33,829 nucleotides of DNA from a virus. Shown one piece after another: positions 1 to 33,829 of the stretch. How positions within the stretch are numbered: the first letter of the stretch is position 1; every line of letters starts with the position of its first letter. The stretch covers positions 1 through 33,829 of the IMG/VR virus record IMGVR_UViG_3300017971_000575, one strand, 5' to 3'. The notes under the pieces are model-generated. The model searched no databases. It was not told where the DNA came from and saw only the letters and a program-made list of their open reading frames with translations. Both the position numbers and the translations under genes were made by a program.

Positions 1-123
1 ACTGATCCGTTCAATCCGGCGACAATGTACTTTACCGGGGAGAACTTCACCGTGACAATGCGGCGACTGCTGGCTTTCTGTGGATCGTCGTTGTGGTATG
101 AGAGCATAGACGCAGAAGACTAG
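1..123 (+). CDS. 3' end of a truncated gene, probably virion protein
   Basis: The reading frame is open from the first base of the window and ends at the TAG at 121-123, giving the last 40 residues of a protein whose start lies outside. The visible part contains the stretches MYFTGENFTV and WYESIDAED. No family is recognised. It lies 8 bases upstream of the next gene, and its stop sits against that gene's Shine-Dalgarno (TAGGAGG), the same arrangement used between the following virion genes, so it probably belongs to the same late operon. Confidence 0.6.
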   Translation, partial: TDPFNPATMYFTGENFTVTMRRLLAFCGSSLWYESIDAED

Positions 124-131
124 GAGGAATT

Positions 132-512
132 ATGGCGACTGTAGTAGTGACAGCCGAGAAAAATGCTTTGCTGGATGCGATCTTTGCCAGCACAACGTAC
201 TGGGCATTGTCAACCACAACGCCTGCGGCTGATGGCACCAATGTCACTGAGCCGTCTGGCAACGGTTACACGCGTGTCACGGTAGCGGCTGGGGACATGA
301 GTGCGGCGGCAAGCGGTGCCATTGACAACGCGGCCATTGTTGCATTTCCTGAAGCCACAGGCTCGTGGGGCACTGTAACCTACATTCTGGTCTACGATGT
401 GGCAAGTGGTGGGACACCTCGCTATGCTATCTCTTTGACGGCATCCAAAACGATCTCGTCCGGTGAGACCCCGCGATTCGCTATCAGTGCGTTTGACCTG
501 TCCGTGACTTAG
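132..512 (+). CDS. Small virion-associated protein (tail or decoration type)
   Basis: A 126-residue protein starting at ATG 132 after a strong AGGAGG. The middle and C-terminal part (N-AAIVAFPEATGSWGTVTY, then LVYDVASGG and a KTISSGETPRFAIS segment) matches the pattern I remember for a common family of small phage virion proteins, in which a FPxATGxWGTVT motif is followed by a strand-rich tail. Those proteins are usually annotated as tail-fibre-like or minor structural. The composition is rich in Ala, Thr, Ser and Gly with no Cys, as expected of an all-beta virion part. Neighbours on both sides look structural. The exact position in the particle cannot be told. Confidence 0.7.
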   Translation: MATVVVTAEKNALLDAIFASTTYWALSTTTPAADGTNVTEPSGNGYTRVTVAAGDMSAAASGAIDNAAIVAFPEATGSWGTVTYILVYDVASGGTPRYAISLTASKTISSGETPRFAISAFDLSVT

Positions 513-522
513 GAGGTAACCT

Positions 523-1410
523 ATGGCGTTGAACCTTAACGGCTCGACACAGTACCTTTACAGTGGGTCATGGAATCCGCATAGCCAAGCGTACCCGTTC
601 ACATTTGCTGGCTGGTTCTATACGACTGACATGGCCCAGAACTCAGCCCTAATGTGCCTTGACAACAACACGGGCGGGTCCTACATCAACCTCGCACAGT
701 TTTTCGGTAGTGGCACTAGTCCGAACGATCCCGTGCGTGCTCTGACTTATCAAACGAGTTGGGCTAGTGCAGCCACGACAACTGGGGCAACCACGGGGAC
801 ATGGCATCATTTTGCTGCGGTGTGGGCTGCAACAAATGACCGCCGTGTTTACATTGACGGCAGTTCAAAGGGCACGGACTCAACTACCAAGACGTTTGGT
901 GCTCAGACCACGCAATTAGGCATAGGTGCCAGATATGCCAATGCTGCTGGTGCGGCTGCTGACCTGCTGTTCGGCGGGAAACTCGCTCATTGTGCCGCGT
1001 GGACTTCAGCACTCAGTGATGCTAATGTGGCTTCACTAGCAGGTGGGTCCTACCCAACGGCGGTAGACTCAGGCAACCTTGAAGACTATTGGGACCTGAT
1101 TTCAGATTCCAACTCTGATGGCGGCAACACTGGTACGTCACTGACAGAGGTAGGGTCTCCGACCTATGACGCTGATGACCCGTTGTCGTCAACTGTCACT
1201 GTGGAATTGGCTGCGTCGGGCGACATAGTGTTTTCAGGAACCGCTGATCTTGGTGTATCACCTGCCGTAGTGCTGGAAGCGAGTGGCGTGATCACGTTTG
1301 TAGGTGCTGCTGATTTGACCAAGCAAACAGTTGTCAAGGGATTGACTTCTGACGGGACACGGATGATCATTGGACTAGGAAATGATGAACTCTGGTATGA
1401 GGGGGTGTAA
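523..1410 (+). CDS. LamG/concanavalin-like jelly-roll virion protein
   Basis: A 295-residue protein starting at ATG 523 behind AGGAGG. Residues about 1-215 look like a LamG/concanavalin A-like jelly roll: an N-terminal LNGSTQYLY strand, then PFTFAGWFYTTD, a TGTWHHFAAVW segment, RRVYIDGS, and LFGGKLAHCAAW with TSALSDANVASLAGG at the end. In phages and bacteria such domains bind carbohydrate or other surface ligands. The last 80 residues are two similar beta segments (VELAASGDIVFSGTADL and VLEASGVITFVGAADL), possibly a small repeat module. The gene overlaps the next by one base (TAATG). A role in adsorption or head/tail decoration is inferred from the domain and the position. Confidence 0.72.
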   Translation: MALNLNGSTQYLYSGSWNPHSQAYPFTFAGWFYTTDMAQNSALMCLDNNTGGSYINLAQFFGSGTSPNDPVRALTYQTSWASAATTTGATTGTWHHFAAVWAATNDRRVYIDGSSKGTDSTTKTFGAQTTQLGIGARYANAAGAAADLLFGGKLAHCAAWTSALSDANVASLAGGSYPTAVDSGNLEDYWDLISDSNSDGGNTGTSLTEVGSPTYDADDPLSSTVTVELAASGDIVFSGTADLGVSPAVVLEASGVITFVGAADLTKQTVVKGLTSDGTRMIIGLGNDELWYEGV

Positions 1411-2966
1411 TGGCTGCTGGAACTATGGTGCAACTCGCCGCCTCAGTTGGTGACATTGACACGTCTGATAACCTGACGTGCACAAACGCGTACGGCAAGG
1501 CGATCATCCTCAATGGTGAGAACCTGAAGGTGTTCGACCCGTCGAACTCGAAGATCACGACTGCGGACATTGGATCACACCCACCGGACCACAAGACTAA
1601 ACTGACTGGTGGCACGTCGGGTGCGATCATGTATGTAGACTATGTCACTGCCCTGTCTGGGGCAACTACACTCTACGGGCACAAGGGTGGTGACACTACC
1701 AACACGTTTTCAAGTGGAGAGACTGTCACTGGGACAGACAATGATGGTAACTCCATCTCGTTCACGCTCAATGCAAATGAAGTAGCACCGGCTGACGTGC
1801 CGGGCGGGCATTGGTATGACTTCACGGTGTACGGCCAGGACGCCACGTTCGGTGAACTGCCTGCAAAGGCGTACCTCGGTGCCCTGTACCTTGGACGCTT
1901 GTACATCACCGGCAACCCTGACGATCCGTTCGCATGGTATGCATCAGCACAGCGTAACGTGTTCAACTGGTTGTATGACCAGCAAGACGTAGCATCTGCG
2001 GTCAGGGGTGGCGACACTGACATCGGTGACCTACAAGACGTGCCTCGTGCTCTGGTGCCATACGGCAACAGTTACTTGCTGTTCGGGTGTGCGGGCAGTA
2101 TGTACATCCTGATCAATGACCCACGGCAGGGTGGTACGCTGCGTAAGGTGTCAAAGGAAGTCGGCATGTTCGGTGCTCGGTCCTGGTGTCACGATGAGCA
2201 CGGTAACCTGTACTTTCTCGGCACAGGTGGGCTGTACCGCATGGCACCGGACGCAATGCGGATTGAGCACATGACTGAATTGGTGTTGCCCAAGTTGATG
2301 GATGATGAGGCACTGGACCCGTCAACTCATCGGGTGACCATGGCGTACGACTTTGATCGGCACGGGATCATGATCGGTATGGTGACGCTGGCGACTGGGG
2401 CGAACTCCTGCTACTGGTACGAGAAGCGGGCAGGGGCGTTTTTCCCTGAGACGTACCCTGTTGTGTGTTCGCCGTACTCCATGATCTACTATGACTCTGC
2501 GACCACGTCTGACAAGGGCTTGGTTTTCGGTTGTGCTGATGGTCACATGCGGACGCATGTTGACAGTGAGACTGATGACGACATTGGGGCGACCGACCAA
2601 GCGGTCGATAGCTACGTGACAGTCGGCCCGTTTCAGATGGGTGATAAGCTGGGGGATGAAGGAATCTTCCAGGGGCTGCACGGCATTCTGGCTGGTGGGG
2701 CTAGTGGCGGGAGTGAGTCAGACTCCAGTGATGTCACGTGGTACTACTACGTTGGGGACTCGCCCGAAGAGGTTATGGAGAAGGTAGCCGCTGATACTTA
2801 CTCAACGTCTGGCACGCTACACGGGCCGGGCTATGTGAAGGGGAAGCGGTCATTGAAACGAGTGCGTGGCAAGTACGGAGCGATCCGGCTGCGAAACAAT
2901 ACGGCCTCACAGACGTGGGGATATGAAGAGATTGAAGTGCTGATTGAACCAGCGGGGAGGTTGTAA
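1410..2966 (+). CDS. Large beta-rich tail/stabilisation-type virion protein
   Basis: A 518-residue protein whose ATG overlaps the stop of the LamG-like gene (TAATG). It is rich in aromatic and Gly/Asp turns. The central section (LYLGRLYITGNPDDPFAW, then VPYGNSYLLFGCAGSMYIL, HGNLYFLGTGGLYRMAPD and later VFGCADGHMRTH) has the repeating short-strand pattern of a beta-propeller. This resembles phage stabilisation or tail-tube-associated proteins of the P22 gp10 type, but that is a resemblance of layout and not a proven match. The C-terminus ends in a basic and aromatic segment (RLRNNTASQTWGYEEIEV) typical of a closing strand. There are no catalytic motifs. It is read as a structural component of the tail or neck. 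Confidence 0.62.
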   Translation: MAAGTMVQLAASVGDIDTSDNLTCTNAYGKAIILNGENLKVFDPSNSKITTADIGSHPPDHKTKLTGGTSGAIMYVDYVTALSGATTLYGHKGGDTTNTFSSGETVTGTDNDGNSISFTLNANEVAPADVPGGHWYDFTVYGQDATFGELPAKAYLGALYLGRLYITGNPDDPFAWYASAQRNVFNWLYDQQDVASAVRGGDTDIGDLQDVPRALVPYGNSYLLFGCAGSMYILINDPRQGGTLRKVSKEVGMFGARSWCHDEHGNLYFLGTGGLYRMAPDAMRIEHMTELVLPKLMDDEALDPSTHRVTMAYDFDRHGIMIGMVTLATGANSCYWYEKRAGAFFPETYPVVCSPYSMIYYDSATTSDKGLVFGCADGHMRTHVDSETDDDIGATDQAVDSYVTVGPFQMGDKLGDEGIFQGLHGILAGGASGGSESDSSDVTWYYYVGDSPEEVMEKVAADTYSTSGTLHGPGYVKGKRSLKRVRGKYGAIRLRNNTASQTWGYEEIEVLIEPAGRL

Positions 2967-3662
2967 ATGCCTATCAGACGTGCACGTAGTGGTAGAACCA
3001 GAAAGGGCTACGGGAGCACTGGCGGTGACGGTGTGATGGACTTCCAGAGCATCCTGGCAAAAATGGCAGAAACGCTTGCTCCTGGCGGGACTGCTGAGAA
3101 GACTCGCATAGGGCAGATCAACAAGGAAGCTGAGATGCTTGGTAATCGGATGGAAGGGGCGAACATCGCACGCGGGCTTGGTAACGCCACGATGGGTGTA
3201 GCACCGACCGTCGAGGCACAAGCGTCTGTAGCACGGGAGTCGGCACGGTCGAACATCCTGGGACAGTTCATCCAGACCCTACAGTTCCTCGCTGATGCGT
3301 CACTGCGGCAGCAGGGGCTTGACATACAGGCAACACAGGCCGCAGGGCCGACCAATGCACAGCGTGGGCTGGATGCGTTTGGTAGTCCGATGCGTGGGAC
3401 ACTTGCTGCAACTGAGCAAGCACTGGGTGAAGCCCAGTTACGTAGAGCAACACAACCGGAGACAGTCGCACCAACAGCCCAAGAGTTCCCGTCACTGTTC
3501 GGGGCAGGTGGCATGACTGGTGACCTGGACTTCGGCAGCAACCCGTTTGCAATCGCAACTGGTGGAGGCACACCGGCTGCTCCTGCTTATGATCCGTGGG
3601 GTCCGGTCAAGGGCTATGGTGAGTTGGAGAGTGGATTCTCCGTAGGCACAAGACCTGTTTAG
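2967..3662 (+). CDS. Helical virion-associated protein of unknown function
   Basis: A 231-residue protein whose ATG follows the previous stop directly (TAAATG), with GGGGAGG upstream. The N-terminus is basic (RRARSGRTRKG). Residues about 25-115 are predicted mostly helical, with many Ala, Gln and charged residues (LAKMAETLAPGG, QINKEAEMLGNRMEGA, ILGQFIQTLQFLADASLRQQ), and the C-terminal third is Gly/Pro-rich and probably disordered. No domain is recognised. Small helical, Ala/Gln-rich proteins beside large ejection-type proteins are often internal virion or head-completion proteins, so a minor structural role is likely but unproven. Confidence 0.6.
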   Translation: MPIRRARSGRTRKGYGSTGGDGVMDFQSILAKMAETLAPGGTAEKTRIGQINKEAEMLGNRMEGANIARGLGNATMGVAPTVEAQASVARESARSNILGQFIQTLQFLADASLRQQGLDIQATQAAGPTNAQRGLDAFGSPMRGTLAATEQALGEAQLRRATQPETVAPTAQEFPSLFGAGGMTGDLDFGSNPFAIATGGGTPAAPAYDPWGPVKGYGELESGFSVGTRPV

Positions 3663-3672
3663 GAGGTGACAC

Positions 3673-5679
3673 ATGGCGACACGTGGGTACAATCCTGGGA
3701 TTGGGGTGCCCAATCCTGGCGAGGCGTCCCCGGCTGTAATCACAGCGATCCAGCAGATCATCTCCAAGTTGGGTGCGTTGTCCAGTCCAACGTTTGAGGA
3801 CATATCACTAGGTGGGTTTGTTGACGACGGGGCCGGGTTCGTGAAGAACGATGCGACTGGCCTGCTCACTGGCGGGAACGTGATTGACGTGAGTGACCTA
3901 CCAGCACACGCTGCTACGCACGAGTCTGGTGGCGTGGATGAGATAGACCATGATAGTCTCCTTGGCTTTGTAGCGGACGAGCATGTGGCCCACAGTGGGG
4001 TCACCCTTACCGCAGGCAACGGCCTGACTGGTGGTGGTGACATCTCAGCCAGCAGATCGTTTGCGGTTGATGGCGTACTTGAGGACCTGATGACGCTCGG
4101 TGCTCCAACGGCTGATGGTGAGTTCATCGTCGCCACTGGGGCTGGCGTGTTTGCCTATGAGACTGGTGATACCGCAAGAACGTCACTGGGTGTCGGTACT
4201 GGTGATACGCCAGCGTTTAGCGGCGTGACACTGACTGGAAACTCTACGTCGTCTGGTCGGCTTGATATTGATTTCAGCACGACCCTCAGTAACCAGAAGG
4301 CACTGGACACTGTTTTGACAGTTGATACCAGTGGTGGAGACGTGGGGGTTGGAGTTGGTGTTAGGAGCATGGTGGAGGTGTCAGGTGGTAACGACATCAC
4401 TAGCAACATCCTGGCACATCAGGCTACAGCAAAACATGACGGCACTGGCACTGTAGCTTTGGCTAGAGCACTACAGGGACAAGTTCAGTGTTTGAGTGGT
4501 GGCACAGTTACTGAGGGTGCAGCCATCTATGCCAACGGGCCGTACATCACTAGCGGTGCAGTGACGACCATGTACGGCATCTATATTGAAGACATGTCAG
4601 TGACTGGGGTCACCAACGCGTGGGGTCTGTATCAGGCTGCTGCTGACGACAACTACTTGGCCGGTCAGCTTGGGGTTGGTATTAGTTCACCCGTAGCGAT
4701 GCTGCACGTGGCTGCTGATGACACTCAAGACCTTGCCATACTGCAAGAGGCAAGTGACACTGACTGGACTGACGCGATCTTGAAGTTCCGGCGTAGCCGT
4801 GGTACGGTAGCATCCCCCACAGTAGTACAAGACGGTGATGAAATCGGCACCATCCTTTGGCGTGCGTATGATGGATCGGACTGGGAGTCGGCTGCTGCTA
4901 TCTGGGCAGAGGTTGACGGTGAACCAGCGACTGCTGGTGACACCACTGACATGCCGGGTAAGTTGGTCTTTGCCACTACGGCTGACGGAACTGATTCTCT
5001 CGTCACCCGCATGGTGATTGATAATGCCGGTGTGACTTATATTGGTGACGGCGGCACCACTGACTATACCAAGATCGAAGTAGACGGTACAGTGGAGTTT
5101 AATGGTGCGGCTAAGGTATGGGATGACCTGCGGGTGCCTATCTCTTCCACCAAACTCGGTGGGTCTAAGGACCCGGACTTCGCCCAGTTCAAAGACGATG
5201 GCTCAAGTTCACAGGGTGTGTTCATTTATTGGTTTGACAAGACGACCGAGGAAGAGGTTTACTTCACGGCACAGTTCCCACACGCAAAGCAGAACGCTAG
5301 TGACATCGAGTGCCACGTGCATTGGGTGCCCAAGACAACTGGTGCGTCGGGAGAGTTTGTGAAGTGGGGGCTAGAGTACACGTGGGTAGACATCGACGGC
5401 ACGTATGGCAACACCACGATCATCTATAGCGATCCGACATCTGCGGCTAATGCCACCACCAGTGGTGACGCGGCTATGACTGCCAGCAAGCACTATGTCA
5501 CTGAGCTTGGGACCATCTCAGGGTCTGGCATTACCGGAGTATCGAGCATGCTGATCGGTCGTGTGTTCCGTGATGCTGGTGACGGCGATGATGATTACGA
5601 TGACGACGCTGGACTGCTAGAGATTGATTTCCACTACGAAATCGATACGCTTGGTAGCCGGTCAGAGTATACGAAATAG
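3673..5679 (+). CDS. Tail-fibre-like protein
   Basis: A 668-residue protein with AGGAGG upstream of ATG 3673. It has the layout of a phage tail fibre: a short N-terminal attachment part, a motif TLTAGNGLTGGGDISASRSF at about residues 115-134 that recurs in many fibres, a long Gly/Thr/Asp-rich repetitive shaft including GVGTGDTPAFSGVTLTGN, and a segment GVGISSPVAMLHVAADD of the kind found before C-terminal knob domains. The last 190 residues form a distinct domain (KLGGSKDPDFAQF to LLEIDFHYEIDTLGSRSEY) that resembles C-terminal domains of other environmental phage fibres. No S74 chaperone or enzymatic motif is seen. The likely role is receptor binding. Confidence 0.75.
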   Translation: MATRGYNPGIGVPNPGEASPAVITAIQQIISKLGALSSPTFEDISLGGFVDDGAGFVKNDATGLLTGGNVIDVSDLPAHAATHESGGVDEIDHDSLLGFVADEHVAHSGVTLTAGNGLTGGGDISASRSFAVDGVLEDLMTLGAPTADGEFIVATGAGVFAYETGDTARTSLGVGTGDTPAFSGVTLTGNSTSSGRLDIDFSTTLSNQKALDTVLTVDTSGGDVGVGVGVRSMVEVSGGNDITSNILAHQATAKHDGTGTVALARALQGQVQCLSGGTVTEGAAIYANGPYITSGAVTTMYGIYIEDMSVTGVTNAWGLYQAAADDNYLAGQLGVGISSPVAMLHVAADDTQDLAILQEASDTDWTDAILKFRRSRGTVASPTVVQDGDEIGTILWRAYDGSDWESAAAIWAEVDGEPATAGDTTDMPGKLVFATTADGTDSLVTRMVIDNAGVTYIGDGGTTDYTKIEVDGTVEFNGAAKVWDDLRVPISSTKLGGSKDPDFAQFKDDGSSSQGVFIYWFDKTTEEEVYFTAQFPHAKQNASDIECHVHWVPKTTGASGEFVKWGLEYTWVDIDGTYGNTTIIYSDPTSAANATTSGDAAMTASKHYVTELGTISGSGITGVSSMLIGRVFRDAGDGDDDYDDDAGLLEIDFHYEIDTLGSRSEYTK

Positions 5680-5687
5680 GAGGCACC

Positions 5688-6455
5688 ATGCCACAGTTTG
5701 AAGCGGCTAACTTTCAAGACCGTCAGCGTCTTGCTGAGCAAGCATACCGCAATAAGTTGCAGTCACTTGGTGACGAGTGGAACGCCTCAGCGACGAAACT
5801 ACGGAATCAGTTCTTCATGGAGCGTGATCCTCGACGCAAGCATCAGATCAAGATGGAGATCGAGGCGTTCAAGCAATCAAGTGCCGCACGGCGTCGTGAA
5901 ATAGACCGTGAGTTCTCTCTGGAACAGGAACGGCTGCGTACGTTTTACCAGCCAGCCGTCGAGGAGCAAGAACCAATGGACCCGGTCAAGACGTTCCGTG
6001 ATCTGCACACTCATCAGCAACGCCTGGAGGAGCAACTTCAGGAGTTCGAGGTTATGCCGGGTGGCAAGCACAAGAAGCCAGTCGGTATGGCGTTCCGGCG
6101 TGGTGAGGCACCGTTCGTTGGTGGCGGGCTACAGAGGGTCGTGACAGAGATGCGACCGGGTGGCAAAGACAAGAGTCTCCAGCCCTTCCGCAGATTGGTA
6201 CCGGCTACGCAAGAGGACATGAAACGATGGGCCGCACTGCAAGCGGACCTGGAAGAGACGAAGCGGCGTGTCGGTGAAATCACCCGCAGTCGCCACGTCA
6301 AAGCACGTGACACTGGGTCGGCGTTTGATCCGACTGGTGGTGGCACATTTGTTGACAAGGTAGAGCAGACCAAACCGAAGGACAGGCCAGCACCGCAACC
6401 CGCTGATTTCTCACAGATGACCGATGAGGAATTGCGACGAATTGCAGGAGGATAA
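5688..6455 (+). CDS. Coiled-coil virion-associated protein
   Basis: A 255-residue, highly charged protein with AGGAGG upstream of ATG 5688. Residues 1-90 are continuous Arg/Glu/Gln-rich helix (RQRLAEQAYRNKLQSLGDEW, RREIDREFSLEQERLRTFY), and a second helical stretch lies at 105-125. A basic linker with KHKKP follows. It ends in MTDEELRRIAGG, a short C-terminal signature I remember in internal or ejection-associated phage proteins. It lies directly before the 1296-residue gene with only 3 bases between them. It may assist or anchor the large ejection-type protein, but no enzymatic function is visible. Confidence 0.62.
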   Translation: MPQFEAANFQDRQRLAEQAYRNKLQSLGDEWNASATKLRNQFFMERDPRRKHQIKMEIEAFKQSSAARRREIDREFSLEQERLRTFYQPAVEEQEPMDPVKTFRDLHTHQQRLEEQLQEFEVMPGGKHKKPVGMAFRRGEAPFVGGGLQRVVTEMRPGGKDKSLQPFRRLVPATQEDMKRWAALQADLEETKRRVGEITRSRHVKARDTGSAFDPTGGGTFVDKVEQTKPKDRPAPQPADFSQMTDEELRRIAGG

Positions 6456-6458
6456 CGT

Positions 6459-9400
6459 ATGGCTTCACCGCAAGAATTAGCACGCCAGGAACTGGCACGC
6501 AGGGAGTTGGCACGCCGGGAGTTACAGAAGCGTGACGACGCCCCCGATGCGGTCCCTGACTATAAGGCTATGGCCCAACGTGTGTTCGGTCCTGATCTCG
6601 ATTCGTCTGCTGATATGGATCGTGCCATTGGCCGCATCCAGCAAGAGCAAGTTGCAACACCCAAGAAAGCAGCCAGAGCGGCGGGCAGGTCACTGAGTAG
6701 TGCCGCCTCTAAGACTGGCGTGTACGCGGCTGGTGCCGGGATCATCGAGGGTGGTGTCGGCCTTGCTAAGATGTACACTGAGAACTTCAAAAACGCTCAG
6801 AAGCGTATGTACGATAGCATGGACCTGCCGGTACCAGAGGCTGCTGAGAAACAGTTGTCGTCTGTTCAAGAGTGGGTCAACCAGTGGGAGAGCAACCTCG
6901 ATTGGTATAAGAGGGCACACCCTGAAGACTTCCTGCAACTGGAAGAGTCTGGGTTTAAGGGCGTGACAAAGGAACTGTTCAGCAACCCGATCAAGCTGGT
7001 CAAGGGTGCGGTGCAGTCACTGCCTCTTATGCTTGAAGGTATGCTGCCGGGTGGTGTGGTTCTGATGGCAAGTCAGGCGGCAGGCCAGCACTACATGGCT
7101 GCACGTGATGAGGGCAACGAGCCAGAGACGGCTGCACTGCGTGCATGGATGACGGCTGTTCCAGAGGCTGCTATCGAAAGGTTTACACTAGGCAAGAAGA
7201 TCGGCCTCTTCAAGAACATGAAGCCTGTGATCCAGGGTGGCACCCGCAAGGTCATGTGGGAAATGGGCAAAGCCTACGCTCGTGGTATGGGCGAAGAGGG
7301 ATCACAGACGTTCAACGAGAACCTGTGGAGATGGGTCTTCACTGATCGCAGCACCAACGTATGGAGTGGCGTGAAGGAAGCCGCAGCCATGGGTGGGCCT
7401 CTTGAGTCTATCTTCTCTGGCGTTGCTATGGCTGGTGGTGCTGGGAAGGTGGCGTACGTTGACAAGTCCGAGAAGATCAAACGAGTCAATCAGATTCGTG
7501 AAACCGTGCTTGACAACGTAAAGGGTGACGCAGAACGTAAGGAAGTCAACGCAGCCCTTGACAAAGTTGTCACTGACATCGAGGCTGGTAAGTATGACCA
7601 GACCCTGTCCGAAGACGAACAGACGGGAATGGACTACGGTCTTTCTCCTGAGCAGACCCAGGACATGTTGGGTTATGCTGAGACGCGGTTTCAAGAACTG
7701 CAACAGAAGAAGAACGAGCGTTCACTGGAAGGTAACGAGATTGCCGAGTGGAAGTTTCTGAAGGATCACCGCGACGATCTTACGGCACTGATCGAGCAGA
7801 GCACTGACCCGGCCTCTAGCGTCCAGTATATGGACCCGGCTAAGGGCAAGCCCGTCGAGCACAGTCGTAACCAGTACAAGAATATGGTTATGAACATGGT
7901 CGAGAAGCTAACCCAGTCAGACATTGAGCGTGGAGTGGAAGCCAAAGCAGCACGTGATGGTGCCCACGACATCTTGCACGAAGCGATCATCCAGGTCACT
8001 GGCAAGGACAAGAGCCTGAAGTCACTGAAGGGCAAACAACTGCGTCAGGTAGCACAGTACATGTCTGACTTTGCTGCGGACGGGGTGATCAGCGAGGACG
8101 ACTGGGACAACTACGTGATGGTCGATGGTAACCGGGTGAAGATGCGTGACGTGATGGAGCAGTCACAGGACACCGTGGCGAACATGCCACCAGCACGCAG
8201 GCGACGGCGTGGCGAGGTCACGACCACGAAGGCCAGCAGAACGCTGGGTCGGATCAAGAACTTCTTCTTCGGCCTGTCCAACACGCCACTGTATCACGTA
8301 GCCAAGCGGCTTGACGGTGGCGACGAGAACGGTGTGTATTCTCAGGTGCTCGACAAGAACATTCAGAACGGGCACACGGTTGAGGCCAAGCACAACCGGC
8401 ACGTCTATGACGCAGTGCGTGAGGGGCTGTCAGCGGCTGGCTTAACAGAGTCTGATCTGGTCCGCATGAGCAAGGACCTTGACCCCATACGGTCGGTCCT
8501 GCGGCGTGTGACCGAGCACCTACCGACCAAGCTGTCTGGCACTACACAACGCAATCAGGTCCGGTTAGGCAACGTGGACGCCAACCTATCCTGGGCCGAG
8601 TTGATCGACCTGTACCTGATCTCCAACCAGGAGGACGGATACAAGCACCTAACTGAAGGTGGTGCGGTGATTGGCGACCAGGAGACCGGGGCTATCACAC
8701 CGCAGCAACTGGCCGACATCAGGAACATGATCGAGGAAAATGATCAGGCCAAAGCAGTGGCCGATCTGTTCAAGAAGATCAGTAACTCCACATGGAGATC
8801 AACGATCAACGAGACGTCGCAGGCACTGGACGGACGGAAGATTGCCACCATCGATGACTGGTGGGGGCTTGAAGTACTGTCACCTGATGAGGTCGGCGGT
8901 GAGCGTAAAGAGTTCAACGTCAACCTGATCGAGAACAAGAGCATCTTGCACAAGCGTGCCAACAGTAGCAGACCACTGGTGGTTCGTGACGCGTTTCGAC
9001 GCTTCTCTGTATTCCAAGGTGCCATTGCCAACTACTTCGGCATGGCTGAGCCGTTCCGCATTGCACGCACTGTTCTCAATGACAAGTCCCTATGGGACGC
9101 GTACCGGAACCGTGGCATGCAGGACGAGTTTGACACTGCCCAGAAGCTATTGCAGCATGCACAGGGTACCGTGCACGCCAAGAATATTCTGGAGAGTGTG
9201 ATCGACTTCATCATGCCGAACACGTACCGGGCGTTGCTGTACTACAATCCGAAGGTATGGATGTCACAGTATACCTCGGTGTTCAATTACGGATCGTACG
9301 TCAGCAAGAAGTACATGAAGGACGTGTTCGGATCGATCAAGAACGTTGGTAACCGGGGGATTTGGGAAGAGATGTTGTCAACCTCGGACATTGCGTTCGA

Positions 9401-10349
9401 GAGATTCCACACGGGCAAAGCCACACTTGAACTTGGTGTGGCTGGTGAGTCCGACGCAGTCCGCAAGAACATTCTGGGCAAGTCCTCATGGGGCAACGCC
9501 GCGTCATGGATGCTCAAGGCCGCTGACATGTCGGCCCTTATGGCCGGGTGGGAAGCAGCCAAGGCTGAGTTCGCAGACGCACAGGCCGGGACCATAGAAG
9601 GGAAGTCCACCAAGTGGTGGGCAGGCGAAGACGTAGGGGCAATCGAAGAGGGCACACCTGAGTATTACGACGTGATTCGGAAACGTGCTGAGTACCTATG
9701 GCAGCGAACGCAGCCGTCATGGGACGTGTACAATCGGTCGATGATCACGAACGCCCCGAAGCTGATGCGATCCTTCCTGATGTTCCGGTCCTTCCATGAG
9801 AAAGTGTTGACCATGTGGAACGATGCCATGGTTGACTACAAGGCAAGTGACAGGACCATGGCAGATCAAGCTGAGTTCGCTGAGCGTGTAGCTTGGCCTG
9901 TCACCAGCTACATGGCGAATGCCACGCTGCGAATCCTGATCGCGTACATGCTATACGGCAAACGGAAAGACATTGAAGACGTTGTCAAGGACACTGTGCT
10001 TGCACCACTTGATGCCTTCCCCGTACTCGGTACGATCCTTCAGGATAAGATCGACGCCTTGATGAAGGGGCTTCAGGATGAACGAGTGTTCTTGAACAAT
10101 GAGAACCTCGAATCTATGCCACTCAGTCTCATCAGTGACATGGACAAGAACGTTACCGCAATCGCCTACGCTCTCGGCCTTCTGGTTGCAGAAGACGACA
10201 AAGCCAAAGAGGAGTTAGAGAAGCGGGTTGGCGACTTGGTGACAAAGGTCTCACTGACCGCTGGTGTTCCGTCCTACGTGATCAAGAATATCGCGGGGCG
10301 GTTAAAACAGGAAGGCGATGAAGGTACGGAGGTGTATGATTATGAGTGA
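6459..10349 (+). CDS. Very large internal virion / DNA-ejection-type protein
   Basis: A 1296-residue protein, the largest in the window. It opens with a short tandem repeat of x-E-L-A-R units (residues 5-24). Two hydrophobic segments suited to membrane contact lie at about residues 85-105 (VYAAGAGIIEGGVGLAKM) and 185-210 (LPLMLEGMLPGGVVLMASQAAG). The long middle is helical and charged. The C-terminal third (LLYYNPKVWMSQYTSVFNYG, FLMFRSFHEKVLTMWNDAMV, then LDAFPVLGTILQDKI) recalls large polyvalent or internal virion proteins placed last in phage structural operons. No lytic transglycosylase motif is seen. It is inferred to be packaged and to help DNA enter the host. Its stop overlaps the next gene (ATGAGTGA). 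Confidence 0.66.
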   Translation: MASPQELARQELARRELARRELQKRDDAPDAVPDYKAMAQRVFGPDLDSSADMDRAIGRIQQEQVATPKKAARAAGRSLSSAASKTGVYAAGAGIIEGGVGLAKMYTENFKNAQKRMYDSMDLPVPEAAEKQLSSVQEWVNQWESNLDWYKRAHPEDFLQLEESGFKGVTKELFSNPIKLVKGAVQSLPLMLEGMLPGGVVLMASQAAGQHYMAARDEGNEPETAALRAWMTAVPEAAIERFTLGKKIGLFKNMKPVIQGGTRKVMWEMGKAYARGMGEEGSQTFNENLWRWVFTDRSTNVWSGVKEAAAMGGPLESIFSGVAMAGGAGKVAYVDKSEKIKRVNQIRETVLDNVKGDAERKEVNAALDKVVTDIEAGKYDQTLSEDEQTGMDYGLSPEQTQDMLGYAETRFQELQQKKNERSLEGNEIAEWKFLKDHRDDLTALIEQSTDPASSVQYMDPAKGKPVEHSRNQYKNMVMNMVEKLTQSDIERGVEAKAARDGAHDILHEAIIQVTGKDKSLKSLKGKQLRQVAQYMSDFAADGVISEDDWDNYVMVDGNRVKMRDVMEQSQDTVANMPPARRRRRGEVTTTKASRTLGRIKNFFFGLSNTPLYHVAKRLDGGDENGVYSQVLDKNIQNGHTVEAKHNRHVYDAVREGLSAAGLTESDLVRMSKDLDPIRSVLRRVTEHLPTKLSGTTQRNQVRLGNVDANLSWAELIDLYLISNQEDGYKHLTEGGAVIGDQETGAITPQQLADIRNMIEENDQAKAVADLFKKISNSTWRSTINETSQALDGRKIATIDDWWGLEVLSPDEVGGERKEFNVNLIENKSILHKRANSSRPLVVRDAFRRFSVFQGAIANYFGMAEPFRIARTVLNDKSLWDAYRNRGMQDEFDTAQKLLQHAQGTVHAKNILESVIDFIMPNTYRALLYYNPKVWMSQYTSVFNYGSYVSKKYMKDVFGSIKNVGNRGIWEEMLSTSDIAFERFHTGKATLELGVAGESDAVRKNILGKSSWGNAASWMLKAADMSALMAGWEAAKAEFADAQAGTIEGKSTKWWAGEDVGAIEEGTPEYYDVIRKRAEYLWQRTQPSWDVYNRSMITNAPKLMRSFLMFRSFHEKVLTMWNDAMVDYKASDRTMADQAEFAERVAWPVTSYMANATLRILIAYMLYGKRKDIEDVVKDTVLAPLDAFPVLGTILQDKIDALMKGLQDERVFLNNENLESMPLSLISDMDKNVTAIAYALGLLVAEDDKAKEELEKRVGDLVTKVSLTAGVPSYVIKNIAGRLKQEGDEGTEVYDYE
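6471..6530 (+). repeat. 15-base tandem repeat encoding x-E-L-A-R
   Basis: Three consecutive 15-base units at 6471-6485, 6486-6500 and 6501-6515, followed by a diverged fourth, encode QELAR, QELAR, RELAR and RELQK. The codons vary at third positions (GAA/GAG, TTA/CTG/TTG), so the repeat is held at the protein level. It forms the extreme N-terminus of the 1296-residue protein and would make a short charged helix. Confidence 0.8.
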
Positions 10350-10530
10350 ACCCAACGACAAAGCGAAACTACAGCAAGCAGGTGACCATGACATCCTCGT
10401 TGGGCTGGGAGTGGACATGATCTGGTTGAAGAAGCAATTCAGCAACCACCTTGAACACCACAAGCTATACGAGAAAGCCTTGCTGCTGGCGATCATACTG
10501 GCAGCACTTGATCGCGTCTTCTTGTCGTGA
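10342..10530 (+). CDS. Small C-terminally anchored membrane protein, holin-like
   Basis: A 62-residue protein. The ATG at 10342 is chosen over upstream in-frame ATGs because it is the one correctly spaced (about 9 bases) from GGAGG at 10328-10332, and because it overlaps the upstream stop by 8 bases. The N-terminal 40 residues are hydrophilic and likely coiled (DMIWLKKQFSNHLEHHKLYE), followed by one membrane segment (ALLLAIILAALDRVFL) at the C-terminus. This layout resembles XhlA-type hemolysin/holin helper proteins. Position at the end of the late operon fits a lysis role, but no endolysin is present nearby, so the call is tentative. Confidence 0.55.
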   Translation: MSEPNDKAKLQQAGDHDILVGLGVDMIWLKKQFSNHLEHHKLYEKALLLAIILAALDRVFLS

Positions 10531-10531
10531 T

Positions 10532-10876
10532 TCAGTCCGGGTAGAATTTGACCCTGGACATCATGTGTACAGCTTCATCAGAGAGTGCCTCGCACTGGCT
10601 AAGTGTAATGACCGTAGGGGTGAACCTGTCACCCTTAGTATAGTGCTCACTATGCTTAGTCAGTGTGGCCTCTCTATCCATCGCGTTCTCCACCACACTA
10701 CCGGGTACAAGGAAGTACACCCCCTGCCACATGATCATGAAGGGCTCAGGCTTTTCGAGCTTGATCTCTTCCATGATGCGACTGAATAGGAAGAACACGT
10801 CGCCCGGCTTCCACGGTTGACTCCCATCCAGCATCTTAATCAAATCCGACTTGTCATTCGACTTGAAGATTCTCAT
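10532..10876 (-). CDS. Unknown protein, 114 aa
   Basis: The ATG at 10876 (MRIFKSNDKSD) is preferred over a possible TTG further upstream because a GAGG lies about 10 bases before it. The protein has a regular mix of strands and helices (DVFFLFSRIMEEIKL, FMIMWQGVYFLVPGSVVENAM) and no cysteine cluster or known motif. The start lies inside the end of the upstream helix-turn-helix gene (23-base overlap), so the two are probably co-translated. Its stop is one base from the stop of the convergent late gene. No function is recognised. Confidence 0.6.
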   Translation of the reverse strand: MRIFKSNDKSDLIKMLDGSQPWKPGDVFFLFSRIMEEIKLEKPEPFMIMWQGVYFLVPGSVVENAMDREATLTKHSEHYTKGDRFTPTVITLSQCEALSDEAVHMMSRVKFYPD

Positions 10877-11129
10877 CGTAAAGTGCCTCGACAAATAGGT
10901 TAATCCAGGTCCGCTTTGTCATGAACCGACGACCACGCTTGACGTACTGGAGACACACGGACTCGCCGTCGTACGCCTCTTTGCCATGCCGCATCCAGTT
11001 ACGCACAGTCTGAACACAAGGCACATCTTCGTGTGTGATGCTGTGATAGTAGATGCATGCGTCTTTGACTGTCAACCACTCACCTCTGGCCTTCCGCTTC
11101 GACTTCTTCGGGGGAGGTCCCTGCGTCAT
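10854..11129 (-). CDS. Small helix-turn-helix protein, DUF1580/excisionase-like
   Basis: A 91-residue basic protein with GGAGTATAAGG before its ATG. After a basic N-terminus (GPPPKKSKRKARG), residues 18-50 read WLTVKDACIYYH then VQTVRNWMRHGK, the layout of a MerR/excisionase winged helix-turn-helix, followed by VKRGRRFMTKRTWINLFVEAL. The order tVxxAc - TvRnWmxxG - xGrrfxTkxxxxxF is close to the DUF1580 family that I recall chiefly from Planctomycetes. It probably binds DNA, perhaps as a regulator of late expression. Excisionase function is unlikely because no integrase is seen. The family assignment is from memory. Confidence 0.58.
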   Translation of the reverse strand: MTQGPPPKKSKRKARGEWLTVKDACIYYHSITHEDVPCVQTVRNWMRHGKEAYDGESVCLQYVKRGRRFMTKRTWINLFVEALYDENLQVE

Positions 11130-11481
11130 CCTTATACTCCTTGTATCTGTCGGGGTGGTCCCCGGTCATCAACTGGTTATTCTGATAGGCTTCATTGTCG
11201 CCTATCCACTGATCCCATGGCACTCCTGTCACGAGGTTCCATATCCGGTGTATGCCACCAGTCTCTACAGTGACGGCAACGTGATACTTAGCGTACCCGA
11301 CCGTGTGTCTAGCCTCCACAATCCAGCCAGGAAGATTCCTGGGGGGAATCGATTTGAAACCCCCCAGGACTTCCACGTCACCGTTTGTAAAAGCCCGCAG
11401 CATACCGCGACGGTTGATACTGTCTTCAATGAAGGAGATCAGATCGTCACGCGTATGAATGCAGACCCGCTTACTACCCAT
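11080..11481 (-). CDS. Unknown protein, 133 aa
   Basis: Starts at ATG 11481 behind GGAGGACTGA, overlapping the end of the upstream membrane-protein gene, and itself overlaps the next gene by 50 bases. It has an N-terminal helix (TRDDLISFIEDSIN), a beta-rich middle (KYHVAVTVETGGIHRIWNLV) and a charged, probably flexible C-terminus (KEYKDDAGTSPEEVEAEG). An unusually strong hairpin lies inside its coding sequence (11337-11369). No function is recognised. Its place between the membrane protein and the helix-turn-helix gene gives no firm clue. Confidence 0.58.
   Translation of the reverse strand: MGSKRVCIHTRDDLISFIEDSINRRGMLRAFTNGDVEVLGGFKSIPPRNLPGWIVEARHTVGYAKYHVAVTVETGGIHRIWNLVTGVPWDQWIGDNEAYQNNQLMTGDHPDRYKEYKDDAGTSPEEVEAEGQR
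11337..11369. repeat. Perfect 10-bp inverted repeat inside a coding region
   Basis: TCCTGGGGGG (11337-11346) and CCCCCCAGGA (11360-11369) are exact reverse complements around a 13-base loop (11347-11359). In the leftward mRNA this forms a very stable GC-rich hairpin. It is not followed by a T-run on either strand, so it is not a simple terminator. It may be accidental, because Gly and Pro codons produce such runs, or it may modulate translation or mRNA stability. Confidence 0.7.
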
Positions 11482-11974
11482 TCAGTCCTCCAGTTTTTGC
11501 CTTGGCTACCAACTCTCGCACCTCCGCAGGTGAGTAGTCGCCCTTTCGCTTGAGGGCACGACCAATCGCGGCACCACCAGTGAGGCCCGCAAGCACTCCG
11601 AGAACCGAGAAGGGCTGATCTTCAGACCCGACAACAATGTCTTGAAGGGACTGTGCGTCACTGATGGAGGACTCGATGAAGGAGATCGCATCACTGTACT
11701 TTACCTCGTCGTCCTGTGCAGCACGCAACAGGTCCGTCTGCTCGTCGCGGTGCCTGATCTTGATCTCGTCTTGTTTCTGCCGCAGATCGTGCAGACTTGT
11801 GAAATCCTGGTGCTCCACACCAAGGTATCGACTAACAGCCGGGGGCTGATCAGCCGGTGTCACACGGTCCACGAGTCCACGGCACCCGATAGCCGCTACG
11901 GCCAGGATACACACCACGACCAGGACAACGTTCTTCAAGTCCCGATACGTATGCTCGTCTCTAATGTCACTCAT
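11474..11974 (-). CDS. Membrane or lipoprotein with coiled-coil and Gly-rich C-terminal segment
   Basis: A 166-residue protein. Residues about 14-31 are strongly hydrophobic (VVLVVVCILAVAAIGC) and end in a lipobox-like AAIGC, so it is either an N-terminally anchored or a lipid-modified protein. The centre (HDLRQKQDEIKIRHRDEQTD, then DAISFIESSISDAQSL) is helical and likely coiled. A second hydrophobic, Gly/Ala-rich segment (VLGVLAGLTGGAAIGRALK) lies near the C-terminus and looks like a glycine-zipper membrane helix. Spanin-like or tail-lysis accessory roles are possible, but no family is recognised. It lies 8 bases downstream of the primase-helicase gene. Confidence 0.6.
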   Translation of the reverse strand: MSDIRDEHTYRDLKNVVLVVVCILAVAAIGCRGLVDRVTPADQPPAVSRYLGVEHQDFTSLHDLRQKQDEIKIRHRDEQTDLLRAAQDDEVKYSDAISFIESSISDAQSLQDIVVGSEDQPFSVLGVLAGLTGGAAIGRALKRKGDYSPAEVRELVAKAKTGGLNG

Positions 11975-11982
11975 GGTAACTC

Positions 11983-14268
11983 CTAATCAAAGTACTCGTC
12001 AACTGCCTCTTGGTTCAGGCCGAGACCAGTAAAGTACCAATACCTACGCTTGTTCATGCACACGCGTTTGGGCTCGACTCCGTCCACAGCGTTCAATAGC
12101 TTCCTACAAAAGCTGTCCTTGGAACCGGGGTGCATCTTCTGCGAGTCACACCACGCTACCCACACCTTGTATAGTAGGTTCTTCTCAACCTTGCTGACCG
12201 GCGTACGCTCGCACACCTCTTGGGCAAACAAACGCACCGGCGAACTAGCACCACGTAGATCACTGAGCAACGCCTCGGCGTGCCTGGGAATCTTGAAGCT
12301 CCCTTCTTCTCGCAACTCACGAAGTCCACGCAGTGCCCAGTTGATAAGCATACCGCTTTTGGCTTGCTGTACCAACCGTGGCTTTAGCGTGAAGTCCTCC
12401 CGCCCGGCCCACGACTTGGTGAAGTCGAAGGGCAACGCTCGGGCAGCAAGAGCATACGAGTTATCAGAGAACCGTGGCAACTCGTTCATGGCGATCATAA
12501 ACCTGATGGTCAGATAGACATTGGTGAGTTCGTCACAGTACTTTCGGTTCACGTTGACAGCATCAGCACCAGTGATCTGGAGCATGTGGGCTAAGCACAT
12601 GTCAGCCTCCGCAGCACGAGGTGCCTTGGCATCACCGAACACACCGAGTAGCTTCCCCATCATAGCCTGACGTCCGAACTGCGACGTGAAGTGTGACAGT
12701 TGCAGTGATGAACACAGGTCACCACCAATCAAAGCCTTCATGCACTCGATGATCGTACCCTTACCGGCACGTGGCTTGCCAACCATCATCACCAGTTTCT
12801 CAAGTGACATGTCCGGCACCAGTACGTATCCTGCCCAATGCTGCAATAGCTTAGCCATGTCAACGTTGCCAAGTTGGGTATCAAGTAAGAACTTCTCGAA
12901 GTCAGGGCATTCAGCATTGGGATCAAAAGCGTACGGATACGAGCCCAGCACGAACAGGTCTGGTGACGACGGGTACAACTTGGTATTGCCTGTCTCCAGG
13001 TACTCCTCAACGTCGAGGATTCCGTTCTTGAACGATAGGAGGTGATCGAGCGGGGGCTTGTCTGTCTCTGTCAGCCAGCCTTCTTCAGTTGCAATCGGGC
13101 AACTTCGAGGTAGGCAGAACAGGACGTCACGCACCCACTTTGATGTTGTCGGCAGAGGTCGAACCACGGTACCTGTCAATGTCTCCGTCGTGATCCGCTT
13201 CCCTACCATGAAGTCCAGAACCTCACACTGAAGTTCCGTATCGAGCAGTGGCTTGTACATCGAGCCGTCCCATTTGTAACGCTTGTCCTTATAAATCACC
13301 ATGGTCGGTTTGCCATCGATGCTAGTGTCCTCGATCATAGCATCGGCCACAGTGGTAGGTTGGGCGTCTGGGAATACTTGTACGTTGGCTGATGCGTTGC
13401 GTCCGTTCTCGGCTACGTACTCGATCAGGTCTTCACAGGACAGCCCGGTGTGGTACCATGACCTCAAGTCCTTGATCCCCTCGGGCGGCAAGACCATCTT
13501 GACATCAGACGACAGCTTGCTCACCACGGCGAAGGTCTCTTCCATACCCTTGATCCCGGCACCGGCATCGTTCTCACCTATGATCCAAACTTCTCGACCA
13601 GCCAGTGGCATCTTGCTCAGCAAGCCAGCACATGCCCCACAGTTGGGGCGTCCAATGGCGACGTAGCCCATCGACAGTGCAGCCAGGACATCGGATGATC
13701 CTTCGACCACGACCACTGGTAGGTCTGAAGGAGGCAACACGAGCTTGGCTGCGGCTGATAGTCTGCCGCCACTCTTCCGAATGTGGAGGTAACCACCCTC
13801 GGTTTCCTTCACTGATCCTTCTTCAATTCGCTCACAGATTACCGCTTGTGGGTTCGTAGGGTCTTCGGCTGATACAAGGCACCAGTCAGGCTTTTTACAG
13901 ATGGGACATGTCACGCCCACATCCTTCACGCGAGACCAGTTATGCCGTCCTGGGCTGTATCGCTTCGCCCCTGAATCGAACTGCTGGTTGAAGGGGTAAG
14001 TAAGGCCCCGCTTGCTCTTCTTGACTTTGCCAGGAAGAGACGAAGTCGGGGCCATTGTCTTACTCCCATCTGCGTACCTGTAGGACAGACCAATGACGTC
14101 ACCGAAGACATTCCGTTCTGGAAATACCCAGGCTTGGTACTTGTAGTCAAAGCCGACACCGAGTGTTCTTATGGCATCGACCTCGACCCCAAGTTTCCCA
14201 GCCAAGTCCTCGTACATTCCGGCGTACACCGAAGTGTGGAATCTATGGTATCTGTCACTCAGATTCAT
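11983..14268 (-). CDS. Primase-helicase (TOPRIM plus SF3/D5-type)
   Basis: A 761-residue replication protein. The ATG at 14268 with AAGGA upstream is used rather than the TTG at 14274. Residues 121-145 carry a zinc-finger-like cluster (CPICKKPDWC, then C). Residues 185-236 form a TOPRIM domain (VVVVEGSSDVL with the catalytic Glu, then GENDAG), and Cys pairs follow PNCGAC near 210. The C-terminal half is a superfamily 3 helicase of the phage/plasmid P4/D5 type with Walker A GKPRAGKGT at 497-505, a downstream LGVFGDAK and the sensor-like FMIAMNELPRF. It should lay primers and unwind DNA at the fork for the polymerase encoded in the same operon. Confidence 0.88.
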   Translation of the reverse strand: MNLSDRYHRFHTSVYAGMYEDLAGKLGVEVDAIRTLGVGFDYKYQAWVFPERNVFGDVIGLSYRYADGSKTMAPTSSLPGKVKKSKRGLTYPFNQQFDSGAKRYSPGRHNWSRVKDVGVTCPICKKPDWCLVSAEDPTNPQAVICERIEEGSVKETEGGYLHIRKSGGRLSAAAKLVLPPSDLPVVVVEGSSDVLAALSMGYVAIGRPNCGACAGLLSKMPLAGREVWIIGENDAGAGIKGMEETFAVVSKLSSDVKMVLPPEGIKDLRSWYHTGLSCEDLIEYVAENGRNASANVQVFPDAQPTTVADAMIEDTSIDGKPTMVIYKDKRYKWDGSMYKPLLDTELQCEVLDFMVGKRITTETLTGTVVRPLPTTSKWVRDVLFCLPRSCPIATEEGWLTETDKPPLDHLLSFKNGILDVEEYLETGNTKLYPSSPDLFVLGSYPYAFDPNAECPDFEKFLLDTQLGNVDMAKLLQHWAGYVLVPDMSLEKLVMMVGKPRAGKGTIIECMKALIGGDLCSSLQLSHFTSQFGRQAMMGKLLGVFGDAKAPRAAEADMCLAHMLQITGADAVNVNRKYCDELTNVYLTIRFMIAMNELPRFSDNSYALAARALPFDFTKSWAGREDFTLKPRLVQQAKSGMLINWALRGLRELREEGSFKIPRHAEALLSDLRGASSPVRLFAQEVCERTPVSKVEKNLLYKVWVAWCDSQKMHPGSKDSFCRKLLNAVDGVEPKRVCMNKRRYWYFTGLGLNQEAVDEYFD

Positions 14269-14281
14269 TGTCAATCCTTAG

Positions 14282-15244
14282 TTACGCATCTTTACCAATG
14301 TTCGCAAGAACCGCGTTCTTGACCTTCCACCAGCCTTCGGCGTCGAGGAGGTCCTCGTCACCCTCGGGTGCCAACTCTTCGATGGCGGCATCCCATTCGG
14401 CCTTCATCTGCTCGTCGTTGCACTCAGGGTCACGGTTCTCAGCGATGGTGAACCATGCGGACCTCTTGTCAAAGTCGTCGGGCATCGTGTCACCGTCAGC
14501 CGGGGCGGTTTTCTTCTTGGTCGCAGCGGCTTTCTTCTTCTTCTTGGCGGGCGGTCCAGCCTTCTCAGCCTCGGCTCGTTCCTTCTCTTCTTCCTTACGC
14601 AGCCGGTTAGACTTGGCAAGGAGAGCAGCCTTCTTCTGGGCCGGGGTTAGTTCCTCAGTTTCCTCGGCACCAGCCGTCTGTTCTTCCGTGGGTTCCTCAG
14701 CCGCAGCAGCCTTCTTCTTCGCTGCCGCCGTTTGCTTCTTCGGTTTGGCTGACGCAGCGGCCTTCTTGGCCCCGGCCTTCTTGGCCTTAAAGAGATGCGA
14801 GAACTGGGCGTTGAGGTCTCTGATGTCCTCAGCAGAGGCTTTCTTGAAACCACCCTGCGGGTCAGCGTCGATCTCATCGATCCAACTGATCTCGACCGGG
14901 TACTTCTCGTTGTCCTCATTCTCTTTCAACCGGACCTGAAGCTCGTGACCTTCGAGGTCACCGCACAGCAGATCAAAACCGCAGCCATCCCAGCCGAAGA
15001 CCTTGCAGACCTGCTGATGGTTCATGGTCTCGTTGTCTTCCTTGTCGTACAGCACAAGGAAGGCAGTCATCACGTATTTCTCTTCACTGACATCGAGCCA
15101 CTCGCCTTCTTTCTCGTCGTAGAACTCAGTCAGGAACACACGCAGTTTGAGTTGCGGGAGTTTCGACTTCTTGGTGGGCTCAACCACATTGCTCAGGACC
15201 ATGGCCTTATACACGCCCATGTATTCGGGAAGACTTCTACTCAT
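14282..15244 (-). CDS. Candidate ssDNA-binding protein with histone H1-like tail
   Basis: A 320-residue protein. ATG 15244 is chosen because AAAGGA lies 8-9 bases before it and because the upstream gene stops at 15247. Residues 1-140 are a compact beta-rich region (KLPQLKLRVFLTEFY, YVMTAFLVLYDKEDNE, HELQVRLKE) resembling OB-type single-strand-binding modules. Residues about 150-255 are Lys/Ala-rich and disordered (KKAGAKKAAASAKPKK, AGPPAKKKKKAAATKKK), like histone H1 tails, with an acidic break in between. The last 65 residues are a small acidic and aromatic domain (WFTIAENRDPE, AEGWWKVKNAVL). It lies between the recombination ATPase/SEC-C genes and primase, where phages usually keep ssDNA-binding proteins. 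Function is inferred. Confidence 0.6.
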   Translation of the reverse strand: MSRSLPEYMGVYKAMVLSNVVEPTKKSKLPQLKLRVFLTEFYDEKEGEWLDVSEEKYVMTAFLVLYDKEDNETMNHQQVCKVFGWDGCGFDLLCGDLEGHELQVRLKENEDNEKYPVEISWIDEIDADPQGGFKKASAEDIRDLNAQFSHLFKAKKAGAKKAAASAKPKKQTAAAKKKAAAAEEPTEEQTAGAEETEELTPAQKKAALLAKSNRLRKEEEKERAEAEKAGPPAKKKKKAAATKKKTAPADGDTMPDDFDKRSAWFTIAENRDPECNDEQMKAEWDAAIEELAPEGDEDLLDAEGWWKVKNAVLANIGKDA

Positions 15245-15246
15245 AA

Positions 15247-15747
15247 TCAGTGTCCTTTCTTGCATTTGCTACACATCGATTCGCCTTGCATCATCACGCC
15301 CAAACACTTGGGGCAACGTTCAATACCTGCGGCCTCGCGTATGCCGTTGATCTTTTCTTCGCCTGTCACTTCTTCGACTACCTCTTTGGCCTCCTCTTCT
15401 GAGTCTTCACGTTGCTTGTCTTCTGACGGTACAGCTACCTGTGACTCCGGTTCCTCCTTCTTAGGGGGTTCGGGTGTGTAGTCAGGATCGAGCAGGTTGT
15501 AGATGTGCTCTTGAATCTGACCAACGACTGTGTCAACGTCATCCTCTTTCATCAGCCCGGAACGACCACGCTGATGGGTGATCAGCACGCCCATGGCGAG
15601 GTTGGCAATGGCACTACACCGTTGCCGCTTAGACTCATCACCGTGACATGCTTTGTACTTCAAGCCAGAGTTACAAGGACACGGTTGATTACGCATCTTC
15701 CGGTCTTTGTTGGCCTGACGTAGCTTATTCAGACTCAGTATTGCCAT
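15247..15747 (-). CDS. SEC-C motif zinc protein with C-terminal zinc ribbon
   Basis: A 166-residue protein starting at ATG 15747 inside the end of the ATPase gene (23-base overlap), with GGAGGAAGAGG as ribosome site. Residues 21-36 hold a textbook SEC-C motif (QPCPCNSGLKYKACHG), the zinc-binding tail first known from SecA. A helical segment follows (CSAIANLAMGVLITHQ, VDTVVGQIQEHIYNLL), then a long Pro/Glu-rich disordered linker, and a second zinc ribbon at the C-terminus (CPKCLGVMMQ to CSKCKKGH). The two zinc modules joined by an acidic linker suggest an adaptor that binds another protein, perhaps linking recombination and replication factors. The function is not known. Confidence 0.68.
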   Translation of the reverse strand: MAILSLNKLRQANKDRKMRNQPCPCNSGLKYKACHGDESKRQRCSAIANLAMGVLITHQRGRSGLMKEDDVDTVVGQIQEHIYNLLDPDYTPEPPKKEEPESQVAVPSEDKQREDSEEEAKEVVEEVTGEEKINGIREAAGIERCPKCLGVMMQGESMCSKCKKGH

Positions 15748-16693
15748 CCTCTTCCTCCATCAGTGCTTCCCACGCGTTGTTGAAGATGAACTCCCAGATC
15801 GAACCGTCGCTCTGATCGCAGAAGCTGACGATTGGGAACTGACCTGGAATCGTACGGCTCTTGGCCTCGAAGTGCACCTCGGGGTGGACGAAGACCACAC
15901 GGTCACCAGACGAGGACACACGCTTCGACTTGCTGACCTTCAGGTCACCGTACCCAATCCGCAGTACGTGATCAGCCCACTCCACGAAGTCCATCGCAGC
16001 CGTCGCCTTGACGTTCGGACGGTACACCAGCTTGGGCATGTCCTTCAGGTAATCCTCTGCACCTGCCTCGGAACGCTTGGTTGCAACGGTCTGGCAGATG
16101 ATGACCACGTTCTTCCCGGCGTTGACCAGCTTCTGTAGGTCATGCTTGATCACGTTGTCAGCTTCAGACAAGTGGAAGTATCCCTTCCCCCAGCCGTAGC
16201 TCTCAAGGTTCTTGGCATAGGTGTCACCGTTCTTCACGTTCTCAAGCACCCACTCAACTGCCATCTCTTCAGTCATCGTCATGGTGTCGAGCACGATGGT
16301 GTCGAAGTCCTCGAACAGTTTGGGCTGGGCCAGCATGTTACGCAGGTCCTGGTACGAGGCAACCTTGTAGGTCGGCAAGTCTTCACCAGTGACCGGGTGC
16401 TGAATGTCATCGATACCGTCATCAGCCGCTAGGAACACAGGGTTGGGGAGTAGTGTACAGATGGTAGTCTTCCCCATACCTGACTGGCCGTAGACGATGA
16501 CCTTCGTACCACGTGTCTTGCTGCCCTTGTGCAGAGTGTACACCTTGGTGGGATCAACATCCTGCACGATCTTGTCACGCTTCTGCTGCTTGCGAAGGCG
16601 ACTCTTGCCACTGCTGAGCTTGCCCTTAACGTCGGACAGCTTCCGTTTCTTGGCAGGCGGGCCTGCCGGTTTCTTCTTGTCAGGTACGTCCAT
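15725..16693 (-). CDS. RecA-like AAA ATPase, phage recombination (Sak4/AAA_24 type)
   Basis: A 322-residue P-loop ATPase. The ATG at 16693 has a strong TAGGAGG about 10 bases upstream and overlaps the previous stop (TGATG). The N-terminal 45 residues are very basic (KKKPAGPPAKKRKLSDVKG). Walker A is GQSGMGKTT (69-77) and Walker B is TIVLD (132-136), followed by a conserved polar segment NVVIICQT that corresponds to the sensor strand of RecA-fold proteins. The family (AAA_24, often called Sak4) promotes single-strand annealing or strand exchange in phages and usually travels with an exonuclease and an ssDNA-binding protein, as here. Confidence 0.8.
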   Translation of the reverse strand: MDVPDKKKPAGPPAKKRKLSDVKGKLSSGKSRLRKQQKRDKIVQDVDPTKVYTLHKGSKTRGTKVIVYGQSGMGKTTICTLLPNPVFLAADDGIDDIQHPVTGEDLPTYKVASYQDLRNMLAQPKLFEDFDTIVLDTMTMTEEMAVEWVLENVKNGDTYAKNLESYGWGKGYFHLSEADNVIKHDLQKLVNAGKNVVIICQTVATKRSEAGAEDYLKDMPKLVYRPNVKATAAMDFVEWADHVLRIGYGDLKVSKSKRVSSSGDRVVFVHPEVHFEAKSRTIPGQFPIVSFCDQSDGSIWEFIFNNAWEALMEEEDGNTESE

Positions 16694-16977
16694 CAATGCA
16701 GTCCTCCTATGATAGTGTAACCACCATTCCATCCGTTGAGTTGGTTGTAGCGTTTCACGGCTTCACGAAGCTCACGGCGTGACGTGAACCGCAGTCTCGG
16801 ATGGTGTTCACTCGGTGTACCAAAGTAACCTGGAGAATGGGGGCCAAGCAACACGGCGTCCTTGCCAAACCTGGCGTTGCCATCGATACGCTTCACTTTC
16901 ACGAACCAGTTCTTGTCACGACCAACAACCTCCACGTAAATCTTCGTACCACAGAACTCGGCTGTCGCTGTACCCAT
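16693..16977 (-). CDS. Small unknown protein, 94 aa
   Basis: ATG 16977 follows AAAGGAGG and overlaps the stop of the nuclease gene by one base (TAATG); its own stop overlaps the ATPase start (TGATG). The sequence is a compact alpha/beta protein (CGTKIYVEVVGRDKNWFVKV, VLLGPHSPGYFG, RFTSRRELREAVKRYNQL) with no cysteine cluster. Placed between a nuclease and a recombination ATPase and translated from the same coupled message, it may be an accessory factor of that pair. No family is recognised. Confidence 0.65.
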   Translation of the reverse strand: MGTATAEFCGTKIYVEVVGRDKNWFVKVKRIDGNARFGKDAVLLGPHSPGYFGTPSEHHPRLRFTSRRELREAVKRYNQLNGWNGGYTIIGGLH

Positions 16978-18191
16978 TACTTGTCCTCCTTTGAGAAGAT
17001 GCACTTGAACCCGTCAGGCGGGCAATCGGGATCGATGCACTGCGTATCATAGCACACCGAACAAAAGTCACACTTGCCATAGTCTTCGCAAGCGTGCTCG
17101 TTGTGATACCATGACTCGTACTCTGTCATGCTACTGATAGTCTGGTAGATCGAGAACAGTTCCCACTCGAACTTCTCAATCTCTTCAGGCGTACGAGACA
17201 GGGTCTTCCGGCAGAAGTAATGCTCGGGGTCATCAGTGATAGCGTCGAACAGACGAGCCCCGAACATCTCAGGTGTCTCGGTAAACACAATGGCACCGTC
17301 CGGTTCTTTCTTGGTCGGCTTATTGCGTTCAAAGGACACACCGTTACCGTCAATCAGCAGCCTGTCGTCCTCCACGCTCACCTCAAACTCGGCACCGTGG
17401 TACTCGCCAGACTTGATGAACGCCGCAGCATCAGCCGCACTCAACTTCTTCGGCTTGATCTGGGGCTTACGCCACACGTCGTACAGTACATCAGTGATCG
17501 GCGGGTCATCAGGCATGATCTTATGTGCCGTCAGAATACCGTCATCCTGCAACCGCTGGATAGCGTAGACATACAGGCTGATCTGCGTGTCCAACTTCAA
17601 ATGGTTCCAGTAGTCAGACTTCGGTGACAGGTCACTGCTCGTGGACTTGTGCTCCATCACTGCCAGAGTGCCATCACTCTGTCGGATCAGCTTGTCCAGC
17701 ATGCCGTCAATGAACACGCCAGGAACAGCACGCCGTGTCCTCGGATCGATCAGCGGGATACGGAACGGCACCTCTTTGAATACCACCTCGTAGTCCTGGG
17801 CGTCCTCGTACACAAACTCGTAAGCCATCAGGGCGTACTGTATGACCGCCCGCTCCTTGGCTTTCTTCGCTGCCTCAATGGGCACCTTCGGTGAGTACCG
17901 ATGGTTGAGCATGCGGGCAATCGATTCCCACGGGTCAGTTACGAATCCCTCGCCGCCACACAGATAGCAGTCAGGATCGTTCTTCTTCTCACCCGCACAG
18001 AATTTACACGGCGTCTCAGGGACAGTGGACGTGATGTCTAGTCCCTCATGCCACCCATTACCTATGCGGCGGGCCTCACCCTCGTCCTCCTTACGTATGC
18101 CCAGAATGTAGCGGAAGAAGAACAGCACAGGACAGGTCTTCAACGCCGAGATCGCTGACGCTGACAGGATCAGATCACGTACTCGTTTCAT
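16977..18191 (-). CDS. PD-(D/E)XK nuclease, Cas4/AddB-like
   Basis: A 404-residue protein. The nuclease core is clear: His48 in GNGWHEGLD, the Asp of VFIDGMLDKL (162/166), the catalytic EHK in AVMEHKST (180-182), and the QxxxY motif (QISLY, 203-207). One Cys near the N-terminus (LKTCP, residue 20) and a Cys cluster near the C-terminus (CEDYGKCDFCSVC) match the iron-sulfur arrangement of Cas4 and AddB nucleases. There is also an inserted zinc knuckle (CKFC ... CYLCGG, 62-79). With the ATPase and the ssDNA-binding candidate it makes a phage recombination module that trims DNA ends. The overlaps with both neighbours indicate co-translation. Confidence 0.8.
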   Translation of the reverse strand: MKRVRDLILSASAISALKTCPVLFFFRYILGIRKEDEGEARRIGNGWHEGLDITSTVPETPCKFCAGEKKNDPDCYLCGGEGFVTDPWESIARMLNHRYSPKVPIEAAKKAKERAVIQYALMAYEFVYEDAQDYEVVFKEVPFRIPLIDPRTRRAVPGVFIDGMLDKLIRQSDGTLAVMEHKSTSSDLSPKSDYWNHLKLDTQISLYVYAIQRLQDDGILTAHKIMPDDPPITDVLYDVWRKPQIKPKKLSAADAAAFIKSGEYHGAEFEVSVEDDRLLIDGNGVSFERNKPTKKEPDGAIVFTETPEMFGARLFDAITDDPEHYFCRKTLSRTPEEIEKFEWELFSIYQTISSMTEYESWYHNEHACEDYGKCDFCSVCYDTQCIDPDCPPDGFKCIFSKEDK

Positions 18192-18552
18192 CTTCCACCT
18201 CCAGGTCTAAGTCGGCCCCGTCTGTAAGGACGGCGTGACCCTTTTCAATTGAAGCGGTCACTTGCTTTGACAGTGTGATCAAGTGTTTGGTTCGACCTGT
18301 ATTAGATAGCTCGTCCAGTGCGTCACATGCCTGATCAATGGCAGTGCGAAGGCATCGAATGTAGGCACGCCGACAAGCATCGAGTCGCTGCTTGGGGTTA
18401 GCCAGCAGAAACTCTCGCTCGTCAAGGTAGGATACAATGACGTTGCCGTACACCATACCATGCCCGTGCCTGTCTTCGATCAGTTCTATCGGCACCATCG
18501 AGGCTAACTGTATCAGGTTACAGTCAAACTCTGATTCGCTGACCTGCTGCAT
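18175..18552 (-). CDS. Unknown protein, 125 aa
   Basis: Lies between polymerase and nuclease genes, with 8 bases to the polymerase stop and a 17-base overlap with the nuclease start. The start ATG (MQQVSESEFDC) has GGAGACGCA upstream. The N-terminal half is beta-like (MVYGNVIVSYLDEREFLL), the middle is helical (RLDACRRAYIRCLRTAIDQA, ALDELSNTG) and the tail is strongly acidic (DLDLEVEDETST). No known motif. Its position suggests a small accessory of DNA synthesis or repair, but that is only context. Confidence 0.58.
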   Translation of the reverse strand: MQQVSESEFDCNLIQLASMVPIELIEDRHGHGMVYGNVIVSYLDEREFLLANPKQRLDACRRAYIRCLRTAIDQACDALDELSNTGRTKHLITLSKQVTASIEKGHAVLTDGADLDLEVEDETST

Positions 18553-18560
18553 TGCGTCTC

Positions 18561-20660
18561 CTACTTAGTGTAGTGGTTGCACACCTGACCCTCAGCAGCG
18601 AACGGCATGCCGTCTGCCCACTCAGGACCGTGTGACATAACGTCGATCATCAGGTTCATCGTGTCCTCGATCTTCTTCTTGCTGTCAACCACGATGATCT
18701 CGTCGTAGACATGGTGAACCACACGCTTGTCATGCTCACGCTCTAGTTCCAGTATCCACTCTGCCAGGAAGTCCCGACACGTGGCTTGAACAATGTTCTC
18801 GGTAATCGATCCACCCCACAAGGTGCCATGCCTGTGCTTCAGTTCGTCCTTGCGTGTCACCTTAGCGTTGCGGTACCGAAGACGACGACCAGAGGGGAGT
18901 GTGATGTAGGTAGTCCCCTTCTTGCTATGGGTGAACAACAGCCGTCCGCACTGCACGTCTTTCTTGAACATCGTAGCCTTACGCCACGCTCGTTCCACTG
19001 CTTTCCAGAATCCTGGGATGCAGTGATACTTGGTACGGTACGTGTTGATCAATCCCTTGATGAAGTCCTCGTCGTACTCACCGCTGTCAAACATCGGGCG
19101 AAGGGCATCATTTTGAAGACAGTTCGTGAGGAACTTGAACCACCCCATGCCGTAACCGCAGCCAAGGATAGCATCCTTACCGAACCCTCTATAGATTTTG
19201 ACCTTGCCCTTCTGCCCCTTGTACTCCTCGACGTCACCGTCCTGCCATTTCCACACTTTGCACTGGAAGATATCAGCGGCTAAGTCTGAGTAAGGATCAC
19301 CTCCTGACCCAAATAGTTCAAGCAGATCGTCTTGCCCAGCATACCACGCAAGGTTTCTTGCCTCGATCTGAGCCGCATCAACAAGTGCCAAGTCACAACC
19401 GACTGGAGCAGTGATGGTGTGACGTACCTGCGATACTGATTTAGCAATTGCCTGTCCACGTCCGGTACCTCCAAGGTTGGCAGTGTTCACCTGCTGTTCA
19501 CCTGACCACCGTGCAGTGTGTGCACCGTGATACTTCAACGGGATGCGGAACTTGCCACCCGATGCACGTGCTTGGTTCTTCATGTTGGTCAGGCGTTTGA
19601 TATGCCCCGGCCAGGAATTGAGTGCTTGGCGTGCCGCCATGAGTGCACTGACCGTGGGGTCAGAGTGAGCGATCAACCATTTGCACCCGTCGTCGTTCTT
19701 GGCAAGGGCTGGTATCTTGTCATCGTGACCGAGCAGGAGTTTCATGTTCTTGCCCGGCTTGCCGTCCTTGATGGGTACCTCGTCACCATCAGGCAGTGCT
19801 TTCATCAGCAATGGTACGAATCGCAGGTCCTTGCCAATGATGTCGGACACCAGTTCTACCCACGCGTCACACTCGAATGCTAAGTCCACGTCCTCTTCGT
19901 CAAAGCCTGAGTTGATCAACACCCATGGTGTGATGTCCCTCAGTGACCGCTCGATCTCCTCCTGCATGTCGGCAACCAGTGACTCGCACAGATTGAAGTC
20001 GAACGTAAGTCGTGGTCTGGTATACAGTTGCAACGTGTGTGCAGCAAGCGGCAATTCTATGTGCGGATTGTCCACAATGGGGAGTAGCTTCTCAATCCAT
20101 TGCTGCTCTATGTCGATATCGTTCAAGGTGTACGTCTCCAATGCTGGATGGAGTCCCTTGTCGATGATCTCCTGATAGTGCAGGTTCTTGAACTGAGCAG
20201 TTTCACCCTTGATGCCTATGCCGAACACAGGGGCTGCATCCTTCATACCTTTTTTCATTCGAGAATCGAACGTACGGGTCAGGTCGTCGCAGTCTACGGT
20301 GTACGGCGGCAAGATGCCGAACTTGACGGCCAGGATCAGCATATCAAACTTGCAGTTCTTGGCTACCACTGTGACATCTTCCAGGTTCTTGCCGTACAGC
20401 TTGCACAACTTTCGCAGTTCAGCTTCAACGTCTGGCCCAGTGACAAACCACGGCTTGCAACGCCCGTGCTGCGGCGTCATCTCACCGAACCCGCAACCTG
20501 TCAACTCGAAGTCAGCGTGTGTCACGTACTCCACAATGGACACACCACCCTTCTTGGTTGTGTCAAGTGTCAGGTCATCGCCGTAGTAAGACTCGAAGTC
20601 TATCACGAGCACCTTGGTCGGGAAGCCTGCCGCTTCTAGTTGCTCGTGCCATAGATTCAT
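18561..20660 (-). CDS. polA: DNA polymerase, family A, with proofreading exonuclease
   Basis: A 699-residue replicative polymerase. ATG 20660 is chosen over GTG 20663 because it overlaps the stop of the upstream microprotein (TGATG) and is well spaced from AGGAG. The N-terminal 3'-5' exonuclease is intact: DFE (21-23), NCKFD (102-106) and Y177/D181. Motif A is VDAAQIEAR (Asp428), motif B carries Arg491, Lys495, Leu499 and Tyr503-Gly504, and motif C is VYDE (651-654). The residue matching E. coli Phe762 is Leu499. Motif C has Tyr where the usual sequence is HDE. There is no 5'-3' exonuclease, as is normal for phage enzymes. It should copy the phage genome with the primase-helicase. Confidence 0.92.
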   Translation of the reverse strand: MNLWHEQLEAAGFPTKVLVIDFESYYGDDLTLDTTKKGGVSIVEYVTHADFELTGCGFGEMTPQHGRCKPWFVTGPDVEAELRKLCKLYGKNLEDVTVVAKNCKFDMLILAVKFGILPPYTVDCDDLTRTFDSRMKKGMKDAAPVFGIGIKGETAQFKNLHYQEIIDKGLHPALETYTLNDIDIEQQWIEKLLPIVDNPHIELPLAAHTLQLYTRPRLTFDFNLCESLVADMQEEIERSLRDITPWVLINSGFDEEDVDLAFECDAWVELVSDIIGKDLRFVPLLMKALPDGDEVPIKDGKPGKNMKLLLGHDDKIPALAKNDDGCKWLIAHSDPTVSALMAARQALNSWPGHIKRLTNMKNQARASGGKFRIPLKYHGAHTARWSGEQQVNTANLGGTGRGQAIAKSVSQVRHTITAPVGCDLALVDAAQIEARNLAWYAGQDDLLELFGSGGDPYSDLAADIFQCKVWKWQDGDVEEYKGQKGKVKIYRGFGKDAILGCGYGMGWFKFLTNCLQNDALRPMFDSGEYDEDFIKGLINTYRTKYHCIPGFWKAVERAWRKATMFKKDVQCGRLLFTHSKKGTTYITLPSGRRLRYRNAKVTRKDELKHRHGTLWGGSITENIVQATCRDFLAEWILELEREHDKRVVHHVYDEIIVVDSKKKIEDTMNLMIDVMSHGPEWADGMPFAAEGQVCNHYTK

Positions 20661-20740
20661 CACAATCTCCTAAGCAACAGTAACGCAAACACCAGCATTA
20701 TCACCACGACCAGTGCATGGAGCACGTATAGTAAAATCAT
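20660..20740 (-). CDS. 26-aa single-helix membrane microprotein
   Basis: An open frame of 26 codons beginning MILLYVLHALVV and ending LLLLRRL, almost wholly hydrophobic with two Arg at the C-terminus, so one membrane helix with a positive end. It has a strong GGAGGTGAG 6-8 bases before its ATG. Its ATG overlaps the upstream stop (ATGA) and its stop overlaps the polymerase ATG (TGATG), so it fills the gap exactly and is coupled on both sides. It is too short for routine gene calling. The function is unknown; it could simply couple translation, or act in the membrane. Confidence 0.68.
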   Translation of the reverse strand: MILLYVLHALVVVIMLVFALLLLRRL

Positions 20741-21243
20741 ACAGTCTCACCTCCATCGTCTTTGAGCCATTGCGGTAGTGTAGGGTCTTCACCATCCTTG
20801 AGGATGCTGGTGTTAGCCAACCAGAACCCGGACTTCACATCACCGCACACCTCGTACTTGTCATGATCTTTCACGTAGCGTTCGATCCATCCCTTGTATC
20901 GCATCGCTGATCGCAACTCTTGCATGTCACCCATCTGAGCAAACAGCCAGAAGTACGTGATCATCATCGAGACGATCTGGAACTCGCACTGTGTTCGCAA
21001 GCTACCAGTACCATTGGCAATGAAGGCTGAGTTGGTGACGACGAAACCATCGGGCTTGGCCGGGAGACTAGCGTAGTCTGGATCACTGCCCACGCCCAGC
21101 TTGGTGACAAGGTCCATCACCCGTTGCTTGTGCTGCGTGTGCTTGATCACCCCTACCAAAGCACGAATGGCACCCATCACATCTTTACGCAGGTTCTTCA
21201 CCTGCATGATATGCCGGGGACCAGTGGTTGAATCGAGACTCAT
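20737..21243 (-). CDS. Unknown protein, 168 aa
   Basis: Starts at ATG 21243 with AAGGACGGG upstream; the stop overlaps the start of the membrane microprotein (ATGA). It is mostly helical (KNLRKDVMGAIRALVGVIKH, FQIVSMMITYFWLFAQMG, MQELRSAMRYKGWIERYV) with no recognisable catalytic or metal site. The segment MMITYFWLFA is hydrophobic but short and lies in a predicted soluble helix bundle. It lies directly upstream of the polymerase in the same coupled message, so a replication-associated role is possible. No family is recognised. Confidence 0.6.
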   Translation of the reverse strand: MSLDSTTGPRHIMQVKNLRKDVMGAIRALVGVIKHTQHKQRVMDLVTKLGVGSDPDYASLPAKPDGFVVTNSAFIANGTGSLRTQCEFQIVSMMITYFWLFAQMGDMQELRSAMRYKGWIERYVKDHDKYEVCGDVKSGFWLANTSILKDGEDPTLPQWLKDDGGETV

Positions 21244-21246
21244 GGT

Positions 21247-21576
21247 CTACCCGTCCTTTCCCTGATCTCCTTGATCTTCTGATTGAACTGCTCCGTCGTT
21301 AGAGTCCACTTTCCCACCGCGAACTCCCAACGGAAGTCGTATTCCTCCCGGCTGATTGACCGGGGCCGACGCTTGTCCCCCTTGCCGTTCGGCATGCTCA
21401 AGCCCTTTCAATATGGAAGACAGTGACTGTCGTGCCGCCACGAGCTTTGAACAGTACAGCACCATGGCGTCACGCTCTACAAACGAACCGGTCACCGCAA
21501 GCTGACGGATACGGTCGTTCATCAGGTTCACCACCTCTTGAAGTTGTAAATCCGCTGTCTTAATCGGATTGTTCAT
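21247..21576 (-). CDS. Unknown protein, 109 aa
   Basis: ATG 21576 overlaps the stop of the phosphoesterase gene (TGATG), with AGGAG 6 bases upstream. Residues 1-65 are helical (LQLQEVVNLMNDRIRQLAV, LVAARQSLSSILKGLEHAER). The rest is a Gly/Gln/Asp-rich disordered tail (QGGQASAPVNQPGG, AVQSEDQGDQGKDG). It resembles short phage coiled-coil adaptor proteins in composition only. No function is assigned. Confidence 0.58.
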   Translation of the reverse strand: MNNPIKTADLQLQEVVNLMNDRIRQLAVTGSFVERDAMVLYCSKLVAARQSLSSILKGLEHAERQGGQASAPVNQPGGIRLPLGVRGGKVDSNDGAVQSEDQGDQGKDG

Positions 21577-22277
21577 CACTTACTCCTAAACCTGCTCTTG
21601 TGGAATCTCTCACCAGGACCACACGGCATGATTATGTGTTGTGGTATGCCGTCGATCACGACACCTGCCGACAAGACAGGGCGTTGTCTCATGTGTTTGC
21701 CGTACGCAAACTGCCATGCGTCCACGTCAATGCCGCACCCAGCGTCCATGCCAAACTGTCGATGCACTGGGGCAGTACGCCATTTGATACCAGCGGCTGA
21801 ATGGCAATGGCCCATGCACACTGACATACCGAAGTCCACCATTGCATTATATGCCGGGGTTTTTCCCGACCTGCCAGTGCCGTGGAAATAGTACACGTTG
21901 TCTATGCGTACGTCCTCTACCCATTTCCACTTCGGCGTCTTCCACACCTGCTTGAAATCACGCAGGTACTTGGCCGGGATGTTGACCGACTCTGCTAGCC
22001 GGAGCACACGCATATCGTGGTTGCCAAGTGTGACGTAGGCATTCGGGAACGTCTTGTACCACTTCCGAATCTTCTCCAGGGTGAGCTTGAACTCATCATT
22101 CGGCCCAGGACACATGGGGTTGGCCGCATGAAAACTGATACCGTGGTGATCACAGACGTCACCGAGGATCACGGTCTTCGTGGTTTTGTATTTGTTACGC
22201 AGCCACATGCCGAAACGGCGATACCCAGGGTGACATACAGGCTCATGCGGGTCTCCTAAAACGAGGACTCTAGCCAT
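21576..22277 (-). CDS. Metallophosphoesterase
   Basis: A 233-residue calcineurin-like phosphoesterase with the complete metal-site set: GDPHEP (8-13), GDVCDHH (39-45), GNHD (85-88), FHGTG (131-135) and GHCH (156-159). Length and motif order match compact phage enzymes of this superfamily that cleave phosphomonoesters, phosphodiesters or nucleotides. The substrate cannot be told. It is next to a deoxyribosyltransferase-like gene and a nucleotide pyrophosphohydrolase-like gene, which favours a role in nucleotide metabolism or DNA/RNA end processing. The start overlaps the upstream gene by 22 bases, with GGAG upstream of ATG. Confidence 0.82.
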   Translation of the reverse strand: MARVLVLGDPHEPVCHPGYRRFGMWLRNKYKTTKTVILGDVCDHHGISFHAANPMCPGPNDEFKLTLEKIRKWYKTFPNAYVTLGNHDMRVLRLAESVNIPAKYLRDFKQVWKTPKWKWVEDVRIDNVYYFHGTGRSGKTPAYNAMVDFGMSVCMGHCHSAAGIKWRTAPVHRQFGMDAGCGIDVDAWQFAYGKHMRQRPVLSAGVVIDGIPQHIIMPCGPGERFHKSRFRSK

Positions 22278-22687
22278 TGATCAAACTCCTCAAAGGTGGT
22301 GAATACATGGGCTGAGTGATGCTGAAGCCATGGGTGTTGGTGATGACCGTTCGTGCAGATCAGATACACCGGCTTGTGATAGATCATCGACGTGTACACC
22401 ATCTCCATGATCGTGCCATAGCTCAGGCTACCGTCCACAATGGCGACAGTGCCGTCAGCCCGCTCGATCTGAAACGTGTCCTTGCGTACGATCTCACTCG
22501 GGATCAGTTGCTCGTACCGCTCGGCTCGACCGGCGTCCAGGTTGGCGACATCCTCACGCTCCGGGGCGTCATAGAACGGGTTGATCAGTTCAATACCGAA
22601 CTTGTCTTCGACTGCTTGTTCCCACTTCCGCACCCAGTGACGGGCGTCGAACGGATGGGCTAGGTAATAGCGTCCACCTCTATGCAT
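22256..22687 (-). CDS. Nucleoside 2-deoxyribosyltransferase-like protein
   Basis: A 143-residue protein. ATG 22687 is used because GGAGG lies 9 bases before it; the longer open frame upstream overlaps the neighbouring gene and looks spurious. It has YYLAHPFD at the N-terminus, INPFYD, then RKDTFQIERADGTVAIVDG and SYGTIMEMVYT, the order of motifs in nucleoside 2-deoxyribosyltransferase-like enzymes (phosphate/ribose loop, Asp pair and a catalytic Glu in GTxxE). Such enzymes move or remove bases on deoxynucleosides or nucleotides. Together with the flanking genes it suggests remodelling of the nucleotide pool. Confidence 0.72.
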   Translation of the reverse strand: MHRGGRYYLAHPFDARHWVRKWEQAVEDKFGIELINPFYDAPEREDVANLDAGRAERYEQLIPSEIVRKDTFQIERADGTVAIVDGSLSYGTIMEMVYTSMIYHKPVYLICTNGHHQHPWLQHHSAHVFTTFEEFDQWLESSF

Positions 22688-23138
22688 CTTCTTGTTCCTC
22701 CATCTGTTTCTGTGTGAAGGCACCCTTCGGTTGCGGGTACCGCTCGAACAAATCATCGACCACACCTTGCAGTCGATCTCTGATTGCAGCAACATCAGAC
22801 TTCGGCGGTCTGTCATCGACACACTTACCTTGAATCTGTGCATCACGCAGTACCACCAGTGTGGCGATAGCCTTGGTGATGTGGTGTAGGCCACTGTCCG
22901 GGTCAGTGTCTTCGCCCTCTTCGTATTGGGTGATGTGTCCCAGTGCAGCATCAACGTACACCGATGATCGCACGCCCGCCACCCTGTAGTTATGGCGTCC
23001 GTACTTACGTGCTCCTTCAAGCATGGCGACACCAAGCTCCCACAGTACAGCAATGGGTATGGTGCACAGTTGCCGCCACTTCCTAATGCCAACCGAGTCC
23101 TTCGGGTTGGTGTCCTTCATAAATTCCTTGATGTCCAT
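22680..23138 (-). CDS. dATP/dGTP pyrophosphohydrolase-like protein (DUF5664/MazG-like)
   Basis: A 152-residue protein starting at ATG 23138 after AAGGAGAACG. The sequence DTNPKDSVG, then LWELGVAMLEGARKYGRHNY, SSVYVDAALGHITQYEEGED, and DSGLHHITKAIATLVVLRDA is the characteristic core of the phage family first called DUF5664 and later described as dATP/dGTP diphosphohydrolase-like (related to MazZ of cyanophage S-2L). Conserved Glu, His and Asp residues would hold metal. The last 40 residues are a variable tail. In S-2L the related enzyme supports base replacement in DNA; here no purZ-like gene is visible, so general pool control is the safer reading. Confidence 0.75.
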   Translation of the reverse strand: MDIKEFMKDTNPKDSVGIRKWRQLCTIPIAVLWELGVAMLEGARKYGRHNYRVAGVRSSVYVDAALGHITQYEEGEDTDPDSGLHHITKAIATLVVLRDAQIQGKCVDDRPPKSDVAAIRDRLQGVVDDLFERYPQPKGAFTQKQMEEQEDA

Positions 23139-23147
23139 TCGTTCTCC

Positions 23148-23399
23148 TTATATAGTGAACACGTCGCCGTTCTCTTCGATCTTCTTGTCCTCGTACGGTG
23201 CGGCCACACGCCTGTACAGTTCCAGCTTAGCACACTCCAGAACGCCTATTACTTCGTTGACCACAGCGTAGCACATGCCATTGGTCTTGATGTAGCGGTT
23301 GCATAGCCTGCTGATCACGAAGTTCAGGTCACCAGCATGCTCAGATGGTGACACTACGGGTTCAAGAATCCGTCTCTTTTTAGCTACGATGTAAGGCAT
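23148..23399 (-). CDS. Conserved small phage protein (DUF6899-like)
   Basis: An 83-residue protein beginning MPYIVAKKRR and ending in YEDKKIEENGDV. The pattern MPYI - GDLNFVISRL - VVNEVIGVLECAKLELYRR - PYEDKKIEENGDV is one I recognise from a widespread family of small phage proteins catalogued as DUF6899. It is helical and has no catalytic motif. The function is unknown. It has a GGAGG ribosome site and lies between the sigma-like gene and the pyrophosphohydrolase-like gene. The family name is from memory. Confidence 0.7.
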   Translation of the reverse strand: MPYIVAKKRRILEPVVSPSEHAGDLNFVISRLCNRYIKTNGMCYAVVNEVIGVLECAKLELYRRVAAPYEDKKIEENGDVFTI

Positions 23400-23407
23400 A
23401 CGTCCTC

Positions 23408-23887
23408 CTAAAAGTTAGTGACTACATGTTCATCCATCCAGGGTCTGTAACGCAGGCGTGTGCCTGTCCCCACCCTGAAGTACAGTTTCGTTTGCTCTCG
23501 GTTCTCCCACAGGTTCCGCAGCACACGCCAGCAGTACCGTGGGGTCAGGCGTAGGTCATCGGCTACCTCCTTCACGGACATGTTGTCAGTTACGAATCGG
23601 TCGTAGATAGCGGCGACGTTCCTCGACAGGATCGGGAACAGTTGCGGGGCTACCTCCTTCATGCGACTGAGCCGGTAGCTGACCGTACGCCGGTCAATGT
23701 CCAACACTTCAGCCGCTTCCTCTTGGGAAAGGCCAAGGAAATCATGGTGACACAGGCGATACACTGCTTCTTGCTCCGTAGGGATCACACGTGACTGGTC
23801 AGGGTACTTGACCACCCCTGTCACTGCCAGTGCCTGCATGTCCTCGGCCAGTTGCTGCTTGATCTGAGCCTTCCGTGATGCGTCCAT
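23408..23887 (-). CDS. Regulator with two helix-turn-helix units (sigma region 4-like)
   Basis: A 159-residue protein. The ATG at 23887 is chosen because GGAGG lies 11 bases before it; an upstream in-frame ATG has no ribosome site. Residues about 50-90 (PTEQEAVYRLCHHDFLGLSQ, EEAAEVLDIDRRTVSYRLSR) look like the sigma-70 region 4 helix-turn-helix. A second unit follows (MSVKEVADDLRLTPRYCWRV). It is basic at the C-terminus. It may redirect transcription to phage promoters or act as a repressor or activator; a true sigma factor would also need region 2, which is absent. Confidence 0.66.
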   Translation of the reverse strand: MDASRKAQIKQQLAEDMQALAVTGVVKYPDQSRVIPTEQEAVYRLCHHDFLGLSQEEAAEVLDIDRRTVSYRLSRMKEVAPQLFPILSRNVAAIYDRFVTDNMSVKEVADDLRLTPRYCWRVLRNLWENREQTKLYFRVGTGTRLRYRPWMDEHVVTNF

Positions 23888-23952
23888 AAAAACACGTGCC
23901 TCCATTATACCCGCAAAACTGTACCATTCTGCCAAGTTTCGCAGGAATTTTC

Positions 23953-24222
23953 TCAGATTTTGTCGAATTTATCTGTCGCCGGGTTGTATCTGAACCGTTG
24001 GAAGTGGTTGGTCTCAGCGGGGTGGCAGATGTGGCAGACGCGGGTTGTGTCTGGCCCGTCGAGGTTGAACTCTAACCATAGAGGCAAATCCATATGCCCC
24101 GGCTTGCCGCAGCGTCTGTATACGATCTGCTCGATGCCGGTCTCCTTGAACCTTCGACTCGCCTTCCTGATCTGGAGCATGGTCCGCATCATGGTCAAGT
24201 CGTCTACGGTTTCGTCGCACAT
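23953..24222 (-). CDS. Small zinc-binding protein, 89 aa
   Basis: ATG 24222 has GAGGAGGTGTC upstream and lies inside the end of the previous gene (19-base overlap). After a helical N-terminus (MMRTMLQIRKASRRF), residues 35-70 carry RRCGKPGHMDLPLWLEF and RVCHICHPAE, giving three Cys and several His that could hold one zinc ion. The C-terminal tail is basic and aromatic (FQRFRYNPATDKFDKI). No named family. It is one of many Cys-rich small proteins in this block. Confidence 0.6.
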   Translation of the reverse strand: MCDETVDDLTMMRTMLQIRKASRRFKETGIEQIVYRRCGKPGHMDLPLWLEFNLDGPDTTRVCHICHPAETNHFQRFRYNPATDKFDKI

Positions 24223-24518
24223 GACACCTCCTCAACCTCGTCCAGCACCGACCGACGCGTTTTGAAAAACTCAACGCCGTACTCTGAGTTGTACTTGCGG
24301 GCAAAGAATGCCATCATGTAGTTGGGAATCTTGAACCTGTCACCTACTGTCTCCACGTCATAGTGCCACCGCAATGCATTAAGCAATGCCCAGGCACTGT
24401 AGTGCGTGAAGCCACGTTGCTCCCTGAGAAACCTAGCACGGTGACAGAACAGTGTGTAGACATGTGGGTTCTCCACGTGCCAACGTTTGGCCCTATAGTA
24501 TTCCTCATTGTAAACCAT
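24204..24518 (-). CDS. Conserved small phage protein, 104 aa
   Basis: Starts at ATG 24518 behind GGGAGGGTGAC; that TGA is the stop of the preceding gene. The core (ENPHVYTLFCHRARFLREQR, HYSAWALLNALRWHYDVET, FKIPNYMMAFFARKYNSEYG, FFKTRR) follows a pattern I recall in a widespread family of phage and bacterial hypotheticals (NPxVYxLF - RWHxxVET - FKxNNxYxxxYAR - FFxxR). It is aromatic and basic, which suggests nucleic acid binding. The function is not known. Confidence 0.66.
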   Translation of the reverse strand: MVYNEEYYRAKRWHVENPHVYTLFCHRARFLREQRGFTHYSAWALLNALRWHYDVETVGDRFKIPNYMMAFFARKYNSEYGVEFFKTRRSVLDEVEEVSCATKP

Positions 24519-24519
24519 G

Positions 24520-24816
24520 TCACCCTCCCATCAGTTTATTGCGAGGATCAGGCGGGATGCGGCTCAAGCTGAAATGCATCTGCTTCACTCGCGTATGTCG
24601 TTCGGTCTTGGTCATCGGCGGTCCCATCGGGTCAGCTTGCATCGTCCGTAACATCCGATTCTCCATCTCCTTGAGTCGGTTCATGTCAGCAGTGGGCCAC
24701 AGTTTCTTGTAGTACCGTACCCACATATTACCCTCAGTGACAGCAAGCCGTATACCCTTTCGCATAGGCCCACTGCCGTTGTCACCACGGTTGGGGCCTA
24801 CAGGTTGGTGCATCAT
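24520..24816 (-). CDS. Unknown small protein, 98 aa
   Basis: The ATG at 24816 overlaps the upstream stop (ATGA) and the stop lies one base before the next gene's start region. It is a basic, Met-rich protein (MNRLKEMENRMLRTMQ, KTERHTRVKQMHFSLSRIP) with a Pro-rich end. No domain is recognised. The coupled overlaps and good ribosome site support its being translated. Confidence 0.52.
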   Translation of the reverse strand: MMHQPVGPNRGDNGSGPMRKGIRLAVTEGNMWVRYYKKLWPTADMNRLKEMENRMLRTMQADPMGPPMTKTERHTRVKQMHFSLSRIPPDPRNKLMGG

Positions 24817-24989
24817 TGTTTGACCCCCTTACTTTTTTCAGTGAACACACGCCAACAACCGTCGCAGTCCATGCGTGGTTTGCGTTGCCCGGTATAAGTT
24901 TTGTGAAGTGGGCAAGGCTTGATTGGGATCAGGTTACCGTACCCGTCGTATCTCATCATGGCTTCCGGTGCAATGTCAACGTCTCTCAT
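24813..24989 (-). CDS. Small zinc-ribbon-like protein, 58 aa
   Basis: The start MRDVDIAPEAMM at 24989 has AAGGAGG 6-10 bases upstream, so it is preferred over the longer open frame. Residues about 25-50 carry KPCPLHK and DCDGCWRVF, four metal ligands in CxxH/CxxC spacing that suit a small zinc ribbon. The rest is basic. The function is unknown. Its start overlaps the previous stop and its own stop overlaps the next start (ATGA). Confidence 0.62.
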   Translation of the reverse strand: MRDVDIAPEAMMRYDGYGNLIPIKPCPLHKTYTGQRKPRMDCDGCWRVFTEKSKGVKQ

Positions 24990-25237
24990 TGCTTGTCCTC
25001 CTTCAGTCTGGCCTTGAGCAGTCGGATGACTTCTTCGATGATCTTGTTGCGATTCCATGCCCCGCTCTGGCAGGTCAGTTGCTTCCACCACCGGGCGACG
25101 AGTTGTTCTGCCAAGTGTGTGCGGGCTGGTGGTCTCAGTCTTTTCATGGTTCTCGGTACCTCCACTTTGGTCATGTCATTACGGCCCATCGCTCTGCCAG
25201 CGAAGAAAGCCTGCTTACGTCGCATGCTCTCGGTCAT
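24986..25237 (-). CDS. Unknown basic protein, 83 aa
   Basis: The start (MTESMRRKQAFFAG) overlaps the stop of the 58-aa gene upstream (ATGA), and the stop overlaps the next start. The ribosome site is weak (GAGGG), consistent with translational coupling. The protein is helical and rich in Arg/Lys (RRKQAFFAGRAMGR, RTHLAEQLVARWWKQL, IIEEVIRLLKARLKED). No family is recognised; a nucleic-acid-binding role is possible from charge alone. Confidence 0.52.
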   Translation of the reverse strand: MTESMRRKQAFFAGRAMGRNDMTKVEVPRTMKRLRPPARTHLAEQLVARWWKQLTCQSGAWNRNKIIEEVIRLLKARLKEDKQ

Positions 25238-25410
25238 GTCTGTATTACCCTCAGTTTGCTCTCGTGATTGGCGAACAGGTTGATGCGTAGTACTCCACCG
25301 TCATGCCTGATACGCAGGGTACGCACTACAGTGTCACTGTCCTTCAGCTTGTGCGGTTCGTTCAGTTCCAGCTTGTCAATGTCGTGTATCTCGATGCTGT
25401 CAAACGCCAT
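25234..25410 (-). CDS. Unknown small protein, 58 aa
   Basis: A frame just under the usual size cutoff: MAFDSIEIHDIDKLELNEPH to NHESKLRVIQT, with AGGAGGAG before ATG 25410. Both ends overlap neighbours (ATGA-type), so it fills the space exactly. The sequence is beta-rich (VVRTLRIRHDGGVLRINLF) and slightly basic. No family is recognised. Overlaps and ribosome site make it very likely to be translated. Confidence 0.66.
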   Translation of the reverse strand: MAFDSIEIHDIDKLELNEPHKLKDSDTVVRTLRIRHDGGVLRINLFANHESKLRVIQT

Positions 25411-25604
25411 CACTCCTCCTTCAACACTTCGCCGTCTTCACTGATGTACCCTTGGTCGATGAGAGCACGGGCATTCCGACCGTAACTCCCTTGCAGTGTC
25501 CATGCCTGACCAGACTTGATCAGGTCAGCGAACAGGTGCAGTGTGCCTTTGAAGTCAAGCTCACCTGACTCGAACGCGATGATGCGTGTCACTGTATCGG
25601 TCAT
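25410..25604 (-). CDS. Conserved small phage protein (DUF7417-like), 64 aa
   Basis: The pattern MTDTVTRIIAFESGELDFKG, LHLFADLIKSGQAWTLQGSY and GRNARALIDQGYI resembles a family of small phage proteins I recall as FESGEL...LFxxLIxSGxAWxLQGxYGRxAxxLIxxG, catalogued as DUF7417. GAGGAGGGAGTC lies before ATG 25604. It is a compact alpha/beta protein with no catalytic residues. The function is unknown; the family name is from memory. Confidence 0.68.
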   Translation of the reverse strand: MTDTVTRIIAFESGELDFKGTLHLFADLIKSGQAWTLQGSYGRNARALIDQGYISEDGEVLKEE

Positions 25605-25780
25605 GACTCCCTCCTCAGCACCCAGTTAATAGCGGTCAGCAGCGTACGGCCAAGGGCAGTCTGCTGCATGAAGCGGTCGAACCTGTCACCCCTACTCGGT
25701 TTCGGCGGGGTCTGGAACTTGTCCGTCCACTGCCAACGGTACATGCTACGACGACGCAGGCGTCTCATGGTTGAACACAT
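25601..25780 (-). CDS. Unknown very basic protein, 59 aa
   Basis: ATG 25780 (MCSTMRRLRRRS) has AAAGGAG at suitable spacing; the longer open frame upstream overlaps the next gene and is not used. The N-terminus is Arg-rich and the rest is helical with aromatic residues (RWQWTDKFQTP, RFMQQTALGRTLLTAINWVL). No family. The charge suggests nucleic-acid contact. The stop overlaps the next start (ATGA). Confidence 0.55.
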   Translation of the reverse strand: MCSTMRRLRRRSMYRWQWTDKFQTPPKPSRGDRFDRFMQQTALGRTLLTAINWVLRRES

Positions 25781-26045
25781 CTGGGTACTCCTTTCTGAGC
25801 CTGTCAAGCTCGGCCTGATGTAGATCACGCAATTTCTCGATTGCACTGTACATTTGAGTGACCACCTCATACGGGCTAGTATGGCACGGCAATTTGCATG
25901 TCACCTGACAGTATCTGTATACCGCACGATCTCCATCACGCCCATGCGTTGTCACCTCACAGAACCTGTCCCCGAACACGAGGTCAAGGTATCGTATCAG
26001 TTTGGCATGACTCCAGTAGCTACGCTTCGTGTCTAAACTCTTCAC
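25746..26045 (-). CDS. Unknown protein, 99 aa, GTG start
   Basis: There is no ATG at a suitable place. GTG 26045 is used because it overlaps the upstream stop (GTGA) and lies 7 bases after GGAGG. The protein begins KSLDTKRSYWSHAKLIRYL and continues FGDRFCEVTTHGRDGDRAVY and YRYCQVTCKLPCHTSPYEVV, with four Cys, then a charged helix (IEKLRDLHQAELDRLRKEY). The Cys pairs may bind zinc. The function is unknown. Confidence 0.6.
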   Translation of the reverse strand: MKSLDTKRSYWSHAKLIRYLDLVFGDRFCEVTTHGRDGDRAVYRYCQVTCKLPCHTSPYEVVTQMYSAIEKLRDLHQAELDRLRKEYPDVFNHETPASS

Positions 26046-26338
26046 ATCCACACCTCCTCCATCATCTCCATTGCACGCTGTGATCTGTCCTGCCAACCCG
26101 GTGAGTTGGAGTTGAACCACGGACCACCACGCTTGGTGAAGATTGACATCACGAGAGCCAACGAATAAGCCTCTTCCACCAGCTTACATTCGTCGTAGAC
26201 GGTGACGCCGGTTCTCGTTGGACGTGAATACAAAGCGTCTTTGAATCGCTTGAGTCTGGTGTTGAACTCTCCGACGTTTTCCACGGTCGATCCGCTGCTT
26301 CTTCTCTTTTTCTTTGGTGGTGGTGGGGGTGGTCGCAT
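26042..26338 (-). CDS. Unknown protein, 98 aa
   Basis: The ATG at 26338 (MRPPPPPPKKKRRSS) follows GAGGTGACACA. A Pro run then Lys/Arg run opens the protein; the rest is helical (FNTRLKRFKDALYS, CKLVEEAYSLALVMSIFT, SQRAMEMMEEVWM). It shares 190 bases with the next gene upstream in another frame (26149-26499). Its C-terminal half looks like a folded protein, so it is probably real. No function is assigned. Confidence 0.58.
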   Translation of the reverse strand: MRPPPPPPKKKRRSSGSTVENVGEFNTRLKRFKDALYSRPTRTGVTVYDECKLVEEAYSLALVMSIFTKRGGPWFNSNSPGWQDRSQRAMEMMEEVWM

Positions 26339-26499
26339 TGTGTCACCTCGTACGCTCTCTGAAAGAACAGTTTGCACTTGCTACAGTGGTTGAGTGACGG
26401 TCGGCCAACCCACCACCAGTGGTACTCACCACATCTCGGGCATACGGTCCAGTAGTGTGTGCCCATGCCAGTCGATGTCTTGACCACGATCACTTTCAT
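26149..26499 (-). CDS. Zinc-ribbon protein with extended overlapping tail, 116 aa
   Basis: ATG 26499 (MKVIVVKTSTGMG) overlaps the previous stop (ATGA) with GGGAG upstream. Residues 15-40 form a zinc ribbon (TVCPRCGEYHWWW to HCSKCKLFF). From about residue 50 onward the frame runs through the start of the 98-aa gene for 190 bases and turns His/Ser/Lys-rich, typical of an overprinted or readthrough tail. The real stop may be earlier if there is a base error, since a TGA in another frame lies exactly before the next start. The front half is convincing; the tail is doubtful. Confidence 0.52.
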   Translation of the reverse strand: MKVIVVKTSTGMGTHYWTVCPRCGEYHWWWVGRPSLNHCSKCKLFFQRAYEVTQCDHPHHHQRKREEAADRPWKTSESSTPDSSDSKTLCIHVQREPASPSTTNVSWWKRLIRWLS

Positions 26500-26921
26500 T
26501 TCAGTGCATCTCCCGTCATTGCCTGCCACACCCTGTACATGCTGCGAATCTTGTTGTAGAACTGAATCGGGTGCTCACCCCAGTGACAGTGGGGGTCCTG
26601 ACAGTTGAACTTAGGGTCAACGAGCTTCGCCGGACAGTGCTTGCAGGTCTTTTCATGAGCCTCAGCGATGGGGTAAGGGTAAATGTGAATACTGCCAGCA
26701 CCAAACTCTTCGACATTCCTGTCGAACGCATACGCACAGAACCAGCAGTCGTGCTGAATCGACTGAGCGTACGGCAAAACCTTTTTCAGGTAATGCGTCT
26801 TCATTTCTGAGATCGACTCAACCTTCCCTTCGTGACGTATCCTGTCATAGATGTGCCGCCACATGCGGTGACACCTCACCCATGCGTTGTTGAGTGTCAG
26901 TGTTTCTTTTGATGCTTTCAT
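26496..26921 (-). CDS. Cys/His-rich zinc-binding protein, 141 aa
   Basis: ATG 26921 (MKASKETLTLNNAW) has GGAGAAAGTGAC upstream. The protein is helical at first (WVRCHRMWRHIYDRIRHEG), then shows DCWFCAYAF, TCKHCPAKL, and NCQDPHCHWG, giving at least seven Cys plus His in three pairs. This suits two zinc ions in a compact zinc-finger-like protein. Ends in WQAMTGDALK. No family is named. It sits in a run of zinc proteins with unknown roles. Confidence 0.62.
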   Translation of the reverse strand: MKASKETLTLNNAWVRCHRMWRHIYDRIRHEGKVESISEMKTHYLKKVLPYAQSIQHDCWFCAYAFDRNVEEFGAGSIHIYPYPIAEAHEKTCKHCPAKLVDPKFNCQDPHCHWGEHPIQFYNKIRSMYRVWQAMTGDALK

Positions 26922-26922
26922 G

Positions 26923-27168
26923 TCACTTTCTCCACTTGAATGCCCACTTACCTGTTTCCCCGGCCAAGTGTCCATACCGGACGATGTAATGCCACCCTCT
27001 GGGCCAGCCGTCAACGTTGCTCAGCTTCCAAGCACGCTTCTCTTTCAGCCGTATGATGAGGATGATGCAGCCCAGATAGAAGACGTTAGTGTGCGGGTGA
27101 GGTCGGTACCCAAACGAGAACCCGTTGCTCCAGATGAAAGTCACCCGCTTGGTCTTCTTCACGTACAT
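26923..27168 (-). CDS. Small basic aromatic protein, 81 aa
   Basis: The start MYVKKTKRVTF at 27168 has GGAGGATGAT 4-8 bases upstream; the longer frame is rejected because it overlaps the previous gene. It contains a hydrophobic stretch (VFYLGCIILIIRLK) that could be one membrane-contacting or buried strand, then many Trp/Arg/Gly (WPRGWHYIVRYGH, GKWAFKWRK). Its stop lies one base before the next start. No family is recognised. Confidence 0.56.
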   Translation of the reverse strand: MYVKKTKRVTFIWSNGFSFGYRPHPHTNVFYLGCIILIIRLKEKRAWKLSNVDGWPRGWHYIVRYGHLAGETGKWAFKWRK

Positions 27169-27169
27169 A

Positions 27170-27337
27170 TCATCCTCCAAACTGGTAGTACACCACTGCG
27201 ATGTAGGTCCCATCATCTTCCGGGTACATTTCAGCATCCACGATGGCGTAGTTGCCGTTCCGTTGGAAATTGCCCACATCCAGGTTCAGGTGGGCCAGCG
27301 ATTTGGAATGAAAGAACTTCACGTAAACCTTGTCCAT
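27170..27337 (-). CDS. Unknown small protein, 55 aa
   Basis: The ATG at 27337 follows GGAGGGTGAC, whose TGA is the stop of the upstream microprotein; its stop TGA lies inside the ribosome site of the next gene. The sequence is beta-rich (DKVYVKFFHSKSLAHLNL, YAIVDAEMYPEDDGTYIAVV). Small and acidic, no motif. Good coupling on both sides supports it. The function is unknown. Confidence 0.58.
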   Translation of the reverse strand: MDKVYVKFFHSKSLAHLNLDVGNFQRNGNYAIVDAEMYPEDDGTYIAVVYYQFGG

Positions 27338-27338
27338 G

Positions 27339-27428
27339 TCACCCTCCAAAGTAGTGCTGCACCAGCACGATACCAGTGCCAATTGCGAAACAGATGCTCC
27401 CTGTCAGGTAGAACCAATACGGTGTCAT
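27339..27428 (-). CDS. 29-aa single-helix membrane microprotein
   Basis: A 29-codon frame starting MTPYWFYLTGS, followed by ICFAIGTGIVLVQHY and ending FGG. The middle is one hydrophobic helix of about 18 residues with Gly spacing, so it probably sits in a membrane. Its ATG overlaps the previous stop (ATGA) and its stop lies inside the next gene's ribosome site (GGAGGGTGACATG). GGGAG lies 5 bases before the ATG. It is the second of three such microproteins in the leftward block. The function is unknown. Confidence 0.62.
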   Translation of the reverse strand: MTPYWFYLTGSICFAIGTGIVLVQHYFGG

Positions 27429-27979
27429 GCCCACTCCCATCTCATCTGCCTGTCATCCTCTGCCGCACTGAGGAACGAACTAGGCTTGAATCCAGCTTTC
27501 AGTCGTGTCACGGTCCACGCAGCGGCCTGATATTCACACGGTTCACACCCGTGCTTACGTGCACAGTCTTTGACCTTACGTTCCAGTTCTCGGTACAGTG
27601 ACTTGGACAGTCGTTGGTGCTCGACGTCGAAGTACTTGCACATCCACACGTCGATGGTCACGACATTGAAGTCACCTTTCAGGTTGGCTGCAAACCGCTG
27701 TACCTTTGGGCCAGACAAGGGCTCTCTGTTGAACGCTCTGATCACGTTCGGGTGGTGCGTTTTCATGGGGGCCAACCACAACGCAACCACCCCATCTGCC
27801 CTCCATTTCTCGTACAGTCTGCACGCAGCCCGCCAGTTCTTCTTCACCGATACACGCGGCGAAGTCGCAGCCAGAACGTCAGCGAATAGATCAGCATCCT
27901 CACCGAACTCACGGACCAAACGTTCATGGGCTCGGTGGTACCAACCACCGTATCGCTTGATGTCCAGCTTTGTCACCAT
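27425..27979 (-). CDS. Conserved phage protein, DUF7178/DNA-glycosylase-fold-like
   Basis: A 184-residue protein with GGAGGTGTGAC before ATG 27979. The sequence GGWYHRAHERLVREFGED, ADLFADVLAATSPRVSVKKN, LSGPKVQRFAANLKGD, VVTIDVWMCKYF and YQAAAWTVTRL follows a family I recall in phages as DUF7178. The helical layout with AATSPR and a conserved VTxDxWM resembles helix-hairpin-helix base-excision enzymes, but catalytic residues are not certain. It may act on modified bases or on phage DNA. The family and fold statements are from memory. Confidence 0.6.
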   Translation of the reverse strand: MVTKLDIKRYGGWYHRAHERLVREFGEDADLFADVLAATSPRVSVKKNWRAACRLYEKWRADGVVALWLAPMKTHHPNVIRAFNREPLSGPKVQRFAANLKGDFNVVTIDVWMCKYFDVEHQRLSKSLYRELERKVKDCARKHGCEPCEYQAAAWTVTRLKAGFKPSSFLSAAEDDRQMRWEWA

Positions 27980-27980
27980 G

Positions 27981-28259
27981 TCACACCTCCATGCACGCGA
28001 CTCCCCTGCATGTCACGAGCACCTGCTCTTGCTTGTTCTGCTTCTTGATGTCCCAGGCCAGATCGAGCACATCGTCCTGCTGACCAAAATCACAGATGAT
28101 CTCGATCACTAGGGCACGTTCGCTCTGACCACCAAACCATCCTTCACCCTTGTAGATGGTGAAATTGGGGAACCTTTCAGTCACCCTGTTGACAGTCTGA
28201 TGGTAGTTCACGTTCTCCGTGTAGATGCGGAGACACACACGGTCTGTCGCTTTCGCCAC
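27981..28259 (-). CDS. Unknown protein, 92 aa, GTG start
   Basis: The first codons after AAAGGAGG are GTG; GTG 28259 at 7 bases gives AKATDRVCLRIYTENVNY. The protein is an alternating strand/helix fold (CLRIYTENVNYHQTVNRV, RALVIEIICDFGQQDDV, LDLAWDIKKQNK, QEQVLVTCRGVACMEV). No family is named. Its start region overlaps the previous small gene by about 83 bases. The stop lies one base before the DUF7178-like gene. Confidence 0.58.
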   Translation of the reverse strand: MAKATDRVCLRIYTENVNYHQTVNRVTERFPNFTIYKGEGWFGGQSERALVIEIICDFGQQDDVLDLAWDIKKQNKQEQVLVTCRGVACMEV

Positions 28260-28383
28260 GACCACACCTCCTTTCACCATGAGTCAACATCCAGTTGTCC
28301 CAGTCCTCCATAGACCAGTATGCTGTACAGGTCGGAGGGACCAGGAACGCCATGTGTCTGCATGTTCTGCACTGTGGGTTCAT
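28177..28383 (-). CDS. Small Cys-rich protein, 68 aa
   Basis: The ATG at 28383 overlaps the upstream stop (ATGA) with AAGGACAGAGC before it. It starts MNPQCRTCRHMAFLVPPTC, three Cys and a His arranged like a half zinc finger, followed by WSMEDWDNWMLTHGERR. The last 27 residues overlap the next gene in another frame and look less ordered. A TGA in another frame lies just before the next gene's ribosome site, so a one-base shift or a natural overlap is possible. The first 40 residues are likely real. Confidence 0.52.
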   Translation of the reverse strand: MNPQCRTCRHMAFLVPPTCTAYWSMEDWDNWMLTHGERRCGRGESDRPCVSPHLHGERELPSDCQQGD

Positions 28384-28580
28384 GCTCTGTCCTTATACTT
28401 TTCCTCATAACACTCAGGGCACAGGTAGGTGAAGGAGAACAACCCGGCTACCCACCCTTGAGTGACAGCCATACTCCATACCCGCACCTTGCTGCACTGG
28501 AAGCAGCAGATCGAAACGCTGTCGCCAAAGCGTGACGCACACTTCGTCAGTGGGTCACCCAGATTGTACATTGTCCTCAT
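28380..28580 (-). CDS. Zinc-ribbon-like protein, 66 aa
   Basis: ATG 28580 (MRTMYNLGDPLTKC) follows GAGGTGAAGC. Cysteines appear as SICCFQCSK near residue 25 and LCPECYEE near 55, two CxxC knuckles that would hold zinc, separated by an aromatic strand region (VWSMAVTQGWVAGLFSF). The stop overlaps the next start (ATGA). It is typical of small phage zinc proteins. The function is unknown. Confidence 0.62.
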   Translation of the reverse strand: MRTMYNLGDPLTKCASRFGDSVSICCFQCSKVRVWSMAVTQGWVAGLFSFTYLCPECYEEKYKDRA

Positions 28581-28588
28581 GCTTCACC

Positions 28589-28792
28589 TCAATCCTCGAT
28601 TATCAACGTACGGTACATCATTGGCACTTTGTTGATGTCATTGACGTCCATGGTCAAAACCCATCGTGTCTGCAATGGGTCCAGCCGTTCATTGACTGGC
28701 TTTGCGTGAAATTCTAGTCCCTCCATGACCAGACAGCATACTATGTCACACATGTTCTCTGACCGTATCAGTGTCTTATGCGGCTGCTCCAT
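28589..28792 (-). CDS. Unknown small protein, 67 aa
   Basis: Starts at ATG 28792 after AAGGAGCAAGTGAC. The protein begins MEQPHKTLIRSENMC and continues DIVCCLVMEGLEFHAKPVNE, RWVLTMDVNDINKVPMMYRT and LIIED. Strand-rich, no motif. It is the first gene after the 345-base noncoding stretch that carries tRNA-like structures, so it would be at the 5' end of any transcript cut at those structures. Confidence 0.55.
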   Translation of the reverse strand: MEQPHKTLIRSENMCDIVCCLVMEGLEFHAKPVNERLDPLQTRWVLTMDVNDINKVPMMYRTLIIED

Positions 28793-28823
28793 GTCACTTG
28801 CTCCTTGAAGTTTAGTGCTGCCC

Positions 28824-28908
28824 CGTTTATTCTCTCCCCGTAGGGTTGTAGGCGTGGACAGACTCTCAGTGACGCCTCGTTGTTCGGCCTAATGGCCTAC
28901 AATAAACG
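28824..28908 (-). ncRNA. Nested long-helix RNA structure next to tRNA-like element
   Basis: On the minus strand CGTTTATT (28908-28901) pairs with AATAAACG (28831-28824), and overlapping it TTGTAGGC (28902-28895) pairs with GCCTACAA (28853-28846). Together they give about 14 base pairs broken by a 14-base bulge on one side. The inside (28854-28894) can fold further. It begins right after the tRNA-like acceptor stem at 28911. The sequence GCTGCCCCG occurs at both 28908-28916 and 28817-28825, so the acceptor 3' strand is duplicated. No known RNA family is recognised. Confidence 0.5.
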
Positions 28909-28910
28909 CT

Positions 28911-29048
28911 GCCCCGGACAGGAGTCGAACCTGCTTCTGTACCGAATGGCCTGTTAGGCAAGCGTCCCCACCTAACCCTGGACGTATGTCACGTGCCACA
29001 GTCCCAGCGAGGGCTCGTATCGGCCGCATTCCACAATGCTACCGGGGC
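28911..29048 (-). ncRNA. tRNA-like element with about 70-nt insertion in anticodon loop
   Basis: Read on the minus strand, GCCCCGG (29048-29042) pairs with CCGGGGC (28917-28911) as a 7-bp acceptor stem. The T-arm is GCAGG-TTCGACT-CCTGT (28934-28918) with no bulge. After the 5' strand come T8-A9, a D-stem-like GCAT/ATGC with GG in the loop, one base, then GCCGA, which pairs with TCGGT (28945-28941) as an anticodon stem. Between the two halves of that stem lie about 70 bases that fold on their own instead of a 7-base loop. No CCA is encoded. It is either a tRNA interrupted by a very small insertion, or a tRNA-shaped RNA with another job. Confidence 0.5.
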
Positions 29049-29076
29049 ATCAAAAGGTCCTAGTGATAGTCCAAAA

Positions 29077-29123
29077 GGGACACGGAGGGAATCGAACCCT
29101 CTCTGGTTTAGCCATTGTGTCCC
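29077..29123 (-). ncRNA. Shrunken tRNA-like element A (47 nt)
   Basis: On the minus strand: GGGACAC, then AATGGCTAAACCAGA, then T-arm GAGGG-TTCGATT-CCCTC, one bulged C, then GTGTCCC pairing with the start, followed by TTTT. The acceptor-like stem is 7 bp and the T-stem 5 bp, all Watson-Crick, with a canonical T-loop. The linker can form a tiny TGG-CTAAA-CCA hairpin. There is no D-arm and no normal anticodon arm. Acceptor plus T-arm is the known minimal substrate shape for RNase P. It lies between a 78-aa gene and the longer tRNA-like element. Confidence 0.62.
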
Positions 29124-29137
29124 ACTTTCAGGGGATG

Positions 29138-29374
29138 CTAAATCTCCACCCACTCCAACTTCTGTTTCTCGACGGTCAGGCCGAAGTTCCTGGCTGCAAT
29201 CTTGGGGCTTCTCGTAACCATGCAGTCATGAATCTTATGCAGGTATTGCACCATGGCGTCACCTGCACAGGTAGCCATGAACTTAACCCCGTTCACCTTG
29301 TACGGTTTCTTCTCTGCCGCGACTCGTCGCCCAGAGGGCATGCGGCGTTTTCGTATACAGCCATGCGGTGTCAT
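29138..29374 (-). CDS. Unknown small basic protein, 78 aa
   Basis: ATG 29374 has GAGGAGAGTGAC upstream. The N-terminus is very basic (CIRKRRMPSGRRVAAEKKP), followed by helical and strand segments (VKFMATCAGDAMVQYLHK, IHDCMVTRSPKIAARNFGL, VEKQKLEWVEI). No family is recognised. The gene ends 14 bases before the shrunken tRNA-like element A. Confidence 0.55.
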   Translation of the reverse strand: MTPHGCIRKRRMPSGRRVAAEKKPYKVNGVKFMATCAGDAMVQYLHKIHDCMVTRSPKIAARNFGLTVEKQKLEWVEI

Positions 29375-29384
29375 GTCACTCTCC

Positions 29385-29600
29385 TCAAGCCAACTTGAAG
29401 GCCCGGATACATCCCGGCATGTCGGACTTCCTTGCCCGTTTTCTGATGTCCTTGATCCGTGACATCGCTGCTCTGAGTACTGACTTGCTCAGCGGCTTCC
29501 GACCACGTGCTGTGTGGATGGGATCATGGTTCCCACCACTCAGGTCACTGGATGTCCACGCTGGCTTCAGCACGTTCTCGATGGGGCGTCTGATCTTCAT
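29385..29600 (-). CDS. Unknown basic protein, 71 aa
   Basis: The ATG at 29600 follows GAGGAGCAACG. The sequence is basic and helical (KIRRPIENVLKPAW, KSVLRAAMSRIKDIRKRARK), with a Gly/Asn/His turn (DLSGGNHDP) between. It overlaps the end of the upstream gene by 56 bases in another frame. A nucleic-acid-binding role is suggested by charge only. Confidence 0.53.
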   Translation of the reverse strand: MKIRRPIENVLKPAWTSSDLSGGNHDPIHTARGRKPLSKSVLRAAMSRIKDIRKRARKSDMPGCIRAFKLA

Positions 29601-29823
29601 CGTTGCTCCTCAAATTCCGTATGTGACGTTGTGCAGTACAGTGGTGAAGCTCAAACAAAGAACAAATGTAGTAGTCCAAGTCTGGGTACTGACTCTGCTG
29701 TTCGTGTACCCATATCAGTGCTTCCTGATAAGACTCAAACACATCTTCATGTAGTTCAGGCTTGAACTCCTCCAAGTACCCATTGGTAAGCACCACATAA
29801 GTACCTTTGCCTGCTCGTTTCAT
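29545..29823 (-). CDS. Unknown protein, 92 aa
   Basis: Starts at ATG 29823 with AGGAGCAACG, sharing bases with the upstream stop (ATGA). The first 60 residues look folded (GTYVVLTNGYLEEFKPELHE, VFESYQEALIWVHEQQSQY, LDYYICSLFELHHC). The last 19 residues run over the next gene's start in another frame and are charged and disordered. The real protein may end sooner if there is a base error, as a TGA in another frame lies at the next ribosome site. No family is recognised. Confidence 0.55.
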   Translation of the reverse strand: MKRAGKGTYVVLTNGYLEEFKPELHEDVFESYQEALIWVHEQQSQYPDLDYYICSLFELHHCTAQRHIRNLRSNDEDQTPHRERAEASVDIQ

Positions 29824-29975
29824 CGTTGCTCCTGTGATTCAATGACCTTGTGCATTGCTCTGCATCCGTGGGGGCATGTGGCGTCATCGTCCACCATGCA
29901 CCCATACGGGCAGAACGTCGGGAACAGACCCGTGTCCTCGTCTTCTCTTGCGAACGCGGTGATGTCCTGACTCAT
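29820..29975 (-). CDS. Small Cys-rich protein, 51 aa
   Basis: A 51-codon frame just under usual cutoffs: it starts MSQDITAFAREDEDTG, then FCPYGCMVDDDATCPHGC, and ends HKVIESQEQR. CxxxC and CxxxC plus His suit one small zinc site. GGAGAAACCCCT lies before ATG 29975; both start and stop overlap the neighbours (ATGA). It is very likely translated. The function is unknown. Confidence 0.66.
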   Translation of the reverse strand: MSQDITAFAREDEDTGLFPTFCPYGCMVDDDATCPHGCRAMHKVIESQEQR

Positions 29976-30265
29976 AGGGGTTTCTCCAACGAGATGTTGG
30001 CTTCACCCAGATCACGGAACCTCATGGCGAGACTCGGGACACACGGCATCGGGCTTTGATTCGTCCCACCACCAGCGTGAATCAGCCAGATGAAGCAGCC
30101 GGTTTCACCCTTGTAGGTGTTGGGTTTGAGTTTGAGCCCGATCCCTTCGTGCCTGCCACGCTTGCCATATTGGTCGAGCACAACAGAGACTAGGTGCCCA
30201 GCAGGAATCTGGTGCAACTCCAGCCCGTTCTCTTCGGGAACGTGCATGTTCAATGTCACATTCAT
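29972..30265 (-). CDS. Unknown beta-rich protein, 97 aa
   Basis: ATG 30265 (MNVTLNMHVPEENG) follows GGAGG at 7 bases; the longer frame upstream is not used. The protein is beta-rich (LELHQIPAGHLVSVVLDQYG, KLKPNTYKGETGCFIWLIHA, MRFRDLGEANISLEKPL) with basic loops. No motif or family is recognised. The stop overlaps the next start (ATGA). Confidence 0.6.
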   Translation of the reverse strand: MNVTLNMHVPEENGLELHQIPAGHLVSVVLDQYGKRGRHEGIGLKLKPNTYKGETGCFIWLIHAGGGTNQSPMPCVPSLAMRFRDLGEANISLEKPL

Positions 30266-30300
30266 GATAGAACCTCCAATGAATACCAAGACTATATGAG

Positions 30301-30315
30301 CGGGGACTATCCCCG
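30301..30315. repeat. Small hairpin CGGGGA-CTA-TCCCCG
   Basis: A 6-bp GC-rich stem with a 3-base loop, in the 147-base gap between the genes ending at 30413 and starting at 30265. No T-run follows on the minus strand, so it is a weak terminator candidate at most. It may help shield mRNA ends. Confidence 0.5.
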
Positions 30316-30331
30316 ACACATTCAAGGAAGG

Positions 30332-30370
30332 GGGGCACCCAGTTGGCGAGACTGGCGACACTTGTGCCCC
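30332..30370 (-). ncRNA. Hairpin with tRNA-like-element layout but no T-loop
   Basis: On the minus strand GGGGCAC pairs with GTGCCCC (7 bp); between them come AAGTGTCG and a small hairpin CCAG-TCTCGCCAA-CTGG stacked directly on the closing strand. This is the same plan as the three shrunken tRNA-like elements (7-bp stem, short linker, coaxial hairpin), but the loop lacks the TTCGA signature. It may be a decayed copy or an unrelated structure. Confidence 0.4.
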
Positions 30371-30384
30371 AAGGAAGTGAGAGA

Positions 30385-30403
30385 GCCCGTCAGGACAACG
30401 GGC
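30385..30403 (-). terminator. Possible weak terminator hairpin
   Basis: GCCCGT and ACGGGC form a 6-bp stem with a 7-base loop, starting 10 bases after the stop at 30413 of the leftward gene. The sequence after it on the minus strand is TCTCTCACTTCC, pyrimidine-rich but without a clear U-run. It could slow or partly end transcription, or protect the 3' end. Confidence 0.35.
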
Positions 30404-30412
30404 GGGACTGAT

Positions 30413-30625
30413 TTACTGATCTTCGAGCAGAGTGATCCGGCCCATGAGTAGAGCCTGTTCGAGCCCGAACACCTCGTTCTCCCCGCAGCATTCGCACGGG
30501 TAGTTCTCGGCATCGGGTTCACACCCTCCCCTGTACTCACCACAAGCGAGACAAATTCCCTCGTTCTCCATGCCGAACATATTCGCTTCGATCATGGATT
30601 GCGGAACCTCGTACACTTCCGGCAT
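30413..30625 (-). CDS. Conserved small zinc protein, 70 aa
   Basis: The protein starts MPEVYEVPQSMIEANMFG and carries ICLACGEYRGGCEPDAENY then PCECCGENEVFGLEQALLMG. The pattern CLACGE - EPDAxNYxCExCGExxVxGLEE is a small zinc protein that I recognise as common in phages and some bacteria. Four or more Cys in two CxxC pairs hold zinc. AAAGGG lies at good spacing before ATG 30625. The function is not established. It is followed by hairpins and preceded by the tRNA-like element B. Confidence 0.72.
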   Translation of the reverse strand: MPEVYEVPQSMIEANMFGMENEGICLACGEYRGGCEPDAENYPCECCGENEVFGLEQALLMGRITLLEDQ

Positions 30626-30655
30626 AGCAAGACCCTTTCAGTGAAGTCCAAGAAA

Positions 30656-30717
30656 GTCCTCGTGCGGGGATCGAACCCGCCCAGCTAAGGCGTAGAAAGC
30701 TGTACCCATTCGAGGAC
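30656..30717 (-). ncRNA. Shrunken tRNA-like element B (62 nt)
   Basis: On the minus strand: GTCCTCG (30717-30711), then AATGGGTA, then a stem CAGCT/AGCTG with an 11-base loop, then T-arm GCGGG-TTCGATC-CCCGC, one bulged A, and CGAGGAC (30662-30656), followed by TTTCTTGG. Acceptor-like (7 bp) and T-stems (5 bp) are perfect. It looks like a D-armless tRNA; the loop centre reads CT-ACG-CC, so ACG could be an anticodon, though the loop is too long. No CCA is encoded. It lies between a membrane microprotein and the 70-aa zinc protein. Confidence 0.64.
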
Positions 30718-30751
30718 CGTCACGTTTCGAGGGAGTGACACCCCTTCATCC

Positions 30752-30835
30752 TCAGCACAGTGTGCAGTAGGCCAGCACCGTGAGCAGAATCACAGTGGGC
30801 CACTCTGATTCGAGAAATCGAGCGTACATACCCAT
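30752..30835 (-). CDS. 27-aa single-helix membrane microprotein
   Basis: A 27-codon frame starting MGMYARFLESEWP and ending TVILLTVLAYCTLC. The C-terminal half is one hydrophobic helix. TAGGAGATCACGCC lies before ATG 30835. It is isolated between tRNA-like elements B and C rather than overlapping neighbours, so if those are processing sites it would be cut out as a tiny mRNA. It is the third membrane microprotein of the leftward block. The function is unknown. Confidence 0.55.
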   Translation of the reverse strand: MGMYARFLESEWPTVILLTVLAYCTLC

Positions 30836-30866
30836 GGCGTGATCTCCTATTCAGTCAAGACGTGAA

Positions 30867-30908
30867 GCCCGTGGGCCGGAATCGAACCGGCCTGAACCAT
30901 TCACGGGC
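30867..30908 (-). ncRNA. Shrunken tRNA-like element C (42 nt)
   Basis: On the minus strand: GCCCGTG (30908-30902), then AATGGTTCAG, then T-arm GCCGG-TTCGATT-CCGGC, one bulged C, and CACGGGC (30873-30867), followed by TTCACG. It is the simplest of the three: a 7-bp acceptor-like stem stacked on a 5-bp T-arm with only 10 bases in place of the D- and anticodon arms. All pairs are Watson-Crick. It lies between the 70-aa gene at 30926 and the 27-aa microprotein. Confidence 0.64.
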
Positions 30909-30925
30909 AAAGGACTGTGCAGTGC

Positions 30926-31138
30926 CTACTCAGTGGCAGCGGGCGTGCTGGGGACCTGGATGTAGGCATTCAGGCCCACGATGATGGGGTGTCCCTTGTG
31001 CTGGGCCGCAGTGGCCTTATTCCCTCGGGACGAAGCGACGACGGTCGTCTTGCCCGTCTTACTCGGGGCCTCACTCAAGGGGCACGAGACCTGAAGCGTG
31101 GGCACACCATTCACCTTGGTAACTTTTGCGGTCATCAT
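30926..31138 (-). CDS. Conserved small phage protein, 70 aa
   Basis: The first gene of the leftward unit. ATG 31138 (next codon also ATG) has CAGGAG 7 bases upstream. The sequence TLQVSCPLSEAPSKTGKTTV, VASSRGNKATAAQHKGHPI and IVGLNAYI follows a pattern I remember in small phage and bacterial proteins (SxxGKxxVVASxxGN - GxPxxVGLNAYI). Beta-rich, no catalytic residues. As the promoter-proximal gene it is probably made early and in quantity. The function is unknown. Confidence 0.68.
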   Translation of the reverse strand: MMTAKVTKVNGVPTLQVSCPLSEAPSKTGKTTVVASSRGNKATAAQHKGHPIIVGLNAYIQVPSTPAATE

Positions 31139-31169
31139 AGTACATCTCCTGAAAGAGATTAGAGTGATA

Positions 31170-31186
31170 GCCCGACCAATTCGGGC
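31170..31186 (-). repeat. Leader hairpin GCCCGA-ccaat-TCGGGC
   Basis: A 6-bp GC-rich stem with a 5-base loop, 32 bases upstream of the first leftward gene (ATG 31138) and downstream of the promoter. On the minus strand the loop is ATTGG and the following bases are TATCACT, also found after element A. It should sit in the 5' leader of the leftward transcript. Confidence 0.55.
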
Positions 31187-31687
31187 CAACTCAGATCAGG
31201 CTCGGGAATGAACCGAACCGTCCGATAACCGCACAGTCCGCAAATAGAAGATGGGCGATCCGTCGCCCCCATTCGTTCCGTCCCTACGCACACCACGCCT
31301 TGTAGAATCCAGTGCCGAATATTCGACGGTCCTCTTGCATGTGACGTCCGGGGGCCATTCTGACCCGACAGTCCGATAGCCTTGTGGATGCAGCACCCTC
31401 ACGGGCCGCTGATTCATCCAGGTTATCGGGCCTGAACGTCGTCTCTGTGGACCGTCTGATCCGAGACCGTTGGCGTGATCTGCTTCGTCTTGGACTGTTC
31501 ATTATAGGTCCTTTCGATAGCAGATTCTGGTTTTGGTATCCATCGGATACCCTGCCAACCACCAATTTGTCCGTCCGATAAGACGCGACTCCATTCTGAG
31601 AACACGTTATTGCCCCTATGGTCGTCCGTGCTCCGTGCGTGCGTTTGGTCGTCCGTGCGTCTGCCAGTCCCTTGTGCCGACACTTTA

Positions 31688-31716
31688 AGTATACACGATG
31701 AATAAACGCGTGCCAA
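31688..31716 (-). promoter_or_regulatory. Leftward sigma-70-type promoter
   Basis: On the minus strand TTGGCA (31716-31711), a 17-base spacer and TATACT (31693-31688) match the consensus -35 and -10 boxes with ideal spacing. It points into the leftward gene block, with the first gene starting about 540 bases downstream. GTCCGATAA copies lie downstream at 31573 and 31220 and TTATCGGAC lies upstream at 31782, so it may be controlled by the factor that binds those repeats. Confidence 0.6.
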
Positions 31717-31908
31717 CAACAAAAAGCCAAATTGACGCACAATTGTGCAAAATGGCCTTTAGCGTACCGTGGGCCGCATGATTATCGGACGGCAGGCTGA
31801 AGTTTTTCTGGAGCGTCCTATAAAGTAGAACGCGTGCGTAGGGCAGGGACTGTGATAGAATGGGGATAGCATGCCCATGGGGAGCGATGTTATCGGACGT
31901 GCGTCCCT

Positions 31909-32219
31909 GGTGGCAAGGGTGGCACTTTGGGCCGGAAGGGTGGCACAAGTATGGCAGGGAATCGGCGTTCCTGATCTGAAAACGGCAATCTGCCATACTT
32001 GCCATACTTTCCACCCTTATGAAAGAAGTATATAGAAGGGTGGCACGCAATTGTTGTCCTCGTGTGCGTGACTTGTGCGGAGGACCGTGTGGCGTGTACA
32101 CACAAGCCTTATAAGGGGTTTTTGGTAGGGTGGCAAGTATGGAAAGGGTGGCAGATCGTCGCAAGTCTAGGTCCGATAAGAACTTAGCGTGTGACGTCAA
32201 GTATGGCAGAAGGGTGGCA
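31909..32219. repeat. Iteron-like repeats GGGTGGCA and AAGTATGGCA
   Basis: GGGTGGCA occurs at 31917, 31938, 32038, 32128, 32146 and 32212, with GGTGGCA at 31909. AAGTATGGCAG occurs at 31947 and 32199, AAGTATGG at 32135, and inverted copies lie at 31990-32018, where two TGCCATACTT-type units and a CCACCC unit are joined. The cluster of about 310 bases, half direct and half inverted, sits between TTATCGGAC copies. It resembles iteron arrays at plasmid and phage origins or a multi-site operator. Confidence 0.72.
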
Positions 32220-32929
32220 GTAGGCAGGCAGCGTTATCGGACGTTGGTGCACAAGCCATGCAAATGAGGCCATGTTATCGGACTGATGGAGGTCTTAGCC
32301 CCTACCCTGTCCCTGTCCCTGTCTCCATACCATGGATATCAGTCTCCGACGGGGCTGATTATAGGACTCTGTCCCCATGGAGAGAGGCAGGTCCGATAAG
32401 ATCACGCCAGTCACGCCAGCAACGCCGGTATTATCGGACCACCGGGGGGTACCACCCTCGCTTTTCGCGGGCAGGAGTCCCATACCCCCTCTTAGACCCC
32501 GCCTATATGCCCCATTTTTGGGACTTGTGCGTAGTTTTGCGTAATTTGTGCCATTTTCCTGCAAAAAAGTGCCCCCATAACCCCCGGTCTAGCCAGCATT
32601 TACGAGCCTACGCGAAAATTGTTCCCACGAGAGGGCACCTGACGTTGGCAAATAGGTACACTCTGAGGGTTAAGTGGAAGGGAGTGGTGTTTTTGCAGTC
32701 ATCGGTCGCTCACGCAGCCGCGAGCAGGGCAACGCCACCCCTCACTGCCCCAAAGCGGGCTGGTATCATCGGGCGATACGTCATGAGCCCGGCTATTACG
32801 CACAACTGTGCACACCGAGCAGACCCCGGTGCACCGGAAATGACTCGGATGTTGTGCGAAGACTATCGGCGGGCGGGCCTGGACACGATACCTACGGGTC
32901 CCTCCAAACCCAGACCTTGCCCGCCACTT

Positions 32930-33003
32930 GGTCCCATAGCTCAGTTGGACGGAGCACCGGATTGTCGATCCGAAGGTCGCGGGTTCAAGTCCCGCTGGGG
33001 CCG
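32930..33003 (+). tRNA. tRNA-Asp(GTC)
   Basis: A complete 74-base cloverleaf: acceptor GGTCCCA/TGGGGCC (one G-T pair), D-arm GCTC/GAGC, anticodon stem CCGGA/TCCGA (outer pair mismatched) with loop TTGTCGA, so anticodon GTC, and T-arm GCGGG-TTCAAGT-CCCGC. The discriminator is G. CCA is not encoded. It is the first element of the rightward unit beyond the control region. Confidence 0.9.
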
Positions 33004-33011
33004 TTTGGGGT

Positions 33012-33028
33012 TGCGGTTCGAGTCCGCA
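33012..33028 (+). other. Isolated T-arm, probable tRNA remnant
   Basis: TGCGG-TTCGAGT-CCGCA is a perfect T-arm 8 bases after tRNA-Asp, but no 5' acceptor strand or anticodon arm matches it. It is followed by a CACGAG (33027-33032) ... CTCGTG (33060-33065) inverted repeat. It is most likely the remains of a third tRNA, or a T-arm-only element related to those on the minus strand. Confidence 0.45.
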
Positions 33029-33087
33029 CGAGCACGTTGTCGATATTTGGATATTGAAACTCGTGTTTGGGGGAGGCCCGCCCTCGG

Positions 33088-33172
33088 GGAAGGTAGGGGG
33101 CAATGGTGCCCAACTGGTCTTGAAAACCAGCCCAGCCTTGACCGGCTGACAGTTCGATTCCGTTACCTTCCG
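33088..33172 (+). tRNA. tRNA-Ser(TGA)
   Basis: An 85-base class II tRNA: acceptor GGAAGGT/ACCTTCC (7 bp), a D-arm with GG in the loop, anticodon stem CTGGT/ACCAG with loop CTTGAAA (anticodon TGA), a long variable arm (CAGCC/GGCTG), and a T-arm with loop TTCGATT that has one A-C mismatch. The discriminator is G, as usual for serine tRNAs. CCA is not encoded. Confidence 0.88.
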
Positions 33173-33257
33173 TTCACAGTGTAGCAACTGTGCTGCGTGG
33201 CTATGTCGGGCACCACCCTAAAAACGTCCCGGCACTTTTTCTATTGGAGGTAGTGAC

Positions 33258-33518
33258 ATGTCACGATCTCGTAAGCGTCACGCCATCATCACGATCAGTA
33301 AGGCGTGGGACAAGTTCAAGGAGAGAGCCTTTCGGCACCGCGTGAAGCAGACATGTCACGAGATCAAGTTCGATCCAGACCGAGACTGGGAAGAGGCTCA
33401 ACTCAACCACCGGAAGATGGGAGAGTACGGTACACGATTCGGAGTTATGGCGTGGGAAACGCCTTGGGAGACAGGACTGTTTGGTAAGGATTGGTGTGAA
33501 CGGGCTAAGCGAAAGTAG
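33258..33518 (+). CDS. Small basic protein, 86 aa
   Basis: ATG 33258 follows GGAGGTAGTGAC, the same initiation sequence seen at many small leftward genes. The protein starts MSRSRKRHAIITISKAWDKF and continues with basic helices (KERAFRHRVKQTCHEIKF, EEAQLNHRKMGEYGTRFG). The N-terminus MSRSRK is common in small phage proteins of unknown role. No motif is recognised. It is the first protein gene of the rightward unit. Confidence 0.62.
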   Translation: MSRSRKRHAIITISKAWDKFKERAFRHRVKQTCHEIKFDPDRDWEEAQLNHRKMGEYGTRFGVMAWETPWETGLFGKDWCERAKRK

Positions 33519-33532
33519 GAGAGTGACATGAC

Positions 33533-33829
33533 ATGTCTGTACTGAACGAACTCTTGACGAGACTCCTCAGCCTACTCCCACGGATAATGACAATCAATCC
33601 TGAAGAGTCAGGCGTGAGAGTGACACTCGGCAAACACATGAAAGATTGTGGCCCAGGATGGTACATCGTATGGCCCTTAATCCAAGAACTCGACTACATA
33701 GTGGTGTCCACCAGCATGACAGCCAAGTCGTACGTCGATGCACGCACGAAGGATGGAACACCGCTAGTAGTCGGAGTTGCTCTGGTGTACAAGGTGACAA
33801 ATGCGAGGGCAGCGATCTTCAATGTCGAG
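33533..33829 (+). CDS. SPFH/band-7 domain protein, 5' part
   Basis: The frame is open from ATG 33533 to the window end (99 codons); AGGAG lies about 11 bases upstream and the competing ATG at 33528 soon meets a stop. Residues 1-20 are Leu-rich (MSVLNELLTRLLSLL). Residues about 28-99 read VRVTLGKHMKDCGPGWYIVW, PLIQELDYIVV, SYVDARTKDGTPLVVGVALV and YKVTNARAAIFNVE, the classic start of the SPFH/band-7 domain of stomatin, prohibitin and HflK (xPGxxxxxP, TxDGxxxxVxxxVxYxVxDxxxA). Such proteins build rings at membranes and guide proteases. The C-terminal part lies outside. Confidence 0.78.
   Translation, partial: MSVLNELLTRLLSLLPRIMTINPEESGVRVTLGKHMKDCGPGWYIVWPLIQELDYIVVSTSMTAKSYVDARTKDGTPLVVGVALVYKVTNARAAIFNVE

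Follow-up and report, generated by a model that had tools for sequence, protein, structure and literature searches.

The window analysed here, a 33,829-nt stretch of viral DNA, carries on its minus strand a 138-nt element with the frame of a tRNA, and an 80-odd-base insert stands where the anticodon arm of this element should be (Table 1). The locus raises the question of whether the element is a tRNA gene with a small insertion of a new kind in its anticodon loop or an RNA that keeps the tRNA frame for another use.

Table 1. Positions of the tRNA-shaped elements and neighbouring ORFs in the window
Feature	Position	Strand	Details
tRNA-framed RNA, 138 nt	28911-29048	minus	Frame of acceptor, D-like hairpin and T-arm
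Acceptor stem, 7 bp	29048-29042 with 28917-28911	minus	Part of the 138-nt element
D-like hairpin of the 138-nt element	29039-29026	minus	
Replaced anticodon arm of the 138-nt element	about 29025-28935	minus	
T-arm of the 138-nt element	28934-28918	minus	
Self-folding 74-nt insert	28946-29019	minus	Between the supposed anticodon-stem halves; fold -30.5 kcal/mol, z -2.2
Mini tRNA-like element	29077-29123	minus	Acceptor GGGACAC/GTGTCCC; AATGG D-loop strand and small TGG/CCA hairpin
T-arm of the above		minus	GAGGG-TTCGATT-CCCTC, 1-nt bulge
Mini tRNA-like element	30656-30717	minus	Acceptor GTCCTCG/CGAGGAC; AATGG; 30-nt connector with possible hairpin
T-arm of the above		minus	GCGGG-TTCGATC-CCCGC, 1-nt bulge
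Mini tRNA-like element	30867-30908	minus	Acceptor GCCCGTG/CACGGGC; AATGGTTCA; T-arm GCCGG-TTCGATT-CCGGC
ORF	30926-31153	minus	Stop codon 17 nt before element at 30908; start codon approximate
27-aa ORF (MGMYARFLESEWPTVILLTVLAYCTLC)	30752-30835	minus	Good ribosome-binding site; starts 31 nt after the 30867 element
70-aa ORF	30413-30625	minus	Starts 30 nt after element at 30656
78-aa ORF	29138-29374	minus	Ribosome-binding site; stop codon 14 nt before element at 29123
67-aa ORF	28589-28792	minus	Ribosome-binding site; first gene after the 138-nt element; 118-nt gap

The 138-nt element and its sisters in the window

In minus-strand order, the 138-nt element consists of GCCCCGG, TA, the D-hairpin, a long middle, the T-arm, CCGGGGC and then A. 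The 7-bp acceptor stem, the D-stem-like hairpin and the full T-arm described in the sequence-only reading were all recovered on folding, with pair probabilities of 0.98 to 1.0 for the GCCCCGG/CCGGGGC acceptor, 0.95 to 0.99 for GCATT-GTGG-AATGC, in which the D-loop GG is present, and 0.92 to 0.99 for the GCAGG-TTCGACT-CCTGT T-arm. The whole element folded better than shuffled sequences (z -2.6), and so did the insert, which had been described as about 70 self-folding bases. The same reading had taken GCCGA and TCGGT as the two halves of an anticodon stem. Both sequences are present, but their pairing had a probability of 0.04, compared with 0.95 for a GGCC/GGCC stem in the same region. The best fold containing the proposed anticodon stem lay 2 kcal/mol above the fold with GGCC/GGCC. 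The canonical U33 is absent from the loop around the insert (TA...CAT). Because GCCGA/TCGGT is not the favoured pairing, the element is better read, on these folding predictions, as a tRNA-framed RNA in which the anticodon arm has been replaced, rather than as an intron-bearing tRNA.

Neither ARAGORN nor Rfam called a tRNA at the 138-nt element. ARAGORN called tRNAs in the window at 32929 and 33088 only, and the tRNA (RF00005) cut-off of the Rfam scan was passed in the window only by the tRNA-Asp at 32930. The element has the RF00005-type frame of a 7-bp acceptor and a T-arm with a TTCRA loop, and both it and three short elements of the window lack an anticodon arm with a 7-nt loop. No homologue was found by DNA similarity of the region in annotated phages, and a D-arm-based search gave none that was convincing. 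Since, in addition, covariance models matched the T-arm only (E value of 0.045), the function of the element rests on its frame and its neighbours. The gap that follows it (28793 to 28910) contains an inverted repeat, TTGTAGGC...GCCTACAA, which may form another RNA structure.

When T-arms were sought by their T-loop motif, the minus strand yielded four, each of which (4/4) had a perfect 7-bp acceptor partner upstream. The window thus holds four non-decoding tRNA-shaped RNAs on the same strand, one with an insert and three short ones (42 to 62 nt) that the sequence-only reading had overlooked. The short elements share the order acceptor, AATGG (a D-loop sequence), connecting sequence, T-arm, 1 nt and acceptor. 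Because a T-arm with an acceptor at distances of up to 200 nt had proved not rare by chance in an earlier, loose scan, a stricter test was made, which required a T-arm with a TTCGA loop and a 7-bp Watson-Crick acceptor. Under these strict criteria there were 4 matches in the window versus 0.003 expected, and the match bearing a D-hairpin was reproduced in 0/300 shuffles.

All four elements sit between small same-strand ORFs. The stop of the 27-aa ORF is followed after 34 nt by the element at 30656 to 30717, and 28 nt separate the element at 29077 to 29123 from the 138-nt element. The 27-aa ORF, which lies between two mini elements, contains a hydrophobic stretch. Elsewhere in the window, a T-arm-like hairpin, TGCGG-TTCGAGT-CCGCA, was observed on the plus strand between tRNA-Asp and tRNA-Ser (33012 to 33028), without a 7-bp acceptor partner. 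The gene-poor region from 31220 to 32439 holds nine copies of TTATCGGAC on both strands, versus 0.2 expected, and this sequence is perhaps a binding site.

Short, armless and insert-bearing elements in other phages

Among the matches listed for AATGG followed by a T-arm in viral contigs, many had abutting acceptors. With a fixed pattern and no selection for the acceptor, 48 distinct places were found, 46 of which had 6 to 7 contiguous acceptor pairs, compared with 6.6% when the partners were shuffled. The viral-contig scans yielded at least 84 short elements, with the consensus [5-7 bp]-AAYGGTTNAT-[5 bp]-TTCGATT-[5 bp]-(N)-[5-7 bp] and a covariation score of 1.088 (0.187 when shuffled) among sequences selected to have 5 or more pairs. 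In this class the AATGGTTA strand matches the D-loop of common tRNAs, so the elbow-forming part is retained although there is no D-stem. In 57 of the 84 copies from other phages the acceptor is followed by N-C-[AGT]-A, a frequent but non-universal feature, and in one by NCCA. A short-class covariance model trained without the window matched the elements at 30867 to 30908 (48.3 bits, E value of 2e-12) and 29077 to 29123 (31.3 bits, E value of 4e-7), and matched those at 28911 to 29048 and 30656 to 30717 over the T-arm only. Under strict filters and without a positive control, neither 10 host genomes nor 387 genomes from two classes of bacteria gave a match to the model, weak evidence that the short class may be restricted to phages.

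Single-protein searches for relatives of the window among viral contigs found none, and a DNA-polymerase alignment identified distant relatives in viral contigs with 34 to 43% identity. One of these (L012) carries a tRNA from which only the anticodon arm is missing, located a few nucleotides after a stop and 22 nt before the next ATG. The armless-tRNA pattern was present in at least 71 viral contigs, with 7/7 acceptor pairs in 46 and 6/7 in 8. The linkers are mostly 8 nt and keep a variable-loop-like sequence. At least 45 anticodon-armless elements were collected from the viral-contig scans, and in an alignment of 40 sequences, mostly from viral contigs, the acceptor cells paired in 98%, a value inflated by preselection for at least 6 acceptor pairs, which leaves the 46 of 71 unaffected. 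The covariation score of this alignment was 0.734, versus 0.154 when shuffled. Armless elements were not reported by ARAGORN, but the Rfam tRNA model does report many of them. Matches of the armless pattern in Bacteroidota were set aside, as they were mostly without acceptor pairing; D-arm plus T-arm tRNA-like sequences with little acceptor pairing were seen at Bacteroidota loci including L168, L172, L174 and L175. Several genome_contigs matches were also left out because their linkers contain N, which probably reflects gaps in true tRNAs. In the cultured Polaribacter phage Danklef_1, a "tRNA-OTHER" is a 58-nt armless element between two co-directional genes; unlike the 138-nt element it keeps a full D-arm and has no insert, and it is annotated only as an undetermined tRNA. 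Because the short sisters and the armless relatives have no anticodon arm at all, the common theme is loss or exchange of this arm rather than insertion into it.

A pattern with 48 to 78 nt between the D-arm and the T-arm was found in at least 112 distinct stretches, 77 of which had acceptor and T-arm pairing. The inserts include recurrent families, of which one has a hairpin followed by CAGCAA and another is built around CATGGTGAAGGACC, and many of these elements adjoin true tRNAs. The 138-nt element fits this class by its frame of acceptor, D-arm, T-arm and an insert replacing the anticodon arm, but its D-arm sequence differs from the search pattern. The known RNA closest to it in kind is the 139-nt RNA C (species 1 RNA) of T4, which likewise has a canonical T-arm (CCGGG-TTCGAAT-CCCGG) and other hairpins replacing the anticodon arm. 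In contrast to the window element, T4 RNA C has a weak acceptor stem and no evident D-arm, and it sits in a tRNA cluster, whereas the window elements lie in series between protein genes. Its record describes a small, stable RNA, with no function given.

Judged by these patterns, matching tRNA-shaped pieces are widespread in many unrelated bacterial viruses. The scans used fixed consensus letters, so the counts are minima and the classes may extend further; the contigs are often related, so the counts are not those of independent events. Several related observations were made in the same material. A viral contig (L490, positions 2375 to 2772) has a match to bacterial class A RNase P RNA (162.5 bits), around which lie about 20 tRNA matches and one insert-bearing element. 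N4-like and T4-like phages (L407, L408, L415, about 640 to 740) share a tRNA-like sequence in which a GCTGAMTGGTTT motif precedes the T-arm, and an unannotated end region of 1.2 kb in Lactococcus phage 63302 (L413) contains several tRNA-like sequences.

Placement between genes and behind GOLLD, ROOL and abiF RNA

Short elements lay on the same strand as the gene upstream in 83% of cases and as the gene downstream in 90%, compared with 10% and 17% when the elements were flipped and about 50% for random positions. A stop within 60 nt together with a start within 120 nt was found for 32% of them, versus 0% when flipped and 2 to 5% at random positions; both sets of statistics rest on a home-made gene caller whose gene calls are approximate. 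In L293, L397 and L310, the order is gene, element, gene, with the element mostly 5 to 15 nt after the stop and the next ATG 34 to 66 nt on. Whole records with multiple copies hold up to 10 short elements, on one strand in each record. Depositor annotation of the cultured phage Predator, whose record contains three short elements, places stops 7 and 4 nt before elements and starts 27 and 42 nt after them, and that of the cultured phages Danklef_1 and FL-1 agrees with this placement too. Some short and some insert-bearing elements are located in tRNA or noncoding RNA arrays instead of between genes for proteins, a placement that would also suit a trans-acting role.

GOLLD and ROOL RNAs are known near tRNA islands (PMC12286853). 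In six contigs, several of which look related (L114, L287, L365, L368, L379 and L382), an element follows the 3' side of GOLLD at a distance of about 10 nt or less; tmRNA, GOLLD and tRNA arrays were seen together in the viral contigs L365, L368, L379 and L382. An armless element lies directly 3' of ROOL in L118 and likewise of abiF RNA in L109. In Streptococcus phage Javan565 (contig L358), it is an ordinary tRNA that lies directly 3' of GOLLD. Depending on the phage, the slot behind GOLLD is thus filled by a true tRNA or by an element of the armless or the short kind, and this interchange of three forms suggests that what they share is a use in processing rather than in decoding. Unlike these loci, the window had no Rfam match to GOLLD or ROOL.

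Proposed processing of phage transcripts and the alternatives

We consider it reasonably likely that the elements are processing marks in phage transcripts, that is, non-decoding tRNA mimics in polycistronic RNA, and that they probably mark sites for host tRNA-processing enzymes to cut. The sequences show the structures, their common strand and their position between ORFs, along with covariation and wide occurrence of the classes in other phages. Cleavage, the enzyme responsible and the role of the released 138-nt RNA are what we infer. Upon transcription of the minus-strand operon, each element would fold into an acceptor/T-arm stack closed by a D-loop/T-loop elbow. Host RNase P would clamp the elbow and cut on the 5' side of the acceptor, with a 3' nuclease, RNase Z or exonucleases, perhaps processing the opposite side. 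In this way short elements would separate upstream from downstream messages and, in other phages, could trim an upstream structured RNA at its 3' end, while the 138-nt element would become a free small RNA with the insert in place of its anticodon arm. The idea of a tRNA-framed regulatory RNA, raised in the sequence-only reading, is close to this.

In mitochondria, tRNA-shaped marks punctuate polycistronic transcripts between genes, and the phage elements have a similar position in phage transcripts. The mitochondrial marks are working tRNAs, whereas the phage elements are non-decoding and their cutting is predicted. RNase P measures the acceptor/T-arm stack and the elbow irrespective of amino-acid identity (PMC4919913), and the elements keep these features, which the bacterial enzyme reads, and lose what it does not read. 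RNase P also cuts RNAs other than tRNAs, some tRNA-like and some not, namely phage C4 RNA, M3 RNA, T4 gene 32 mRNA and tmRNA (PMC11143913). The phage elements are here putative substrates, known from sequence. Against the processing reading, the acceptors of the window elements are followed by TTCA, TTTT, TTTC and AGCG, none of which fits the NC[AGT]A 3' end that many short-class copies have.

The array placement noted above bears on an alternative that we regard as unlikely, namely that the elements are trans-acting tRNA mimics or decoys which bind tRNA-handling proteins (modification enzymes, host-defence nucleases or ribosome partners) and have no role in cutting their own transcript. The insert-bearing class, with its recurring insert families, is often inside tRNA arrays, a few nucleotides from true tRNAs, the annotation of T4 RNA C as a small stable RNA is in keeping with such a role, and L304 (positions 930 to 1779) carries a run of six short elements, mostly with no called gene separating one from the next. 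However, strand-matched sites just after stops and directly 3' of GOLLD, ROOL and abiF RNA are not expected of a purely trans-acting RNA. The sites just after stop codons, and the hairpins that precede several elements, would also suit a 3'-end stabiliser or transcription-pausing structure, which would shield the upstream message from exonucleases or affect RNA polymerase without RNase P. This we find doubtful indeed, as any stable hairpin would suffice and there would be no reason to keep the TTCGA T-loop, the D-loop GG and the acceptor; moreover, scanning for terminator-like sites gave none at the window's short elements.

The option first proposed for the 138-nt element, a tRNA gene whose anticodon loop holds a small intron of a new kind, now seems very improbable. 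The GCCGA and TCGGT halves are there, and some insert-bearing elements of other phages retain 5-bp anticodon-stem complementarity, but the stem is not the favoured fold, the anticodon loop is unreadable, neither program called a tRNA, no RNA ligase or splicing endonuclease gene was recognised among the window ORFs tested, and the sister elements are without an anticodon arm. Phages often carry tRNA fragments, so the elements might be decayed tRNA genes or attachment-site remnants; this is hardly credible, being contradicted by paired, covarying acceptor stems, conserved linkers and many copies per genome on one strand.

Extending the processing reading beyond the window, we tentatively propose, with somewhat less than even confidence, that a purpose-made minimal tRNA mimic (acceptor, D-loop strand, T-arm and often a CCA-like end with the second C replaced) serves many phage lineages as a general RNase P mark in operons and behind large noncoding RNAs, and that these phages also use tRNA-framed small RNAs in which other RNA domains have taken the place of the anticodon arm. 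A literature search found no description of such tRNA-shaped elements as a class, and an earlier mention is possible. If this proposal is true, host tRNA-processing enzymes would divide many phage operons into individual messages, at structures which annotation software skips or labels "undetermined tRNA." It would explain the tRNAs that sit behind GOLLD, ROOL and similar RNAs, give a testable role to T4 RNA C as well as to the unusual tRNA-like genes that cultured phages carry, and provide compact natural RNase P marks for laboratory use.

Follow-up and report, generated by a model that had tools for sequence, protein, structure and literature searches.

Half-tRNA elements lacking an anticodon arm between phage genes: candidate sites of message processing

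tRNA-like elements between genes of a metagenomic virus

We analyzed virus DNA from IMG/VR virus record IMGVR_UViG_3300017971_000575, positions 1 to 33,829, and refer to this whole stretch of 33,829 nucleotides as the window. Both strands were scanned with a descriptor consisting of a 7-bp acceptor stem and a 5-bp T-stem with a TTCRANN loop. The scan recovered three elements, A, B, and C, all on the minus strand and all situated between genes (Table 1). The remaining matches in the window were a true tRNA-Asp and a fourth tRNA-like element that starts 27 nt past A, with nothing else on either strand. In this fourth element, the acceptor, the T-arm, and a D-arm (GCAT/ATGC) are present and a hairpin of about 60 nt replaces the anticodon arm; ARAGORN reads it as a tRNA-Val with a 52-nt intron when introns are allowed. 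No element appeared in 300 dinucleotide-preserving shuffles of the window, against the three observed, and the folding z-scores were -2.7 for A, -1.8 for B, -3.1 for C, and -2.7 for the fourth element. Among the neighboring genes, the product encoded at 30926..31138 has no Pfam match, and the longer form of this frame is without a PHROGs match.

Table 1. Positions of the tRNA-like elements, their parts, and neighboring features in the window (layouts are written 5' to 3')
Feature	Position	Strand	Length	Description
Fourth tRNA-like element	28910..29049	-	140 nt	Evidence: descriptor scan, ARAGORN, folding
Element A	29077..29123	-	47 nt	Evidence: descriptor scan, folding; layout GGGACAC / AATGGCTAAACCAGA / GAGGG / TTCGATT / CCCTC / C / GTGTCCC
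A, acceptor	29123-29117 / 29083-29077	-
A, linker	29116-29102	-		AATGGCTAAACCAGA
A, T-stem	29101-29097 / 29089-29085	-
A, T-loop	29096-29090	-		TTCGATT
A, unpaired base	29084	-		C
Gene	29138..29374	-	78 aa	Stop 14 nt upstream of A
Gene	30413..30625	-	70 aa	Cysteine-rich, no family match; start 30 nt past B
Element B	30656..30717	-	62 nt	Evidence: descriptor scan, folding; layout GTCCTCG / 30 nt / GCGGG / TTCGATC / CCCGC / A / CGAGGAC
B, acceptor	30717-30711 / 30662-30656	-
B, linker	30710-30681	-		AATGG plus hairpin CAGCT..AGCTG
B, T-stem	30680-30676 / 30668-30664	-
B, T-loop	30675-30669	-		TTCGATC
B, unpaired base	30663	-		A
Short reading frame	30753..30834	-		MGMYARFLESEW...; between C and B, beginning 32 nt past C and ending 35 nt before B
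Element C	30867..30908	-	42 nt	Evidence: descriptor scan, folding; layout GCCCGTG / AATGGTTCAG / GCCGG / TTCGATT / CCGGC / C / CACGGGC
C, acceptor	30908-30902 / 30873-30867	-
C, D-loop-like linker	30901-30892	-		AATGGTTCAG
C, T-stem	30891-30887 / 30879-30875	-
C, T-loop	30886-30880	-		TTCGATT
C, unpaired base	30874	-		C
Gene	30926..31138	-	70 aa	Stop 17 nt upstream of C
tRNA-Asp(gtc)	32929..33004	+		True tRNA, opposite strand to elements; ARAGORN, Rfam
tRNA-Ser(tga)	33088..33172	+		True tRNA, opposite strand to elements; ARAGORN

An initial annotation made from the letters of the window had described three minus-strand elements with one shared plan, and the descriptor scan reproduces their positions exactly. 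Its linker lengths of 10, 15, and 30 nt are also correct, with the amendment that AATGG is counted within the linker and not before it. The T-rich run that it placed after each closing strand is present 3' of A (TTTT) and B (TTTCTT), but C is followed by TTCACG. It found a real anticodon arm missing in at least two, and none of the three linkers holds a normal one: the hairpin in the B linker has 5 bp and an 11-nt loop. ARAGORN in its normal mode left A, B, and C uncalled and found no tmRNA in the window. Searched with Rfam 15 at the gathering score, the window and seven element loci returned only true tRNAs, with tRNA-Asp alone reported in the window.

The metallophosphoesterase of the window phage led to 13 relatives; its DUF7178 protein, DNA polymerase, and primase, used in the same way, led to none. 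tRNA-like elements are present in 3 of 10 records of these relatives, at other locations and with other linkers, and this absence of synteny suggests that the elements turn over quickly.

A family of half-tRNAs in phages

Searching IMG/VR contigs for the AATGG...T-arm core, we picked matches by their loop letters (AATGGTTNNNNNNGGTTCGANTCC) and ignored pairing. The AATGG core and an AACGG core each yielded at least about 100 unique elements in viral contigs, and both scans share a plan of a 5-7 bp acceptor, a D-loop-like A[AC][TC]GG, and a T-arm, with no anticodon arm. All members have A A T/C G G and the T-arm as their invariant part. Members are about 40 nt in size, their linkers are usually 10-12 nt, and a D-stem is absent or vestigial. 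In tRNAs, the D-loop carries A14 R15. G18 G19. A21, and its GG docks on the T-loop. In these terms, AATGGTTA corresponds to the D-loop positions named, so the elbow and acceptor are retained and the decoding half is missing. A further pattern, AATGG..17 nt..GGTTCGATTCC, gave many matches and was dropped as an apparently conserved protein-coding stretch, judging by its uniform sequence.

Six perfect inner acceptor pairs were found in 76 of 103 unique elements among the matches listed, where 2.1 would be expected from redealing the 3' strands (200 reshufflings, maximum 5). The T-stem is fully paired in 96 of the same 103, against 15.8 expected, and the 76 perfectly paired elements contain 57 distinct acceptor strands. 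This loop-selected set provides the unbiased test of pairing, whereas alignment A1, with 96.2% of its cells paired and a covariation score of 1.044 (0.211 shuffled, at most 0.198 slid), was itself picked for pairing. Each of the seven acceptor pairs and each of the three variable T-stem pairs has changes on both sides, and single loci compared between sister phages (Papyrus/Weiss13 and Fowlmouth/MrMiyagi) differ by compensatory changes. A general descriptor found no element in 1.09 Mb of shuffled or 3.1 Mb of reversed sequence. Covariance model R1, built from 42 family sequences with C among them, scores its own training sequence C at 51.3 bits and gives 30.5 bits to A, which was outside the training set. 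The match of B and of the fourth element is confined to the T-arm, because their linkers are long.

The elements extend well beyond the phage of the window. The core also occurs in named bacterial genomes, Bacillota, Bacteroidota, and Actinomycetota among them; where checked, several of these loci adjoin genes for terminase, portal, Sak4, or a Mu-type transposase and thus lie in prophages. The Lactococcus 936-type phages 712, jm3, and PhiG carry related, more tRNA-like forms in an unannotated right-end stretch, and phage 712 presents a series from a true tRNA-Trp through D-armless to anticodon-less forms. Carriers among E. coli phages were not found, most such matches being ordinary tRNA-Gly T-arms. 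The half-tRNAs form a large RNA family across many unrelated phages and are no peculiarity of the window phage. The initial annotation had argued from three copies that structure is conserved as the stems vary, and had named a lack of covarying homologues as grounds against its reading; covarying homologues occur in many phages, and the finding withstands this check. Its assignment of the elements to the leftward message of this one virus is too narrow for so widespread a family.

Gene boundaries, orientation, and 3' tails

The elements are strongly oriented with respect to genes. Flanking genes lie on the same strand as the element in 156 cases and on the opposite strand in 15 among the matches listed, where gene calls on unannotated contigs come from a simple, error-prone custom caller; the main claim about placement concerns annotated phages. 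The descriptor counts are 14 elements in Papyrus, 13 in Indlulamithi, 10 in Fowlmouth, 12 in Cuke, 10 in MrMiyagi, 12 in Send513, and 13 in Weiss13, counts that in some phages include one true tRNA-Gln or a doubtful form, and in none of these seven mycobacteriophages, cultured phages that provide the clearest case of the arrangement, is there an element on the other strand. Shuffled controls gave 0-0.1 elements per sequence in the three mycobacteriophages tested.

The Papyrus genome has one element in each of 12 intergenic gaps that lie from 38.2 to 46.0 kb. Mycobacteriophage elements mostly start 8-9 nt past a stop codon and lie 35-50 nt ahead of the next start, and their acceptor sequences differ at nearly every gene boundary. 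Nearly all elements of four mycobacteriophages are followed on the 3' side by a stable hairpin, then a Shine-Dalgarno-like stretch and the next start, with mean hairpin energies of -8.5 to -11.4 kcal/mol versus -3.2 to -6.1 kcal/mol after shuffling. In the metagenomic contigs of the AACGG scan, the distance from the stop likewise peaks at 8-10 nt (30 of 92 among the matches listed), and one phage, found in contigs L182, L128, and L149, carries about eight distinct elements, of which several lie 7-9 nt past stops. About two-thirds of the AATGG-scan elements among the matches listed are not directly 3' of a stop. Some elements sit within tRNA clusters or gene-poor arrays, and contig L126 holds near-identical tandem copies in a gene-poor stretch. 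The elements of the window have a looser spacing from the stop (14, 17, and 35 nt for A, C, and B) and no clear hairpin on their 3' side.

Beyond the acceptor, the commonest 3' tail is A-C-N-A, with C74 in 62 of 80 elements among the matches listed. An encoded CCA is rare both in the elements (3 of 92) and in true tRNAs of the same contigs (14 of 184), again among the matches listed; these tRNAs mostly end in N-C-A-A. Elements and tRNAs of the same contig agree in the presence or absence of C74 in 28 of 31 contigs among the matches listed, an association and not 31 independent events, as many of the contigs are related. The window is one of the agreeing contigs: its tRNA-Asp lacks C74, as do its elements. 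We had considered a CCA with C75 changed as a special tail of the elements and rejected this, as true tRNAs of the same contigs carry it likewise.

Candidate functions of the half-tRNAs

Compared with the tRNA family RF00005, the elements share the T-arm, 5 bp closed by G53-C61 with a TTCRANY loop, and the 3' tail of true tRNAs of the same contig; the linkers of 10-30 nt in the window are without the 5-bp anticodon arm and 7-nt loop of the cloverleaf. The same holds against canonical phage tRNAs and tmRNA, with which they have the T-arm consensus, acceptor, and 3' tail in common but from which they differ in having no anticodon arm, D-stem, or tag reading frame, at lengths in the window of 42-62 nt. 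A closer likeness is found among substrates of bacterial RNase P, for which an acceptor stem, T-stem, and T-loop are established as sufficient (PMC11143913). Recognition requires the T-loop or a similar loop, and the D-loop is dispensable (PMC4919913). Substrates of the pAT1 type consist of the acceptor stem and T-arm of E. coli tRNAPhe and are cleaved in vitro (PMC11143913). Like them, the phage elements have an acceptor stacked on a T-arm and no other tRNA part, forming a stack of about 12 bp into the T-loop (5-7 bp, 0-1 unpaired, and 5-6 bp). The pAT1-type substrates are laboratory constructs, whereas the phage elements are natural, include a D-loop-like GG linker, and lie inside operons.

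Viral RNase P substrates are also known, among them plant-virus tRNA-like structures, phi80 M3 RNA, antisense C4 RNA, and T4 gene 32 mRNA (PMC11143913). These are single elements of other design. Our own comparison covered M3: it is an oop-type hairpin, no element is found in the phi80 genome, and we rejected M3 as a family member. In placement, the elements resemble mitochondrial tRNA punctuation, in which tRNA shapes between genes mark the cuts in polycistronic RNA; they are sense-oriented at successive gene boundaries, and the corresponding phage cuts are putative. Mitochondria use full or trimmed decoding tRNAs, unlike these DNA phages, whose elements are without the decoding half. The armless tRNAs of metazoan mitochondria are shortened as well, but there the anticodon is retained and the D- and/or T-arm is lost; the phages keep the opposite half. 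Our literature search found no description of such phage elements; its coverage stopped short of preprints and most subscription journals, and an earlier description may exist. There is a substantial chance that a phage-wide punctuation system merits a category of its own.

We consider it probable that the half-tRNAs are sites at which phage operons are cut by RNase P and 3' tRNA-processing enzymes of the host, a minimal-substrate form of tRNA punctuation. From the known RNase P substrate shape, the sense orientation, the boundary placement, and the tRNA-like tails, we infer that processing is the best reading, with cleavage by RNase P, a 3' cut, and an effect on message stability. The elements would act as minimal tRNA precursors within phage messages, in which the D-loop remnant GG can dock on the T-loop. 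Host RNase P would recognize the acceptor/T-loop shape and cut at the 5' edge, just past the upstream stop codon, and host 3' tRNA-processing enzymes would probably cut or trim the 3' edge. A long phage transcript would in this way be split into messages of one or a few genes, each with defined ends. In the mycobacteriophages, the downstream message would open with a protective hairpin; 5' hairpins are known stabilizers of bacterial mRNA 5' ends. The processing signal suggested in the initial annotation fits this anatomy of a tRNA top half in sense orientation, 8-10 nt past stops, with tRNA-like tails.

Some features of the family sit less comfortably with punctuation. Elements away from stops, in tRNA clusters, or in gene-poor arrays would suit a free small RNA equally well, and the loose spacing and unclear hairpins in the window, like the lack of synteny among relatives of its phage, also count against it.

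As an alternative to cleavage, the elements might act as structures in an intact message, as a barrier to 3'-end exonucleases, an insulator between cistrons, or a recruiter or releaser of ribosomes. A position 8-10 nt past the stop corresponds roughly to the leading edge of a terminating ribosome, so the constant spacing fits such a role, as does the hairpin 3' of the elements in mycobacteriophages. A plain hairpin would suffice for this purpose, however, leaving the conserved T-loop, the D-loop GG, and the tRNA-like tail unexplained, and we regard an uncut role as unlikely. The tail would be accounted for if the elements were free mini-tRNAs acting in trans, either as decoys for host or defense enzymes that target the ends or the elbow of tRNAs, such as the tail-cutting Cas12a3 (PMC12851939), or by occupying RNase P or the CCA-adding enzyme. 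The tandem copies of L126 and the copies in tRNA clusters also point this way. Yet acceptors vary from boundary to boundary with one copy per gene gap, a placement that a decoy does not need, and just 3 of 92 elements among the matches listed encode a CCA. The mimic role that the initial annotation also offered is less likely than processing, explaining the gene-boundary placement less well, and we judge it rather improbable, a shade below the uncut role.

The series in Lactococcus phage 712 raises the question of whether the elements are decaying tRNA genes without function. Compensatory pairing contradicts this, as do the stereotyped 10-12 nt linker and the occurrence in many unrelated phages, and decay is very improbable. 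We give equally little credence to a role at the DNA level, as an integration site or a replication or transposition signal. Inverted repeats and the presence of some elements in prophages would be compatible with it; the strand bias of 156 to 15 among the matches listed, with none antisense in mycobacteriophages, contradicts it, and G-U pairs and RNA-style covariation also speak for RNA.

Processing at the half-tRNAs may have wider consequences. We put at somewhat better than even the chance that these anticodon-less half-tRNAs, as an undescribed family, serve DNA phages as a general expression device, in which RNase P and 3' tRNA enzymes are recruited at many gene boundaries and operons are cut into separately stable messages, with expression set by cutting in addition to promoters and terminators. 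If true, phage genes would be under a widespread and apparently unannotated level of control in which the cutting of messages is left to a ribozyme essential to the host, and the minimal RNase P substrate of test-tube work would have a natural example. The proposal is directly testable, as there are cultured M. smegmatis phages with 10-14 copies apiece and related elements occur in lactococcal 936-type phages. Gene starts would also be corrected, and phage operons could be read by a simple sequence rule.

Half-tRNAs beside tRNA genes and in tandem

Phage tRNA clusters of 17-25 genes are present in the viral contigs L113, L135, L153, L166, L173, L177, L186 and L189, and each of these contigs carries a half-tRNA (a tRNA-like element without an anticodon arm) in or close to its cluster. 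The clustered tRNA genes encode C74 but mostly not CCA, with tails of the form N73-C-A-A. Half-tRNAs occur one per gap at other loci, whereas in the viral contig L126 copies follow one another at intervals of about 150-200 nt through a region with few genes (Table).

Table. Positions of tRNA-like elements
Genome	Position	Strand	Feature
Window	28910-29049	-	Fourth tRNA-like element; intact acceptor, D-arm and T-arm
L126	930-1780	-	Six near-identical half-tRNAs, GCGAGC stems
Lactococcus phage 712 (L258)	1829-2536		tRNA-like array, unannotated right end
Papyrus (L289)	14609-14648		Element over annotated gene start
Indlulamithi (L290)	15964-16005		Element over annotated gene start
Fowlmouth (L291)	11846-11887		Element over annotated gene start
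Fowlmouth (L291)	15440-15486		Element over annotated gene start

The window phage and a relative

Where an anticodon arm would be, the fourth element of the window has an imperfect hairpin of ~60 nt; with introns allowed, ARAGORN reads it as a tRNA-Val with a 52-nt intron. Separately, GTCCGATAA is clustered in nine copies (four on the plus strand, five on the minus) at 31220-32440, a largely gene-poor stretch with the leftward genes on one side and the tRNAs on the other; these are possibly operator, promoter or origin repeats. Around position 1500 on the minus strand of L284, a relative of the window phage, a perfect 12-bp stem (GATGCTGGCGGG/CCCGCCAGCATC) holds two TTCGATT T-arms in succession, forming a nested, double tRNA-like element.

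Gene starts and possible intermediate forms

The overlaps in the mycobacteriophages Papyrus, Indlulamithi and Fowlmouth suggest that several of their gene starts are wrongly annotated. The phage 712 array has four members: a tRNA-Trp, a pseudo-tRNA, a tRNA-like element that lacks the D-arm but has an arm resembling that of the anticodon (loop ATAGCAA), and a tRNA with no anticodon. They look like intermediate stages from tRNA to half-tRNA.

Follow-up and report, generated by a model that had tools for sequence, protein, structure and literature searches.

A nine-letter box, best written as TTATVGGAC (V being A, C, or G), was found to be densely clustered in one control region of a phage genome, and the same box is carried by at least five phage groups (grouped by shared ORFs) that have little else in common. 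The explanation we prefer, to which we give about an even chance, is that a conserved and likely host-encoded factor reads this box at the origin and early control region. The window analyzed here is the whole of IMG/VR record IMGVR_UViG_3300017971_000575, which contains 33,829 bases and is classed as linear.

The exact word TTATCGGAC occurs nine times in the window, five times on the plus strand and four times on the minus strand, and all copies are located within positions 31220–32439 (table 1). Dinucleotide shuffling of the whole window gave a mean of 0.20 copies and a maximum of 2, and nine copies were reached in none of 100 shuffles. Both the count and the shuffles thus confirmed what a previous sequence-only reading had noticed, namely nine exact copies in both orientations in a single control region. 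When one mismatch was allowed, 15 matches were detected in the window, 13 of them in this region. That reading had reported about five near copies there, which become four under the one-mismatch rule, and none elsewhere, which is true of exact copies but not of one-mismatch copies, as two of these were found at 1463 and 7466. An equal density of TTATCGGAC in the rest of the window, named in the reading as contrary evidence, was absent from the whole-window motif search. The degenerate form TTATVGGAC has 11 matches (nine TTATCGGAC and two TTATAGGAC), all in the same region, where 0.36 would be expected for the window. Judged from their density and position, these clustered 9-mers appear to behave like binding sites in a control or origin-like region, as had been proposed.

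Table 1. Boxes and other features discussed in the text (window positions, unless a contig is named).
Feature	Position	Strand	Remark
Box 1, TTATCGGAC	31220..31228	-	exact match
Near box, CTATCGGAC	31371..31379	-	one mismatch, position 1
Near box, TTATCGGGC	31423..31431	+	one mismatch, position 8
Box 2, TTATCGGAC	31573..31581	-	exact match
Box 3, TTATCGGAC	31782..31790	+	exact match
Box variant, TTATAGGAC	31815..31823	-	differs at fifth position
Box 4, TTATCGGAC	31890..31898	+	exact match
Box 5, TTATCGGAC	32171..32179	-	exact match
Box 6, TTATCGGAC	32234..32242	+	exact match
Box 7, TTATCGGAC	32275..32283	+	exact match
Box variant, TTATAGGAC	32359..32367	+	differs at fifth position
Box 8, TTATCGGAC	32391..32399	-	exact match
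Box 9, TTATCGGAC	32431..32439	+	exact match
Box-bearing control region	31150..32500		GC-skew minimum, between leftward and rightward gene blocks
Iteron array AAGKRTGGCA	31915..32219		12 copies: nine exact, three with one mismatch
Candidate sigma-70-like promoter, TTGGCA-17-TATACT	31688..31716	-	consensus match only
First leftward gene, 70 aa	30926..31138	-	no Pfam or PHROG match
DUF7178 protein	27425..27979	-	companion gene; no role as box reader assigned
Two-helix-turn-helix protein	23408..23935	-	earlier candidate reader, judged not to be the reader
Helix-turn-helix protein	10854..11129	-	earlier candidate reader, judged not to be the reader
Protein B members	L432 7707-8075, L442 6233-6607, L440 7198-7509, L191 5373-5810		also in L406, L415, L411, L428, L118, L140

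The leftward gene block of the window encodes a family A DNA polymerase, a D5-type primase-helicase, a Sak4-like annealing protein, and an exonuclease, and the remaining large ORFs, in the right-going block, were taken as structural. The best-covering INPHARED polymerases show just ~27–31% identity to the window polymerase. From the place of the box-bearing region, at the GC-skew minimum and between the two gene blocks, we infer that it is the origin and early control region. Two tRNA genes were found (Asp, 32929-33004; Ser, 33088-33172). T-arm-like GGTTCGA/TCGAACC pairs were also observed near them (30654-30726, 30865-30911, and 33002-33040), at which ARAGORN detected no tRNA.

Box copies stand between and around an array of AAGKRTGGCA iterons, a word which has no exact copy in the window outside the array, and the iteron-like cluster of the previous reading therefore proved to be real. 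The array includes two opposed blocks of three iterons in 9-bp steps (31991-32018 on the minus strand and 32126-32153 on the plus strand), which form an inverted repeat. Iterons are in general private to one initiator and regularly spaced, and the AAGKRTGGCA copies are probably the sites of the phage's own initiator. Comparison within the window's group revealed that the iteron word varies (AGGGTGGCA/AGTATGGCA in the window, GTGTCCAGG in G018, and TCTAGGTAA in G049) and that TTATVGGAC is present in all three; G069 likewise has TTATVGGAC, with no clear iteron next to its box cluster. Such a constant box next to variable iterons would be expected where the box is recognized by a factor common to these phages and the iterons by an initiator specific to each phage.

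The leftward promoter that had been reported within the region corresponds to a sigma-70-like match at 31716-31688, but such matches are no commoner in the window than in shuffled sequence (two found, 1.7 expected). The box itself was rejected as a promoter element, as it shows no strong preferred offset to −10/−35 hexamers apart from its own overlap at −2. Box sites fall both inside and outside ORFs.

To determine how widely the box is distributed, we scanned viral contigs in IMG/VR. An inverted TTATCGGAC pair was detected in 68 stretches, many with dense clusters, from contigs of 33–62% G+C, the densest having up to 23 exact copies per 7-kb locus. Three direct copies were found in 64 stretches, versus 11 for the reversed word. 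The flanks of most box copies are unrelated to one another (median identity 0.31), whereas those of the reversed-word copies are alike (0.48–0.93), identifying the latter as tandem repeats. A cluster, defined as at least four TTATVGGAC within 1.5 kb with dissimilar flanks, was present in 69 of 120 motif-selected viral contigs (125 loci), some of which are closely related, so that the number of independent lineages is lower; a few motif-selected loci, among them L409, L418, and L424, were left out of this count because their flanks are alike. At least four boxes per 1.5 kb were observed in only one of 80 loci picked by DNA polymerase alone, and at least four reversed words in none of the motif-selected loci. 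A chance origin of the clusters is excluded by the shuffles and the reversed-motif scan. Spacing between boxes is irregular, with preferences near 14–18, 25, and 34. In L160 (776-1270), a 164-aa ORF with many SDN tripeptides is read from antisense box copies, showing strong retention of the box even in what may be coding sequence. The original observation thus holds and extends further than first reported.

Group W, to which the window belongs, has clusters in the window, G018, G049, and G069 and lacks them in G070 and in two fragments close to 20 kb in length, G067 and G068. Exact copies in this group number 22 in 6.0 kb inside control regions versus one in 175 kb outside. Group S is YuA-like, its terminase being 54% identical to that of Pseudomonas phage YuA, and group P is T7-like, with a T7-type terminase. 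Group A is A+T-rich (33–34% G+C) and comprises G004, G009, and a region scaffolded into a Heimdallarchaeota record; the remaining group consists of phages of 70–180 kb, which have small proteins in common with group A. Tolerated changes in control regions are mostly at position 5 (A, G, or T), with fewer at positions 1, 8, and 9 and almost none at positions 2 and 7. At position 5, groups W, S, and A accept A, G, and T and prefer C, and no position-5 variant was seen in the group P control regions. Several group P contigs hold just 4–5 boxes. Orientation also differs: the window and the YuA-like group have sites in both directions, and boxes in the large phages share one direction (36 of the 38 exact copies in L432 and 23 of 24 in L442) and line an early-looking operon of short ORFs, both inside and outside these ORFs. 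Such a one-way arrangement is reminiscent of stoperators or of a titrating array and is not required of DnaA boxes.

In all four W phages that have a cluster, it lies no further than 2.7% of the genome length from the minimum of the cumulative GC skew, and on this basis the W cluster is probably the origin or early control region. Among 18 contigs tested, the cluster lies no more than 5% from a skew extremum in 11, where 3.6 would be expected, GC skew being a quantity that also tracks gene orientation; in several YuA-like contigs the extremum is a maximum, not a minimum, and both points weigh against the explanation we prefer. The sequence-only reading had suggested looking for the same repeats near the origins of related phages, and they are indeed present in the origin-like regions of these phages.

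The organization of TTATVGGAC resembles that of the DnaA box. Like TTATVGGAC, the DnaA box is an asymmetric 9-mer which starts with TTAT (or TTWT), has a free fifth base with C preferred, and clusters, in a single orientation or in both, next to iterons where the skew is lowest. Position 5 is free with C preferred in the DnaA boxes of Escherichia coli and Mycobacterium tuberculosis, and altered boxes accompany altered DnaA in Epsilonproteobacteria (PMC5043019). On the other hand, the DnaA box is TTAT-N-CACA (TTATNCACA), whereas positions 6–9 of TTATVGGAC are GGAC, and it is therefore not a DnaA box by definition; the resemblance is offered as a likeness, with no claim of class membership. Canonical DnaA boxes do not explain the region, as they are not enriched in the window (one TTWTNCACA versus 1.79 expected). 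Viral contigs with three DnaA boxes (TTATCCACA) are common (at least 120 stretches). Among the matches listed, none of 80 loci selected by DnaA boxes has two or more TTATVGGAC per 1.5 kb, and only one of 125 box loci has at least three TTATNCACA. DnaA-box clusters and TTATVGGAC clusters are mutually exclusive.

Other repeat types fit less well. Iterons of plasmids and phages are also short repeated sites at an origin, but the box is irregularly spaced and constant among unrelated phages, and the window has separate iterons. Arm-type sites of tyrosine recombinases and transposon end repeats are short asymmetric repeats read by one subunit; the copy number, place, and sharing of the box do not fit them. 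When the running text of open-licence papers was searched for the word, its complement, and its variants, none of the papers listed dealt with such a repeat, judging by title or abstract; a single abstract, on quorum sensing in Chromobacterium, contains one of the strings.

The two helix-turn-helix proteins of the window had been put forward as partners of the repeats, and neither could be retained. The smaller one (10854-11129) has relatives in G018 and, weakly, in G049 and none in G069, though G069 has a box cluster. The two-helix-turn-helix protein (23408-23935) has convincing relatives solely in the window's own group (G018, G049, G067, and G069), and its helix-turn-helix segments, including the recognition helix, vary strongly among phages with an identical 9-mer. 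The broader proposal of a dedicated phage protein is also unsupported, the box being common to groups in which no common DNA-binding protein was found. All-against-all BLAST of 1,889 ORFs of at least 60 aa, extended with HMMs and a partial profile comparison, revealed no DNA-binding family joining the groups; the profile comparison, drawn from groups W, S, and P, scored 1,244 of 2,231 pairs, being nearly complete for W–S and covering little of W–P. Families joining three or four groups are mainly polymerase, lipoprotein, protease-like, tail-related, and nucleotide- or DNA-metabolism proteins, and DUF7178 and others are common to two groups. In the W–S profile comparison, just four families scored above 99% (DUF7178, a protease-like and a tail-related protein, and one other). 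A phage-encoded DnaA-like reader was rejected as well, since no DnaA domain IV was detected in phage-encoded proteins of 50 records at E values up to 1.

DUF7178 is present in 9 of 50 records chosen for at least three boxes versus 1 of 50 others. It is annotated as a glycosylase in some mycobacteriophages, and our search found no literature on it. Exchange of companion genes such as DUF7178 and the protease-like protein between groups suggests shared or overlapping hosts. Because no common DNA-binding family was found to join the groups, the first candidates are unfit, and companion genes have been exchanged, a host-made reader is favored, and we regard a host factor as the somewhat more probable identity of the box reader.

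Two small phage families lie close to the boxes. The family of the first leftward gene (30926-31138) adjoins box clusters in G018, G049, and G069 and, outside the group, in L117, and occurs within ~1 kb of one in L099; its members (window 30926-31138, L274, L298, L312, L117, and L099) have the pattern SGK...ASTxGN...NAY. Protein B is a small conserved protein encoded within the dense box region of the large phages and group A. For three of its members, the Pfam and PHROG searches that were run found no match, and for one neither did INPHARED. A second small family (LEIP...LAMSYG) adjoins protein B in several of its phages. Structure models are too weak to interpret for both the leftward protein (pLDDT 59.3) and protein B (mean pLDDT 56.7), the weak model of the latter having a beta-beta-beta-alpha core.

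We also searched for the box in cellular genomes. A scan for three direct copies, covering genomes from 84,980 species, yielded 81 stretches, just two of which (L178 and L191) are box-phage regions. No chromosomal origin with the box was recognised among the 81 stretches on the basis of flank likeness and similarity to box-phage proteins, about a dozen being read closely, with a pattern that misses sparse or mixed-orientation origins; this result counts against a host whose own oriC uses the box. Planctomycetota were searched because L178, a YuA-like phage contig, sits in a Phycisphaerales genome. The 294 Planctomycetota genomes contain 12 box pairs versus 8 control pairs, and 4 of the 12 are spaced exactly 22 bp. 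Two or more DnaA domain IV matches were detected in 42 of 59 Planctomycetota genomes, and the second DnaA paralogues that we read have very diverse signatures replacing RDHTT. At 20 Planctomycetota loci, TTATNGGAC was not found near the second, weaker DnaA matches, and 18 further genomes had no inverted box pair.

The other copies in cellular genome records are of several kinds. G408, a member of Phycisphaerales (the order of G101), has 59 exact TTATCGGAC versus 2 reversed control copies, and 14 of 20 sites read fall in a long interspersed repeat. In three Planctomycetota loci (L375, L376, and L377), a conserved TTATCGGAC pair 22 bp apart is located near a coiled-coil gene and a gene which we take to be ThuA-like, with a third copy following in L375 and L376. 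In-frame TTATCGGAC at gene 3′ ends encodes LSD repeats in L213, L190, L181, and L189, whose genes presumably specify AlbA/Schlafen-type ATP-binding proteins. Interspersed repeats with TTATCGGAC often 21 bp apart were observed in Bacillaceae (L170, L195, and L196), two of them near what we assume to be nuclease-related-domain (NERD) genes. L191 is a group A phage region beside a run of N in the Heimdallarchaeota record G104 (~70–94 kb), and this junction is probably a mis-joined scaffold.

Several other explanations were considered. It is quite unlikely, in our judgment, that the boxes resemble the stoperators of cluster A mycobacteriophages, being sites at which a phage-encoded monomeric repressor, most naturally the 23408-23935 protein, stops transcription. 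In both systems there are many asymmetric sites per phage, and the strong one-way orientation along the early operon of the large box phages matches the transcription-following orientation of stoperators. An immunity repressor is expected to diversify, and an identical 9-mer in unrelated phages does not agree with this; the 23408-23935 protein has recognition segments that differ among same-box phages and a profile with no convincing relative in other groups. In addition, sites in the window and in YuA-like phages point both ways, no integrase was noticed in the window, and genome-wide dispersal is not observed in group W. Stoperators are 13-mers found throughout the genome, where the phage's own repressor recognizes them, whereas the boxes are 9-mers that keep to one or a few control regions and recur in unrelated phages; each cluster A repressor binds as a monomer through two DNA-binding domains, a feature that the two helix-turn-helix segments of the window protein recall, and the orientation of stoperators tracks transcription (PMC9283540). 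A reader encoded by phages and passed among them, so small or so diverged that our searches missed it, is also unlikely. Protein B would be an example, as its gene lies where the boxes are dense in large phages and the A+T-rich group and it has a weak model resembling double-stranded-RNA-binding or HicB-like domains (best Z 5.8, below the telling value of 8); against it, searches detected no protein B in group W or in the YuA-like and T7-like phages, its model has the low mean pLDDT given above, and the small 30926-31138 gene was found only in group W and two other contigs.

The boxes might instead be decoys which titrate a host regulator or defence protein and are not parts of an origin. We consider this very unlikely, even though one early region (in L432) has up to 60 TTATVGGAC, more than an origin should need, and sites invade coding sequence (LSD and YRT runs): several T7-like phages have only 4–5 boxes, and a decoy would require neither the fixed place of the W cluster at the skew minimum nor the iterons found beside it in three of four cases. 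Spread of the 9-mer as an artefact or by a transposable or tandem repeat is scarcely credible for the phages. It fits some bacteria, such as G408 and those with in-frame LSD or 21-bp repeats, and explains many bacterial hits, but it is ruled out for most phage clusters by their unrelated flanks, and the window copies point both ways.

Returning to a conserved, host-encoded factor, TTATVGGAC would be a short asymmetric box, probably bound by one subunit per box. The protein would be conserved, DNA-binding, not dedicated to the window phage, and most likely a host product. Many unrelated phages, all with one uncultured host range, would gather the box at the origin or early control region, beside the iterons of their private initiators; in the window, the 12-copy array is surrounded by eleven boxes, and the leftward and rightward gene blocks diverge from this region. 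With the host factor bound to the boxes and the phage initiator to the iterons, the two may jointly open the origin and set early transcription. The box itself, its density, its free fifth base, its occurrence across phages, and its position are computed results, whereas protein binding, a host source of the reader, and a role in replication are inferred. DnaA boxes and iterons are known to act together at plasmid origins. A DnaA relative of altered specificity as the reader is a tentative guess. Likewise speculative, though possible, is the idea that origin firing in a whole guild of unrelated phages of an uncultured bacterial lineage depends on a host protein of initiator-like type not yet described, either a paralogue of DnaA or an analogue, whose specificity has changed, and that the box belongs to a second "DnaA-box language" exclusive of the known one.

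Letter for letter, the same 9-mer occurs in podovirus-like, siphovirus-like, and large phages, which points to a common cellular target that is needed and unchangeable. Identifying the reader would reveal which host lineage many uncultured phages infect and provide a simple sequence flag for their origins. It would also put to the test the existence, alongside DnaA, of a cellular initiator that recognizes another box.
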